Below, in pieces: positions 1 to 64,000 of a DNA stretch of 64,000 nucleotides (position 1 is the stretch's first letter; every line of letters starts with the position of its first letter). The notes under the pieces were generated by a model. The model saw only the letters and a list, made by a program, of their open reading frames with translations, was not told the origin of the DNA and made no database searches. Position numbers and translations under genes: made by a program. Source of the DNA: Sodalis endosymbiont of Henestaris halophilus (GTDB taxonomy: Bacteria > Pseudomonadota > Gammaproteobacteria > Enterobacterales > Enterobacteriaceae); assembly GCF_900161835.1 (NCBI RefSeq), contig NZ_LT897836.1, positions 744,001 through 808,000 of the forward strand. The letters are read 5' to 3'.

Positions 1-375
1 TAAAATATACAATTAGCTAATCGCTATGACTCTATGTATAGAGTCGGTATGCGTTTTATACATTTCTTGGTAATATTGATATATTCAACCTTTGTTGATG
101 GAATACATCTGCTAAGACGAGGTAAGATGCACGTTTTTATATGCAATAGGTAAAATATTTATCAGTAACGTATCTTAAATAAATGTATGTGCGCCGGTAC
201 TAAGTGGGTATATTAGCATCAGGATCATAGTTCGTGAATGCTGATTTTTCATTTTTCAACAAATCTAACAACATTATGTGCGGATAGGTAGAAAATAGTT
301 TTAACCGAGACTTTGACGTCTAGATTAAAAGAATCGTTCAATAAATCTATAAGTGCCAGGTATTTGCTATTTCAC

Positions 376-409
376 TTCTTTAAAGAAAATTTCAATTTTC
401 TTTAAAGAA
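376..409. repeat. perfect 16-bp inverted repeat
   Basis: Two 16-base arms (376-391 and 394-409) are perfect reverse complements separated by 2 bases. Each arm contains the 12-base self-palindrome TTCTTTAAAGAA, so the element is two copies of one palindrome back to back. There is no gene within 1.8 kb and no T-run marking it as a terminator. Function unknown. Confidence 0.9.
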
Positions 410-827
410 TAAATAATTCATGACTTGTCCATAGATTTATTGTTCATTTCTAATTTTGTTTGCTAACAGATATAGTTTTACAGAATTTTTCTGTACGTTT
501 TTATTTTATAAGTTAACAAAATATCTATTAATTCTGTTTTATTGACGTAACAGTGAACGATTGCAATCATGCGGTTAATATATAAATAATGTAATTAGCT
601 TTCTAGAGTATGAAATATGCATATTGCTACTCAATAGCAAATTGACTAAACTTTTCATGATAATTTCTTATGAATCTTAAAACATACTTTGAATTTACGA
701 ATGATAAAAACATAATTAATAGTACGTTAAATCTAGTTTACTTTTAAAAAGTAACCTATTCACTTTTTAAATAAAGTGTTTATCAATTTATCTGCAATAT
801 CTTTATGTATGGGCGGTTTTGTAATGC

Positions 828-846
828 TGTCCCATTTTATGGGACA
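828..846. repeat. 8-bp inverted repeat hairpin
   Basis: Arms TGTCCCAT and ATGGGACA are perfect complements around a 3-base TTT loop. It is G+C-richer than its surroundings. No gene is associated with it; it may be a relic of a terminator or of a coding sequence. Confidence 0.75.
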
Positions 847-2240
847 TAACATTATTGATTCAAATGGTGATTTTTATCTGACATGAATACGCTATTGCAG
901 GAGCTGATTATTGATCGTACTCAATTTTACTATATGATGTAACTTTTATTTTGCGTTGTTTTTGGTAATTATCTACAATGCAGTATCGTTGATCATCCCT
1001 TGATTGAAAGTTGGGGCGATAAATTTGGTAACTTTTATTTATATATGTATTAGGTCTTCAGTAGCTGTACGATTATATGCCGGCAACCGCTATGTTGCTT
1101 GTCGTGGGTGGCACTAACAGTTAAACTACTCATCTCCAGTATAATTCCTTAAATTATGGTTAGGACAATTAGTAATTCAGAATAAAGTTAATGAATAACA
1201 TTTATAATGTGAAATACGATTTCACAGCTTTATTTATCATATGTATAAGTTTGTTTAACTTGTTACACACGCGGCTAGACTGCCCAGATAAACCTATTAA
1301 CGACGTCATGAAGAAATAAAATAATGCAATTAGAAAATAGATGACATTTTACCTCGATAATAAAAGGAAGATCTAACTTTCAATGGTTTTTATTTTTACA
1401 GAGAAATAATTTCTTTATAAGTAAATATTGCATTTAATTGTATAACAAAGAATAAACTTCGAGCATGTTAGCAATAAGCCACTCACTTTTACATGGTTTC
1501 CTAGGTTAGTATAGATAAACTTAACTACTATGTTTTCAATAAGCTAAGATGGGAGGTTACACTTGTATTTTATGTAACATGATATTTACTAAATATTAAT
1601 CTACAGTTTTTATCCTGTATTTTCTTGTGCTGTAATTCAAGCACTATTCAATAGATGGCAATATTAATTGCATTTATTTAAATCATACGTAGCGATAACA
1701 TCTTAATTTTCTTTAAAAACCTTTGTTGTTATATGTAAAAATACAAATAAAACTTTTAATGCAAGGCTAGTTAGCATTATATAAGAATCATTGCTTGTTT
1801 TGAATTTTGCTTATTTTACCTGTTTGAATATATATTATTTTATCGAGCTTAAAAATGTAATAAACATCGCAAAAAGGTTTGTAGGACAAACAGATGTCCG
1901 CTAGCATGCAATAGCTGACCAGTGTGGATTTATAGTAAATTATGATACACAGGAAGTGTAGTCTTGATCCTCCGTAATAACTCGTTTAAGACATTCAAGT
2001 CAGAGCGCGCCTGCTTTTTCCAGATATAAAATACAATTTATTGTGCACTCGCTTGTATATTAGCTAGGTATAGTAATTTACTTTACTGTTTATTTATAAC
2101 TTTCACTGGCTTTATTACGTTTATCGTGCTATTTTGGCTGTACAAGGTAAATTAGGTTAGCACGACTGCTTTGTTACTTTTCGGTTTGCTGTTAAAATAC
2201 AGCTGCCATGCTAAAGCATTCCTTTCTCCCATAAGTAGAA

Positions 2241-3212
2241 TTAGAAGTCGCGCTGTACCGCTACATGGGCTAGGCTCTTTAGCGCATCGCGGTACGGGGA
2301 TGGTGCCAAGCAAGTTAAACAAGCTATAGCTTTTTCTGCTTCCTCTTCCGCGCACCGGCGCGTGTAACCCAAGGAATCGCATTGACGCATTGTGTCGAGT
2401 ACCGTTGCTAGCAAGTGGCGTCCGTTACCTTGTTTAATCGCCATTCGTATTATTGCTGCCTGTTCCGGCGTGCCGGCACTCATGGCGTGCAATAACGGAA
2501 GCGTTAGTTTCCCTTCTTTTAGGTCATGACCGGTATTTTTGCCCAATACTTTTCCGTTTGCACTATAATCTAGCAGATCGTCTATCAATTGAAAGGCGGT
2601 GCCCAGATAACGACCGTAATTGCGTAGCTCGGCTTCTTGGTGAGTATTGGCGCCGGCCATGATAGCAGAAGATTGTGATGCTACCTCGAATAAACGTGCA
2701 GTTTTACTATAAATGATACGCATATAGCTAACTATAGTGATGTCAGGATCATTACGGTGCATTAGTTGCAGTACTTCCCCTTCAGCGATAATGTTAACTG
2801 CTTCTGATATCAGCTTAAGCACTCGCAGAGATTCCAGCGCGGTCATCATTTGAAAGGCGCGAGTATAGATGAAATCGCCCACTAAAACGCTAGCTGCGTT
2901 GCCGAAAGCGACATTGGCTGTCGATTGTCCGCGTCGCATGTTAGACTCATCGACCACATCGTCATGTAGCAACGTAGCAGTGTGTATAAATTCAATCAGC
3001 GCTGCGACGGTGACATGCTTTTTGCCTTGATGATGCAGTGCCCGTGCTGTTAGCACTGCTAACATTGGTCGAATGCGTTTACCGCCGCCGTTGATAATGT
3101 ATTGGCCAAGCTGATTTATTAAAGCAACCTTTGAATTTAGCTGTTCGCGAATTGCTGTGTTGACCTCCACCATATCCTTAGCAGTCAGTTCAGTAATTTG
3201 TTTAAGATTCAT
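2241..3212 (-). CDS. ispB: octaprenyl diphosphate synthase IspB
   Basis: Trans-polyprenyl synthase that extends farnesyl diphosphate with isopentenyl diphosphate to the C40 side chain of ubiquinone and menaquinone, in the cytoplasm. At 323 residues it equals the E. coli enzyme. Seen: the GGGKRIRP substrate-binding stretch (about residues 42-49), first aspartate-rich motif LLHDDVVD with D84/D85/D88, second motif LIDDLLD with D211/D212/D215. Both Mg2+-binding motifs are intact. It is divergent from rplU-rpmA across about 250 bp, the ancestral arrangement. Its retention implies respiratory quinone synthesis from imported or made isoprenoids. Confidence 0.97.
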   Translation of the reverse strand: MNLKQITELTAKDMVEVNTAIREQLNSKVALINQLGQYIINGGGKRIRPMLAVLTARALHHQGKKHVTVAALIEFIHTATLLHDDVVDESNMRRGQSTANVAFGNAASVLVGDFIYTRAFQMMTALESLRVLKLISEAVNIIAEGEVLQLMHRNDPDITIVSYMRIIYSKTARLFEVASQSSAIMAGANTHQEAELRNYGRYLGTAFQLIDDLLDYSANGKVLGKNTGHDLKEGKLTLPLLHAMSAGTPEQAAIIRMAIKQGNGRHLLATVLDTMRQCDSLGYTRRCAEEEAEKAIACLTCLAPSPYRDALKSLAHVAVQRDF

Positions 3213-3466
3213 TATTTTCTATTAATTTAATAGTATGCCGTTGGTGTAATCAAGCACACGCGATTAGATGGCTAAAAAAATATTAATAATTGTACTTGAA
3301 AATGTAAAAGATAAATAGTGATAGAAGAGATTGCAATTTTGTGCTTTTTCTTTTTATTTTACACTTGTATTTATTAAAATTTTGCGTAAAGTAAACTCAG
3401 GAAAAAAATATTTATGGCTCTCTCCATGATCTTTATAGATTGAGCGTGCAGAAAATGGGGTTTTGT

Positions 3467-3778
3467 ATGTATGCGGTTTTCCAAAGTGGTGGCAAACAAT
3501 ACCGGGTACGCAAAGGTCAAACTGTTTGTCTTGAAAAGTTAGACATCGCCACTGGTGAATTTATTGAATTTAAACAAGTTATGATGATTATTAACGGTGA
3601 TCATGTAGAGATAGGCTATCCGTTCATCAACAGCAGTAAGATCACGGCGGAAGTTGTTGCTCACGGTCGTGGAGATAAAGTAATGATTGTAAAATTTCGT
3701 CGCCGTAAGCACTACCGTAAGCATCAGGGGCATCGTCAGTGGTTTACTAATGTTAAAATCACTGATATTGGCATTTAA
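3467..3778 (+). CDS. rplU: 50S ribosomal protein L21
   Basis: Large-subunit protein that binds 23S rRNA. The true start is the ATG at 3467, giving 103 residues beginning [12 protein letters not shown], the length and start of E. coli L21; GGGG six bases upstream can serve as ribosome binding site. A TTG further upstream would add nine residues the family lacks. The basic motif [10 protein letters not shown] and QGHRQWFT near the C terminus are intact. First gene of the rplU-rpmA operon, with rpmA 15 bp downstream. Confidence 0.97.
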
Positions 3779-3793
3779 AAAAAGAGCAGATTT

Positions 3794-4051
3794 ATGGCAC
3801 ACAAAAAAGCGGGAGGTTCCACACGTAACGGTCGAGACTCAGAAAGTAAACGCCTGGGTATTAAATGCTTTGGCGGCGAAGCTGTAAAGGCCGGCAACAT
3901 AATCGTTCGTCAGCGTGGAACCAAATTTCACCCAGGTACTAATGTAGGCTGTGGAAAGGATCATACGTTATTCGCGTTGAAAACAGGTAAAGTCAAGTTT
4001 CAAGTGAAAGGACAAAAAAACCGTAAATTTGTTAGCATCATTGTTGAATAA
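3794..4051 (+). CDS. rpmA: 50S ribosomal protein L27
   Basis: Large-subunit protein whose N-terminal tail reaches the peptidyl-transferase centre. At 85 residues it equals E. coli L27. The sequence starts [16 protein letters not shown], the conserved N-terminal tail, and keeps GTKFHPG and [11 protein letters not shown]. It follows rplU directly and is cotranscribed. A six-base-pair hairpin (TGTTTC/GAAACA) lies about 10 bp after the stop but lacks a T-run, so transcription probably continues into the decayed yhbE and obgE. Confidence 0.97.
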
Positions 4052-4454
4052 ATCGAGGATTGTTTCACAGCTGAAACAGGGACCGTACTTTATTTCAAGG
4101 ATTTTACCTTATTAAACTGGTTAATATTCATTATGTATCCTAAGAAAAATACAGCATACAAGACAAGTTTAGGTTCAGCATAATTATGCTTGCTTTGAAT
4201 ATCTTTTTTGATAGGTACTCTTCTATTTACGCAGTACTTTAAAAATAAAGTTTTAATCATGGCTTGGTACATTCATTAAATAAAAAGTTTATTAATGTTC
4301 ACAGATTGTTGTCAAGTATTCTACTAATTGTGCTCAGTTAGTAACTGTCTTTGATTTTATTAATATTTTATTATATAATTCAATTATATAAAGTTTAACG
4401 CTTTTATAGGTCGTTAGCCATTTATCTTTAGGGCATAATTTTAGCGAACGTCGT

Positions 4455-4665
4455 GATTCTGCAAGTAAGGCGTTTAGCAGAAGCTATTTCGTGCTTGGCA
4501 AATAATGTCAAGCAGTACGCTAGATTTCTAATCAAACTTTAGATTATTAATATAGTACTATCCCTTATTTGTCATGATTTACTAACGCTGTTTTATCCCA
4601 CTTCTTTTACGTTGCTACCGTTGAACTTTTTTAATTATAGCGATGTGCTCGTGGTGTGTAGCGAG
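4455..4665 (+). pseudogene. yhbE: yhbE (EamA-type transporter) remnant
   Basis: The rpmA-obgE gap should hold yhbE. Translating it in shifting frames gives stretches that follow the C-terminal half of E. coli YhbE as I recall it: LAEAISC (for LAEAMAR) near 4476; CHDLLTLFYPTSF (for FSDLLSLAWPDFF) near 4577; then LPLNFFNY followed by LVV (for RPMLNLLGY and FVV) near 4615-4655. Stops and frameshifts separate them. The gap is about 700 bp against 966 bp for the E. coli gene, so some sequence has been lost, mainly N-terminal. Dead membrane permease of unknown substrate; the operon skeleton remains. Confidence 0.75.
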
Positions 4666-4720
4666 TATAATGTTTTTGTTGTCGGTTACGACTAGTCCGA
4701 CCGGCACATATGATTTATGA

Positions 4721-5812
<1,092 letters not shown>

Positions 5813-6395
5813 AAGTGGTTGGTACTCATATAATACTATTAATACGTTTATGGAAACAATCTATTAGCACTGCATTTTAATATACCAGGATAACCTCGCT
5901 CAAGAAACTTATTTAAAACGCTATAAAGGATATATTTATAGGGATTTCTAAAAATTTCTAGTAATGACAATGCTATTGTATATTATTTAAGCGGTAGGAG
6001 TATAGCAGACTAATGATAACGTGATCTTAATCAAGATTACCTTGTCTCTAGTTTAAGATTTTGATCTTATCAATTTTCATAACTACTGTATGCAAAGTGA
6101 AACTAATATGCTTTCGCATAGTAGAGAATACCAGACATATTTTGCAAATATAATTTATTTATTGATTTGATCGTGATCATACATTAATAATGTGAAATAG
6201 GGTTATTCTTATGGTGAATTAAGAATAAGTTAAAAATATTATTCGATGTATATCATTATATTACATGTAATTTCTTATATATGATAAAGATGTTAGAATT
6301 TTCTGTTTTACCAAAAATTAGGTAGTGAATATCATGATCATCCTAAATGTATTATTGTGCCGTAATTAATAAAAGTAAGTAATAAGTTGGTTACC

Positions 6396-6424
6396 ACTTT
6401 TTATTCATTCATGTAATAAAAAGT
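6396..6424. repeat. 10-bp inverted repeat (possible terminator relic)
   Basis: ACTTTTTATT and AATAAAAAGT are perfect complements around a 9-base loop. It lies between obgE (plus) and the dacB ghost (minus), where a bidirectional terminator of convergent genes could have been. All A+T apart from one pair per arm, so it is weak. Confidence 0.5.
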
Positions 6425-7819
6425 TCTCGTCACGCATTTAACCAAGCTTTTTATCAAGTCTAGTTTTAGTTTTGATCTGAGCAAGGATATAAATCCTTGC
6501 ATTTTGCTGTCCTATACATTGATTTATTTAGAGATACTTTGTCAGATGGCTTCAATTCTACCACTGGACGGTAGTTAAATATTCAATGTTGTTATTTAAT
6601 AGTGCTATTCGTTGCACTATACCCCCTACCGCTTCATCATCCAGGATTAAGCTGCGCTGTCATTATAATAAGATTTTTCACAATTGTTATACAGATTGTG
6701 TAGTGTAGCATGCCGGAAATCGGTCAAAAACATACATTTGTTTTGCTAAATTGATAACAATTGTTTAATAGCACTATTTCAGCTTTACTGGTTTTACTTT
6801 CATCACATGGCTCTGCATGGCTGTGAAGTATACTAGAGGCTGCTGTCAGCTCTAACGCTAACTTTTAGCATTACTGTACACATCAGTAATTATACCGTAT
6901 GTTATGCTTATCGGCATAGAGCGGTTCACTTTGCACATTTTGATACAAATTATCTACGGTAGTCTGTAGCACCATCATTAACTGTATTTTGTAAGCAGTA
7001 CAAGTTTCATTACTTTTTTATTATAAAAAGATGCTTTAGTTTTTCTCAAAATAAAGAGCATAGAGATTTTTTAATGTGTTATCTTTACGTTTTTTAAACG
7101 TTTAATATTTTGAATTTATTATGCAATTTTGATAATCGCTTTTATTAATGCAACTGCATTAAATTGTTTTTATAATGATCACTCTAAGCAATTGGCTTGT
7201 TATATGGTGGTATCATTTTAATAATCACAGCTATGTTACGTATTTGTGAGTAAATTTTTAGTCGCGTCGTATACTACTTATAAATTTTAATTTGAGGAGA
7301 TAACCATCTTGACATAAGTAAATAATCTCCATTTCAGAAAACTTTTGTTAAAGACTGTGAGGATTGTTTTAAATTACAGTGAATGTTTGCAGACAAATAT
7401 TATTATCTATCATGCTGATTATATCAAATAATGTATCTCTCATATCGGCTATAGATGCAGCTACGCTGATAATTACAAGAGTACTGTGCTGCAGGTAGAG
7501 TACCTCATTGCTACCTACAGTTTTCGTGAACTGTAAAAGATTTTAAAATATCATTAGCAATTTTTTATTGCGCAGAAAAGGTTAACGCTCATCCACCAAG
7601 AATATTTATCAGGTATAATAATTAGGATTTTTTAATAAAATCTTTTTGCAATTGGCTTTCGTAAAATATCAATGGCATTGATACACATAAATATTACATA
7701 AACGTTATGTAGTTATCTTGGCGATAGTAATTGGGACCTGCTAGATTAGAGTTCACATATAGTGTGTGATTTTAAAAAATCACTATAGATTTCTTTCTTA
7801 TGCAACCTTGTTTTGGCAT

Positions 7820-7843
7820 ATAAGCATATGTTCATATGCTTAT
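7820..7843. repeat. 11-bp near-palindrome
   Basis: ATAAGCATATG and CATATGCTTAT are perfect arms around a 2-base TT centre, forming a 24-bp dyad. It could be an operator-like site or a chance A+T-rich dyad; no neighbouring intact gene uses it. Confidence 0.7.
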
Positions 7844-8189
7844 TAACTATCACAGAATAGAAAGTTCATTATGTATTTGAATGTGTTGACTATGATAAAG
7901 TGCAACACTTGCATTATGATGTGTTGTTAACCGAATGATCTGTAGCACGCCAGTCTAGACTTGTTTAATTGAATTCTTTATTCACACACTGAATTCTTTT
8001 TATTGACACATGTCCTATTTATGCTACATCTTAGCCCGTGTGCGTAATTCTTAACTACTTGTATTGTTCTTGTCTTACTTACAGTAAGACTGTGCCGTAA
8101 ATCATATTGCCATATGTTTCACGATAAAGCATAATGTACAAGGACGGCATATGCCCGTTCAGCGTGATATTCTACCTAATGTAATTTAC

Positions 8190-8520
8190 ATCTTTTAATG
8201 ATAAGCGCCTGTATAACTACTGCTATGTTAGCAAAATACTAACTGTATCAGTTTGACGCTATTGGTTAAATTGCCGGTAAGGTTACAGTTAGCTTATAAG
8301 GTTTAAGCGATTAACTTTTCTGGACCAGCTTCTAGTTTGCAGTATTACGTATTGCTATTGCATTGTTATTAATCAAGTTGTGCAAACTATGTCACATAAA
8401 AGTAGGATAGGTGCCGACACGTGTGTTTAGGTTACCATATGCAATATCTTCCGGTGTTGCATGGCGGTTAGTCCATGCTCTACCAACTACAAAAGCAGAC
8501 TACCGCCATCGCAGTGAGCA
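8190..8520 (-). pseudogene. dacB: dacB (PBP4) remnant
   Basis: E. coli has dacB convergent with obgE and divergent from greA, which predicts a minus-strand ghost here. Reading the minus strand gives DGGSLLL near 8500 (E. coli DGSGLSR), then LTAMQHRKI (for ATMMQVLQYI), and about 170 bp on KLVQKS-stop-SL near 8320 (for KVSAKTGSL), followed by PYKL (for VYNL). The KTG box of the D,D-carboxypeptidase is thus destroyed. Only some 450 bp remain between this C-terminal part and greA, so much of the N-terminal domain is deleted. Alignment is by eye. Confidence 0.6.
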
Positions 8521-8960
8521 ATTTCATTGTACTTACTTGAAAGGTTTATTGACACTATATTAAGCAATAACAAACTATAAGATCCTGTATCTTACTATAA
8601 AGGGCTAGGTTAGTGCCTTCGGCTAGGTATGTTTTATGGATTTTAACTGTTGTTATTTGTGTTGATTAAATAAAAATGTTATTTAATTTTATTAAAGTCA
8701 TAATATGTCTAAATGTAGACATCAAAATAAGTACTTCGTTGTCACGCTATCCACAAATAGAGGTAAATAAAAGTCAATGATGACGAATGTTGAACTTTGA
8801 GGTAACTACTTATTACAAATACATTTTTCTAGAAAAAACTTATAGGATGTACTCTTTATTTTTCCTGGTTAGGATTAAAGTTTAGTGCATATCGCATCAA
8901 AGATTGTAACGGTAGGGCCGCGATACTTTTCGCAAAAAGAATTTACATATAGGTACAATT

Positions 8961-9437
8961 ATGAATCAGGTCCCCATGACTATGCATGGTGCTAATAAAT
9001 TGCGGGAAGAACTAGAATATCTCAAAAGTGTCCGTCGCCCTGAAATTATCCGGTCTATCGCAGAAGCTCGCGAACAAGGTGACTTAAAAGAAAATGCCGA
9101 GTATCATTCCGCCAGAGAGCAACAGGGCTTCTGTGAAGGCCGCATCCAGGAAATCGAAGCTAAACTGTCTCATGCTCATGTAATTGATGTGCTCAAACAG
9201 GTTCCAACCGGACGAGTTATTTTTGGTGCTACGGTTAGTGTTGAAAACCTAGGTAGTAAAGAAAAACAAACATACCGTATAGTCGGCGACGATGAAGCCG
9301 ATTTCAAGCAGAATTTAATTTCTATTAATTCTCCCATCGCCCGAGGGCTGGTGGGAAAAAAAGAAGAGGATATTATCATAATCAAAACCCCTGGCGGTTA
9401 TGTGGAGTACAAGATCCTTAAGGTAGAGTATCTTTAG
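8961..9437 (+). CDS. greA: transcript cleavage factor GreA
   Basis: Binds the secondary channel of RNA polymerase and stimulates cleavage of backtracked RNA. At 158 residues it equals E. coli GreA. The N-terminal coiled coil (about 1-75) carries the conserved tip [16 protein letters not shown] with the two acidic residues (D and E) needed for cleavage. The C-terminal globular domain has [12 protein letters not shown] and [11 protein letters not shown]. It stands alone between decayed dacB and decayed yhbY. Confidence 0.97.
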
Positions 9438-9599
9438 GCGTATTGTAGGTTCAGAAATTGGCCTACGTGCGCATTCTCTCCGTCGCTAGCTTTGTAAAGA
9501 AAAGCAAAATATCATTTGTAGCTTTTTCTGGGTGATAAAAATAGCATTTTCTTATCAAAAATATGACATCAATGATGTGTTAATGAGGAAGTTTCATTT

Positions 9600-9850
9600 T
9601 GCCCTTTCGCATTTTTAGTTAGATCATTGGAATATTGCCTATGTATTATTTTCTAGCTCTTCTTACGAAGAATAATATTGGCGATCATTATTTTACTGTT
9701 GCTTTGTTTTGCTGTAATTATTACTTATTATAAACTCATATTGTTCTAATTCCTATTTAACTTTGGCAAATATACCTTTTGTATAATCGTTATTGCCTAA
9801 ACTGACTACAGGTTTTGAGTGACTGGATTAACTAAATTAAAATCTATTTA
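9600..9850 (-). pseudogene. yhbY: yhbY (CRM-domain ribosome factor) remnant
   Basis: E. coli yhbY is divergent from rlmE and would lie on the minus strand here. Minus-strand translation ending at about 9815 and running leftward gives KPVVSLGNND then YTKGIFAKVK, a stop, and ELEQYEFII. I recall E. coli YhbY as KPVVLLGSNG, LTEGVLAEIE, QALEHHELI at the same spacing without a gap. After that the frame is lost. The GxNG signature of the CRM RNA-binding domain is damaged. The positional and sequence agreement makes this a confident ghost. Confidence 0.85.
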
Positions 9851-9968
9851 ATTACTTGTATTGAGAATAAACCAGTTACATGGTGATACTATATTATATA
9901 TACATATCGCCAAATATGCTGTAAGTATTTATAATGCTAGATATCTTTAAAAGATATTAAATAATACA

Positions 9969-10598
9969 ATGACGACCAAAAAACGTTCTGCAAGCTCTCA
10001 CCGCTGGCTGCAGGCACATTTTAGCGATGAATATGTTCAGAAGGCACAAAAAAAAGGACTGCGTTCTCGTGCTTGGTTTAAACTTTATGAAATACAGCAA
10101 AGTGACAATATATTTCGCTCGGGGATGACTGTTGTGGACTTGGGTGCGTCCCCTGGCAGTTGGTCGCAATATGTTGCTAGACAAATAGGCGACAAAGGGC
10201 GAGTCATTGCCTGTGATATCCTACCGATGAAGCCTATTGTAGGTGTTGATTTTCTTCAAGGAGATTTGAGTGACCCTTTAGTGATACAGGCTTTACTTGA
10301 ACTTGTAAACAAGCAAGATGTTCATGTGGTGCTATCCGACATGGCGCCTAATATGAGTGGCATGCCGGCGGTAGACATTCCTAAATCTATGTATCTCGTG
10401 GAACTGGCGCTGGACATATGTCAACATGTGGTGGCATATGGTGGAAGTTTTCTTGTTAAGGTTTTTCAGGGAGAAGGTTTTGATGAATACTTGAGGAAAA
10501 TACGCTCCCTTTTTATGAAGGTGAAAATCCGTAAACCAGACGCTTCCCGCGTCTGCTCCCGAGAAGTATTCATTGTAGCGATAGGGAGCAAAAAATAG
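9969..10598 (+). CDS. rlmE: 23S rRNA 2'-O-methyltransferase RlmE (FtsJ)
   Basis: Methylates the 2'-O of U2552 in the A-loop of 23S rRNA during late 50S assembly, with S-adenosylmethionine. At 209 residues it equals E. coli. The catalytic tetrad K38, D124, K164 and E199 is present at family positions. The SAM loop reads [11 protein letters not shown], where E. coli has GAAPGGW, a mild change. No clear ribosome binding site precedes the ATG. It is followed 46 bp later by ftsH, the usual operon. Confidence 0.97.
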
Positions 10599-10644
10599 TA
10601 TTTTATGCTAATTGTTAATACTGTTGTAATATGAGGTTAATCCC

Positions 10645-12558
10645 TTGAGTGACATGGCGAAGAACCTAACTCTCTGGCTAGTTATCGCAATTGTGCTGAT
10701 GTCGGTATTCCAGAGTTTCGGGCCCAGCGAGTCTAAGGGACGTAAAGTGGATTATTCCACTTTTATGTCTGAACTAAATCAGGATCAGGTTAGGGAAGCG
10801 CGTATTAAGGGTCGTGAAATCACCGTGACTAAAAAAGATAGTAATAATTACACTACCTATATTCCGGTTAGCGACCCTAAGCTTCTCGATATTCTTTTAA
10901 CTAAAAACGTCAAAGTCTTGGGCGCACCGCCAGAAGAACCTAGCTTGCTGGCATCTATTTTTATCTCCTGGTTCCCAATGCTATTATTAATTGGAGTATG
11001 GATTTTCTTTATGCGCCAAATGCAGGGAGGCGGAGGTAAGGGCGCCATGTCGTTTGGCAAAAGCAAGGCGCGGATGCTATCGGAAGATCAGATTAAAACG
11101 ACATTTGCTGATGTAGCTGGTTGCGATGAAGCAAAAGAAGAGGTTAGTGAGCTAGTAGATTACCTCCGCGAACCTAGCCGTTTTCAAAAGTTGGGCGGTA
11201 AGATTCCTAAAGGTGTATTGATGGTGGGTCCACCAGGGACTGGTAAGACGTTGTTGGCTAAAGCTATTGCAGGGGAAGCCAAGGTTCCGTTTTTTACCAT
11301 TTCCGGTTCTGATTTTGTGGAAATGTTTGTTGGTGTTGGCGCTTCCCGCGTGCGTGATATGTTTGAACAAGCAAAAAAATCGTCGCCTTGTATAATTTTT
11401 ATAGATGAAATTGACGCCGTTGGACGTCAACGTGGAGCTGGTCTTGGTGGCGGTCATGACGAACGCGAACAGACTTTGAATCAAATGTTAGTAGAAATGG
11501 ATGGCTTTGAAGGTAATGCGGGCATTATCGTAATTGCCGCAACTAACCGACCAGACGTGCTAGATCCAGCGCTGCTACGCCCAGGACGTTTTGACCGCCA
11601 GGTGGTGGTCGGTCTGCCGGATGTCCGTGGTCGCGAACAGATTCTAAAAGTCCATATGCGTCGGGTACCGTTGGCGCCAGATATGGATGTGTTAGTTATT
11701 GCGCGTGGCACGCCCGGATTTTCAGGAGCCGATTTGGCCAACCTGGTAAACGAAGCAGCGTTGTTTGCCGCCCGCGGTGGCAAGCGCGTAGTATCGATGG
11801 TTGAATTCGAGAAGGCTAAAGATAAAATAATGATGGGTGCCGAACGTCGTTCTATGGTCATGACCGAAGCGCAAAAAGAGTCTACTGCCTACCACGAAGC
11901 CGGCCATGCGATCATAGGTCGTCTGGTGCCAGAACATGATCCGGTTCATAAAGTAACAATTATCCCGCGCGGCAGTGCGTTGGGAGTAACTTTCTTTTTG
12001 CCAGAAGGGGATGCCATCAGCGCCAGTCGCCAGAAGCTAGAAAGTCAAATCTCGACCTTGTACGGTGGACGGTTGGCTGAGGAGATTATTTACGGCCCAG
12101 CAAAAGTTTCTACTGGGGCGTCTAACGATATCAAAGTGGCTACCTCGATTGCTCGCAACATGGTGACCCAATGGGGCTTCTCAGAGAAGCTAGGCCCACT
12201 GTTGTATGCAGAGGAAGAAGGTGCGGTATTCCTCGGTCGTTCTGTTGCTAAAGCTAAGCATATGTCTGATGAAACAGCGAGGATCATTGATCTGGAAGTA
12301 AAATCCTTGATTGAGCGAAATTATATTCGTGCTCGCACGTTATTGACAGAAAATATGGATATTCTGCATGCCATGAAAGATGCGTTGATGAAATATGAAA
12401 CTATTGATGTGCCACAGATAAATGATTTGATGGAACGCAAGGCGGTTCGCCCACCCGCAGGTTGGGACGATACTCTTTCCGGCAATAGCGGAAATGGTGA
12501 TATGCCGTGCGCGCCGAATGCTAGCAATACCATATCTGAACAATACGTTAATCGATAA
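10645..12558 (+). CDS. ftsH: membrane ATP-dependent zinc protease FtsH
   Basis: Inner-membrane AAA+ metalloprotease that degrades misassembled membrane proteins and regulators such as LpxC. It has 637 residues from a TTG start with GAGG eight bases upstream, giving MSDMAKN; the ATG at 10654 is an alternative. Seen: TM1 about 8-25, TM2 about 100-122, Walker A GPPGTGKT at 195-202, Walker [12 protein letters not shown], the second region of homology with RPGRFDRQ, and the zinc motif HEAGH at 417-421. The extreme C-terminus is shorter and diverged. With prc and htpX dead nearby, it is the only protease left intact in this window. Confidence 0.97.
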
Positions 12559-12705
12559 TAGTTTCCTTTGCATTCTTTTAGCGTGTCCTTGACAAAAAAC
12601 GGTTTACAACCGCTAGTTGTGAGTTATAGGATATATTTGGGGTATTTTCGTGAAAGATTATAAGATAATCGCTTGATATTTTGCACAGCACTAGGAACCG
12701 GCATT

Positions 12706-13551
12706 ATGCAGCTTGTAGCGAGAGAGCGCACCCTTAACCTTTCTGTTCCGCGCGTCATGGGAATCCTCAACGTGACCCCGGATTCATTCTTTGACGGCGG
12801 CAAATACCAGCATTTAGCTGCCGCTATTGATCATGCTGCAGCGATGCTGGAGGCCGGCGCGGATCTTATCGATATCGGTGGAGAATCCTCTCGCCCAGGG
12901 TCTAAGGAGATCAGTGCAGAGGAGGAAGTAGCACGGGTTGTGCCTGTAGTGGCGGCTCTTGCGCAGCGGTTTGATATTTTTATTTCGGTGGATACCTCCA
13001 AGGCGTCGGTCATGCGAGAAAGCGTCGCGGCTGGTGCGCATTTGATCAATGATATCCGTTCGCTTAATGAGCCGGGAGCCTTGGCGGCGGCTGCTGCTAG
13101 TCAATTACCTGTTTGTCTAATGCATATGCAGGGCAAGCCAAGAACTATGCAGAAAGCACCTCACTATGCGAATATTTTGGAGGAAGTAGAAGCCTACTTT
13201 CTGCAACAAATTGCCCGCTGTGAAGCAGCAGGCATCGCCAGACACCGACTGTTAGTCGATCCAGGTTTCGGCTTCGGCAAAACTTTGAAGCATAATTATT
13301 GCTTGTTGGCTAAGCTGAGTGATTTGCACCGGATCGGCCTACCGCTACTGGTCGGACTTTCACGCAAATCCATGATAAGTCAACTAATGAATTTTTTACC
13401 AGATTCGGGTGTTGAGGGTAGCGTTGCTTGTGCAGTTATCGCTGCTCTTCAGGGAGCGCACATTATACGGGTTCATGATGTTAGGCAAACTGTTGAAACA
13501 ATGCTAGTAGTTGAAGCTACGCTTTCAGCTAAAAAAAATTATTTTAAATGA
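12706..13551 (+). CDS. folP: dihydropteroate synthase
   Basis: Condenses p-aminobenzoate with the pterin diphosphate to dihydropteroate in folate synthesis. The start is ATG 12706, giving [12 protein letters not shown], matching the family N-terminus; the upstream ATG at 12673 adds 11 unsupported residues. It has 281 residues, against 282 in E. coli. TIM-barrel motifs are intact: [46 protein letters not shown]. Two substitutions in flexible active-site loops are noted under findings: F after NVTPDSF, and GGESSRPG where E. coli has GGESTRPG. It overlaps the glmM start by four bases. Confidence 0.96.
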
Positions 13552-14888
13552 GTAACCATAAATACTTTGGCACTGATGGCATTCGCGGCAAGGTTGGGGA
13601 TTTTCCCATTACGCCTGATTTTATCCTTAAGCTGGGCTGGGCCGCCGGTAAGGTGTTGGCTCGTCGCCATGGTTCTCGTAAAATCATTATAGGCAAAGAT
13701 ACTCGTATATCCGGATATATGCTTGAGTCGGCGCTGGAAGCAGGGCTGGCTGCTGCTGGTTTGTCTGCTGCCTTAACCGGTCCCATGCCGACGCCTGCTA
13801 TTGCTTATTTGACTCGTACCTTTCGCGCTGAGGCTGGTATTGTTATTTCTGCCTCTCATAATCCATTTTATGATAATGGTATTAAGTTTTTTTCTATTGA
13901 CGGAACGAAATTGCCTGACGAAGTGGAAGAGGCCATTGAAGTTGAATTGGCTAAACCGTTAACTTGTGTTGAATCTATAAAGCTTGGCAAAGCCAGCCGG
14001 ATTGTCGATGCAGCTGGGCGTTATATTGAGTTTTGCAAAAGAACTTTTCCGGGAGATCTGAGTCTTAAAGGCTTAAAGATTATCGTTGATTGCGCCAATG
14101 GCGCGACTTACCACATCGCCCCTAGTGTGCTACGAGAACTTGGTGCTCCGGTAGTAACCCTTGGTTGCCAGCCAGATGGCATGAATATCAATCAGGAATG
14201 TGGTGCTACTGATGTGCGGCTTTTGCAAAGCCGGGTACTAGTAGAAAAAGCCGATATAGGTATCGCCTATGATGGCGACGGCGATCGGGTAATCATGGTA
14301 GATCACTTGGGGCACAAAGTGGATGGAGATCAGATTTTATATGTCATTGTGCGGGAAAAATTACGCCGGGGCCAGCTGTTCGGCGGCGTGGTGGGCACTC
14401 TGATGAGCAATATGGGTTTAGAGCTGGCGCTGCAGCAACTGGGAGTTCCTTTTGTGCGCGCTCTCGTTGGGGACCGTTATGTGTTAGAAAAAATGCAGGA
14501 AAAAGACTGGCGTATCGGTGCAGAAAACTCCGGCCATGTTATTTTATTGGACAAAACCACCACTGGTGATGGTATTATCGCCGGTTTACAGGTTTTATCA
14601 GCGATGGTCAGCAATGACATGAATTTACATGAATTGTGCAATGGCATGCGCCTGTTGCCGCAGATTATTGTTAATGTGCATTCTACCGGACTTCACGATC
14701 CTCTTGAAGCAGTAACTGTAAAACAGGCCTGCTCTAATGTAGAGCAGCAGTTATCCGGGCGCGGACGAGTGCTGTTACGCAAATCGGGTACTGAGCCTTT
14801 GATTAGGATTATGGTAGAAGGGGAGGATACCATAAAGGTTAGCTGGCTTGCTCATTACATAGCTAATGCTGTGAAAGCTGCGGTCTGA
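13548..14888 (+). CDS. glmM: phosphoglucosamine mutase GlmM
   Basis: Interconverts glucosamine-6-phosphate and glucosamine-1-phosphate on the way to UDP-GlcNAc, needed for peptidoglycan and lipid A. It has 446 residues (E. coli 445). The phosphoserine loop SASHNP puts the catalytic serine at residue 103. The metal loop DGDGDR is at 242-247, and the phosphate-binding loop [10 protein letters not shown] is near the C-terminus. Translation is probably coupled to folP through the ATGA overlap. Its retention suggests the symbiont still makes its own cell wall. Confidence 0.97.
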
Positions 14889-15133
14889 AATGCCGGATTA
14901 TTAAGTTTTATGCGGGGAAAGTCGCATTTGATCGGCGTGGGCTGCCAAGCGCAAGAGCATTTAGCACTGTCATTTTGTGTTTGCAAATGGTCAAATAACC
15001 GTAAAATATTCTTGCATACAAAAGGTGCTTTGGGTAGAGTTAATAACAAGTTGAGTTTATAACGTGAAGTTATGTGCTGTCGATTTTACTTTACTAGTTG
15101 AATGTGTAATAATGCATAAAAGTTACTAAAATT

Positions 15134-15469
15134 ATGTATCAAATATTGTTAATTATATTTCTGTTGGTAGCTGTTGGCTTAGTGTCGATCATTATGCTAC
15201 AACAAGGTAAAGGTTCTGACATAGGTGGGGGGTTAGGCGCAAGCGCTTCTAACACCTTGTTTGGTTCAGGTGGATCCAATAATTTTATGACCCGTATGAC
15301 GGGAGCCGTGCTGGCACCGTTATTCTTTGTTCTCAGCCTACTGTTGGGTAACCTGAGCAGTAATTATGTTCACAAGTCCAATCAATGGGATAATTTAACT
15401 CAGACTCAGCCCTCTTCTAATGCAAGAGACGAGGGGCTGGCTAAACTGTCTGATGATATCCCGCATTAA
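15134..15469 (+). CDS. secG: protein translocase subunit SecG
   Basis: Auxiliary subunit of the SecYEG channel. It has 111 residues (E. coli 110): TM1 about 2-22, the conserved cytoplasmic loop IIMLQQGKGSDIGGGLG, NFMTRMTG, TM2 about 58-76, then a hydrophilic tail ending DDIPH. No good ribosome binding site is visible. A 245-bp spacer separates it from glmM. tRNA-Leu lies 57 bp downstream, as in E. coli. Confidence 0.96.
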   Translation: MYQILLIIFLLVAVGLVSIIMLQQGKGSDIGGGLGASASNTLFGSGGSNNFMTRMTGAVLAPLFFVLSLLLGNLSSNYVHKSNQWDNLTQTQPSSNARDEGLAKLSDDIPH

Positions 15470-15526
15470 AGTGTGTTTGTGGTGACGCAATAATAATTAT
15501 CCAACAGGTTTAGAACCGATAAAAGT

Positions 15527-15610
15527 GCCGAGGTGGTGGAATTGGTAGACACGTCACCTTGAGGTGGTGGTGCCCGATTGGGTTTACGGGTTCAAGTCCC
15601 GTCCTCGGTA
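15527..15610 (+). tRNA. leuU: tRNA-Leu (anticodon GAG), CCA end not encoded
   Basis: Nearly identical to E. coli leuU. Acceptor arms GCCGAGG and CCTCGGT pair fully. The anticodon loop TTGAGGT gives anticodon GAG at 15561-15563; the anticodon stem pairs with one T-G pair; a long variable arm and the TPsiC arm GGGTTCAAGTCCC are present. Discriminator A is at 15610. The next three bases are TCA where E. coli encodes CCA, so the 3' end must be completed by tRNA nucleotidyltransferase. It reads CUC and CUU leucine codons. Confidence 0.96.
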
Positions 15611-15670
15611 TCAAACTTATAAAGAACTTGCTGTAATGGATAGTTACTAAAATTTTTTAAAGTTTTAAAA

Positions 15671-15745
15671 CGCGGAGTAAATATCATGGTAGCTAGTTGG
15701 TCTATAAACTGAAAGTTTATGTTTTAACAAGATCTTTGCAATAAG
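15671..15745 (+). pseudogene. metY: metY initiator tRNA remnant
   Basis: E. coli has metY (initiator tRNA-fMet) between leuU and rimP. At the expected place the sequence begins CGCGGAGTA (E. coli CGCGGGGTG), keeps ATGGTAGCT of the D arm, and has ATAAACTGAAAG where the anticodon arm reads CATAACCCGAAG. The acceptor and T arms no longer pair and the CAU anticodon is broken. A dead tRNA whose terminator downstream is still intact; another initiator tRNA must exist elsewhere. Confidence 0.75.
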
Positions 15746-15825
15746 ATCATCTCTATAATTATTTTTGAAATTATGTTTCTAGCATATATTTAGAATGCCT
15801 ATAAATAAAGTTATAAACACGTAAC

Positions 15826-15848
15826 ACCCCGAATCTTCGGGGTTTTTT
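15826..15848 (+). terminator. Rho-independent terminator after dead metY
   Basis: ACCCCGAA and TTCGGGGT form a perfect stem (the innermost pair probably opens into the loop), followed directly by six T residues. This is the best terminator in the window and corresponds to the metY terminator position in E. coli. Confidence 0.9.
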
Positions 15849-15870
15849 ATTATGTCACTGTAGTGAGACT

Positions 15871-15888
15871 GGGCTAATAAGCCCTTTT
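15871..15888 (+). terminator. second terminator-like hairpin before rimP ghost
   Basis: GGGCT / AGCCC stem with AATA loop and four T residues, about 25 bp after the first terminator. The tandem pair resembles the leader of the E. coli metY-rimP-nusA operon, where read-through sets operon expression. Confidence 0.7.
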
Positions 15889-15903
15889 ATGTTTTGTGGG
15901 GGA

Positions 15904-16365
15904 TTGCTTACATTAGATGAAAATTTATAAATATAATAACATCACCTATAAAGGACCTGATGGTGTCAAACTAATTAATATTTAATTTATTTTTGGCCGT
16001 CAGTTGACGCTGCGCATTAATATCGATGGTGACAAGGGCATCGTCGTTGACGATTATACTGATCTAAGACACCATGGTATCTAGATACCGTACGTTCAAA
16101 ATCTTATTTTTTGTTCCTATAGCCTGAATTTTTTATCACTTGCTCTTGATCGCTGGTTGTTTACAAGTGAGCATTTTAGCTAATTTATCGTTAGTAATAG
16201 AAGCGTAGTGCTGTGTATAACAATGCAAAAAATAGCCGTAAATTAAAGAAGATCATTAAAGCTGTTGACATCAACATGATAACCGTAACAGTGAAAGGAA
16301 AGATAAAATGTTTGCTATAGATCATATCCAGTAGGATAGCCTAATACCATATTTTTAACGTTTTA
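15904..16365 (+). pseudogene. rimP: rimP (30S maturation factor) remnant, near full length
   Basis: Directly upstream of nusA. From a TTG with a G-run before it: LTLDENL (E. coli STLEQKL), then ITYKGPDGVKLINI-stop-FIFGRQLTLRINID (for the region up to EFIRGRTSTLRIYID), VVDDYTD, later SYSLNF then LDRWLFTSEHF (for GLDRPLFTAEHY), and IIKAVDINMITVTVKGK (for VIKAVDGEMITVTVEGK). At least five in-frame stops and one or two frameshifts interrupt it. The length of about 460 bp matches the 150-codon gene. RimP normally helps 16S rRNA fold in 30S assembly; it is clearly lost here. Confidence 0.95.
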
Positions 16366-16379
16366 CTGAGGCAACTAGG

Positions 16380-17867
16380 ATGAACAAAGAAATTCTGGCT
16401 GTTGTGGAGGCGGTATCCAATGAAAAAGCCGTCTCTCGGGAAAAGATTTTCGAAGCTTTAGAGATAGCACTAGCCACGGCAACAAAGAAAAAACATGAAC
16501 AAGAAATAGACGTTCGTGTCAGCATCGACCGCAAGTCAGGAGATTTTAATACTTTTCGCCGTTGGTTGATTGTGAACGAAGTAACTCACCCCACTCTTGA
16601 AATTACTTTGGCTGCTGCGCAATTTGACAATCAGCAGGCTCAGCTTGGTAGTTACATCGAAGATAAAATCGAATCGGTAGTGTTCGATCGCATTACTACT
16701 CAGATCGCCAAGCAAGTGATTGTTCAGAAAGTGCGTGAAGCAGAGCGAGCGATGGTGGTAGATCAATTTCGCAGTCACGAAGGTGCAATCGTTACTGGCG
16801 TGGTAAAAAAAGTTAATCGAGATAGCATTACTCTGGATCTAGGCAGCAATGCCGAAGCGATAATCGGTCGTGAAGACATGCTGCCGCGGGAAAATTTTCG
16901 CCCAGGTGACCGTATCCGCGGTGTGTTATATTCTGTACGTCCAGAAGCTCGTGGCGTGCAGTTGTTTGTTAGCCGGTCACGAACGGAGATGCTAGTAGAG
17001 CTATTCCGCATTGAAGTGCCGGAAATAGGCGAGGAAGTTATTGAAATTAAGGTAGCTGCCCGCGATCCTGGCTCACGAGCTAAAATAGCTGTGAAGACCA
17101 ACGATAAACGTATTGATCCAGTCGGCGCTTGTGTCGGCATGCGTGGTTCACGTGTTCAGGCTGTGTCTAGCGAATTGTGTGGTGAACGCATTGATATCGT
17201 GTTATGGAATGATGACCAGGTTCAGTTCGTTATTAACGCCATATCTCCTGCCGATGTTGTTTCCATTGTGGTGGATGAGGACAAGCACAGCATGGATATA
17301 GCTGTAGAAGCATGCAATCTTGCCCAGGCTATCGGACGTAATGGACAAAACGTTCGACTTGCTTCCCAGCTTAGCGGCTGGGATCTGAACGTAATGACGA
17401 TAGAGGATATGCAGTCGAAACATGAAGCTGAATCCCATGTTGCCATCGCTATTTTTACTCGTAATTTGGATATAGATGAAAAGTTCGCTATGGTTTTAGT
17501 AGAGGAAGGTTTCTCATCTCTTGAGGAGATAGCCTATGTACCGATAAATGAATTGCTGAAAATTAAAGGTGTTGATAAAGATACGGTAGAATCATTGCGC
17601 GAACGGGCAAAAAATGCGCTGACCACGCTTGCTTTGGCGCAAGAAGAGAATCGCGATGCGGACTTAAAAACTAAAGATTTGTTAAGTCTGCCTCAACTCG
17701 AGCGTGATATGGCGTTCCAGCTTGTGTCGCGTGGTGTTTGTACGCTAGAAGATCTTGCCGAACAGGGTGTTGAGGATCTGTCAGATATTGTAGGGCTGAG
17801 TAGTGAAAAAGCCGGGGAGCTGATTATGGCCGCACGCAATATTTGCTGGTTTAGCGACAACGCGTAA
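16380..17867 (+). CDS. nusA: transcription termination/antitermination factor NusA
   Basis: RNA-polymerase-associated factor for pausing, termination and antitermination. At 495 residues it equals E. coli. Domains in order: N-terminal polymerase-binding domain (1-125), S1 (about 135-200, [16 protein letters not shown]), KH1 (about 200-280, [15 protein letters not shown]), KH2 (about 280-345, [14 protein letters not shown]), acidic repeats AR1 and AR2 (about 360-490). GAGG 5' of the ATG serves as ribosome binding site. It is preceded by the rimP ghost and followed 25 bp later by infB. Confidence 0.97.
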
Positions 17868-17892
17868 TAAACTGTAGCAGAAAAGGAACAGC

Positions 17893-20580
17893 ATGACAGA
17901 TGTCACCATAAAATCGCTAGCCGCAGAAATACAGACTCCGGTTGATCGCCTCGTACAGCAATTTGCTGATGCGGGCATTAATAAAACTGCAGTGGATTCT
18001 GTGACTCAGCAAGAAAAAAAAACTTTACTAGCGCACTTGAACCGCGATCGCGGTGTGTCATCCAATAAATTAACTTTACAGCGCAAAATGCGCAGCACTT
18101 TGAATATTCCTGTCACCGGCGGTAAAAGTAAGTCGGTCAAAGTTGAAGTGCGCAAAAAGCGCATCTATTTGCAACTCGATCTGCTGGAGCAAGATCAATC
18201 TAAAGCGAAAGAAAGCAATACTCGTAAGAAAGTAGAAGAGTTGGCTCAACCGCAGGCCCAAATTGGTGTTACCGAAAAAGCAAAACGGACTTTCGAGGAT
18301 AAGACCAAGTGTGAAGCCGTAACACAAGTTAAGTGTGTGGTATCGGAAAGTGATAAATTAATTAACCAGCAGACTAATAATATGACCAAGTTGCTTGTTG
18401 CAACTGAAAAGGCTCGCCGTGAAGCCCCATTTACAGAGATAATCTGCAAAGCAGAAAAGGAAACACGTCACAAGGTCGAAGATAAGTCTCAACAGATCTC
18501 GGAATATGTAAGTAGTATGGCTGAGGAATTTATCGACACTTGGGATAACATGCCTAAGCAAATAGAGGAAGATGCCAACGATTATCACTTGACGACTTTC
18601 CATGATGCTCAAGAAGCTGAAGACGAAAATGATCTTAAAGTCGAAAAAGATCGGCGCCGCCGAATTCGTGGCGGTAAAGCTTCTAAGCAGAAAAAGACTA
18701 ATCGCTTATCCGAATCCAAGGCCGATCGTGAAGAAGAACGATCTGTAGGGCGCAGCGGAAAGAGTAAGCGTAAACCAAGCACCTTGATGCAGGGCTTTAA
18801 TAAGCCAGCGAAGACGTTAAGTCGTGATGTGATAATCGGAGAAGCCATAACTGTAGCAGAATTAGCTAACAAAATGGCAGTGAAAGGATCTCAGGTAATT
18901 AAGACGATGATGAAGCTAGGTGCTATGGCTACTATAAACCAGGTTATTGATCAGGATACTGCACAAGTAGTAGCAGAAGAAATGGGTCATAAGGTGATTT
19001 TGCGCAGTGAAAATGAACTAGAACAGTTTGTGATGTCTGACCGTGACATCGGTAGCTCCGCGGTTGCTGAATCGCGCGCGCCAGTGGTTACCATTATGGG
19101 CCATGTGGATCATGGTAAAACCTCGCTCTTGGATTATATTAGCGCCACTAAGGTGGCAACATGTGAAGCCGGGGGCATTACACAACATATCGGCGCTTAT
19201 CATGTGGAAACCGATAATGGCATGATCACTTTCCTCGATACCCCTGGGCATGCTGCCTTTACCGCAATGCGCGCCCGGGGTGCTCAAGCAACAGATATCG
19301 TAGTGCTTGTTGTGGCTGCTGATGATGGTGTGATGCCACAAACTATTGAAGCTATTCAACACGCTCAAGCGGCAAAAGTACCAGTTGTAGTTGCGATTAA
19401 CAAGATCGATAAACCAGAAGCGGATCCGGATCGAATAAAGAATGAATTGATTCAATACGGTGTTATTCCGGAAGAATGGGGAGGTGAAAGCCAGTTCGTA
19501 AATGTTTCCGCTAAATCTGGCGAGGGGATTGATAGATTACTAGATGCCATTTTATTGCAGGCGGATGTATTGGAGCTGAAAGCAATTCGGAACGGTATGG
19601 CTAGTGGTGTAGTTATCGAATCCTTCTTGGACAAGGGTCGAGGCCCTGTCGCAACGGTTCTCGTAAGAGCAGGTACCCTAAATCGGGGCGACATTGTTCT
19701 GTGTGGTTTCGAGTACGGGCGTGTGCGCGCTATGCGTGATGAAGTAGGTCGTGATGTGTCTTCTGCAGGACCGTCGATTCCAGTTGAGATTTTAGGTTTA
19801 TCTGGTATGCCTGCTGCCGGTGATGAAGCAACGGTCGTGCGCGACGAAAAGAAAGCGCGTGAAGTCGCTTTGTATCGTCAAGGTAAGTTCCGCGAAGTTA
19901 AACTGGCGCGCCAGCAAAAATCTAAATTGGAAAACATGTTCGTCAACATGACTGAAGGTGAGATATCCGAACTGAATATAGTGTTGAAATCTGACGTACA
20001 GGGTTCTGTCGAAGCTATTAGCGCTGCGTTGGAGAATTTGTCTACTGACGAGGTGAAAGTAAAAATTGTCGGTTCCGGCGTGGGCGGTATTACTGAAACT
20101 GACGCAACACTGACTGCGGCTTCTAACGCCATTTTGTTAGGCTTTAACGTGCGTGCCAACGCATCTGCTCGTCGCATCATAGAAGCAGAAAATTTGGATC
20201 TGCGTTATTACTCAGTCATTTACGATTTGATTAATGAAGTCAAACAAGCAATGAGCGGTATGCTATCTCCGGAGTACAAACAAAAAATCATTGGTTTAGC
20301 TGAAGTACGCGATGTGTTCCGTTCACGGAAATTTGGTGCTATTGCCGGCTGTATGGTGACAGAGGGGGTGGTAAAACTTCACAATAAGATCCGTGTATTA
20401 CGTGAAAACGTAGTGATCTACGAAGGTAATCTAGAGTCTCTGCGTCGTTTTAAAGATGATGTGAACGAAGTGCGTAACGGCATGGAATGTGGTATCGGTG
20501 TAAAGAACTATAACGACGTTCACTCGGGCGACGTGATCGAAGTTTTTGAAACCATCAAAATCCAACGTACTATTACCTAA
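17893..20580 (+). CDS. infB: translation initiation factor IF-2
   Basis: GTPase that places initiator tRNA on the 30S subunit and promotes 70S joining. It has 895 residues (E. coli 890). Residues 1-50 are the first IF2_N domain. About 60-310 is a diverged, charged linker with little of the E. coli alanine/arginine repeat. About 315-385 is the second IF2_N. The G domain has GHVDHGKT at 403-410, DTPGHAAF and NKID at 503-506. Domains II-IV, including the fMet-tRNA-binding C-terminal domain, follow. The E. coli internal GTG start for IF2-beta is not conserved; an internal ATG (NNMTK) remains. AAGGA precedes the ATG. Confidence 0.97.
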
Positions 20581-20643
20581 TAACGCTTTCTCAGTAGAAA
20601 ATATCATTAGGTAGCTAAAAGCTCCTATGCGGAAAAATTAATA

Positions 20644-21060
20644 ATGGTAAAAGAATATAGCCGCGCTCAGCGTGTCTCCCAGGCAATAAAAAAGGAAATC
20701 GCCATAATCCTACAACGTGAAATTAAAGATCCTCGCGTCAGTATGGTGACGGTGTCCGGCGTTGAAGTTTCGCGAGATCTAGTTTATGCCAAAGTATTCG
20801 TCACTTTTTTGAATTATAATACCACTAAGCAAGTGAAAACTGACGTTCAGGTTCTGCAGGATGCAGCGGGTTTTATCCGTAGACTGTTGGGTAAAACTAT
20901 CCGCCTGCGTGTGGTTCCTAAGTTGACATTTGTTTACGATAATTCTCTGTTAGAAGGCATGCGTATGTTCACGCTTGTTAGTCAGGTGGTTCAAAAAGAC
21001 CGCTTTCAGTGCGGCGCAAGTCATATTTTTGATAAAGTCATCGATAATAATGAGGATTAA
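20644..21060 (+). CDS. rbfA: ribosome-binding factor A
   Basis: KH-like protein for late 30S maturation and cold adaptation. It has 138 residues (E. coli 133). Seen: [69 protein letters not shown]. The C-terminal tail is diverged. It follows infB by 63 bp; the ribosome binding site is weak. It stays intact although RimP, a partner in the same 30S assembly pathway, is dead. Confidence 0.96.
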
Positions 21061-21074
21061 TCGTTTGTTTAACT

Positions 21075-21770
21075 GACCGTAACCGTGATATTTGCAGTAT
21101 TGTATTTGCTAGATATGTTGCTTAGACGTTCTTTCAATGTTCTGTTGAAAGAAAGATGAAATATATATATTTATGGCTACTTACAAGGTAAGTTTCAGGA
21201 TTTAGCAGGGCATTCAATTCGCTGGTGATATGCATGTGGCCAGCGTGTCTCTGCTGAGATGACAAATTTTTTGCATTTGCTGGGGGATGGTGAAATATAT
21301 TAAGTACCATCAGGATCGTTGAAGATAACGATATCCCTGATGTCAAGTGCCAGACAAGATCTATTTAAGTTTTGTGTCGCTGAACCAGATGTCATTTATG
21401 TTTTTATTACTGAAGTATTAAAAATTATTTATTATACGACGGGTATACTTTAAAAGTGTTGATGTTGCACATATCACGGTGCTTGCTTTATGGGGATTTC
21501 CAGAAATTGGGAGGAGTGTAGTTTTGCAACTTGTTTTTAGTTATTGTTGATGCCTAGTAGGCGGTTATTTCATCGGTTAACCTACTATCCAATATGGCCG
21601 AGCAGATGCAGATTTGCAGACAAATTGTAACGATTACAATGCTGCGGCAACCGGTATGATACGAGTTTTGAACAATGTAGGAACGACTGATTATTTGTGA
21701 CGCTGAAACGCGAAATAATCGTGTTAAATAAGCTGATGTCATGTTGTCTGATAGTAAAACAATGGACTAA
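21075..21770 (+). pseudogene. truB: truB (tRNA pseudouridine-55 synthase) remnant
   Basis: Sits between rbfA and rpsO as truB does in E. coli. Segments in order: RNRDICSI (E. coli RGRDINGV) near 21080; VERKMKYIY (for LQKVKRIY) near 21145; AGHS (for AGHTG, next to the catalytic Asp) near 21208, with a stop soon after; AEMTNFLHLLGDGEIY (for GEATKFSQYLLDSDKRY) near 21255; then PDVIYVF and LKIIYYTTGI (for IPSMYSA and KKLYEYARQGI) near 21390-21450; possibly GMIRV (for GLVRV) near 21655. The catalytic ALDPLA stretch is destroyed. About 700 bp remain of 945. Confidence 0.85.
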
Positions 21771-21830
21771 TTATATAATCTCCTTGCGATCTATATGGGC
21801 TGAGAGTAAGCTGATATAGCTTTATTATAA

Positions 21831-21891
21831 AGCTGAGAGCTGAGTTAGAGATTAACTCTCAGCTATTTCACAATCATTTTGGAGTGTTATA
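21831..21891 (+). promoter_or_regulatory. rpsO 5' leader fold (S15 autoregulatory element)
   Basis: Upstream of rpsO: AGCTGA (21831-21836) pairs with TCAGCT (21859-21864), and inside it GAGTTA (21842-21847) pairs with TAACTC (21853-21858) around a GAGAT loop. The core CTGAGTTAGAGAT closely matches the E. coli rpsO leader CTGAATTAGAGAT, where S15 traps its own mRNA in a pseudoknot. GGAG at 21881 is the ribosome binding site. The helix is stronger here than in E. coli. Conservation in a decaying genome suggests the feedback control still works. Confidence 0.75.
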
Positions 21892-22161
21892 ATGCCTCTA
21901 AGTGTTGAAGAAAAAGAAAAAATTATTTTAAATTTAGGCCGTGATGCTAAAAATAGCGGATCTACTGAAGTTCAAATTGCTCTTTTAACTGCTCAGATTA
22001 ACCACCTACAAAGGCATTTTACGGAACACAAAAAAGATTACCACAGCCGACGTGGTCTGAGGCGTATGGTGTCAAAACGTCGTAAGTTGCTTGATTACCT
22101 GAAAGGTAAAAATGTGGTATGTTATACCAGGCTTATCGAACGCTTGTGTTTGCGGCACTAA
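21892..22161 (+). CDS. rpsO: 30S ribosomal protein S15
   Basis: Primary binder of the 16S rRNA central domain and a contact in the B4 bridge. At 89 residues it equals E. coli. The core [43 protein letters not shown] and LIERL is intact. GGAG precedes the ATG by seven bases. It is probably autoregulated through the leader above and followed by a strong terminator. Confidence 0.97.
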
Positions 22162-22181
22162 GCTATTTTGTTGTAGTGATA

Positions 22182-22209
22182 GGGGTCACTTTTGAGGCCC
22201 CTTTTTTTT
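22182..22209 (+). terminator. rpsO Rho-independent terminator
   Basis: GGGGTC pairs with GGCCCC (one T-G pair) around an eight-base loop, followed by eight T residues. It lies 20 bp after the rpsO stop, as in E. coli, where it partly separates rpsO from pnp. Confidence 0.9.
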
Positions 22210-22309
22210 CTAAGCAGTGTTAATCATGGGGGAGATGATTAACGGGATACTGCAGGCTGCACGTTTGCTATACTTTGAGTATATTCTTCTAATATGAACT
22301 TTTTGCGCT

Positions 22310-22353
22310 ACTAATGAGATTCTTGATTCCTCAAGAAAAAGATGCTCATTAGT
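22310..22353 (+). promoter_or_regulatory. pnp leader hairpin (RNase III / PNPase autoregulation site)
   Basis: ACTAATGAG pairs perfectly with CTCATTAGT (outer nine bp), and inside TTCTTGA pairs with TCAAGAA (seven bp) around TTCC. E. coli pnp has a long leader stem-loop cut by RNase III and then degraded by PNPase, giving autoregulation. Position and shape agree; the cleavage site itself cannot be seen. Confidence 0.8.
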
Positions 22354-22435
22354 CGTGAGGATGTTATGAAACAGTTATTATTCAACGATAGGTTTTTATA
22401 TTGAAAGCGCCTCGCACCTTGAAAAGGAAATTATT

Positions 22436-24553
22436 TTGTTAAATCCGATTGTTCGCAAGTTTCAATATGGTCAACATACCGTAACGCTAGAAACTGGTAT
22501 GATGGCACGGCAGGCTACTGCCGCCGTTATGGTAAGTATGGATGATACGGCGGTATTTGTTGCTGTTGTGAGTGCCCAACAAGAAAAAATAGGACAAAGC
22601 TTTTTTCCGCTGGTTGTCAATTATCAGGAGCGAACTTACGCGTCTGGTCGGTTCCCCGGCGGTTTTTTTCGCCGTGAAGGCCGTCCAAGTGAATGCGAAA
22701 CTCTTATTTCTCGTCTGATCGACCGGCCAATCCGTCCGTTGTTCGCGGAAGGTTTCATGAACGAAGTTCAGGTTATTGCCACCGTGGTATCGGTTAATCC
22801 ACAGGTCAGCCCAGATATCGTGGCAATGATTGGCGCTTCCACAGCGCTTAGCCTGTCTGGTATTCCGTTCAGCGGTCCTATTGGCAGCGCGCGCGTTGGT
22901 TACATTAATGATCAGTACGTGCTGAATCCGACTCAAGATGAATTAGCTGAAAGCCGCTTGGATTTGGTAGTAGCCGGAACTCAAAATGCAGTGCTGATGG
23001 TCGAATCTGAAGCGCAGTTTTTAAACGAAGATCAAATGCTAGGTGCTGTGGTGTATGGTCACGAACAACAGCAAGTGTTGATAGACAACATTAATCAATT
23101 AGTGGCTGAATGCGGCAAGCCGAAATGGCAATGGAAAGTAAAGCCTGTTAACATTGCTCTCCAAGCACGGGTTGCTGAGCTTTCAGAATCTAGTTTGCGT
23201 AACGCCTACCGTATCAAAGTAAAACAAGAGCGCTATGTCGCGGTGGATACCATCAGGACTAGTGTCGTTGATGCGCTGAGAGATCAGGATGAGACATTGA
23301 ATGAAAGGGAAATTAAGCATATCCTAAGCATTCTAGAAAAAAAGATTATACGAGCCAATGTACTGCGTGGTGAACTTCGTATCGATGGCCGTGAAAAAGA
23401 TATGATTCGCGGCTTGGATGTACGCACCGGCGTATTGCCGCGTACCCATGGATCGGCGCTATTCACGCGAGGTGATACCCAGGCGTTGGTTACTGCCACT
23501 CTTGGCACCGAACGAGATGCGCAGAGTATTGATAAGTTACAGGGCGAACGAACAGATCGTTTTTTGCTTCATTATAATTTTCCTCCTTATTGCGTTGGTG
23601 AAATCGGCTTGGTGGGTCCACCTAAGCGCCGTGAAATTGGCCACGGTCGTCTAGCGAAACGCAGTATTATGGCAGTGATGCCGAATGCTAGCGAATTTCC
23701 GTACACTGTACGTGTGGTATCTGAAATCACCGAATCAAACGGTTCTTCCTCGATGGCTTCTGTGTGTGGTGCTTCACTAGCACTGATGGATGCGGGTGTG
23801 CCTATCAAAGCGGCCGTTGCAGGCATCGCTATGGGGCTAGTAAAAGAAGGCGACAACTTTGTTGTATTATCTGACATCATAGATGATGAAGATCATATGG
23901 GAGATATGGATTTTAAAGTCGCTGGCAGCCGTGAAGGCATTACTGCACTGCAGATGGACATTAAAATTAAAGGTATTACCCGCGAGATAATGCATATGGT
24001 CCTAAACCAGGCCAAGGGTGCGCGCATGCACATTCTAAGCGTGATGGAGAAAGCAATTAGCTCGCCCCGTTGCGATATTTCTGAATTTGCGCCGCGCATT
24101 CATACAATTCAAATTAATCCTAATAAGATCAAGGACGTAATTGGTAAGGGAGGATCGGTAATTCGCGCATTAACCGAAGAAACCGGCACTATAATTGAAA
24201 TTGAAGATCACGGTATAGTAAAAGTATCAGCGACTAACGGTGATAAAATTCGTCAAGTGATTCGACGTATTAAAGAGATTACTGCAGAAATTGAAGTTGG
24301 CCGTATTTATAATGGTAAAGTAACTAAAATTACGACCTTTGGCGCTTTTGTTTCTATCGGTGGTGGCAAAGAAGGGTTGGTGCATATTTCTCAGATTGCT
24401 GATAAGCGTGTAGAAAAACTCACCAATTATATAGAACTTGGTCAGAAAGTGTCAGTTAAGGTGTTGGAAGTTGATCGCCATGGTCGCGTTCGCCTAAGCA
24501 TAAAGGAAGCTAGTGTTCATAGCGGTGACGTAGTGGTTCCAGAAGTAGAATAG
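22436..24553 (+). CDS. pnp: polynucleotide phosphorylase
   Basis: Phosphorolytic 3'-5' exoribonuclease of the RNA degradosome. It has 705 residues (E. coli 711). It starts at TTG, as in E. coli, with AAGGA upstream, giving [15 protein letters not shown]. Two RNase PH-like domains come first: the second carries [19 protein letters not shown] and [12 protein letters not shown] with catalytic-site acidic residues. KH follows ([16 protein letters not shown], about 560-610), then S1 ([15 protein letters not shown], about 620-690). The C-terminal tail is a few residues short. Good codon balance against A+T-rich flanks. Confidence 0.97.
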
Positions 24554-24685
24554 CCTTTAACTATAAAATTTAATAGAGTTGCTTGCTTTGGTGTTAACCT
24601 TGTTTGTCCCATAAACAAGAAATCTATCTTGTATTAAGATGATGAGGAAGAAATATGCATTTAATATTTTTTTCAGGAGTGGAGA

Positions 24686-25480
24686 ATGAAGCATTGCTTT
24701 GCATCAATGACTTTTTGTAATAACATTCACTTTAAATAAAGAATTTTCTCCTGGTGCATATAACAAAAGACACAAACGAGTAAAGTGCTTACTGATAATT
24801 AACAAGCAATAGCTATTGTATAAGCATTAAATACTATAAAGATGATCTTGCATTAAAAGCAATTAACTCGTAGTGATTTCCTATAGGGTTATCGATCTAA
24901 TTTAATATTATAAATATTTTAATTATCTTGGAACATGCTTAACGCAAGAAGGTATATGATAATGATACTTATCAATCATTTGGTTTTGTACCATAACTAC
25001 ATTTAATATGCAACTAATTGTATTTAAGTCTTAGCATTTTTCTTGTATGTGGTTTTTTATCATATTAGTATCTAATTATATTTAAACGTTTCTTGTGAAA
25101 ACTGAAACATTCCTAACTGCTTATTGAGAAAATTAACGATAGTCAAAAACCTAATGCGTTAAAAGTATTTATTTAAAGAAAGTAAAGGTCGATCAAGGAA
25201 AATTTTAAAATGCCCTCGTTAGATAACATTACGGATAACACTATTTTTACTGCGCATACTAATAAAACGGATTTTTATTGTGTATCATGCTAGCTTAATA
25301 CCTAGAAGGTAAAATGCCTATTAGCTCTTATCAAGACTTACATAACTTTAATGCATTTGCGCTTTTAGACTCATAGCAATAATAACGATTAAAATCGAAC
25401 TAGCAATAGTTAGCGAATAGATCTTACCAGGTTTGTGTTACTACTCTTTTTCATCTCTGAGGTAACTATCTTGCTTTTTC
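24686..25480 (+). pseudogene. nlpI: nlpI (TPR lipoprotein) remnant
   Basis: E. coli has nlpI between pnp and deaD. An ATG at 24686 with GGAGTGGA upstream begins MKHCFASMTFCNN, resembling the lipoprotein signal of NlpI (MKPFLRWCF ... CSNT) with a shortened core. Later, in broken frames, KDDLALKAI (for RNDFSQALAI), FNIINIL (for FNYLGIYL) and HNYI (for YNYAH) appear in the right order near 24840-25010. Many stops. The agreement is weaker than for rimP or htpX, so position carries part of the argument. Confidence 0.55.
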
Positions 25481-25513
25481 GTTTTAAAATAAATTTGGCC
25501 GGTTAATACTTTA

Positions 25514-25592
25514 ATGAAAATAAATAAAAGTTTTCGCGACGAGGTATGTAGACTGGTCACTATTAATAAATGAGGCACGTTTACATGTCTAA
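25514..25592 (+). pseudogene. yrbN: yrbN small leader ORF, frameshifted
   Basis: The short protein that overlaps the start of deaD in enterobacteria. From ATG 25514 the frame gives MKINKSFRDEVCRL, then a one-base insertion leads to an early stop; in the +1 frame the expected end [10 protein letters not shown]-stop is intact and overlaps the deaD ATG. I recall E. coli YrbN as MKxxxxFxDELCRLAALINEA. The rest is well preserved, so the lesion is recent or the region is kept because it carries the deaD ribosome binding site (TGAGG). Confidence 0.75.
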
Positions 25593-27348
25593 ATTAGAAA
25601 TATCTTTTGCTGATCTAGGTATAAAAGTTCCTATCCTGAACGCGCTGATCGAGCTCGGTTATGAAAAACCATCACCCATACAGGTAGCTTGTATTCCTCA
25701 TCTATTGGCTGGCAGAGACATACTGGGTATGGCCCAGACTGGCAGCGGTAAAACGGCGGCTTTCTCTCTGCCTCTTTTGCAGAATATAAATTCTGAACTG
25801 ACTGCGCCCCAGGTACTGTTTCTAGCTCCAACCCGCGAACTAGCTATACAAGTTGGTCAAGCATGTGCCGATTTCTCTAAGCATATAAAAGGCATCAACA
25901 TAGTTGCCCTGTACGGCGGTCAGAATTATGCAATGCAGTTGCGCGCATTGCGTCAGGGACCGCAGGTTGTGGTTGGCACCCCAGGCAGGTTGCTAGACCA
26001 CTTAAGACGTGGCACGTTAGATCTATCTAATTTAAAGGGACTAGTACTTGATGAAGCCGATGAGATGCTGCGTATGGGCTTTATCGAAGATGTTGAAAAC
26101 ATCTTAGCCCAAGTGCCTGCACAGCACCAAACTGCTCTTTTCTCCGCTACCATGCCGGAAGAGATTCGTTGCATTACCCGCCGATTTATGAAAGAACCGC
26201 AGGAAGTTCATATTCAATCTAACATGACCACTATTCCAGATATTAGCCAGAGTTACTGGACGGTTAACGGCTTGCGCAAGCATGAAGCGCTAGTTCGTTT
26301 TCTGGAGGTAGAAGATTTTGATGCTGCTATTATCTTTGTGCGCACTAAAAATGCTACACTGGCAGTAGCTGAAGCGCTTGAGCATAGCGGTTACAACAGC
26401 GCTGCTCTTAACGGCGATATGAATCAGACACTGCGTGAGCAAACTCTAGATCGTTTAAAAGATGGTCGCCTTGATATTCTAAGCGCAACTGACGTAGCTG
26501 CTCGCGGACTAGACGTTGATCGTATCAGCTTAGTCGTTAACTACGATATTCCTATAGATTCTGCATCCTATGTACACCGCATTGGCCGTACTGGTCGTGC
26601 TGGCCGTGCGGGCAAGGCGTTATTATTTGTAGAAAACCGCGAACGCCGTCTATTGCGCAATATCGAACGTATCATGAAGCGGACTATACCAGAAGTAAAA
26701 CTACCTACTGCTGAGGTGCTAAGCACCCGCCGTTTGGCCAAGTTTGCTGTGAAAGTGCAGAATCAGATGGAGAGTAGCGATCTAGATATGTACCGTACAC
26801 TGTTAACTAAACTGCAGCCGGCGGGAGAATTTGATATGGAAAAGCTCGGAGCAGCTCTGTTAAAAATAGCTCAAGGAGACCGCCCACTGATTCTTCCACC
26901 TGATCCAGTTATTGAAAGACGCCCACGACCAGAATGCCGCGATCGTACTGCGCATCTGGATAGTAGTAAAAGATTATCTAGGCGTTCACGACGCGATGAT
27001 GAAAAGGTAGATTTATACCGTATAGAAATTGGCCGTAATGATGGTGTCGAAGTACGCCATATAGTCGGCGCGATCGCTAAAACGGGAGATATAAGCAGTT
27101 GTTATATCGGTAATATTAAATTATTTGCCTCACATTCGACTATTGAACTGCCTAAAGGCATGCCAAGAGAAATGCTATCTAACTTTAATCGCACACGTAT
27201 TCTAAATAAGCCGATGAATATGCAGTTTGTAGGTGAGGCACATTCACGTGGCAGCGAACGTCGACTCAGTCGTGACGGTCAGTTGACGCCGCGTCGAAAC
27301 GATGACACCGTACCGGTCAGCCGGCGTCGTTTTAGCAGTTATGTATAA
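25585..27348 (+). CDS. deaD: DEAD-box RNA helicase DeaD (CsdA)
   Basis: ATP-dependent RNA helicase for ribosome assembly and mRNA decay at low temperature. I choose ATG 25585 ([12 protein letters not shown] aligns with the family start, TGAGG nine bases upstream) over the ATG at 25570; this gives 587 residues against 629 in E. coli. Motifs: Q motif near residue 29 (PSPIQ), I AQTGSGKT at 50-57, Ia PTRELA, II DEAD at 156-159, [20 protein letters not shown] DbpA-like RNA-binding fold follows ([20 protein letters not shown]). The arginine/glycine-rich tail is shortened. Confidence 0.97.
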
Positions 27349-30300
27349 TTGCCTGCGTGTAGTCAAAGGCATTATGGCAAAAGTCTCGAGTAGAAGACTG
27401 TTATTCTGAATGATAAAATATTTATCCATTTCTACTTTTGTTTCTTAGCGAGGGCTGTTATTTTCATAGTTAATTAATACTAAATAAACATTATACCAGT
27501 GGGGCATTTATATTGCTATAAGGATTTGTTCAATAAGTTTCTACTAATATAGTATCGATACTTATTATGTTTTAAGGATCCTAAATATCGGCTTTATCTA
27601 GATGTTATTTTACAGCTAATTTGTCGCCTCATGTCTTTAGTGTATTCTATAGGGCTACTGCGCCTGCTGATGTTTAATACTGTTATAGTTGCTGCGTTTA
27701 GTTGCTTTATAAAACAAAAAAGAAAAATTAACTAATAGCTTTTAGATTATTTAAGTAATTTAATAATTATCGTGGAGTTCGTAGAAATGTTTTGTCATGG
27801 GGGTTGTACTAGCAATAAATTCAGCATCTCTGCTAGACACAAGCAGCATTTTTGTAGCCGTCTAGTATATAATTACTGCAAATTTGTTTGGTTTTATCAT
27901 TGATAAATGGGAGATCAAGAAAAGAGTCACTTTAAAATATTATTTGCCTAAGCATTGTTTGTAAATTAGAACCTAGAACCTAAGATCTCACTATCGTTAG
28001 ATCTTTACATCCGTTAATTTATCAAGCTGAAGATTTCATAACTTTAGCTTATGTGGATTTTTGATATCTGCTTATTTGTAGTAAATTTTCTAGGTGTCTA
28101 TCAGCAAACTGCGTTTTTTATAAATAATTAGTATCCAAATTCAGCGAAGTGACCATTTTCTGAGGTATTATTAATACAATACAGATTAAAAATCTGTTAT
28201 AGCAATTTAACCAGGTTTATTTTTTAGTCTGTGAATTACCTAGACCTATTAGGTAAGTATGACATAAAAAGTACCTACGCTTTTAAGCGTGATTCTTTAT
28301 TTTAAAGTATAAACATAGACTTATAGTCTTAGACTATAATTTATTCAAGGTGTTATGTCAAATATTTGTATGGCAATTACTATTTCATTCATTAAATTAA
28401 ATATTAGTTAGGAAATCATTTCAACTGTTTATAGTATGGATTAAAAATTTTACTAATTGAATTAGTTATAAATAATTTAATGTAATATGATACTTCAGTC
28501 AGAAGCTGCTTTGTCGTAATACGTCTTATAGACATGGTAACAATTTTTCGATGCTTTTGTTTGCATAAATATATATTTTATTTAGAAGCTTAGCATTGTG
28601 AATGTTTATAAATAAAGTTTATTAATATTCGTGGCACAGCTTATTTATTATTTAAGAAATAACTAAAAATAAATTCGCAATGTTTTTTACATTCATGACA
28701 TCTTAACAGTATAATTTTTTGAATAGGTATATAACTGCCCATAAATATGATAATTAGGCTTACAGCATGTTAAATGTATCGATACAAAAAGAGGACAAAA
28801 GAGTATTTCGTATATCTTAATGCTTTTACTAAATCATTTTTAAATCGCTGTTATACATTAGGATAAAAGATTAGATCTTACTAAACTCTGTTTATAGTGT
28901 GAATTTAAGATCAGATTATGCAATTTATGATACAGTTGATGACTGTTGAGAAGTAACTATAATTATCGGTTATTTCTGGTTTGGGAAGTTTTTGCGAGGT
29001 TATATCATAAGGTATTGCTGCAAATCGAAAAGTATCTAGTAAAAATGATAGATCTCCCTTGATGGAAAATAGTAGCAATTTTCCTCTGATGTGTTTACTT
29101 GGCATGAAATTAATGTTCCCGCTGCTTATCAAAATGATCAGATAATTTTATATCAACTTTCTTTTTTGGAAATTGATGTTGATATTTTATCGAGATACTA
29201 CACGATGTTATTATGTGATTTATTTATCATTCTACTATGGTCATTAAGATTTCGCTGTTTAGCATTTTCTGTTATTTAGCTCATTTTATGTATTTTATTC
29301 CGTATGGGTATTAATTAATCCCATAGCGCCACTCTTTAAGATTCTTATTGCATTTTCTGCTTAGTGCTATGTTGGTATTAAACTGCTCTGCGGTTTAATA
29401 TTATTTTACGTAGTAGCAATTATTCTGTCTTTTGTATTTGGTTTTTGCTTTCAGCGAGATACACTATGTGATAGTATAATGTATCTATACGCTCGGTTGA
29501 ATCCACTGTTCAACATAGTAATTAAACATATTTTATCTTAACGAAAAGATAAGATTCTGGCGCTTTTACTTTTTCTCCCGTTTTTGTTTTACGCGTTTTA
29601 TTATTATTGGCGAAAAGTAAAATACTCTATATGTAGTTAAGAAGCTACATAGTTGCGGCAATTAAGTAACAAACTAAAAAACGTATCAAAAATTGAGAGT
29701 GTAACGATTATAAATAATTATAAGTTATTAAATATAATTATCTCATAAACGGTTAATAAACCAAAATACTTTTACATGTGTTCAATAAAGTCTTGCTATA
29801 GCAATATACTATAGCTGATTATATTTATAATATTGCTTTCCTGATTTTTTATTTTTTTTCAAACTAAATTGAATAGTTTGATATTAGCAATCAGCTAATT
29901 GTTATTTGTGTTCTTTAATGATGTAGTAATATGACTAGCCATCACGGAGTAACCAGCTGTGGTTGCAAGTTAGTGTATTAATTAATAGTTAGTAAAAATG
30001 TAGCATTTAAATGTCGGTGTACCAATCAGGCTAATAATATCAAATAGATTTTCATCAGTGCTGCATGCTGAATTTTTTAAATGAATAACAGTGAAGTTAA
30101 CACTAATATTGCCGGTTTATTTATTATATTATGTGTTAACTATTTCACCGTTGTTTTGCAGTAACTGAGGCACCACTTATAGTTTTGATCTTGATTTAAT
30201 ACATTTAAAGTTAATTGATTTTTATATTTTTCTTAACATTATACTTTATAAGACAATAACTTCTTAAAGAAGTAAAATATAAGCATTAAAATAATTAAAT

Positions 30301-32089
30301 AAGGATTTTATAATGTTGCAGGTGATCACTAAATAATATAAAACTATCATGAAATCTAAAGCTGCAGGTTGTCTTACAATGTTAAGAGTTTGATGTTGAT
30401 AAACCATAATTTTATTTATGTCGCTATTTATTTTAGATGTCTTACCTATTAGGTAGAGGTATCTATGTTTCGCATACCACATAAAGGCAATGCGTTACGT
30501 GCAAACAAAATAGTTGACTAGTTGTAGTATACATACTGTTCTTTTGATGTAAAAATTTTTATTTACGCTAATATTTTAGCATGCTGACTGCGGCAATAAA
30601 ATAATTAAAGTGATATTAAAACCGATTACAGAATTTTGGCACATAGTTTTATAATTGATTATAAATATAATAAAAAATATAAGTGCTAAATTGAAGTATA
30701 CTCTTGCAAAGATAAACATCTGTATGCGTTAATTATCTTGTTAATATTTATCTACATATTTATGTACTATGTAGTAGATCGTATAATATTTGTACATTTA
30801 TAGAAATTACCATCTATGCTGACTTTAGCAAATATACTATCATGAGTATTTTATATAATTATTTATATCTTATGTTAGTACAGATAAGATCTAATACTGA
30901 AACTGCAATGTAATGTTTGACATACTAACTGATTAATTTTATATCAATTGTGTACTGACCTCATCGTTTAGCGCCATATAGCTGCGTTTATTATTAATGC
31001 TTCTTTTCTGCATCTTTAGTCAACAACTAGCTCATAGCATAGAAAGTTTAAAATGCTAGAACGATCCTCTGAGAATTGAACAAAACATAGTCGTTTATTT
31101 TCTACGACCTTCAAATCGCATATATAGTTCGATAACTAATGCAGTAGTCAAATCCACGCAGCTTAAACCTAAACGCGCCTTCTTGTGTTGCTCGGTTTAA
31201 CGTAAGCACAAGATTGTGTTAACTGGTATTAATAACAATTGCTGCACGCACGATAAGTGTTGCTATGAACAAGCACGGTTGCCAAATTAAATATTAATGA
31301 TATTATAATTTTCTCGTGAATAATTTATAGGTTAATTGGTAAATAATCAATGTTATTGAGGTCTGTATCTAACAGACGTAAAGATAATTAAGTATAAGAG
31401 CCTTAGAAGGACATTCTATTATTTTCTTCTAAAATTATTTAACTCCAGCCGTATGAATATTAGCTATTTTGATTATTTATTGAAACAAATATTTCAATAC
31501 AATAAAATAATTATTGCAATGCCTATGATTATAAATGCATAGGCTGGTATTGTCCTATACTTCTTAATCTTAAATTTTGCTAATTACCCATTAATAATCA
31601 TAGCAATGAATATTTCTTAATGGTTTTTAATCGTGTTAAAGTTTAAGTTTATCGTTAGTATCTGGTTTATGCGTGATAAATATCGTATCATCAACTTGAT
31701 GGCGATTAATATATCGGTACGCTTACGGTCATGTATGACTGATTAACTATTAAAAATTCCGCCAATTTTTTGTCTATGCCGGATTATAGTAATAAAAAGG
31801 TATATTTGCGGTTGCAGTAAATCGTGGTCATTTGCTACTGGTGTAATATGTGTTGTTTAATCACTAGTAATCACTAAAGTATAATCGATATATAATCACA
31901 AAGTGACAGGCAGACAATTTCTATTACCTAAAGTACCAGGTAATACAATATAATGTTTTTCATATATTTTCTGCATAAGTTGCAGACTTCATCGAGTTTT
32001 GTATGCATTATATAATGCCTTATGGCGTACTAAGGCGGTTAGTTTAAAAACATATTTACGTTTTACATGGTACTCAGATATTTCGTGGT
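27349..32089. other. A+T-rich desert containing a synteny breakpoint
   Basis: No intact gene, tRNA or repeat family was recognised. Open stretches of 60-73 codons on either strand have no coding character. The flanks come from different E. coli regions (deaD on the left, proQ-prc-htpX-cspC on the right), so an ancestral rearrangement joined them within this interval. Other ghosts probably lie here, but I could not read them. Confidence 0.6.
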
Positions 32090-32200
32090 AACATTAATAA
32101 AGAGCAACTTGCAGCGCTTTATTCTCGACGGCAATTCCTATAGTTAACTATAAATACAGCATGTTTGTGTATGCACCTAAAATAAGAAATCAAAGTCCGC
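32090..32200 (+). pseudogene. proQ: proQ (RNA chaperone) remnant
   Basis: Translation gives FRGNIN then KEQLAALYSRRQFL, resembling [26 protein letters not shown] in the N-terminal FinO-like domain of E. coli ProQ with small deletions. It lies just upstream of the prc ghost, as proQ does in E. coli. The recognisable stretch is short and the rest is not legible. ProQ is a global RNA-binding protein that pairs small RNAs with targets. Confidence 0.5.
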
Positions 32201-33369
32201 ATTTGACTTCATTGCATTTGAGACAGAGATAATTAAAATATTATAAACGTAATCTTAATGTAAATTGCTGTATAAAGAATACGAGTTTATTTTTGTCTGA
32301 AACCGCCAGGATGGTAGTACGATCATAACAAATATAATTTTGATACCGAGGTTAATTAAAGCATGAATACATTTATTAGAATAACTTCTAATTAGAAGAA
32401 TGTTGTTAGCTGGTAGAGTGATGGCAGAATGACATAATTAGTCATCATTATATACCTATTTTGAAAATAGAAAGACAATAGCATACAGTGAGCCTGCGTG
32501 GGTTAGGTTAGCATTTTTATACGCAGCGTTTATCATTTAATTATCATATTCAACATTCTAGACTACAAGCAGTATATGTTTCTGATTTTTGGATGTTGCG
32601 CAATTCATCACTAAACATCAGAAGCTAGAAAAGATAATCTTAATATCGGCAAACTATATTTATGGTAACGTGGCTATGTTATAACTTGACGGAACAGCGC
32701 CGTTACGAGCATTATAAGCATGCTTTTACGTAAATTTTGACTAAATTAATTTAATGCCGGTGTCCAATGAGCTATTGAAATAAATTGCAACAGCCTCAGG
32801 TCAAAGAATAACGCTACTCTTGACGTGCTATGGTATGCCCTAGTTAAGTATAACGCGTTAAATCTAAAGTTCACCAGTAAAACGAGAAAGATATTTAAGC
32901 GCGATTTTGAACAAGCACTATCAGTTTGCGATTTGTCGTATATAAAAAATTAATAGCAGAATCATTTTTTAACTAATCCTAAACGACTTTCGTGCATGAG
33001 ATCGATCTACACACTCATTATTTTACGTCGCGTAACACTAATCATTTTAATGCTTATATAAGTCTATCATTAAAATATATAGGTGCGGTATTGCATATAT
33101 GTAATGATTACACTGTAATAAGCTCATTAATACCGAGCTGTCTGTCAGAGACAAGCTAAGTCATTACTATAAACGATCGAGTGGTGATTTTAGGATAAAT
33201 AGTCAAGCCTATGGTGGATGTTATCAGTTAGCGATTAAGACGTGGTATTAATAATCAAAAGACTGACAGGCAGCGTTGCCTACTTGTAGAGGAACAAAAA
33301 CTGTGTAATTAGCATTACTATGAGCGTATACGTCTTTAAGATCAATCGGCAAAATTTTTGTTAACATCA

Positions 33370-34350
33370 AAAAAATTTGGCGTTATATTCATTTCTAGTT
33401 GTTGTGTACGCTTAATTATGATGTCATGGGTTAAGCACAAAAGCTAAAAAAAGAACGTTATGAGCATTATTATCGATTTGCGCTCTAACGGTAGAGATGT
33501 TTTCATTGAAGCAGTATCGCTTTGTGAGCTATTTATTTCCGATAAGTCCATAATACAGGTGTACGATATTACAAATAACGTCCGCGCGAGGTAAGCAATA
33601 CTGATAATATTTTATATTATAAAGGATTGTTAATGTTGTTGGATAGTTTCCGGAACATCCACGTTAGAGATATCTGCTGCGGAGATGCGGGATTATTAGT
33701 CAAGAGTTTGTGGTTAGCTAACTAACTTTCGGTAAAAATCGGTATAAAATGTTACTTCTTAAGTTATATTGTGATCAGCTGTTGCAGAGGGAATAACTAG
33801 TTTACGGTCTATTTTTAATATATAGTTTTATAAATTTGATCAAGTTAACAGCAGCAATCATCGTACATGCGTGCTATTGGACATCATCTTAACCACTAAT
33901 ACCATAATTATCAAAATCGGTAAAATTATCAAGATAAGGTACTGTCAAGGACAGTATCAACGCTATCATTTATACTAAGATAAAATATTTAAAGTTGTTT
34001 TCGGCTGATTTGCTGAAATGCATCAAAAGCGTATCTCTGAAAACCCTAAATCCGGTATATTTAACAAGATATTGCACGTTTCCACATTATAAATAATAAA
34101 CTAAATTGGGATTTTCTCAATATCGTCCAAGCATGATGAGTAGAATAACTCAAACAACATACGTTTACAGCGCACGAATAAGCAGATTAGATCTTATGTC
34201 AAAAAAGCTGGTCAAAATCATCCTTAATCTATTCCAAGGCTTATAAAGCGTTGGATTGTATCCAGATGCAATGATGTGCATCGCTTGGGATTTCGTTTAT
34301 GTTCTAAGGCCATTACATATGATATTTTATTGGCATGACGTTTTATTCTT
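33370..34350 (+). pseudogene. prc: prc/tsp (tail-specific protease) remnant
   Basis: Periplasmic C-terminal processing protease, dead here. In one frame: KFGVIFI (E. coli KVGVLDI) near 33378; then an open 44-codon piece (33460-33594) with IIIDLRSNG, EAVSLCELFI and IIQVYD (for VIIDLRSNG, EAVSLSGLFI, IVQVRD); then LYYKGLLMLLDSF (for VFYKGPLVVLVDRF) near 33615. The catalytic serine stretch SASASEIF is lost. Near 34165, RLQRTNKQI matches the C-terminal RLARLNERF. The 44-codon piece could be mistaken for a small gene; it is a fragment. Ancestral order proQ-prc-htpX is kept. Confidence 0.9.
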
Positions 34351-34537
34351 AAGACGGTTTTAAAGGTGTATCTAACCGTGGTCTTTCGCTACATGTAGGG
34401 AAAATAAATGAAATTTCAATTCATGTAAAAGTATATTTTTTAAGCTATTTGGCGGCACGTAATATTTTAAAATTTTAGTCGCAACCTTCGATTTATTTAT
34501 GTAATAAATGTTCTTCTTCCAAAGAATTTGATATTTT

Positions 34538-35465
34538 ATGGATACGTATCTCTCTTTTCCCTGCCCACTAACTTGGTAGTGAGATGATATTCGTAGTATT
34601 ATATACGTATCTTTACTGAATTCCAATTTTCAGTGTCGCTAGATTAATTATAATAATCGTATTTTCGGTTTGAGCAGCACCTTTATTTCATTTTTCATAT
34701 TAAAATGCATGGTGCTTCATTTAGATTAACTGTAAAGTGATTGAACAGCCGCGTAATGAAACTGCAAGCTAGTTGCTGCATATCGTTTGATAGAGTAAAT
34801 GTAGCAGACAAATATTATCATACCTTATGTGGTGGTTGATCACGCGACTAATATGAATACGTGTGCTTTTACAATCCCCACGGGTACTAGATATTATGCC
34901 TTTTAAATAGGCATTAGCAGCACTAGTGTGCTAAAAAAGTGAACCGTACGATATATGGGATCCCTCTAGGAGGGAATAGCCCACTTAACTTGTTATATCG
35001 TTAATGGTGATATGTTGACTATATTCCTGATCCAGGGTGTCGTGAACTTTTTTATAATTTTAATATTACTTATCGTTGCTTAACTTGAGTTAAGAGTTTT
35101 ATGTCTATTAAACCATGAAATAAGCTGAAATTGTAATAAAAATTTATATAGTCTATCGCACCGCTTTCATGGTGTTGGAATTGATGTTCGGCATACTTGC
35201 AAAGTATTATTACATTGTAGTTATCGCGAGTTTCAGTCTGATGTCAGTTAAACTAAATAGTGATGTCGGTTATTATAAATAATAAATAAGAGAAAATGAT
35301 TATCGCGCTGCAATGGCTAAAGAGAAGTTATGAGCAAAAAAAGATAGTAGTTTGATAACTTTTTGTATATATGGCCCCAATAAAACTTTCAGCTAACTAT
35401 TCATGCCTTATTCCCTGTTTGGTAAACTAACTACAGCAATGAGTGCTCTAAGATTATATAAAATA
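34538..35465 (+). pseudogene. htpX: htpX (membrane heat-shock protease) remnant, close to full length
   Basis: About 930 bp, close to the 293-codon gene. In order: RISLF (E. coli RIALF); GLSSTFISFFILK (for GFGGSFVSLLMSK); KVIEQPRNE (for EVIEQPRNE) at 34734; CAFTIPTGTRYYAF (for NAFATGARRDASL) near 34870; IAHLTCYIVNGDMLT then FLIQGVVNFFIILI (for IAHEISHIANGDMVT, TLIQGVVNTFVIFI) near 34978; IIALQWLKRSYE (for MIAALQRLKTSYE) near 35298; CIYGPNKTFS-stop-LFM (for CINGKSKSLSELFM). The zinc motif HEISH has become HLTCY. Several stops and frameshifts. A hairpin at 34948-35001 lies inside this ghost. Confidence 0.95.
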
Positions 35466-36959
35466 AATCGCAGCGGCCAAAGTAGCTGCTTAAATAATAT
35501 ACAGACTCATGGGGCAAACCATTAAATATTTTAATATGATTATCACAATGGTACCTGATGTCTAAGCTTATTTCTTCTAATATGATCTTTAGTTATTTAT
35601 AGCGTGCTTACCAGCTTTACGCCAATATAATTTATCCTAACTATGAGGGAGCAGTTTGCCAAAGATAAGGCTTGGTTTATAGTACTGCCGATACGATGAT
35701 AGTCGTATGTGCTATATAAATCCGAAGCCAAGGCTTTTGCGCATAATCAGACGCCCAAATGATTTCGCTAGTGGTTAGCGTGCGTTAAAACTAGGAAAAT
35801 ACATATGTCGCGATCTATATATATTTTAATATATTTATGTTAGTAATAAATTTTGCAGCAATACCACTATTAACATTATAGATAAAAGCAGATAAGCATA
35901 GAAATAGAAGGTAAACATGAGGAGAATACGTAGTGATAATACCACCGATAAAGCTCCTACCGTACTGTTTAAAACTTAAAGCAGTAAACACACTCTATGC
36001 TATCATCAGCATATTGATTGTTGCCGTACTAGCTGTTAAGAATACGCGTTACGGATATGATCCGTAATAACATGCTATTAATATTAATTAGCACTGCGCA
36101 GTCAAATATCTATAGGAGATAGGTATTAATCAGCAGTCATAAACTGCCAGACAATGCGCACGGCAAATAAAGGACGCTTAACCAATAAACTACTGAATAC
36201 CCGCCAATTTATATTTGATGGATATGTTTATATTCGTAAATATTGCAAGGATGGCAAAGAAGAGCAATAAAATAATAATCAATACTTACTTGCATGTGAT
36301 ATTTAGCCACCTAAATTGATGGGTGGATAAATTAGCTTGTAGTGCACTGACATTGTTAGTTAAAGTGCCTGATAGCAATGTATTTTTTTTAAAACGCAAT
36401 GAAGACATTTAATATAATTATTAAGACGAAGCTATTAAAGCTTATTGTTGGTCTAGATACATTAATATTGTAATATAATAAAAATTAAGAGTTGTATGTT
36501 TGTAACATTTTTATTATTAATGTTTTAACCATATAAAAACTGTTTGTGTAAGAAATGTTATTAACATTAATTAGTGAATTATGTTGCAAAATTGCCATTT
36601 TAAGGTTAAGCGACCTTGCTATTGTTTTTATAAACATTTTATGTTTTTAAACGCAAATCTTTTATAGATTAGCTATTAATATGATAATAGTAAAGTATAT
36701 AAACAATTTTATTAAGTATTACTGATATTAAAGGTGTTCGACATCTTTTAAACGCTATGGTAAAACTTAACAATCGCACTTCTATATTTTTGGAAAATTA
36801 ATAGTGTAAAGACACTATATACCATAGTTTCCTGCAAATAATCAAATACGTTTGCTACATTGCATAGAGAAAAATAGAAAAGATTCATTGATACTTAAGC
36901 TTTTTATATTAGTTACAAAAGCTATAAAAATTTATTTAATGCGTATTAGTAAAATTCAA
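35466..36959. other. A+T-rich spacer between htpX and kdgR ghosts
   Basis: In E. coli yebQ and the first part of kdgR would lie here. I recognised neither. No intact gene, tRNA or clear repeat. Confidence 0.55.
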
Positions 36960-37090
36960 ATCGTGTGTTGACCAGCTTAACGAGAGAAACTATGCACTTG
37001 AGTATACTAGATGAAGATAGTATCATCTATGTATTCAATAAAATTGAATCTATTTAAAATTTACACACGTATTCGCTGGTTTAACCAGAT
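36960..37090 (+). pseudogene. kdgR: kdgR (IclR-family regulator) remnant
   Basis: In one frame from 36965: RVLTSLTRETMHLSILDEDS then IIYVFNKIESI, a stop, and NLHTYSLV. E. coli KdgR reads REISRLTKETIHLGALDEDS, IVYIHKIDSMY, NLRMYSRI, at the same spacing apart from one inserted residue. This is the effector-binding domain of the repressor of pectin/ketodeoxygluconate genes. The DNA-binding half was not legible upstream. Order htpX-kdgR-yobF-cspC matches E. coli. Confidence 0.9.
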
Positions 37091-39784
37091 TAAATCTGAA
37101 CTAGTTTTGTAATTGTAAACATGACGTGTCTGATTCGTCTGTAATTCTAGTTAATGTAGTTTTTACCCTAAATATGGTTCTAATACCTCTATCCCCGTCT
37201 CCGATTAGCTTATGTTGAAATTATGTAGTAGCCTGTGTGCGTATAAGACGTAAATAAGAAAATAATACTTGTTTGTAATTTTGGTACCACATGTTTGATC
37301 ACTGCTGTGATATCAAAATACGATCAGATTACATAGTTTTTCACGATTTTTATTTGTTTCTTGGAATACATTAAAATAATTATGTTAAATATTGCTTAGT
37401 GTCCTGTGTATCGTATCATAAAATGTTAGTTAATAATAACTATTAGCTTTAATGCCTTATTCACTTAACTAATTGATCTGATTTTAATGTAATTATTTAC
37501 TTTGAAATAGAAATGACATACTTACTTTATTAAAAATTAGTAACTAAAGTTTGATCTAGTTGTTTGTAGCTAACAATAAAACAGATGCTAGTTTTTATTT
37601 ATATAATTACTTTCACGGAAAAATGCGTAATGGTATATCAGCAAAGATGAAAACATTAACAGTTAGGCGCTCATCATGTTGCCATGACTAAATCTCGAGG
37701 CTGTGAGATTAAGTTATGGCCATGACCGATATCAAGTTAGAGTAATTAAATCCCTATTAAATTTAAGTTTATAATCACGCTTAGTTCTTTAGTGAAAGAA
37801 GTTTCATATTAATTTTAAATATGTACATATATAATATTAGATAATATCTTTATACATAGTATATCTTTCTAATATATAAGAAATCTTATCAGGATTTTTT
37901 AAAAAAAACTTTTAAATAGATATGCAAAAGTAAATTAATTAAAATTATGCTGCTTTGTCTTGCTTTTAGTTGTTAGTTATAAATAATTTGTATAATCAGT
38001 GAGATGATTTGTGGGAGCATGTGTTTTGGTGAATAAGTAAATGCATCAGCAATAGTGGTTTACAGATAGTTTTTTAACAATATTCTAATTAGAAGTGAAA
38101 TGAATTAACTGGAAGTTAATATTTTTATATCTCCGACGCTTTTTAGCTTCGGGCAGAAGCATTTTTCTGTATTTCTCTTTGTATACTAGGTTAAATGGTT
38201 CTTTCTGAATTGCGTCAGTATCAAAGATAACAATGGTATAATCTTGCTAACTGAGTTTATCAAATAAAAAACGATCATACCGGTAATTTTAGCAAAACTG
38301 TTTTAGAGCATGTAATTCTTAAACCGGGTTATAATATATACGTTCTTATACTTAATATTTTACATTGAAATATTTTATTACTTTAACCTGTTTTGTAGGT
38401 TTGTGAATAATTTGTTATCACTGTTCGTTTTCACTCTTGACAAAAAGAGTACACGATCATGATCTAGACAAATTGCTGGTATGATTATGCTAAGTGTCAC
38501 GATAATCTTATGAAGATTTACTAATCCGGATATGTTCTTGCTAGCGCTTTGGTGCTTAACGTTCTAACAAGGCAGAGTTTAAGGTTTGTACAAAGATATT
38601 GCTTTATGGGGTAAATCACCATACATGAGGGCAAACTATATGGTATATACTAAGCGCGCCTTTATATGCTAGTATTAATAGATGTTCTTCATTCAATACT
38701 GTTTGCTAGTTTGTTACGCAAAACATCGCTGACGAGACTCAGCGTCAAATAGTTGGCTATTTAATTTGTAATGTATAATAATAGATTATTATAATCGTTA
38801 GTGCTTTTGCATGATGCGGTAAATTTATAAGAAATTTTCTTGCTATAGCTATCAATTTAAATGTTTGTTGGCATGAAGATTGATTTATAACGGCACAATT
38901 GAGATTGTTTAATCTTGCAGATGCATCCTTGAATAAACTAAGACTACCATGATAAGTCGGTATGCTAGTAGTGGTGCTAACGTTGCTAAGGGCATTTTGT
39001 GTATAAAAACTTAACTGCTAATTTGGCTGGTGTGCGTGCTGTGGTGGATAATTAAATAAATTAGTGTGAGGATATGAGCTCCATGGCATTAGTAATAACT
39101 TACTTCATTTTTCTGTTATATCGTTTTAATTTTACTTTAAATATTAGGTTAATAACAAGATAGTCAGACGTATCCCCTCAGTAAGTAATACATATGCACA
39201 TTTGATATTTTTTATTTATTTTGATGCATTAAGAATATATGATTTACTTTTGATTTGTTAATTAGCGCAGATGCTGCTACATCTTTTACGTTTCCTAAAT
39301 ACAATACTTATAAGTAGGTTTGACACTAACTAAAGGAAAAGGTTTTAGCCAATTTAACTTGTAATCTATTTGATCGTAATATTTTAACATAGTATTGCAC
39401 TATATTACACACGGTTATAAAGCTTCAATTAAATTTTATTAATTAAGTTTATACTACAAAATATTTTGTATAAATAATGCATTAAATATAGATAAGGTCT
39501 GATGCTAATGTGATGTTTGTCATGTAATGACATACATCGTGTGTATAACCAAGTATAACATAAGGATCTTTAGCACTTTTTTAGACATGTAAAGTGCTTT
39601 ATTTATAAATAGTAACCAGGTTACATACCTAGTCGCGAAAACTGTTATTCATTATTCATGTTAAAAGCATACGATCAGTGTTTTGATTATGTGCGACATA
39701 TCCGGCCTTGATTAAAAATTTCTTGCCATTATTTACAGAGTATGTGATAACCCCAACTGAGTAAAACAAGGTATAGTGCTGTAT
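37091..39784. other. A+T-rich spacer upstream of yobF-cspC
   Basis: Expected ancestral content is the end of kdgR, mgrB and yebO. None could be read. No intact gene, tRNA or strong repeat was found. The last 150 bp before yobF may contain the yobF-cspC promoter, but I could not pick out convincing -35/-10 boxes. Confidence 0.55.
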
Positions 39785-39920
39785 ATGAGTTGCATTTTCA
39801 GTAAAGGAGTTTTGCGTGTTGAAGATTTCGTTGCATACCACTTCTCTCTGCCAATCCTTATCTTATAGTGCCTCAAGCAGTAACGATTCCAGTTGATCTC
39901 TGTGTCGCTAAAGAGCGATT
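39785..39920 (+). pseudogene. yobF: yobF small protein, frameshifted
   Basis: Directly upstream of cspC, as in the E. coli yobF-cspC operon. From ATG 39785: MSCIFSKGVLRVEDFVAYHFS (E. coli [21 protein letters not shown]); a 2-base gain (or 1-base loss) then shifts the frame, after which ANPYLIV ... LCVAKER follows AEPYIGA ... LCLRAKK. As it stands the protein ends after 28 residues. YobF is a small stress-associated protein of unknown role in E. coli. The 5' half is strongly conserved, so the lesion may be recent. Confidence 0.75.
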
Positions 39921-39946
39921 TCAATACTCCAAAGGAAATATGCAAG

Positions 39947-40156
39947 ATGGCAAAAATAAAAGGTCAAGTGAAGTGGTTCAATGAATCTAAAGGTTTTGGT
40001 TTCATTACTCCGTCCGATGGAAGTAAAGATGTGTTTGTTCACTTTTCTGCTATTCAAGGTAACGGTTTTAAAACCCTGGCCGAAGGCCAGGGTGTGGAAT
40101 TCGAAATCCAGGATGGTCAAAAAGGCCCTTCAGCAGTAAACGTAACTGCCCTGTAA
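39947..40156 (+). CDS. cspC: cold-shock-family RNA chaperone CspC
   Basis: Single-stranded nucleic-acid-binding beta-barrel, constitutive in E. coli, linked to RpoS/mRNA stability. The ATG 39947 gives 69 residues, [22 protein letters not shown] lies about ten bases upstream. An upstream in-frame ATG at 39893 falls inside the yobF remnant and is rejected. RNP1 (KGFGFI) and RNP2 (VFVHF) are intact. It is nearer to E. coli CspC than CspE ([21 protein letters not shown]). A long hairpin follows. Confidence 0.96.
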
Positions 40157-40206
40157 GTCCAAGTTGCTGTTGCAATATTGGGTTATTTTATTTATAGATA
40201 AGCTAT

Positions 40207-40248
40207 AACCTACCCAGCATGTTTTCAGACCCCTAAGCTGGGTGGGTT
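40207..40248 (+). terminator. 12-bp hairpin downstream of cspC
   Basis: AACCTACCCAGC pairs with GCTGGGTGGGTT over 12 bp with one T-G pair; the loop is 18 bases. No T-run follows, so it may act as a 3'-end stabiliser or Rho-dependent end rather than a classical terminator. Confidence 0.65.
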
Positions 40249-40752
40249 AACACTCTAGGGCCGCATAAGTTATTTATAGATAATACTTATTAGTAAAACT
40301 TCATTTACCGTACTTTCTTTTGACTTTTCCTGCCCCATCTCAATTTTTTGATGATCCGATATCTTAATTCTTTGTCGATACTATTTTACTATGCACTAGT
40401 ATTTTTTTACTGCTTAAAGTGCAATACTAAATCTTCTCATTGAAGTTAAAGTAAGTATAACACCTTAATTTATTTATAAATTACTTACTTAACAAAGTAT
40501 GTGTGATTGAATCTAGACTTAAAACAGTTAAATTAAACGCAAGAGTAAAACTTCTTTCTGGTGTCATCAACTTATAAGCAGATTAAATTTATGAGCAACG
40601 ATATGTTTTTTCTTAAAATAAACCATTAAATTTTAAAACGATGACGTTTTTGATGTTGATATCGCATTTACCTAAAGTGGTTATGGGTAATCGATAAATG
40701 TAAAACGCAATACATAGTTGTATTGCTGCGCGATATTTCTAATGTTTATTAG

Positions 40753-40887
40753 GTGTTATTAAATAAACGGCGCTTGGTTACAGAAGTTCGTAAATATTTC
40801 GCCAGCTGTGGTGCTAGATTTTTATTCGCTCGCATACACTTGGCAGAGCAAGATGCTGTTAATTGTGCAATATTAGGTAATGACTAA
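40753..40887 (+). other. open 44-codon piece, unrecognised
   Basis: From a GTG at 40753 the frame encodes 44 residues with coding-like composition, including NKRRLVTEVRKYFASCG and RIHLAEQDAV, then stops. G+C is clearly above the surroundings. There is no ribosome binding site. In E. coli order rlmA and mntP lie between cspC and manZ, but I cannot align this piece to either. It may be a surviving exon-like piece of a decayed gene, as seen in prc. Function not inferred. Confidence 0.35.
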
Positions 40888-41029
40888 TTAAGTCATTTGA
40901 TAGCTTGAGTACTTGCAATCGGTATAGCTCTATTGTTTTGCTATAGCGAATAACGAATAGCATGAGTCATTGATGAGATAACTTATTGTAAGTTGTAAAA
41001 TAATAGTAAGATTAAATAGTTCTTGATTA

Positions 41030-41069
41030 GCGGTCTTCAATACAAAAACACGTTTTTATGGAAGACCGC
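41030..41069. repeat. strong hairpin 3' of manZ
   Basis: GCGGTCTTC pairs with GAAGACCGC (nine bp), and inside AAAAAC pairs with GTTTTT, making a nearly continuous stem. It lies 65 bp beyond the manZ stop on the minus-strand transcript. No T-run follows on the minus strand, but it is well placed to define or protect the 3' end of manXYZ mRNA. Confidence 0.7.
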
Positions 41070-41134
41070 AAAAAACTATCATAAACAGTAAAAAACCGAA
41101 ATAAAATTTTTTCAATTTTTTTTTGCTTGTGGGC

Positions 41135-41986
41135 TTACAGGCCTAGTAATCCCATCCAGTAACCAAAAATTCCGATGATGAAAAAACCCATAATAATCCA
41201 TAGAGAATTCACTTTGTTGCGTAGCAGCCACATACAACTTAAGGTAAGTAACAGTGGCACAAGACCCGGCATTACTTGATCTAGAATCGACTGAATGGTC
41301 GTGACTGTAGTATGCCCTTCGGAATTAGTAAGACTTGATACGACTACGGGTATATTTACATGAGTCCATTTATTTACTAACGCCCCCATGACAAACAACC
41401 CTAGGATTGATGCTCCTTCTGTCATTTTTTGCAGGAAGCCACCATCCATATCGTTAACGATATGGATGCCTTTACGGTAGCCGTAGGTTACGCCGTAATA
41501 GCGGGTTGCTAACCGCACTAAATTAAACAAAAAGAAAAATAAAAACGGACCGAACCAACTACCGCTTAATGCGATGCTAGCACCAAGAGCAGCTAATATT
41601 GGCCTTACAGTGCCCCAGAATATTGGATCTCCGATCCCTGCCAGCGGTCCCATCAAGCCCACTTTCAGCCCGTTAATAGTGGCCTCATCAATTGAAACAC
41701 CGTTAGCGCGTTGTTCTTCCATAGCTATTGTTACGCCCAATACCGGAGCAGCTACATAGGGATGAGTATTAAAAAACTCTAAATGTCGTTTGATTGCCTG
41801 TTTACGCTCATCGTTATTTTCAGGATACAGGCGACGAATTACTGGCACCATAGAGAAACAAAAACCAAGAGCCTGCATGCGTTCAAAGTTCCAGGATCCC
41901 TGAAAAAGGTTTGAGCGCATAGATACTTTGCACAGATCACTAGTTGTTAGTTTTTTGGTACTTATAATAGTTGTAGTATCTACCAT
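41135..41986 (-). CDS. manZ: mannose PTS permease component IID
   Basis: Membrane subunit of the mannose/glucose/glucosamine phosphotransferase system, working with ManY as the channel. At 283 residues it equals E. coli ManZ. Seen: SNLFQGSWNFERMQ near the N-terminus, PENNDERKQAIKRH, GLMGPLAGIGDPIFWGT, and several hydrophobic segments at the C-terminal end with a terminal GLLGL. Last gene of manXYZ, 15 bp after manY. All family landmarks are present, so it is likely functional. Confidence 0.96.
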   Translation of the reverse strand: MVDTTTIISTKKLTTSDLCKVSMRSNLFQGSWNFERMQALGFCFSMVPVIRRLYPENNDERKQAIKRHLEFFNTHPYVAAPVLGVTIAMEEQRANGVSIDEATINGLKVGLMGPLAGIGDPIFWGTVRPILAALGASIALSGSWFGPFLFFFLFNLVRLATRYYGVTYGYRKGIHIVNDMDGGFLQKMTEGASILGLFVMGALVNKWTHVNIPVVVSSLTNSEGHTTVTTIQSILDQVMPGLVPLLLTLSCMWLLRNKVNSLWIIMGFFIIGIFGYWMGLLGL

Positions 41987-42001
41987 CTATTTTACCTAAA
42001 T

Positions 42002-42802
42002 TTAATCTAGTTCATTATCGATATTGTTAGCATTCTGCGTCGATGCATTTTGGTCGGTGACCTGTTTGTAACGCGGGTTAAGCTGGATGTAGATAATTGC
42101 CATGATCACGCCGATGATTCCCATCGCTACTAGGTTAAAATTGGTGAATGCTGCAGTTACAAAGCCCAGATAAAAAAATGGCATCAAATAACCTGCACGC
42201 ATCATGTTAATAACCATAGCGTAACCTACCACCACAATCATGCCGCTGGCGACATTTAGGCCGTTGGTGACAATTTCTGGAATAGAACTAAGCATGTTAT
42301 GTACGGTGTCGGTACCAACTGACACACCCACGATTACCGCAGGAATAGCAATACGCATGGCCTGCAAAATCAGCGCTGAAACATGAATCCAGCTTAGCGC
42401 TGTCAGATTGCCGCGATTTGCTGCGCTATCGGCTGCATGTTGAAAGGCAACGGTAATGGTGCGCACAATTATGGTGAGTACTTGGCCAGCAGCTGCCAGT
42501 GGAATAGCCAGCGCAATACCGGCACCAATGCTTTGGTTACCTGCAATGACTAGAATGGTAGAAATAATAGACGCAAGCGCAGCATCTGGCGCTACCGCAG
42601 CGCCAATATTCATCCATCCCAGAGCGATCATTTCTAAGGTTGCGCCGATGATAATACCGGTTTTTATGTCACCTAAAACTAAACCAATTAAGGTACAAGC
42701 CACCAACGGACGGTGAAACTGAAATTCGTCGAGAATAGATCCCATGCCTGCAATACAGGCAACGAAGAATATCAGTACAATTTGAAGCGTGGTGATCTCC
42801 AC
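42002..42802 (-). CDS. manY: mannose PTS permease component IIC
   Basis: Inner-membrane sugar channel subunit with multiple transmembrane helices. At 266 residues it equals E. coli. It starts with GTG (MEITTLQIV) with AGAGG eight bases upstream. Conserved blocks: GMGSILDEFQFHRPL, GWMNIGAAVAPDAALAS, IPLAAAGQVLTI, MRAGYLMPFFYLGFV. It lies 56 bp after manX and 15 bp before manZ, in one operon. Confidence 0.96.
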   Translation of the reverse strand: MEITTLQIVLIFFVACIAGMGSILDEFQFHRPLVACTLIGLVLGDIKTGIIIGATLEMIALGWMNIGAAVAPDAALASIISTILVIAGNQSIGAGIALAIPLAAAGQVLTIIVRTITVAFQHAADSAANRGNLTALSWIHVSALILQAMRIAIPAVIVGVSVGTDTVHNMLSSIPEIVTNGLNVASGMIVVVGYAMVINMMRAGYLMPFFYLGFVTAAFTNFNLVAMGIIGVIMAIIYIQLNPRYKQVTDQNASTQNANNIDNELD

Positions 42803-42858
42803 TGTATATGCCTCTTACTTTTATACATATGAGTAATTAATAACATTTCTACGCAATC

Positions 42859-43860
42859 TTACGCTTTTATATGGTTATTATGTGACTTAAAACTTAATTG
42901 CCGAGTTTCTAGTTTTTTAATTAAATCCATCATTTTTAGCGGAGTATCGCTATACACTTTACGTACTTCCAGTTCAATCCCGCGTTCGTTAAGTGTTTTG
43001 AACACCTCAATATCTTTTTTATCTACCGAAACAGCATTATTCACCTGGGTCTTGCCTTGGCGAAAAGCCATGCCTCCAATGTTGACAGTAGTAATTAAAA
43101 CACCACCATTAACTATACGCAAGACGTCTGTCGGATTAGTAAATAACAACATAACGCGATCATTAGCATATTTGGGGTTGTTGTAAACGCGGATAGCTTT
43201 TGCTACGTCAACCACATGAGCTGTAACTCCCGGAGGTGCCACCTGGGTAAGCAATGTTTTGCGCACCTTATCCGCGGCTACATCATCGCTGACTACGATG
43301 ATACGTTTAACGTTAGTTTCTTTTGTCCAGCCAGTGACTACCTGACCATGGATCAAGCGGTCGTCAATACGTGCCAAACTGATGATCATACGGCGACTTT
43401 GAACGTCTGTTGCACCTGTTGTGGGGGCTAGCGCTTCAGAGGATGGAGCATCCTGTCTATCTTCTTGATTTTTGAGGGCTTTTATGCCCATACGTCCTGT
43501 ATCCATCGCAATGCCAACTAATTCCTGGAATAAAGGATTATCATCTCGGGCCATAAAAGTTTCAAGTAGCATAGGAACATTTACACCGGTAACGATGTCA
43601 TGATTTTTCTTATCTGTGACAACTCTGTTAGCGGCATTAAATGGACTGCCTCCCCACGTATCGACCAGAAATAACACACCTGCTACGGTATCAAGATCCT
43701 CTAAACTAGCAGTATATTTTTCAATCAATGTTTCAGTATTGTCTCCAGGGATGCAACCGATCCAGGCGACATTTTTTTGTACGCCTAAAATCATTTCCGC
43801 TGTTTTTAGTAATTGCTCGGCTGCTGACCCGTGAGTGCCAATAACAATAGCAATACTCAC
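42859..43860 (-). CDS. manX: mannose PTS component IIAB
   Basis: Cytoplasmic phosphotransfer protein: the IIA domain takes phosphate from HPr at His10 (GTHGSA) and passes it to IIB His171 (DDRLIHGQV), then to the incoming sugar. The GTG start has GAGGAG seven bases upstream. IIA spans about 1-130; the linker about 131-155 is diverged; IIB 157-320. It has 333 residues against 323 in E. coli: after KMMDLIKKL the frame continues about 14 residues beyond the usual end, suggesting loss of the ancestral stop. It starts the manXYZ operon, divergent from yoaE. Confidence 0.95.
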   Translation of the reverse strand: MSIAIVIGTHGSAAEQLLKTAEMILGVQKNVAWIGCIPGDNTETLIEKYTASLEDLDTVAGVLFLVDTWGGSPFNAANRVVTDKKNHDIVTGVNVPMLLETFMARDDNPLFQELVGIAMDTGRMGIKALKNQEDRQDAPSSEALAPTTGATDVQSRRMIISLARIDDRLIHGQVVTGWTKETNVKRIIVVSDDVAADKVRKTLLTQVAPPGVTAHVVDVAKAIRVYNNPKYANDRVMLLFTNPTDVLRIVNGGVLITTVNIGGMAFRQGKTQVNNAVSVDKKDIEVFKTLNERGIELEVRKVYSDTPLKMMDLIKKLETRQLSFKSHNNHIKA

Positions 43861-44489
43861 TAATATCTCCTCTAAATTTGATAAAACAAATTATGTTGGC
43901 ATCTCAACAACCGTGTCTAGATGCCTAAAATATTTGGTGGTATAATACTTACAAAATCCGGAATTAGATAAAACTAACAGACATCTGTGTTACAGATTAA
44001 TCTTATTCAGCTATTAACTTTTATAAGCATACGCTTATAATTAGCATACATTAAGTAAATCACAATTTATTTTAGTGTGTGAAAAATAAAATTGTGACAA
44101 TGCTCAGTTATTTGCCTACTAAAATAGATACAAGTAGGCAAAAGAGAGTAACTAAATATGACTAAACGGCTTGAACTAAAAAGTTTTGTTCCAGACGACG
44201 CATCCCTGATATACTACAAAATTTCAGTGATAAAAGGGAGCAAGCAACCATCAGATGGATTATCAACGCAGCCGTTTAATTATTTTTCCGCCACCGCGGT
44301 TATTATTATCCTTTCTACTGGTGTTTCGTGCTAGTTCTGTTTTTCTTAATTCCTGATTCTGTTTTTTCAGGAAGATTTGTCTATTAATAAGGACTGCCCC
44401 TGTGCTTTTGCCGGCTAAAGATGTGGTTTAACCCTGTAATCATTACAGCCTGATACCTTACGAGCCTGATACTTTAGGTGGATCCTGTG
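43861..44489. promoter_or_regulatory. divergent control region manXYZ / yoaE
   Basis: About 630 bp separate manX (minus) from yoaE (plus). In E. coli this carries CRP and Mlc control of manXYZ. Half-site-like TGTGA occurs near 44093, but no convincing full CRP palindrome was found. Near yoaE lie a candidate leader ORF (44255-44356), a 7-bp dyad CTGTAAT/ATTACAG (44434-44448) and two 14-base direct copies of AGCCTGATACNTTA (44447-44460 and 44463-44476) ending at the yoaE ribosome binding site. Confidence 0.5.
44255..44356 (+). CDS. candidate 33-codon leader ORF upstream of yoaE
   Basis: ATG at 44255 opens a 33-residue frame, MDYQRSRLIIFPPPRLLLSF followed by a hydrophobic/serine-rich end and TGA at 44356. 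Its base composition is coding-like and unlike the A+T-rich surroundings. A possible ribosome binding site GGGAG lies 14 bases upstream, which is far. The Pro-Pro-Pro-Arg run is the sort of sequence that stalls ribosomes, so an attenuator-type leader peptide is one reading. I have a vague memory of a short upstream ORF reported for E. coli yoaE but cannot confirm identity. Confidence 0.45.
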   Translation: MDYQRSRLIIFPPPRLLLSFLLVFRASSVFLNS

Positions 44490-46031
44490 ATGGAAGTCTT
44501 AATTAACCCCTCAATTGGGGTGGGGTTATTAGCTCTAATCGTATTAGAGATTATTCTAGGAATCGATAACGTAGTCTTCATCGCTATCCTTACGGATAAA
44601 CTCCCGCCCCAAAAGCGCGATCGCGCGAGGGTGGTAGGTCTGTCGTTAGCTTTGATAATGCGCCTTTGTTTGTTATCGCTGATTTCTTGGATTGTAACGC
44701 TGACGTATCCATTACTTACTTTGGGCGACTTGTCATTTTCTGGCCGTGACATAATCCTACTTTTCGGCGGGATTTTCCTTTTATTCAAAGCAACCACAGA
44801 ACTGCATGAACGTCTGGAAAATAAAGAGCACAACAACAGCGTTTGCCGCAATAAATATACTAGATTTTGGGCAGTAGTAGTGCAAATAGTTATACTAGAC
44901 GCGGTATTTTCTCTTGATGCAGTCATCACGGCGGTAGGAATGGTTAACAATTTGCCCGTCATGATGACCGCTGTGGTGATTGCCACTGCGATTATGCTGC
45001 TAGCGTCTCGTTCATTGACCAGTTTTGTAAACTGTCATCAAACTGTGGTGGTGCTGTGTCTCAGTTTCTTACTTATGATAGGTTTCAGTCTTATTGTCGA
45101 AGGATTTGGTTTTCATATTCCGAAAAGCTACTTGTATGCAGCTATTGGTTTTTCAATTCTTATAGAAATGTTTAACCAAATAGCGCGCCGTAATTTTATT
45201 AAAAATCAGTCGGTCAAGCCGATTCGCGAGCTTACAGCAGAATCAATTATGCGTCTGATAGGTAAAAAGGTACAGCATGAAATCAACGAGGATAATTTGG
45301 CTCAAGATTTTAAACAAGCTCATTTCTCTGCCGAAGAACTCAATATGATTACCCGTGTGTTATCACTGTCATTGAGCAGCGTTATGACGCCGCGCAATGA
45401 GATTGCTTGGCTGGACTGCCAGCGTTCAATTGAGGAATTGCGGTTAACATTGATGGAAAAGCCACATAATATGTTTCCAGTCTGTAAAGGAGAATTAGAC
45501 CAGATTATTGGTGTCGTGCGGGCTAAGGATTTAATAATGGCTGTGAATAATGGGGAGCAAGTAAAATCTTACGCCGCGTCTAACCCGGCGATCGTAGTTT
45601 CGGAAACTTTAAATATTTTGGGGTTGCTAGAGGAATTACGCGGGGCTAAAGACAGTATAGTGCTAGTGTCCAACGAGTTCGGTATTGTTCAAGGGTTGGT
45701 AACGCCGCTGGACGTGCTAAAAGCAATTGCTGGAGAGCCTTCCGACGAGGATAAGACGCCTGAAATCAAAATTCACGCGAATGGCTGGCTGGCAAAAGGC
45801 GGCACTAACTTGCATGCGTTACAACAGGCGCTTAACACCCGTGTGCTGACGCGCGGGCGGGGTAGTGTTGCCTCGTTGTCTGGGTTATTATTGTCTCAGT
45901 GCGATCAAATGCCAATAGAGGGACAAGTACTGACATTCGACGAGTGGCATTTTACCATTCGTCAGATGGTTGAGTATCGCATAGAACTTGTGTGGATTGA
46001 GCGTCTGGCACCGTGGCACCGCGAGAATTGA
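44490..46031 (+). CDS. yoaE: TerC/CBS/CorC membrane protein YoaE
   Basis: Inner-membrane protein of the TerC family fused to CBS and CorC/HlyC domains; exact role unknown, relatives are linked to metal ion handling. The start is ATG 44490 with AGGTGG eight bases upstream, giving 513 residues (E. coli 518); an upstream GTG adds four. Residues 1-235: seven-helix TerC part with [15 protein letters not shown] and [17 protein letters not shown]. About 295-415: CBS pair ([24 protein letters not shown]). About 425-510: CorC_HlyC (DGWL-like NGWLAKGGT). Divergent from manX as in E. coli. Confidence 0.95.
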
Positions 46032-46414
46032 TAATAAAGACAATAAGCTACTAAATGGTGTGCTGTACTTTATTTTGCCGATTCTGGCATATGTAATGTG
46101 TTAATTCCTTCCTCAGCATTGTTTTTATTTATTTTTTTCTGATTAAAAGTTAATATTATAAACCAAGGTATGACTTGTTAGACCCACCTATTAAGCTAGG
46201 CAGCATTACTTTTTTATTCACCTTAAAGTTTTAAAAGTTGCCCTAGTTATCGTACTAAACGACTGAATGGCATCTTGCTAATAAATATAATTCGTGATTT
46301 TTTCGGTGTGTTGCATTAATGCTCTTATAGGTTTTATATTAGTTAAATAACTTTATCGAGTTTATATACGCAGTGCTTTGCTATTAACACAAATCCATTT
46401 AGCACAAGGCAATT
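46032..46414. other. spacer between yoaE and sdaA ghost
   Basis: A+T-rich, nothing recognised. E. coli has yoaD here; about 380 bp cannot hold it, so it was deleted or never present. Confidence 0.6.
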
Positions 46415-46745
46415 GATTGCGCTTTCATCGCAGCTAAAGCGATGCTGTCCCATGAACAGTATCTGAACTTTGCTTGCATATCGGTCTTCGCTGCATTGAC
46501 CGGCATATCCTCCGCTAAGACAAAACCTATTAATTAAGTTTACTCTAAATGCATCAAGGAAGATAGGTTATTAAATGCTTCGTATTACCTGAGTGTAATA
46601 AAACAAACATCCGCTGCTTTTCTAATAGCACGTTTCCGTTATATTTAAGCCACGATAAAGACAGGCGCGACTGGGTTTGTCCAAAAAAAGGGCGGCAAAT
46701 TAGCCGGCTAGTTCTGCAGGTTTGTTAGTAAAAATGCGTTGCAAA
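46415..46745 (-). pseudogene. sdaA: sdaA (L-serine deaminase) remnant, C-terminal part
   Basis: Minus-strand translation gives RLICRPFFGQTQ near 46700 (E. coli GLTCDPVAGQVQ, holding an iron-sulfur cysteine), QRMFVLL near 46610 (for ARMALRR), and TDMQAKFR then S and IALA near 46470-46440 (for KDMNAKYRETSRGGLAI) followed by a stop. Frameshifts and stops interrupt it. The N-terminal two thirds should extend right to about 47.8 kb but were not legible to me. Order yoaE-sdaA matches E. coli apart from yoaD. Loss removes serine-to-pyruvate catabolism. Confidence 0.85.
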
Positions 46746-49700
46746 ATGAGAGGTCAGGTTATTTTTCACGGAATAGTTATTTGGTAGTATTCTAGCAATT
46801 GCTAAGAGCTGGAAAAATGCAAGGAACGTGTTGAACTTTGTGCACTACGTCCTCACTAATGTGTGATTACTCCACGAGCAATCCCTTGTTGATAAAAGCA
46901 TAACTTTATAATTATAAGAGCAATAATCTTTTACGAATATTTAAATATTCATCCTATTTTAGTACTACCATAGGTAGATATAGTGAATCGCTATGTTGTT
47001 TTTTTCTTGGAAAGTTTATTTTATAGGAAATATTGGTCAATATTATCCGCTATCGTTGGGTGTCGTTACGTAAAAACACTGCATTAGTAGCTTTTTTACT
47101 GTATCGGGGGGGGAAGGGGCTTTTGCTGTCTATGACAAGGATGATTGCCTAATCAATATAGTCTTTCATATTTCTAGTTAGGTTCAGAGAGCTATCAACC
47201 TCGCCTACGATACGTTCGACATAACGTTAGCAAAATTTTTCGATCAAATCGTTCGCAAATCAGTGACCCACTATCATCGAATTTAATCTATGAGACTTAA
47301 TATATTAATATCACTTTTGAGTGTATTAAAAGCTAATCAAATTTGATATTTCAAAAACCTTTATAAGGCAACGAATATGTGACATTAATTTTATTATAAT
47401 AATTAAATGCGTTAAAAATTTTGTATTGATGAAATCACTGTCAAAATAATTAGTAGTAATCAATTTTGTAATTACCCATGCCTGCATAGGCCATTACGCT
47501 TCAGTTTTAATATTATTAAAAGTTAACTGCTTGTTAAAACTAATTTATTAATGTTGTATTCGACTTAATACTAATTGCCTGTGATAAAATCTCTGTCAAA
47601 GGCATCTTAAGTTGTTCGTCATTTCTGCTTTGCTAGCTACCTATGTTTAAGCTTCATGTAGCGCGGGCTAATCGTGTAATAATCGGGAGAGAGGTTTATC
47701 TGTTTTATAATTAGGAAAAACCTTAGTCTGCATGCTTACACTAAAAACGCGCTGCTTCGAGTAAGCAGCGACGACGGGGTGGTATTGCAAATAATTGGAA
47801 TTAACACCGCTATTAGCAATGATGTCAGTTGACGTTGCTCGTTTCCAGCCACAGTTTTAAAATAAATAATAAACTTTTAATCGAGAAACGGTAGTAACTA
47901 GTAGATCTTTTAATCCTTCTCTAGATATTACGAATATTTTGCATATTTAACGTTGTTGAAGATAAAATCGTTGCCAAAGATGAGATGAATATAATAACTA
48001 ACCTCCATTAGGTGGGGTACGGATAGTAATGTTAATATTCATGTGCAAGCGGAAGATGCTGCGACATAATTGCTTGAGGCTGTCGATTATTTATATTACT
48101 TGCACTTTAGTCACGTAGGTAAAGGAGTTCTATGAGACGCAAGGCGTTTACAGGTTGCCGCGAGTGCGCTACTTTGCCAAAGTAGCAGTAAATAAAAGTG
48201 TTAATAATGCCATACATGATCGTAACGACCTACGATACATAACAAAATAGCAAAGGTACACGCACGTTGCCTAATTTTACCAGGTTGCTGAAATCGTTAC
48301 TCAACAGATTTACTATAATTATTAAATTTTACTCAATCTTTGGTGAAGATTGATTTGCTATACTAGGCGCAGGTTATATGGGTCGCGCCAAATAATACCG
48401 GACAGATTAAATAGTTTCGTCGGCTCGCTGGTCATCAAGTAAGAAAAAGTGCGGGATCGTCATAACTCACAATAGTAATTGTGTAATAATGAATGCACAA
48501 CTATAAATGGTAGTTAGACATTTACAGTTATGACAGATTGTGTTGCAATTGCATTGGTAAGGTTTTAATTCCATGATCGCAATCAGAGCTAAAATAGCTA
48601 AATGCAATACCTTAAAAAACTAATTACATATTAATCTTGACTGTTATTACCTGTCACTGCGTCAATTTCTTCTGGCTAGCGCAAATAGGGGGCTCAATTC
48701 GGATTGAGTAATTTTATTCTTTCGGTTGATATCGATCATGCCGTCACATATATCAGAGTGACTATGTGCACGTATATTAAAATATTGTAAACAAAGGCCG
48801 GATTATTCGTCGTGACCTTATTTTTATTCAGCAGTATCGACTAAATGATTTAACTAGTGGTCTGTTAACTAGAAGTTAACCACATCAGCGAAATAGTCAT
48901 TTATGTTTATAAATGCATAGGAAATTAAAGCTCAAAAAACTTTAATATTGTTCTTAGAGTAGAATTTTTACTATATAAATTTCAATTATATAGTAACGCA
49001 TTTTTATAATAACTAACTTTTATAATGCATCGATGATCTTGGTTTCAATTTTATAGTGTTACATTTATTGGATTCCCCTAACCTGTACATCACCATGTAT
49101 AACGATCTGCTTAGATCTAGTTATTTTAAACAATATTTATCTTAACGCAATCCGTAACATCAGGTAAAAGGGAATTAGGGGAGATATCAGACTTTTCTAC
49201 GGTATCGTCGCATAAATACTACTTATTCTCTGGTAACCAGCGCTTAATATAATTGTTTTACATCAATGATATTAAATATAAATATATAGCGGTAACTATC
49301 ATGGATACTAATGTTATTAGTGACTAACTACTATCTTTGCCTGACAGATAGTAGTAGCAAAAGCGGTTTGGATGAATTAATTTACAGCTATTATACGATA
49401 GCTTTCGATAAAGTGCATTAACTGCTAGATATCGCGCAGTTTAGTATTTTTTGGTCAGCAGTGCACTAGCCTGCTACATCCTAAATTTAGCGCGCGATAT
49501 GACGGTGGTTTACCTTACTAATGCTTTAGACATAACGTTTTTGAAAAAGAGAGTTAGCTAGCTGTTTATCTGCGACAAAGGTTTTTCTAGCTTAGGGTGG
49601 GATAGTACCCCTTAATCTTTTTTAAGGTTTTAGAAGGCTGTGTTAATCCCCTGTTTGCAAAGCGAACGATACTGCTATGATTACGAACTAAAATTATTTT

Positions 49701-50169
49701 ATAATGCAGCGAAGCTTTACTTAATAGGGCGCGTTTAAATGTATGACTATAATAAATCCTTATAGGCTCTTCTAGCCAAATACTTTGGAATACCAGTGAT
49801 CTGCAATTAGTTGCTAATACTAATGATTATAATCAATATATATATAACACACATCATTTATGTGAGAACTAAAGCCAATGCTAGTCTTTAATCGTTTGCA
49901 TGACGTCATGTCGTAAACAGCTAGCTATAGTACATGAATGGCTCCCTATTTCTAACCGCTTTATGTACTCTAGATAAATGATAAGATAAATTACGTTACC
50001 CAACGTATGAGTCTGATGAAATTCGATTTCACTTTGCTTGCCTAGGTGGGTTTGGTTATATTGCTCAATACTTTCTAAGCTCGCAGATATTTTTATTGGA
50101 ACCATGAAAAAATTTTTGCAATAAACAAAAGTTTTCAAGGATCTTTATTTGAATAATTGTTTATAACTA
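46746..50169. other. A+T-rich spacer, decayed sdaA/nudL/pabB region
   Basis: Ancestral order predicts the rest of sdaA, nudL, pabB, yoaH and yoaB here. No intact gene or tRNA was found. A run of eight G residues at 47106-47113 is unusual for this composition. The open minus-strand stretch at 49881-50138 is discussed among rejected items. Confidence 0.55.
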
Positions 50170-50340
50170 CAACCATAGTTGCTTCTGACACCTAGCATCA
50201 GACGAGATGTCATCTAATAGTGGAATTTTATGCTGTATTGACGCGGTTTATTTTGCCGTAGGCAGAATAATCAGCAGACGCACAAACTTGCGTCATTTTG
50301 TCGACGCTAATGAAAATGTGCTGTTTTTAAAATTTTATCT
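50170..50340 (+). pseudogene. yoaA: yoaA (DinG-like helicase) remnant
   Basis: Directly upstream of tsaB, as in E. coli. In one frame: LASDEM (E. coli LLKARMED) near 50198, DAVYF at 50240 and AVGRIIS at 50255, corresponding to DAVITLKQGVGRLIR with a three-residue deletion; this is helicase motif VI. An early stop precedes it. The remainder of the 2-kb gene is not legible. Alignment by eye only. Confidence 0.55.
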
Positions 50341-50403
50341 AGAAACTGTATGTGTATCGTACAAGACGATTCTCTGAAAGCCAAGCATTGAGGATTACGA
50401 TAC

Positions 50404-50436
50404 CTGCACGTCGGTAATTAGTTTGCCGGCGTGCAG
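50404..50436. repeat. G+C-rich hairpin
   Basis: CTGCACG pairs with CGTGCAG (seven bp), with an inner CGG/CCG pairing. It is much richer in G+C than its surroundings and lies between the yoaA ghost and tsaB. No T-run. It could be a relic of an extragenic palindrome or a 3' end. Confidence 0.65.
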
Positions 50437-50724
50437 ATTCTAAAAATAGTTATTATTCTGAAATATGGCGTCAGCCTTTTCATACGGGAGAAGGTTGAGC
50501 GGACAGGCTCATCATTTATTTATCTTCTATAAATGGCAGATAATCTGACCTTACGGATAATGTTTTCCTACAACGCATACCTCAATTTCGCCGCAACCCT
50601 GTGTTTGGATTACATGATTGCCTTTATTTCATGCAGCAAACCCTTCGCACCTTCGTGTTGAAGAGGGTATGCTATATTATACAGGCTTATGATAGATCTT
50701 TTAATTCTCATCTGAGGTTTGTGT

Positions 50725-51438
50725 ATGCCTACTCGTATTTTAGCCCTTGATACCGCTACCGAAGCCTGTTCTGCCGCTTTGATGTTTGAAGATAATTTAT
50801 TGTTAGAGCGTTTTGCTGTTGCACCTCGCGAACACGCGAAGCTTATTCTACCTATGGTAGATAGCTTGTTGAAGGAGGCCGGTATTACGCTTGATAGCCT
50901 CGATGCGTTAGCGTTCAGCCGCGGTCCGGGCAGCTTTACCGGCGTGCGTATCGGTATCGGCATCGCGCAGGGTTTAGCACTAGGGGTTAATCTACCGGTT
51001 ATCGGCGTGTCTACGCTAAAAGTTCTGGCCCAAGGTGCTTGGCGTAAAACTGGTGCTTGTCAGGTCTTGACCGCTATAGACGCTCGCATGGGGGAAGTTT
51101 ATTGGGCAGCGTATAGACGTCAGGCAGCAGGCGTCTGGTTTGGCGAGACATGCGATGTGGTGGTGACGCCCGAAGATCTGTCTGCATTGAGTGCAAATCT
51201 GACCGGATGTTGGGCAACTGCAGGCACCGGCTGGCAAGCCTATCCGACCCTACTCTATCACGACGGATTGCATCTCGTTGCGGGTAAAACGCTACTGCCA
51301 AGCGCTAAGGATATGTTGCCATTAGCGCTGCATCAATATCATCATGGTGGCGCTCAGTCAGTTGTGATGGCAGAACCGACTTATTTGCGTAATAAAATTG
51401 CATGGGAAAAATTATCCAGCAATGTCAGGTCCGTTTAG
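50725..51438 (+). CDS. tsaB: tRNA N6-threonylcarbamoyladenosine protein TsaB
   Basis: Partner of TsaD/TsaE/TsaC in making t6A37 on ANN-decoding tRNAs. The start is ATG 50725 (MPTRILALDTATEACS) with GAGG nine bases upstream; an upstream GTG adds two residues. It has 237 residues (E. coli 231). ASKHA-fold landmarks: LALDTATEACSAAL, PREHAKLILPMV, SRGPGSFTGVRIGIG, AIDARMGEVYWA, AEPTYLRN near the C-terminus. A terminator follows 33 bp after the stop. Confidence 0.96.
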   Translation: MPTRILALDTATEACSAALMFEDNLLLERFAVAPREHAKLILPMVDSLLKEAGITLDSLDALAFSRGPGSFTGVRIGIGIAQGLALGVNLPVIGVSTLKVLAQGAWRKTGACQVLTAIDARMGEVYWAAYRRQAAGVWFGETCDVVVTPEDLSALSANLTGCWATAGTGWQAYPTLLYHDGLHLVAGKTLLPSAKDMLPLALHQYHHGGAQSVVMAEPTYLRNKIAWEKLSSNVRSV

Positions 51439-51470
51439 TCAGGTTATGAACGATATAAAGTACTAGGCGT

Positions 51471-51517
51471 AGTCAGCATAACCATAATTTATAATTGTTA
51501 TGCTGGCTGGTGTTTTT
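51471..51517 (+). terminator. terminator downstream of tsaB
   Basis: AGTCAGCATAAC pairs with GTTATGCTGGCT over 12 bp with one T-G pair, loop 14 bases, followed after four bases by five T residues. It ends the tsaB transcript before the fadD ghost. Confidence 0.75.
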
Positions 51518-51888
51518 GATCATCCTTTTGATCACAATGTTAAAGCTTATTATGTACGGTACGATACCGGATGCGATTTTAGTAATGTCTTCTACGCCGC
51601 TGAACGATTTGGTGTGAGTCATTAATGCACTGCAGTTATATATCGCGGTGAAGAAGAGAATTTTTGTGGTAAAGTAGTTAACTGAATTAACAAAACTTGA
51701 CAGCCGCTTGCTAGAAATTACCATTAACCTCTTGATGATGAGGAAGTGACTTTAATGCACTAGTTATTTGTTGGCTGCATCATTGCGCATAGTCAGCAAT
51801 GTCTAACAATGTTATCTAACATTGCAATAGATCACGTTTGTCAGGCAGTGTCGATGACTAGCACGTAAAAGATATATCGATCAAGCAG

Positions 51889-52089
51889 ATGATTACATGT
51901 ATGGTTATGATTGTGAACGGTTATAAACCGTTTATGTTTCTCCATAAGTTAGGTGTAAAAAGGCACTCCTGTTATTTTGCCGCTTTATATCCGTCGCGGA
52001 TGCACTATGTATTTATCTCCGCCTTTGATGGATTAAGCAATCTAAATACCTTTTTAATTAGACTAAATAAGTCGTTACACGATAAATAG
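51889..52089 (+). pseudogene. fadD: fadD (long-chain acyl-CoA ligase) fragment
   Basis: An open 66-codon frame that looks like a small gene. Its translation fits the middle of E. coli FadD (about residues 225-275) when laid side by side: VNGYKPF (for VNATYGPL), FAALYPSR (for ALPLYHIF), then FDGLSNLN (for FIELGGQN), nearly without gaps. It is in the ancestral place (tsaB-slp-fadD-rnd) and on the right strand. No start, signal or ribosome binding site fits a separate gene. Identity is low, so confirmation is needed. Confidence 0.55.
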
Positions 52090-52444
52090 TAGCAGGTAAG
52101 TTAACTACTCGAGTGGCGATATATACCGAATCTTGTTTATGTTCTCATCTACTATTCACGTTTGTTCTTGATGAAGTTATTAAATAGCAATATTTTCACT
52201 TTTCTTTATCTACTTACTATTATTAGTAGTAAGCCTTGCGATCCTAGCAAATCAATAAACCACAAAGGTATTGCAAGATTTATCGAAAAAAAAGACTTGA
52301 AATTATTTTGGTAATATTCTTAGTAAGATGTTAAGATGGCTATTCGATAACTAGGATATAGTGTAGTTTATCATATGCTCTTTTTTCTAGGGATTTAACA
52401 TACTGGTATCATAAACACTACATCTTATATAAATGGAATTCTTT

Positions 52445-52540
52445 ACCGACGTACTTAGTACGTGCTTCATGAACAACATGGCGATGATACAAACATTGAT
52501 ATTTATTAGATTTTGCCGATAACATCTGAGTAAGGCAGCT
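52445..52540 (+). pseudogene. rnd: possible rnd (RNase D) remnant
   Basis: Between the fadD ghost and minE, where rnd belongs in Yersinia-like order. The plus strand gives DVLSTCF (for EVFLNVF) then IQTLIFIRFC (for TQILAAFC) with two extra residues. The resemblance is faint and rests partly on position. Confidence 0.35.
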
Positions 52541-52974
52541 CAGGTGTTATCTGTTAGGTGCTGGGCTCAGGTAAGTTAGAAAGTATGAGGTTATTTATTA
52601 ACGTTGCAAAGAATGAAAAAAATTAAAGTCGCCAGGAAGTAACTAATTTTGGATCTCGTCGTATTAAAATTGCTAATTCCTGGTTGTTTGCTCATAGATT
52701 AGTTGATTTCCGAAAAGCCTATATTAGCTAGATTGTGATCTATTGTGTTGCCTGTATAAAATTTGTTGTAACTGTGTTATACGTACCATGGTCCCTAGAT
52801 AATAAGATCCTTTAATTATTTAAAGCAACTTAGCTATGGATAAAGAAGATAGAATCACTGTCGTCCCGTTTATTACCACAAGTGTACAGCTATGAAATAG
52901 CACTCATAATTGACGGCAAAATAAATTGGGTTTTAGCAGCGAAATGCTAGCGCCTAGGAGGCGGGTGCTGACGT
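52541..52974. other. spacer 3' of minE
   Basis: A+T-rich; a small hairpin CGCCT/AGGCG near 52955 lies just beyond the minE stop on the minus strand and may mark the min operon 3' end. Nothing else recognised. Confidence 0.5.
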
Positions 52975-53244
52975 TCATTTATTGTTTTCTTCGTTTTCCG
53001 GCAGAGTCACGTTTAGTTCCAAAATAGAGATATCTCCATTTTTTTTTTCTAATTGAACTGAGAGCATTTTGGGATCTATTTGCACATATTTACTAATAAC
53101 TTCAAGAAGGTCTTTTTTTAGTTTTGGTAGATAATGTGGTTCATTATCGCCCCTGCGTTGTTCGGCAACAATAATCTGCAGCCGTTCCTTAGCTATATGG
53201 GCTGTTGTTTTTTTATGGGAGAGAAAAAAATCAAGTAATGCCAT
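52975..53244 (-). CDS. minE: cell division topological specificity factor MinE
   Basis: Drives pole-to-pole oscillation of MinD by stimulating its ATPase. It has 89 residues (E. coli 88). The N-terminal membrane-binding start [12 protein letters not shown], MinD-contact helix [13 protein letters not shown] (about 19-31) and dimer part follow. It is three bases after minD, so probably translationally coupled. The tail ENEENNK differs from the family. Confidence 0.96.
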
Positions 53245-53247
53245 AGT

Positions 53248-54060
53248 TTATCCCCCAAACAGACGTTTCAGGAATCCCTTTTTCTCTTCTTCTATGAAGC
53301 GAAAGGGACGTTCTTCTCCTAATAGGCGATCAACCGTATCTGAATATGACTGACCAGCGTCAGATTTTTCATTTAGAATTACTGGCTCGCCCTGGTTGGA
53401 TGCCCGCAATACCGATTGATCTTCTGGGATGACACCTATCAAAGGAATACGCAGAATTTCAATCACATCTTCCATACTAAGCATATCGCCGTGACTGACA
53501 CGGTCCGGATTATAGCGGGTGAGCAATAGGTGCTCTTTAATAGGCTCTTGACAGCTTTCAGCTCGCTGCGATTTTGATGATAGAATGCCTAGAATACGGT
53601 CTGAGTCACGCACCGATGACACTTCCGGGTTTGTAGTGATAATGGCTTCATCAGCAAAATATAGTGCCATCATAGCACCGGTTTCAATACCAGCTGGTGA
53701 ATCGCAAACAATAAAATCAAATGCCATGGCGCTGAGATTATTTAATACCTGTTCTACACCCTCCTGAGTCAGGGCATCTTTCTCTCTTGTTTGAGACGCA
53801 GGAAGTATGTATAAATTTGCGGTACGCTTATCTTTTATAAGCGCTTGGTTTAGAGTGGCATCGCCCTGTATTACATTCACAAGGTCATAGACTACACGTC
53901 GCTCACATCCCATGATCAAGTCAAGATTTCGCAATCCGATATCAAAATCGATCACCACAGTTTTTTTCTCTTTTCGGGCTAAACCGGTAGCTATGGCGGC
54001 ACTCGATGTGGTTTTGCCAACGCCTCCTTTACCCGAGGTAACAACTATAATGCGTGCCAT
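53248..54060 (-). CDS. minD: septum site-determining ATPase MinD
   Basis: ParA-like ATPase that binds the membrane and recruits MinC. At 270 residues it equals E. coli. Deviant Walker A KGGVGKTT from residue 11 with K11 and K16, switch IDFDIGLRNLDL, DSPAGIE, and the C-terminal amphipathic membrane-targeting helix ending FLKRLFGG are intact. Middle gene of minC-minD-minE. Confidence 0.97.
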   Translation of the reverse strand: MARIIVVTSGKGGVGKTTSSAAIATGLARKEKKTVVIDFDIGLRNLDLIMGCERRVVYDLVNVIQGDATLNQALIKDKRTANLYILPASQTREKDALTQEGVEQVLNNLSAMAFDFIVCDSPAGIETGAMMALYFADEAIITTNPEVSSVRDSDRILGILSSKSQRAESCQEPIKEHLLLTRYNPDRVSHGDMLSMEDVIEILRIPLIGVIPEDQSVLRASNQGEPVILNEKSDAGQSYSDTVDRLLGEERPFRFIEEEKKGFLKRLFGG

Positions 54061-54081
54061 AAATATATTCCTTGTTAATGG

Positions 54082-54765
54082 CTAAATTAAAGGATAAATG
54101 TTGAGAGTACCGTCTTGCAGGCATATGCGCGCAGTTTTTCCGAAAAAATCGGCCTTAATTTGATCGCTTAGCCAATATTGGCCGGCAATAGATACGAGTT
54201 CTGGGTAGAAATGGGTACAAAAAATCTGGCACTCACTGTCACCTGACGCACCTGCTAACGCTCGTCCTCTCATCATGCCATAAATGTGTATATTGCCATC
54301 AGCAATAAGTTCGGCACCGGCACTAACGTTATTAGTGACAATGAGATCACTGTTGCGGGCATAAATTTGCTGTCCGGATCGTACTGGCGTGTTGATAATT
54401 CTCGTTTTGACTACTGTTAGTGTTTTAGGGATCATCTCTGTAACGTTGTACGTTGGTACTGCTTTACCTTCCGTCATTAGCGGTAGTCCACTATGAATAA
54501 TTGCTTTTTTCAGTGCACTATCGCGGCAACCGCTTACGCCGACCACATGAAGACCAGTCGCTAGAATTGCTTGCGATAATGCCTCCCAGGGTATGTCGCG
54601 AATAAGGCATGAAACGTCAATAACGACTGGTGCATTTTTTAAGAATCCAGGTGCTTGTTTGATTTTTTCCTCTATCGCCCACTGGATTTCTTTTGGCTGT
54701 GCCTTATACAGATGAATTACTGATAAAATAAAATTACTGCCTTTCAGTTCGATTAGCGTTTGCAA
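54082..54765 (-). CDS. minC: septum site-determining protein MinC
   Basis: Inhibitor of FtsZ polymerisation at the poles. It has 227 residues (E. coli 231). N-terminal FtsZ-binding domain about 1-105 ([22 protein letters not shown]), a shorter linker than E. coli, and C-terminal beta-helix from about 118 ([42 protein letters not shown]). First gene of the min operon; divergent from dead ycgL, as in E. coli. Full Min retention suggests rod-like division with oscillation still under selection. Confidence 0.96.
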
Positions 54766-54901
54766 AATTTATCCTGACTAAGTTTTATCATGTGAAATTA
54801 ACTAATTCGTCACGGTAGCCTATATTCAGTAGTACTATGTATATGTTATAGTTACGATCATGTACAGGCAAGATACTAGGCTACATAAATAAAGTAACAA
54901 T

Positions 54902-55200
54902 ATGTTTTATATGACATTTCGAAGTTTAAAACAGGATCAGACTTATCCTTTATCGACAAGGAGAGAAGATTTTTCCTTATCTTCGAAGACTTGGTAATAT
55001 TTTTTAATAAATCATAATTCCTAATAATTTTGTTCTTAGCTAGTAAGAATACAATTCACTTTTGTGGACATAAAAGTTAAGTGATTACTTAATAGAAGTA
55101 AAACATTCATCTGCAAGTATTAATACTGTTAACATAATGATCTAACATGAATTTAATTAATATACTAATCATTAATCTATACTTTCCGTGAAGTAATAAT
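54902..55200 (+). pseudogene. ycgL: ycgL remnant
   Basis: Divergent from minC exactly as in E. coli. From ATG 54902: MFYMTFRSLKQDQTYPLSTR, then REDFS, against E. coli MFCVIYRSSKRDQTYLYVEK, KDDFS, ungapped. A stop follows after 31 codons, and beyond it only IIIP (for MILP) hints at the family. YcgL is a small conserved protein of unknown function. As a 31-residue product it would lack most of the fold, so I call it dead. Confidence 0.88.
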
Positions 55201-58200
55201 TCTTCGTTGTACTCAAATGAATAAGTTAATTATATTATTACGATTTATACGTTTTTATTAATAGTGGCCGCTGTATCTTTTGATATTCTCTTGTAATTGT
55301 TATATTAGTTAATAGATGCAAAACAAGTAATTTTTAATAAAAATGGATTTCCGCTTATGCTTTATTTGAATGAAAGATCGCTTAGGCCTACGTGTTTTAC
55401 TTTACCACGTTTACTTTATCTATAGCTATAGTTAACGGATCGCCATAGTGGGCGGCAGTATGTTTCTGTTTGTGTGCCGTACGCATATATTTTTCATTAC
55501 CTTAGGTTATAATGACGGTGTTAATCAGATGAGCAGGGTATAAGTGATTGCAAAATATAACACAATATATTAATATAGAAATTAGCAGTTTTAATTACTA
55601 GATTGTATTGTGAGCTAGCAATGTGGTCTGCGTAAGCAGTAATTATCGTAATCATATTAATCTAATATGCATGGCTTCCACTAACTTAGTGCTGTTTATC
55701 TAACTTAGTTTCGTTCTGTGATGTGTTAATCATGCAATAATTATTACTATTGATTTTGTGCACGCACTATATGAATCGGAATTATTAATTATGATTAAGA
55801 CTCCGTTAAAGCGGGCTATCGAACAAATAGATAGCGTATAGATAATATTTTCTAGATTAACGCTGAATTGAACGCTGTCGAGTTTTCAGGAGGTATTTAA
55901 AACAGTGCGTTCTTGGGAAGAACAAGAATCTGTAGTTGATATTTAATATCAGATTTTGTTTTTAGCAGCAGACCGAGGATATTTTTAGCAGGAAGATTTT
56001 CCGCTAATAGTAAGCGGGACGAGTGTTATAACAAGTAATATCTGCTATATAATTAATCTCATCTTGCTATTTATTGAATTTATTAGTCAAAATTTTATTT
56101 ATCGTTCTGTAGACATTATGCTGAAAATAAGTAGATAGCTTATCAGCGTTTAACTTGGCAATGAGTTTACATTAAGTATAAATCAGTATCAGGTGATGAC
56201 TAATGTTATTTAAGTGATAATTCATTTTTTAACTTATGCTATTGCTTATCGTAGGCATTGCACCCTAAGTTGCAAAATGCATACAGAAATATAAGTTACG
56301 TAATACTTTTAATTCATGTTACGTATAGTATGATACTTGCATCCACTTTTGGCATATTGATTTTTATTGCACTACTTGATGATAAATGAAGATATTTGTG
56401 TAATGGGTATTATGATTATTTCTGAATAAATGAATTAATCATGATGAAATATACTATATTAATGACGTCTATAATTAACTAAATATAAAAATAAATTAGT
56501 TTAAATGTTACGTTTATCGTTTTGGTTATGAACCTAAATGTCTTTATTTAACTTAAGAAATCTATTTACTTTTTATTAATTACCTTAATAAATACTATGA
56601 GTTAATCATCGTTAAGGTTTACGATACATATCGTATTTAGATTACAATATATTATATCTTAAGTTTAAGAAAGATCTAGTTATTTACTAGAAAGATCATA
56701 TTTAAAATGTACTTAATATTTATAATTAAGAATTTGATATACAATCTATTTTAGTTCGTGTGATACATAGCCTATGTGTGACAATGTTTATGAAATTTTT
56801 ATTCATGAGACTTATTTTATAAGTGGTTGTTATTATTTCTTACTGTTTGTAAGCGTTATATATTATCTGAGAGAATGTGTGTTTCATCTGCTCTTTTATA
56901 AAGACTGATTGTATTCTAGCACTTAACGTCCGATATAATAAAATATGTCGTTACGCGTGCGTAAAAGCATTACGGTAGTTTATGCCATCTAGTTTTAGTG
57001 ATCTACTCTATATTTATGTAAGGGAATCTGAAAGCGTAACATAATAATGCCATTTTTATTATTCTAGTTTAAGTGCGGAGTAAAAATAAATGTGCAATTA
57101 TTTTCAGGTTTTGTAAAATACGCGTATAATAGCATCTATTATGTTGTAATTTGTACTATTATTACATACGTGTATGTTTGTAGTGGCATATCAAAAGTGT
57201 TTCCCTCTTTTTTTGAGGTATTAGCTAACTGAAGAATCTTTGTAGGTGATAAAATGATCAACGTATTTATTAATAAAGTTATCATTAATAATATCCATCC
57301 CGGGTATTTATCAATATTACATATAATAAGTTATGTGTAATAGCCCTAGAGTTAGCGGTCACTTAATAAATTCCTATCTCAAAATGAATTTAAAATATCT
57401 TCATATTTGTTATTATTATAAATACATATAAATTATATAATTATAAAGAATAAAAGGTCGTGCTTTGAGGAAAGCACGACACTAAATATCTCGACACGCT
57501 ATTAATATTATGTTTATTTAATAGTGTTTGGTAAGTAAAAATAAAAACATAATTTAGTTACTTAAGTTTTAAGTTTGTGCTTCGGCAGTTGGTATTACAA
57601 GAGTTGATTTTACTTAACTTATGCCCAAGTATTAAGATAATCAGTTTATGGACATACCAACATATGAAATAGTGGGCGATAGCTTGTTACCAGGTACCTG
57701 CTCATAAATACAAATGAGCAGTAAATTAATAATTTAAAATGTGCAGTTATTTAAACTTTAAGTTTGTAGTAATAAAGTTAAGGTAAGTTTGTTACGAGTA
57801 CATTACTGTAATATTTAGACAAGAAAGTACTAGCCTTATCTGGTGGTGGTATTAAATATGTTCGCTCAAAAACCGATGATTGCATTAATATTAGCTTTGA
57901 TGTACTAGGCGCTAATCATTAAAGTGCTTTATGTAGTCTAGTAATTCGTGATAATGTTTTATAGAAACTGAGAACGCTATTTTATCAGCTGCACATATAC
58001 TTAAATGCTAGGAGCCTGTCAGATAACACAAAACCATAATACGTTTTTGATGAAATAATTGCTTGAATAAAAGCTGAATGAAGCAGTTATACGACCACAA
58101 CACAGATAAATGCCAAAGAGATATGCTAATAAGAGTCTTAGCCAAAATAAATTTGGTTATAACTTACGGCTTTATCGAGCTTATTAGTATAATATAGTTT

Positions 58201-59161
58201 TAATGCTATAAAAATTAAAGAAAGATAACCATGCTATAAACAGTTAGGTATGAGTGTTTAGTATTAGTTAACACTTAATTAAATTCAAGCCTCACAGAGG
58301 CGAAGATTACCAGGATGTTGGTGCAGTGCGAAATCAGTAGATGAGATAGCCACAATGTGGGTATGCATCATTTTTTAGGTTAAAAGCATAAAATTAAGTC
58401 GTAAGATAAGTATGAATAAATTAGGAGATAAAATTTTGCTACATGCATTATAACATAGGTCACAACCGTTTTTATAGTTACCGCGATACCTGTAGATAGT
58501 ATTTTATAGAGTGTCATCTGCATGATCTGTATGATTTTACAAGAAATTAATTAGCAAGCATAATACTTTTCAAATTTTCTTCTATTAAAAACCAACAAAA
58601 TTATTGTAAAGAGTCAGTAATTTATTTCTAATAGATGCCAGATAGATTTTATCTGAATAAGAAGAATATAAGCAGCTATTCTCAGAAATTAATAATTTGT
58701 TAAATATTTTAACATATTCTTATGCAGGTTATAAGTAATGTTTTACATTAATTACTTAAAATTTAAGCTAGTTATGGTTGTAATAGCTAAACACATACTT
58801 ATTAAAGTTAGGCATCTATTTTCATTATAAGTATTTATGTCTAACAGCATAATTTTCTAAAATTTTTATACCTCACCGTTGATAGTTAACATTTATTATT
58901 AAAGCATTATGCCTTTGATGAATAAAACAAAATGCAAATAAAACAAGATGATTAATAATCAATATGTTTTTATAAAACCATGCAATTTTGTGAATTATTA
59001 GTAATAAAGATAACTTGCACTAATCGATCATAATTAATACTAAATAGTTATTTTAATAACTAAAGTTTAATTAGCACATAATTTTATTTAATCAAATAAA
59101 TAACATATGAGGCTGTTCGTGCATGTAGTGATAAATAGTTATGTTAGCGTTAACGCTAACT
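55201..59161. other. 4-kb A+T-rich spacer between ycgL ghost and dsbB
   Basis: Ancestral neighbours would be ycgM and ycgN on the plus strand; I could not read them. No intact gene or tRNA was found. One clear hairpin is listed (57457-57480) and a weaker one, CTGCTCAT/ATGAGCAG at 57698-57721. Confidence 0.55.
57457..57480 (-). terminator. orphan terminator-like hairpin
   Basis: GTCGTGCTTT pairs perfectly with AAAGCACGAC (ten bp) around a four-base loop. On the minus strand the next bases are CTTTTATT, a modest T-run, so it reads as a minus-strand terminator. The nearest minus-strand gene, dsbB, ends 1.7 kb away, so its owner is unknown: a decayed gene or an unrecognised small RNA. Confidence 0.6.
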
Positions 59162-59719
59162 TTAGTGAGGTGCTATGCTCTTATACCTTTTAGCGGGAAA
59201 GAGGTTACGTTTGCGCGATGGGAAATATTGCGCAAGCAATATTATAGCCGCTACCAGCAAATAAGCAGAGAAAATAATAATCATCCATTGTGGCATTTCC
59301 AATGAAAGAAGATGCCATTGGCGCAAGGCGCAATCACCAGTAGGGCTAAACATCGACGGTAGCCACTTGTCCAGCGGTAGCCATGTGGGGAAATTTACGC
59401 AAAAGTCACAAGTAACGAAGGGAGAAGGATGAAGTTGAATATCAGTATGTTTCATAGCCAGCAATAGTCCTTGCCAAGAGCTATACAACCAAATTGTCAA
59501 ACCAGCGAAACGCAGCCACGTTCCAGGCATGATAGCGCCTACCAAACCGGCAGAAATGACACCATATAAAGCACAACGTTGATAAATACACAAAACGCAA
59601 GGATTAAGCATTAAAACGTGCTGAAAGTAAAGCGCTATTAGTTCCAGGATGAAGGCGGTTAGTGACAATAGTAACCAAGCCGCACGACTTTGGGAGAAGC
59701 GATTTAACGATTGCATCAT
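59162..59719 (-). CDS. dsbB: disulfide bond oxidoreductase DsbB
   Basis: Inner-membrane protein that reoxidises DsbA and passes electrons to ubiquinone. I choose the ATG at 59719 ([15 protein letters not shown] aligns with the family N-terminus), giving 185 residues (E. coli 176); an upstream ATG adds 15. Four helices. Redox pairs C41-VL-C44 (PCVLC) and C104/C130 (TCDF, GDCA) are intact; there is an extra cysteine at 107 beside C104. The C-terminus is about eight residues longer. Neighbouring nhaB is not visible. It connects to the IspB-made quinone. Confidence 0.95.
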
Positions 59720-60784
59720 ACTAGAATTATCCAGAATAGTTGTTAGCAACATATAAGAAAACATTCTAAATTAAAAACACAGATATCAGCAACTTTTTTG
59801 CCCGCTGAATTCCCGCTACTCGCACAAGTTTACTATTATTAATTGCAAGGTTATTAACTCCACGATTAGAAAAAGATTAGTGTTTGTTTGTAGATAATGA
59901 CAAACGGTATATTAGTTACGGCTCGTCAGCTATGAATAAGCTAACTTATCCTGTTTTTCCATAATTATAAAACTGCATCCCTATTAAGATTTCTTGATGA
60001 ATATGTAAATATTTATAGTTAAGATGCATAGTGTTATGCTGGTATGGCGTAAGAGTTTTTGATTAACAGAGCAATACGGGATAAATGAAGATGGTTATCT
60101 TAGAAGCATTGTTTTTAAATCAATGATGTTCTTATTGCGGCACGATAATTCTTTGATTTTAATCAATGTCACTCTCACCAACGATGCGGAAAATTTAAAA
60201 ATAACTAATCTGAGTTGACTGGTTTACCACCTAATGGTGGTAAACTAATAAGAGTAATAATCATTTAAAAAATTCTTCTTAAATACGCGAAGATTGCTTC
60301 GATTGTGCGAGTCAGCTCATAGATAATTTGTGCTCTAGATGTGTACAAATATTGTCGGGATGTTGATTATTCTAGCGGTATTGCCATATGTTGATACAAT
60401 CCAGTTATTACTTTAGTCAGGCTGGAGTGGTCGCAGATAAAACGAATGCGGATAAGTCTAATGCTTTTTACCGCATGAATTACTATATTTTCATATTTTG
60501 AGGAGTTTGCCTCAAGTAATCTCATTTACAAATTTATTTTTTAATAGCCAGAAAACTAATAATTTGCGTGCTAGCAAGCTGTTTTGCAATCTTTTACTTT
60601 ATAGTCAACAAATAGTATTATCCAACAAGGTGGGGATAGTATGACGAAGGTCATGTAGTTATGGATACGCTTCTACTGTAAAGACAATCTTAATATCTGG
60701 CGCGTTATACAACCTACTTATGCCCTAAAATATTGTGTGAGGATTTGACCTCCTGCATTTATTACCATTTGTTAAGGTGCCGCC
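59720..60784. other. spacer between dsbB and dadA ghost
   Basis: In E. coli nhaB, fadR and ycgB lie here (several kb); only about 1 kb remains, so most was deleted. No gene was recognised. It contains a perfect palindrome at 60222-60245. Confidence 0.6.
60222..60245. repeat. perfect 10-bp inverted repeat
   Basis: GTTTACCACC and GGTGGTAAAC are perfect complements around TAAT. Stable hairpin, richer in G+C than its surroundings, with no T-run on either side. It may be an operator dyad or the remains of a terminator from the lost nhaB/fadR region. Confidence 0.8.
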
Positions 60785-60990
60785 ATGAATAGGATAATAA
60801 TCGTTGGGGTAGGAAATCAAAGTATCAACTGGTATGTCAGACAATTTTTGATAGTTTTAATATTGTTAGCGGCTGTGATTTACTTAATTGCTACATGATA
60901 GGCATCAAAACTTTACTAACTGATAAATATGTTTATTTTACTACCTCCCGGATTTTGCTCTCAGTGTACAGTTGTAGTTGCGTCACGCAA
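60785..60990 (+). pseudogene. dadA: dadA (D-amino-acid dehydrogenase) N-terminal remnant
   Basis: An ATG at 60785 with TAAGG seven bases upstream opens 37 codons, MNRIIIVGVGNQSINWYVRQ followed by a hydrophobic run, which looks like a small membrane protein. It better fits the FAD-binding start of DadA, [20 protein letters not shown], with a two-residue gap. Some 40 bp after the stop, PPGF (for SPGY) of DadA appears in another frame near 60944. In E. coli dadA directly precedes dadX; here it is about 1.5 kb away after decay. Confidence 0.65.
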
Positions 60991-63796
60991 TGTCATCCAA
61001 CCTATATAGGTGTGCAGATTAACATTTTAGATCTCAATATTTAGTTTACAGAACGTACGTTCTACCGGAAGTAGAATTGCTGGGTATCTGTTTAATATCT
61101 TTTTATTATCAATAGTTATTATTTCATGATAATCTTTGTAATCTTTATTTATTGCTATTATTAAAAGGCAAAATCATGCATCACATTTGGTGATAAAATT
61201 AACTAATACAATTTTCTTCTTTAGCGTTCATTGTACGTAGCAAACTTCTCAGTTTTTAGCAAATCGCTACCAGCATATCAAGGAAACAGCAGCATTTTTT
61301 CGCCGTAGGCGATTATCAAATAAATTTAATCACATGAAATAAAGCAAAGTCTAGTCATAACTAGATGATCACGTTTTTAATATAAATTGTTGTATAGTTA
61401 GCCAGAAGCTGGTTTTTGCTGGCTTTGCAGAAATTCAAGAACAAACTAACTCCTTATATAACCCGTATCATACAAGTTATATGAGATAATAATGTATTTT
61501 AATCGTCGTTCATGACGAGAATATCTTTGCCGATAAAAAGATTAGCTAATGTTTTGCAAGTAACATGTAATATTTTTTTTGTGACTAAAGCTAAAAATAG
61601 CTCTTTTCCATAAAATATAGCAAGTTTACCTTGCTAACCTGTAGGATAGATCGTAAAAATATTTTGGCACTTTCTTTTTTCTTTTATGCGGCAGCGTTTG
61701 TCACAGATAGTTAATATATTTTACAAATATTATCCTTTAATTTTCTGACGGTAATTTCTTCTTACAACGAGATCTTATGTGGGCGTGTATTAGTATATTC
61801 TGCGACTCATTAGAACATAGCAGTAACGAAATTAGTATTTTACTAGCTTGTTTTATAACGTTTTTTGAATTTAGTAATATAATTTGACAAGCAGCAGTCA
61901 GAGAGTCAACGATTGTGTGCGCATGCAGCCTAACTATAAAAAATAATTGTTTCAAAAATTAATTATGAACTTAACACGTATGAGCTATGCATAGCGTCTG
62001 CATAATTATAGTGCTTATTTTAATGGGATAAGCAATGCAATAAAATTGGAGTAAATCACAATTAGGCCAAGACCTATTGGCTGTTATTATGACTTACTTT
62101 GTTTCCATAAACGTTTTATTAATTGATTAGTTAATATAATTGACAAACATATTCACGTTCATCTTAAGGAATATTAATATCTAGTCTATTATGGTTAATA
62201 GACCTAATAATAGTTCATGGAGATATAAATAGATAAAATTTTTCTTTAGTTAATCGCATATTATATGTAGAAATCTGTGATTGTTTATTCATAGATAATC
62301 GTCATGAGAGATTATAAGTTATCTCTACAAGCATAACAAAATTAAACTGTCCGACTTATTAATTAAGTCTTGGTGCACAATAAAATTGTAATAAATATTT
62401 AATATGTTATTGATCTTTTGGTGTTGCACTAAATATCCGGCTGATTTACTTAATACTATTGGTTATGATGTAATTAATTACAGTTTAATTATAAAGACAT
62501 CATTATCGAATAATTATTAATTAACATCTGTTTATTTGATGCTTTGAATATATTAAAAGCTTATCAAAATAACTAGCATTTATCAATGCATAATATAAAG
62601 AGAGGCAAGATGCCGTTTTATTCTTAGGATATTTAAGCTCAAAGCTATGACATGAATATTTGTATTACCCGCGATAGTAATTTATCATAGGGCATGATGA
62701 TATGAAATAACTATGCTAGATTTGGCATAGCTTTGCGCAATTATGTCAATGATAAACATGATAATTTTAATAAAATCCGCGTAGTTTGTTTAGTCTAATA
62801 TAGTTTAATTGCTTGAAAGCACGCGTAACTTAATTAGTATTTGCCATAAAGATCGTCTTTTAATATTGTAAGTATTTTACTAATGAATAATCTATTAAAG
62901 ACCCAAGAGGTATTTCGTGCTTGCCCGTGTAGAAATAATTATTTTTATTATTGTAAACTAACTAATTAATTAAAGTTTATTATATAGCTCGCTAGCAAGC
63001 GTAACTAATAAGTTTTCTTGTTTATACTTGCCGAATAATTAAATCAAAGATTGTGAATTATTTGCTTGCTGTGTGCTCTGTTATATTAATAGCTAGAAAA
63101 ACGTAGCATGTGTTTATAATTATCAAATCTGTGTATTTCTATATTAAAGTATTCTACTGACGACGAAAATACGTTTGCGAAATAGTATGCAGTGCTGCCT
63201 ATTTAATATTAGCTGAGGATCGTATCCTACCCAATTCTAAAGGGTGTATTACCTAGTTTTGTTTATAGCCTAAAGTCATAAAGAGGCATGCGTTTATGAT
63301 CTCACTGTTAGATTATCAGGGCACGCTGTATTGCATGTACTGTATAAAATCTACAAAGGCGCAATTACCTGCTTCTATTGCCCTTATCTTTAGCAGAAAT
63401 AAGACAATAGAAGCAGGTTCATTACTGAGTTTCTGCTGAAATATTGCTTTATGATGTGCGATATATTTTGTACCAGTAGCATTCCATTTAATATATGACT
63501 TTTAAATTGGCTCAAATCTATGATACTGTATAGTATCATCAATAGTAGGATTTAATGGTGAGGATCTCAATTTTTTTGATTTAATACTGTTTATAGTTTA
63601 TTCTAGTCTAGATAGTGTAATCTACTTAGTAGATTCTTCTGATGTAGATGATCAGTTAGCAGTTAATTAATATTTTTATTACGAACTATTCAGCGCGTTT
63701 ATACTCTTGGTGTTAATTTCGTCACTGTTACCGTGACAGTAAGTTAATAGTGCGCGCACGCGCATCCGTTTCTATAGAGGCAAGGAGCTTGTTTTT
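60991..63796. other. spacer between dadA remnant and dadX
   Basis: The rest of dadA should be in the left part but was not readable. No intact gene or tRNA. It contains the striking hairpin at 63367-63418, an 8-bp dyad ATGATACT/AGTATCAT at 63520-63539, and a small hairpin GTCAC/GTGAC about 60 bp before dadX. Confidence 0.6.
63367..63418. repeat. 14-bp perfect inverted repeat with nested stem
   Basis: ACCTGCTTCTATTG (63367-63380) pairs perfectly with CAATAGAAGCAGGT (63405-63418). Inside it CTTAT pairs with ATAAG around CTTTAGCAGAA. This is the most stable simple hairpin noticed in the non-coding DNA. It lies 380 bp before dadX, with no T-run on either side. Confidence 0.85.
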
Positions 63797-64000
63797 ATGC
63801 CACGTCCGATTGTCGCTATAGTAGATTCCACTGCGTTAGCTTCTAATTTAACTGTTGTCCGCCGGTATGCACCGCATGCACGTATATGGTCTGTAGTGAA
63901 AGCCAATGGGTATGGCCATGGATTGAATGCTGTTTGGCAGGGATTGAATCAGACAGACGGTTTTGCATTGCTGGATCTTAATGATGCGGTCGTGTTAAGG
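63797..64000 (+). CDS. dadX: alanine racemase DadX (5' part; runs off the window)
   Basis: PLP enzyme interconverting L- and D-alanine. ATG 63797 with AAGGAG nine bases upstream; 68 codons lie inside the window, all open. It starts [28 protein letters not shown] carries the PLP-binding lysine K35. It is nearer to catabolic DadX (TRPIQASLDL, TDGFALLNL) than to Alr. With dadA dead next door, it cannot serve the D-alanine catabolic pathway and probably supplies D-alanine for the cell wall. The window edge hides the rest, so intactness is unproven. Confidence 0.9.

Follow-up and report, generated by a model that had tools for sequence, protein, structure and literature searches.

The window analyzed here is a stretch of 64,000 nucleotides (C1:744001-808000) of a shrunken symbiont genome assembled as one contig of 1,622,395 bases (1.62 Mb; 99.97% complete), with insect symbionts as its nearest named relatives. 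Its right-hand end carries the start of dadX, which lies downstream of ghosts of ycgB and dadA, reproducing the E. coli order ycgB-dadA-dadX (Table 1).

Table 1. Features at the right-hand end of the window (window coordinates unless stated otherwise)
Feature	Position	Strand	Remarks
dsbB, intact	59162..59764	-	Nearest long open frame upstream
ycgB ghost (SpoVR family)	61164..62159	-	tblastn 25.6% over 360 aa, E 2e-12
dadA ghost (D-amino acid dehydrogenase)	62637..63762	+	DNA alignment to G004 dadA; many frameshifts and stops
Ribosome-binding site AAGGAG	63782..63787	+	9 nt upstream of the dadX ATG; read from sequence
dadX, first 68 codons	63797..64000	+	Full gene is genome C1:807797-808867 (L002:4797-5867), 356 aa
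Codon of PLP-binding lysine K35	63899..63901	+	Within window

The dadX gene is a single uninterrupted frame of 356 codons that begins with the ATG at 63797 and ends at genome position 808867, 867 bases beyond the window edge. The initial annotation had credited it with a good ribosome-binding site and a PLP lysine, both of which we confirm (AAGGAG and K35), and the part past the window edge, where damage to the gene might have been expected to show, is unbroken through codon 356. The protein has both K35 and Y253, the latter in a GYG motif encoded past the window edge, together with the full-length domains of an alanine racemase; these residues correspond to the PLP lysine and the catalytic tyrosine, respectively, of alanine racemases, which are fold type III PLP enzymes. 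The closest PDB match among solved alanine racemases spans residues 3-347. The top NCBIfam model for the protein is DadX (NF002970), which at 582 bits scores slightly below its cut-off of 600, and TIGR00492 (alr) scores 350 bits, above its cut-off of 168. A stretch of 3.1 kb that includes dadX has 19 promoter-like matches, versus 14.9 (SD, 4.3) by chance, which is no excess over shuffles.

We placed the protein in a tree of 79 rows, comprising 77 sequences plus E. coli Alr and DadX, from which 70 of 147 candidate frames were omitted (duplicates, one fragment, and most of loci L053 to L112). The split between DadX and Alr is one branch with support of 100/97, the sides being set by closeness to either E. 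coli protein, and the window's protein falls on the DadX side, inside a nine-row Sodalis clade (support, 100/99) that Martelella (Bruguierivorax) alba adjoins. The symbiont and E. coli proteins are 60% identical, of equal length, and share the active-site motifs. By tree and gene order, the window's dadX is an orthologue of E. coli dadX; the symbiont differs in that dadA is dead and no alr is found, which leaves DadX as the sole racemase, without its operon partner.

The dadA ghost was revealed by DNA-level alignment to a close relative (G004, a 5.2-Mb Sodalis-clade genome with intact dadA), and not by protein search; a search with E. coli DadA gives no match in the window region or the whole genome. 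The alignment has 65% identity outside gaps and a score of 1193, where 200 dinucleotide shuffles give a mean of 273 (SD, 28) and a maximum of 365. It contains 72 indels, of which 58 are not a multiple of three, and 16 in-frame stops in 321 aligned codons, and the opening 182 bases of dadA cannot be aligned in the window. The description of dadA as a ghost in the initial annotation is thereby upheld. Because dadA is destroyed and nothing else in the genome matches DadA, the intact partner that defines the DadAX catabolic pair is lacking, and we have filed the gene as a DadX orthologue and not as a catabolic racemase.

The two neighbors differ strongly in how they have diverged from G004. For dadX, dN is about 0.12 and dS about 1.5, a ratio that is only rough with dS near saturation, and because of that saturation the contrast between codon positions is the safer reading of constraint: differences at positions 1/2/3 number 68/28/164 over 356 codons. 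The corresponding figures for the dadA ghost are flatter, 125/93/144 of about 350 each, and the incomplete flatness is expected if part of the divergence dates from the time when dadA was working. By this measure dadX is strongly constrained, next to a dadA that has eroded utterly. Within the dadA ghost lies a hairpin of 14 outer pairs (window 63367-63418; fold z-score, -6.5); it is present as a single copy in the genome, which rules out a repeated element. A phage collection searched with window positions 59100-64000 gave no match.

Profile searches with PF01168 and TIGR00492 each return a single match in the whole genome, and both are dadX; in the genome so searched we found neither alr nor any second alanine racemase, and the check for a missing alr proposed in the initial annotation thus comes out in its favor. 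YggS, a PLP-homeostasis protein of the PF01168 family, also seems to be missing, there being no further PF01168 match. In E. coli and in M. alba, alr sits between dnaB and tyrB; in the window's genome these two genes are separated by 134 bp with nothing between them and no alr. Similar short alr-less junctions are present in G004, G026, G060 (SoCistrobi), G061 (endolongispinus), and G065 (Sodalis Psp), and all six junction sequences can be aligned; these are all six genomes, of nine in the Sodalis clade that we examined, in which dnaB and tyrB adjoin (the G060, G061, and G065 assemblies are in several contigs each). For G062, G063, and G064, no tyrB lies within the 12 kb fetched around dnaB, no alr was found, and each genome has one TIGR00492 gene. 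All nine have DadX and none yields an Alr, including G004, where two further TIGR00492 matches (26 and 23 bits) fall far below the cut-off of 168. We infer that the loss of alr in the Sodalis group was one event.

The fate of dadA is more varied. Every one of the nine genomes has an intact dadX. dadA is intact in one of them, G004, with G060, where it is split over two contigs, counted neither as intact nor as lost. In-frame stops interrupt dadA at codon 139 in G026 and at codon 176 in G061, and because the stops are at different places these look like separate losses. There is no protein-level match to dadA in the window's genome, G062, G063, G064, or G065; DNA traces are left in the window's genome and in G065, and the dadA alignment scores upstream of dadX are within the range of 50 shuffles in G062 and G064 and barely above it in G063. 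The dadA gene of M. alba is in two pieces. Since the alr-less state is common to the clade, including G004 with its intact dadA, these comparisons place the loss of alr first, in a large-genome ancestor and ahead of genome decay, with dadA dying later and more than once. Because alr is also missing from larger-genome relatives, the arrangement is an inherited and fairly ordinary one, in which one of two isozymes was kept.

The pathway that would use D-alanine, for which the initial annotation proposed a check of ddl, murF, and the rest of the wall genes, is in place. In the window's genome murE, murF, mraY, murD, murG, and murC all score above curated cut-offs and are intact, among genes labelled rsmH, ftsI, ftsW, ftsQ, ftsA, ftsZ, and lpxC; murI is at C1:579875-580546. 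A Ddl ligase at C1:648028-649155 also scores above its cut-off. Its nearest E. coli counterpart is ddlA, it scores 395 bits against the DdlA-type gene of M. alba and 172 against the DdlB of M. alba, and it is 80% identical to one of the two Ddl genes of G004. It is the only clear D-Ala-D-Ala ligase of the genome and lies away from murC-ftsQ; ddlB is absent from that usual site, where the gap is 35 bp (G000:C1:1266646-1266682; L142:14646-14682). In M. alba and G013, DdlB follows murC, and the Martelella copy matches E. coli ddlB. None of six named Sodalis genomes has a Ddl gene in the mur cluster, and in the nine Sodalis-clade genomes every strong Ddl match that was fetched is closer to the DdlA type. 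We found no murI match in G062, G063, and G065, Sodalis-allied genomes in which MurF and DadX are both retained.

A single racemase, no alr, and the presence of ddl and mur genes together make it very probable that DadX is the source of D-alanine for peptidoglycan. DadX would turn L-alanine into D-alanine, which the DdlA-type ligase would join to D-Ala-D-Ala, and MurF would add the dipeptide to the peptidoglycan precursor. Historically, a clean deletion between dnaB and tyrB would have removed alr from the Sodalis ancestor with dadA and dadX still aboard, after which dadX could not be lost while the wall was made; dadA, which degrades D-alanine, would have been dispensable and so lost more than once. 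We hold with high confidence that dadX is the sole alanine racemase found and the D-alanine source for peptidoglycan, alr having been lost in the Sodalis ancestor and dadA later. DadX is presumably active in the symbiont cell, with its product used in the wall. The proposal in the initial annotation that DadX had been taken over as the D-alanine source for the wall is very likely right as to function; a takeover upon the death of dadA does not hold, since all nine clade genomes are without alr and dadA is intact in G004.

A different reading is that dadX has survived by chance and is merely next in line for decay, with D-alanine supplied by the host or by a side activity of MetC or GlyA. Some observations on other small genomes speak for this. 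Buchnera resembles the present symbiont in living in insects and still building a wall, according to an excerpt of PMC9116674; it differs in that, by an excerpt of PMC8689515, it has neither Alr nor DadX, and it has GlyA, which is credited with racemase activity in Chlamydia pneumoniae. We compared racemase retention with MurF in 14 other small genomes (one racemase-less genome, G048, was left out), and MurF is kept in five of the nine that are racemase-less and in four of the five with a racemase. Because racemase-less small genomes can have MurF, such bacteria can draw D-alanine from other sources, and the mixed pattern weakens any general rule that a racemase is kept where a wall is made; it does not weaken the present case, because every piece of the wall pathway that we looked for was found. 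The strong constraint on dadX next to a heavily eroded dadA, and the intact dadX throughout the clade, argue against chance survival, which we consider very improbable.

Retention of DadX for some use of D-alanine other than peptidoglycan is brought to mind by G021 (0.48 Mb; L160, L225), which keeps a DadX-type gene, yet has no MurF over the cut-off between MurE and MraY. It has no convincing Ddl either: its sole Ddl-domain match (59 bits; Pfam cut-off, 24) is partial and lies in a frame of 450 codons, resembling the weak second matches of other genomes. In the window's genome, however, MurF, Ddl, MurC, MurD, MurE, MraY, and MurG are all intact and a known use is present, so that a different one seems extremely unlikely. 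Recruitment of DadX within this lineage only after dadA had died would fit the dead dadA and live dadX seen here, but it is contradicted by the alr-less dnaB-tyrB junction in all six genomes that have both genes together, and with G004 combining intact dadA and dadX with no alr, we give it scarcely any credence.

The reading that we favor, with DadX as the wall racemase, has a direct precedent. The label of catabolic racemase in the initial annotation proves too narrow, since E. coli without alr lives on DadX, as reported in an excerpt of PMC12505980. That excerpt describes four viable double deletions of E. coli MG1655, each with a single racemase and a single ligase remaining, DadX plus DdlA among them, and cites Wild and colleagues for the finding that DadX accounts for the greater part of racemase activity in K-12; an excerpt of PMC9942566 states that alr dadX double mutants require D-alanine. 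By the E. coli precedent, DadX can serve as sole racemase. The alr ddlB double deletion in the excerpt of PMC12505980, with DadX as sole racemase and DdlA as sole ligase, has the very pair left in the symbiont; it is a laboratory construct, whereas the state in the symbiont is natural and its racemase loss would have come before genome decay. We lean, with some reservation, toward the broader view that the Sodalis lineage rebuilt its D-alanine branch on second isozymes before symbiosis: alr and ddlB would have been removed from dnaB-tyrB and murC-ftsQ, leaving dadX and DdlA-type ligases, the choice being set by the losses of the large-genome ancestor and not by host selection, and dadX, which normally sits in one operon with the gene for the enzyme that destroys D-alanine, would have come under new control. 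The locus offers a clean example of how redundancy may be resolved in genome decay, with one isozyme lost in a large-genome ancestor, the survivor becoming indispensable, and its operon partner dying.

DadX without Alr is, by these searches, common, large genomes included. Among 35 further genomes in this family, 14 have Alr and DadX, six Alr only, six DadX only, eight neither, and one fragments of both. A further 12 named genomes were chosen for carrying a DadX close to that of the window and are not an unbiased sample; 11 have only DadX over the cut-off (four Pantoea, two Erwinia, three Rosenbergiella, and two unclassified Enterobacterales), three of these with an extra match of 35 to 50 bits, below the cut-off. 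The remaining genome, a Serratia, has a second strong match, presumably Alr. All nine named Pantoea, Erwinia, and Rosenbergiella genomes are like the symbiont in having one racemase over the cut-off, of the DadX type, with no Alr, and differ in their large size (3.1-4.8 Mb); dadX is in two pieces in Erwinia piriflorinigrans. The loss of alr in these genera is probably separate from that in Sodalis, because M. alba, sister to Sodalis, keeps alr. In a literature search on dadX or alanine racemase with Sodalis, Pantoea, Erwinia, symbionts, and Buchnera, no title or abstract opening among the matches listed concerns a DadX-only Sodalis or Erwiniaceae, and the word "alanine" was not found in the main text of PMC6315101, on Sodalis glossinidius metabolism. 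The "catabolic" label can mislead annotation: in all the genomes that we examined from the Sodalis clade, Pantoea, Erwinia, and Rosenbergiella, DadX is the sole racemase found and thus presumably biosynthetic. G031 (L155, L187), a 3.7-Mb member of the family, is also DadX-only, with about 0.8 kb and no alr match between dnaB and tyrB, and its loss of alr is probably a separate event.
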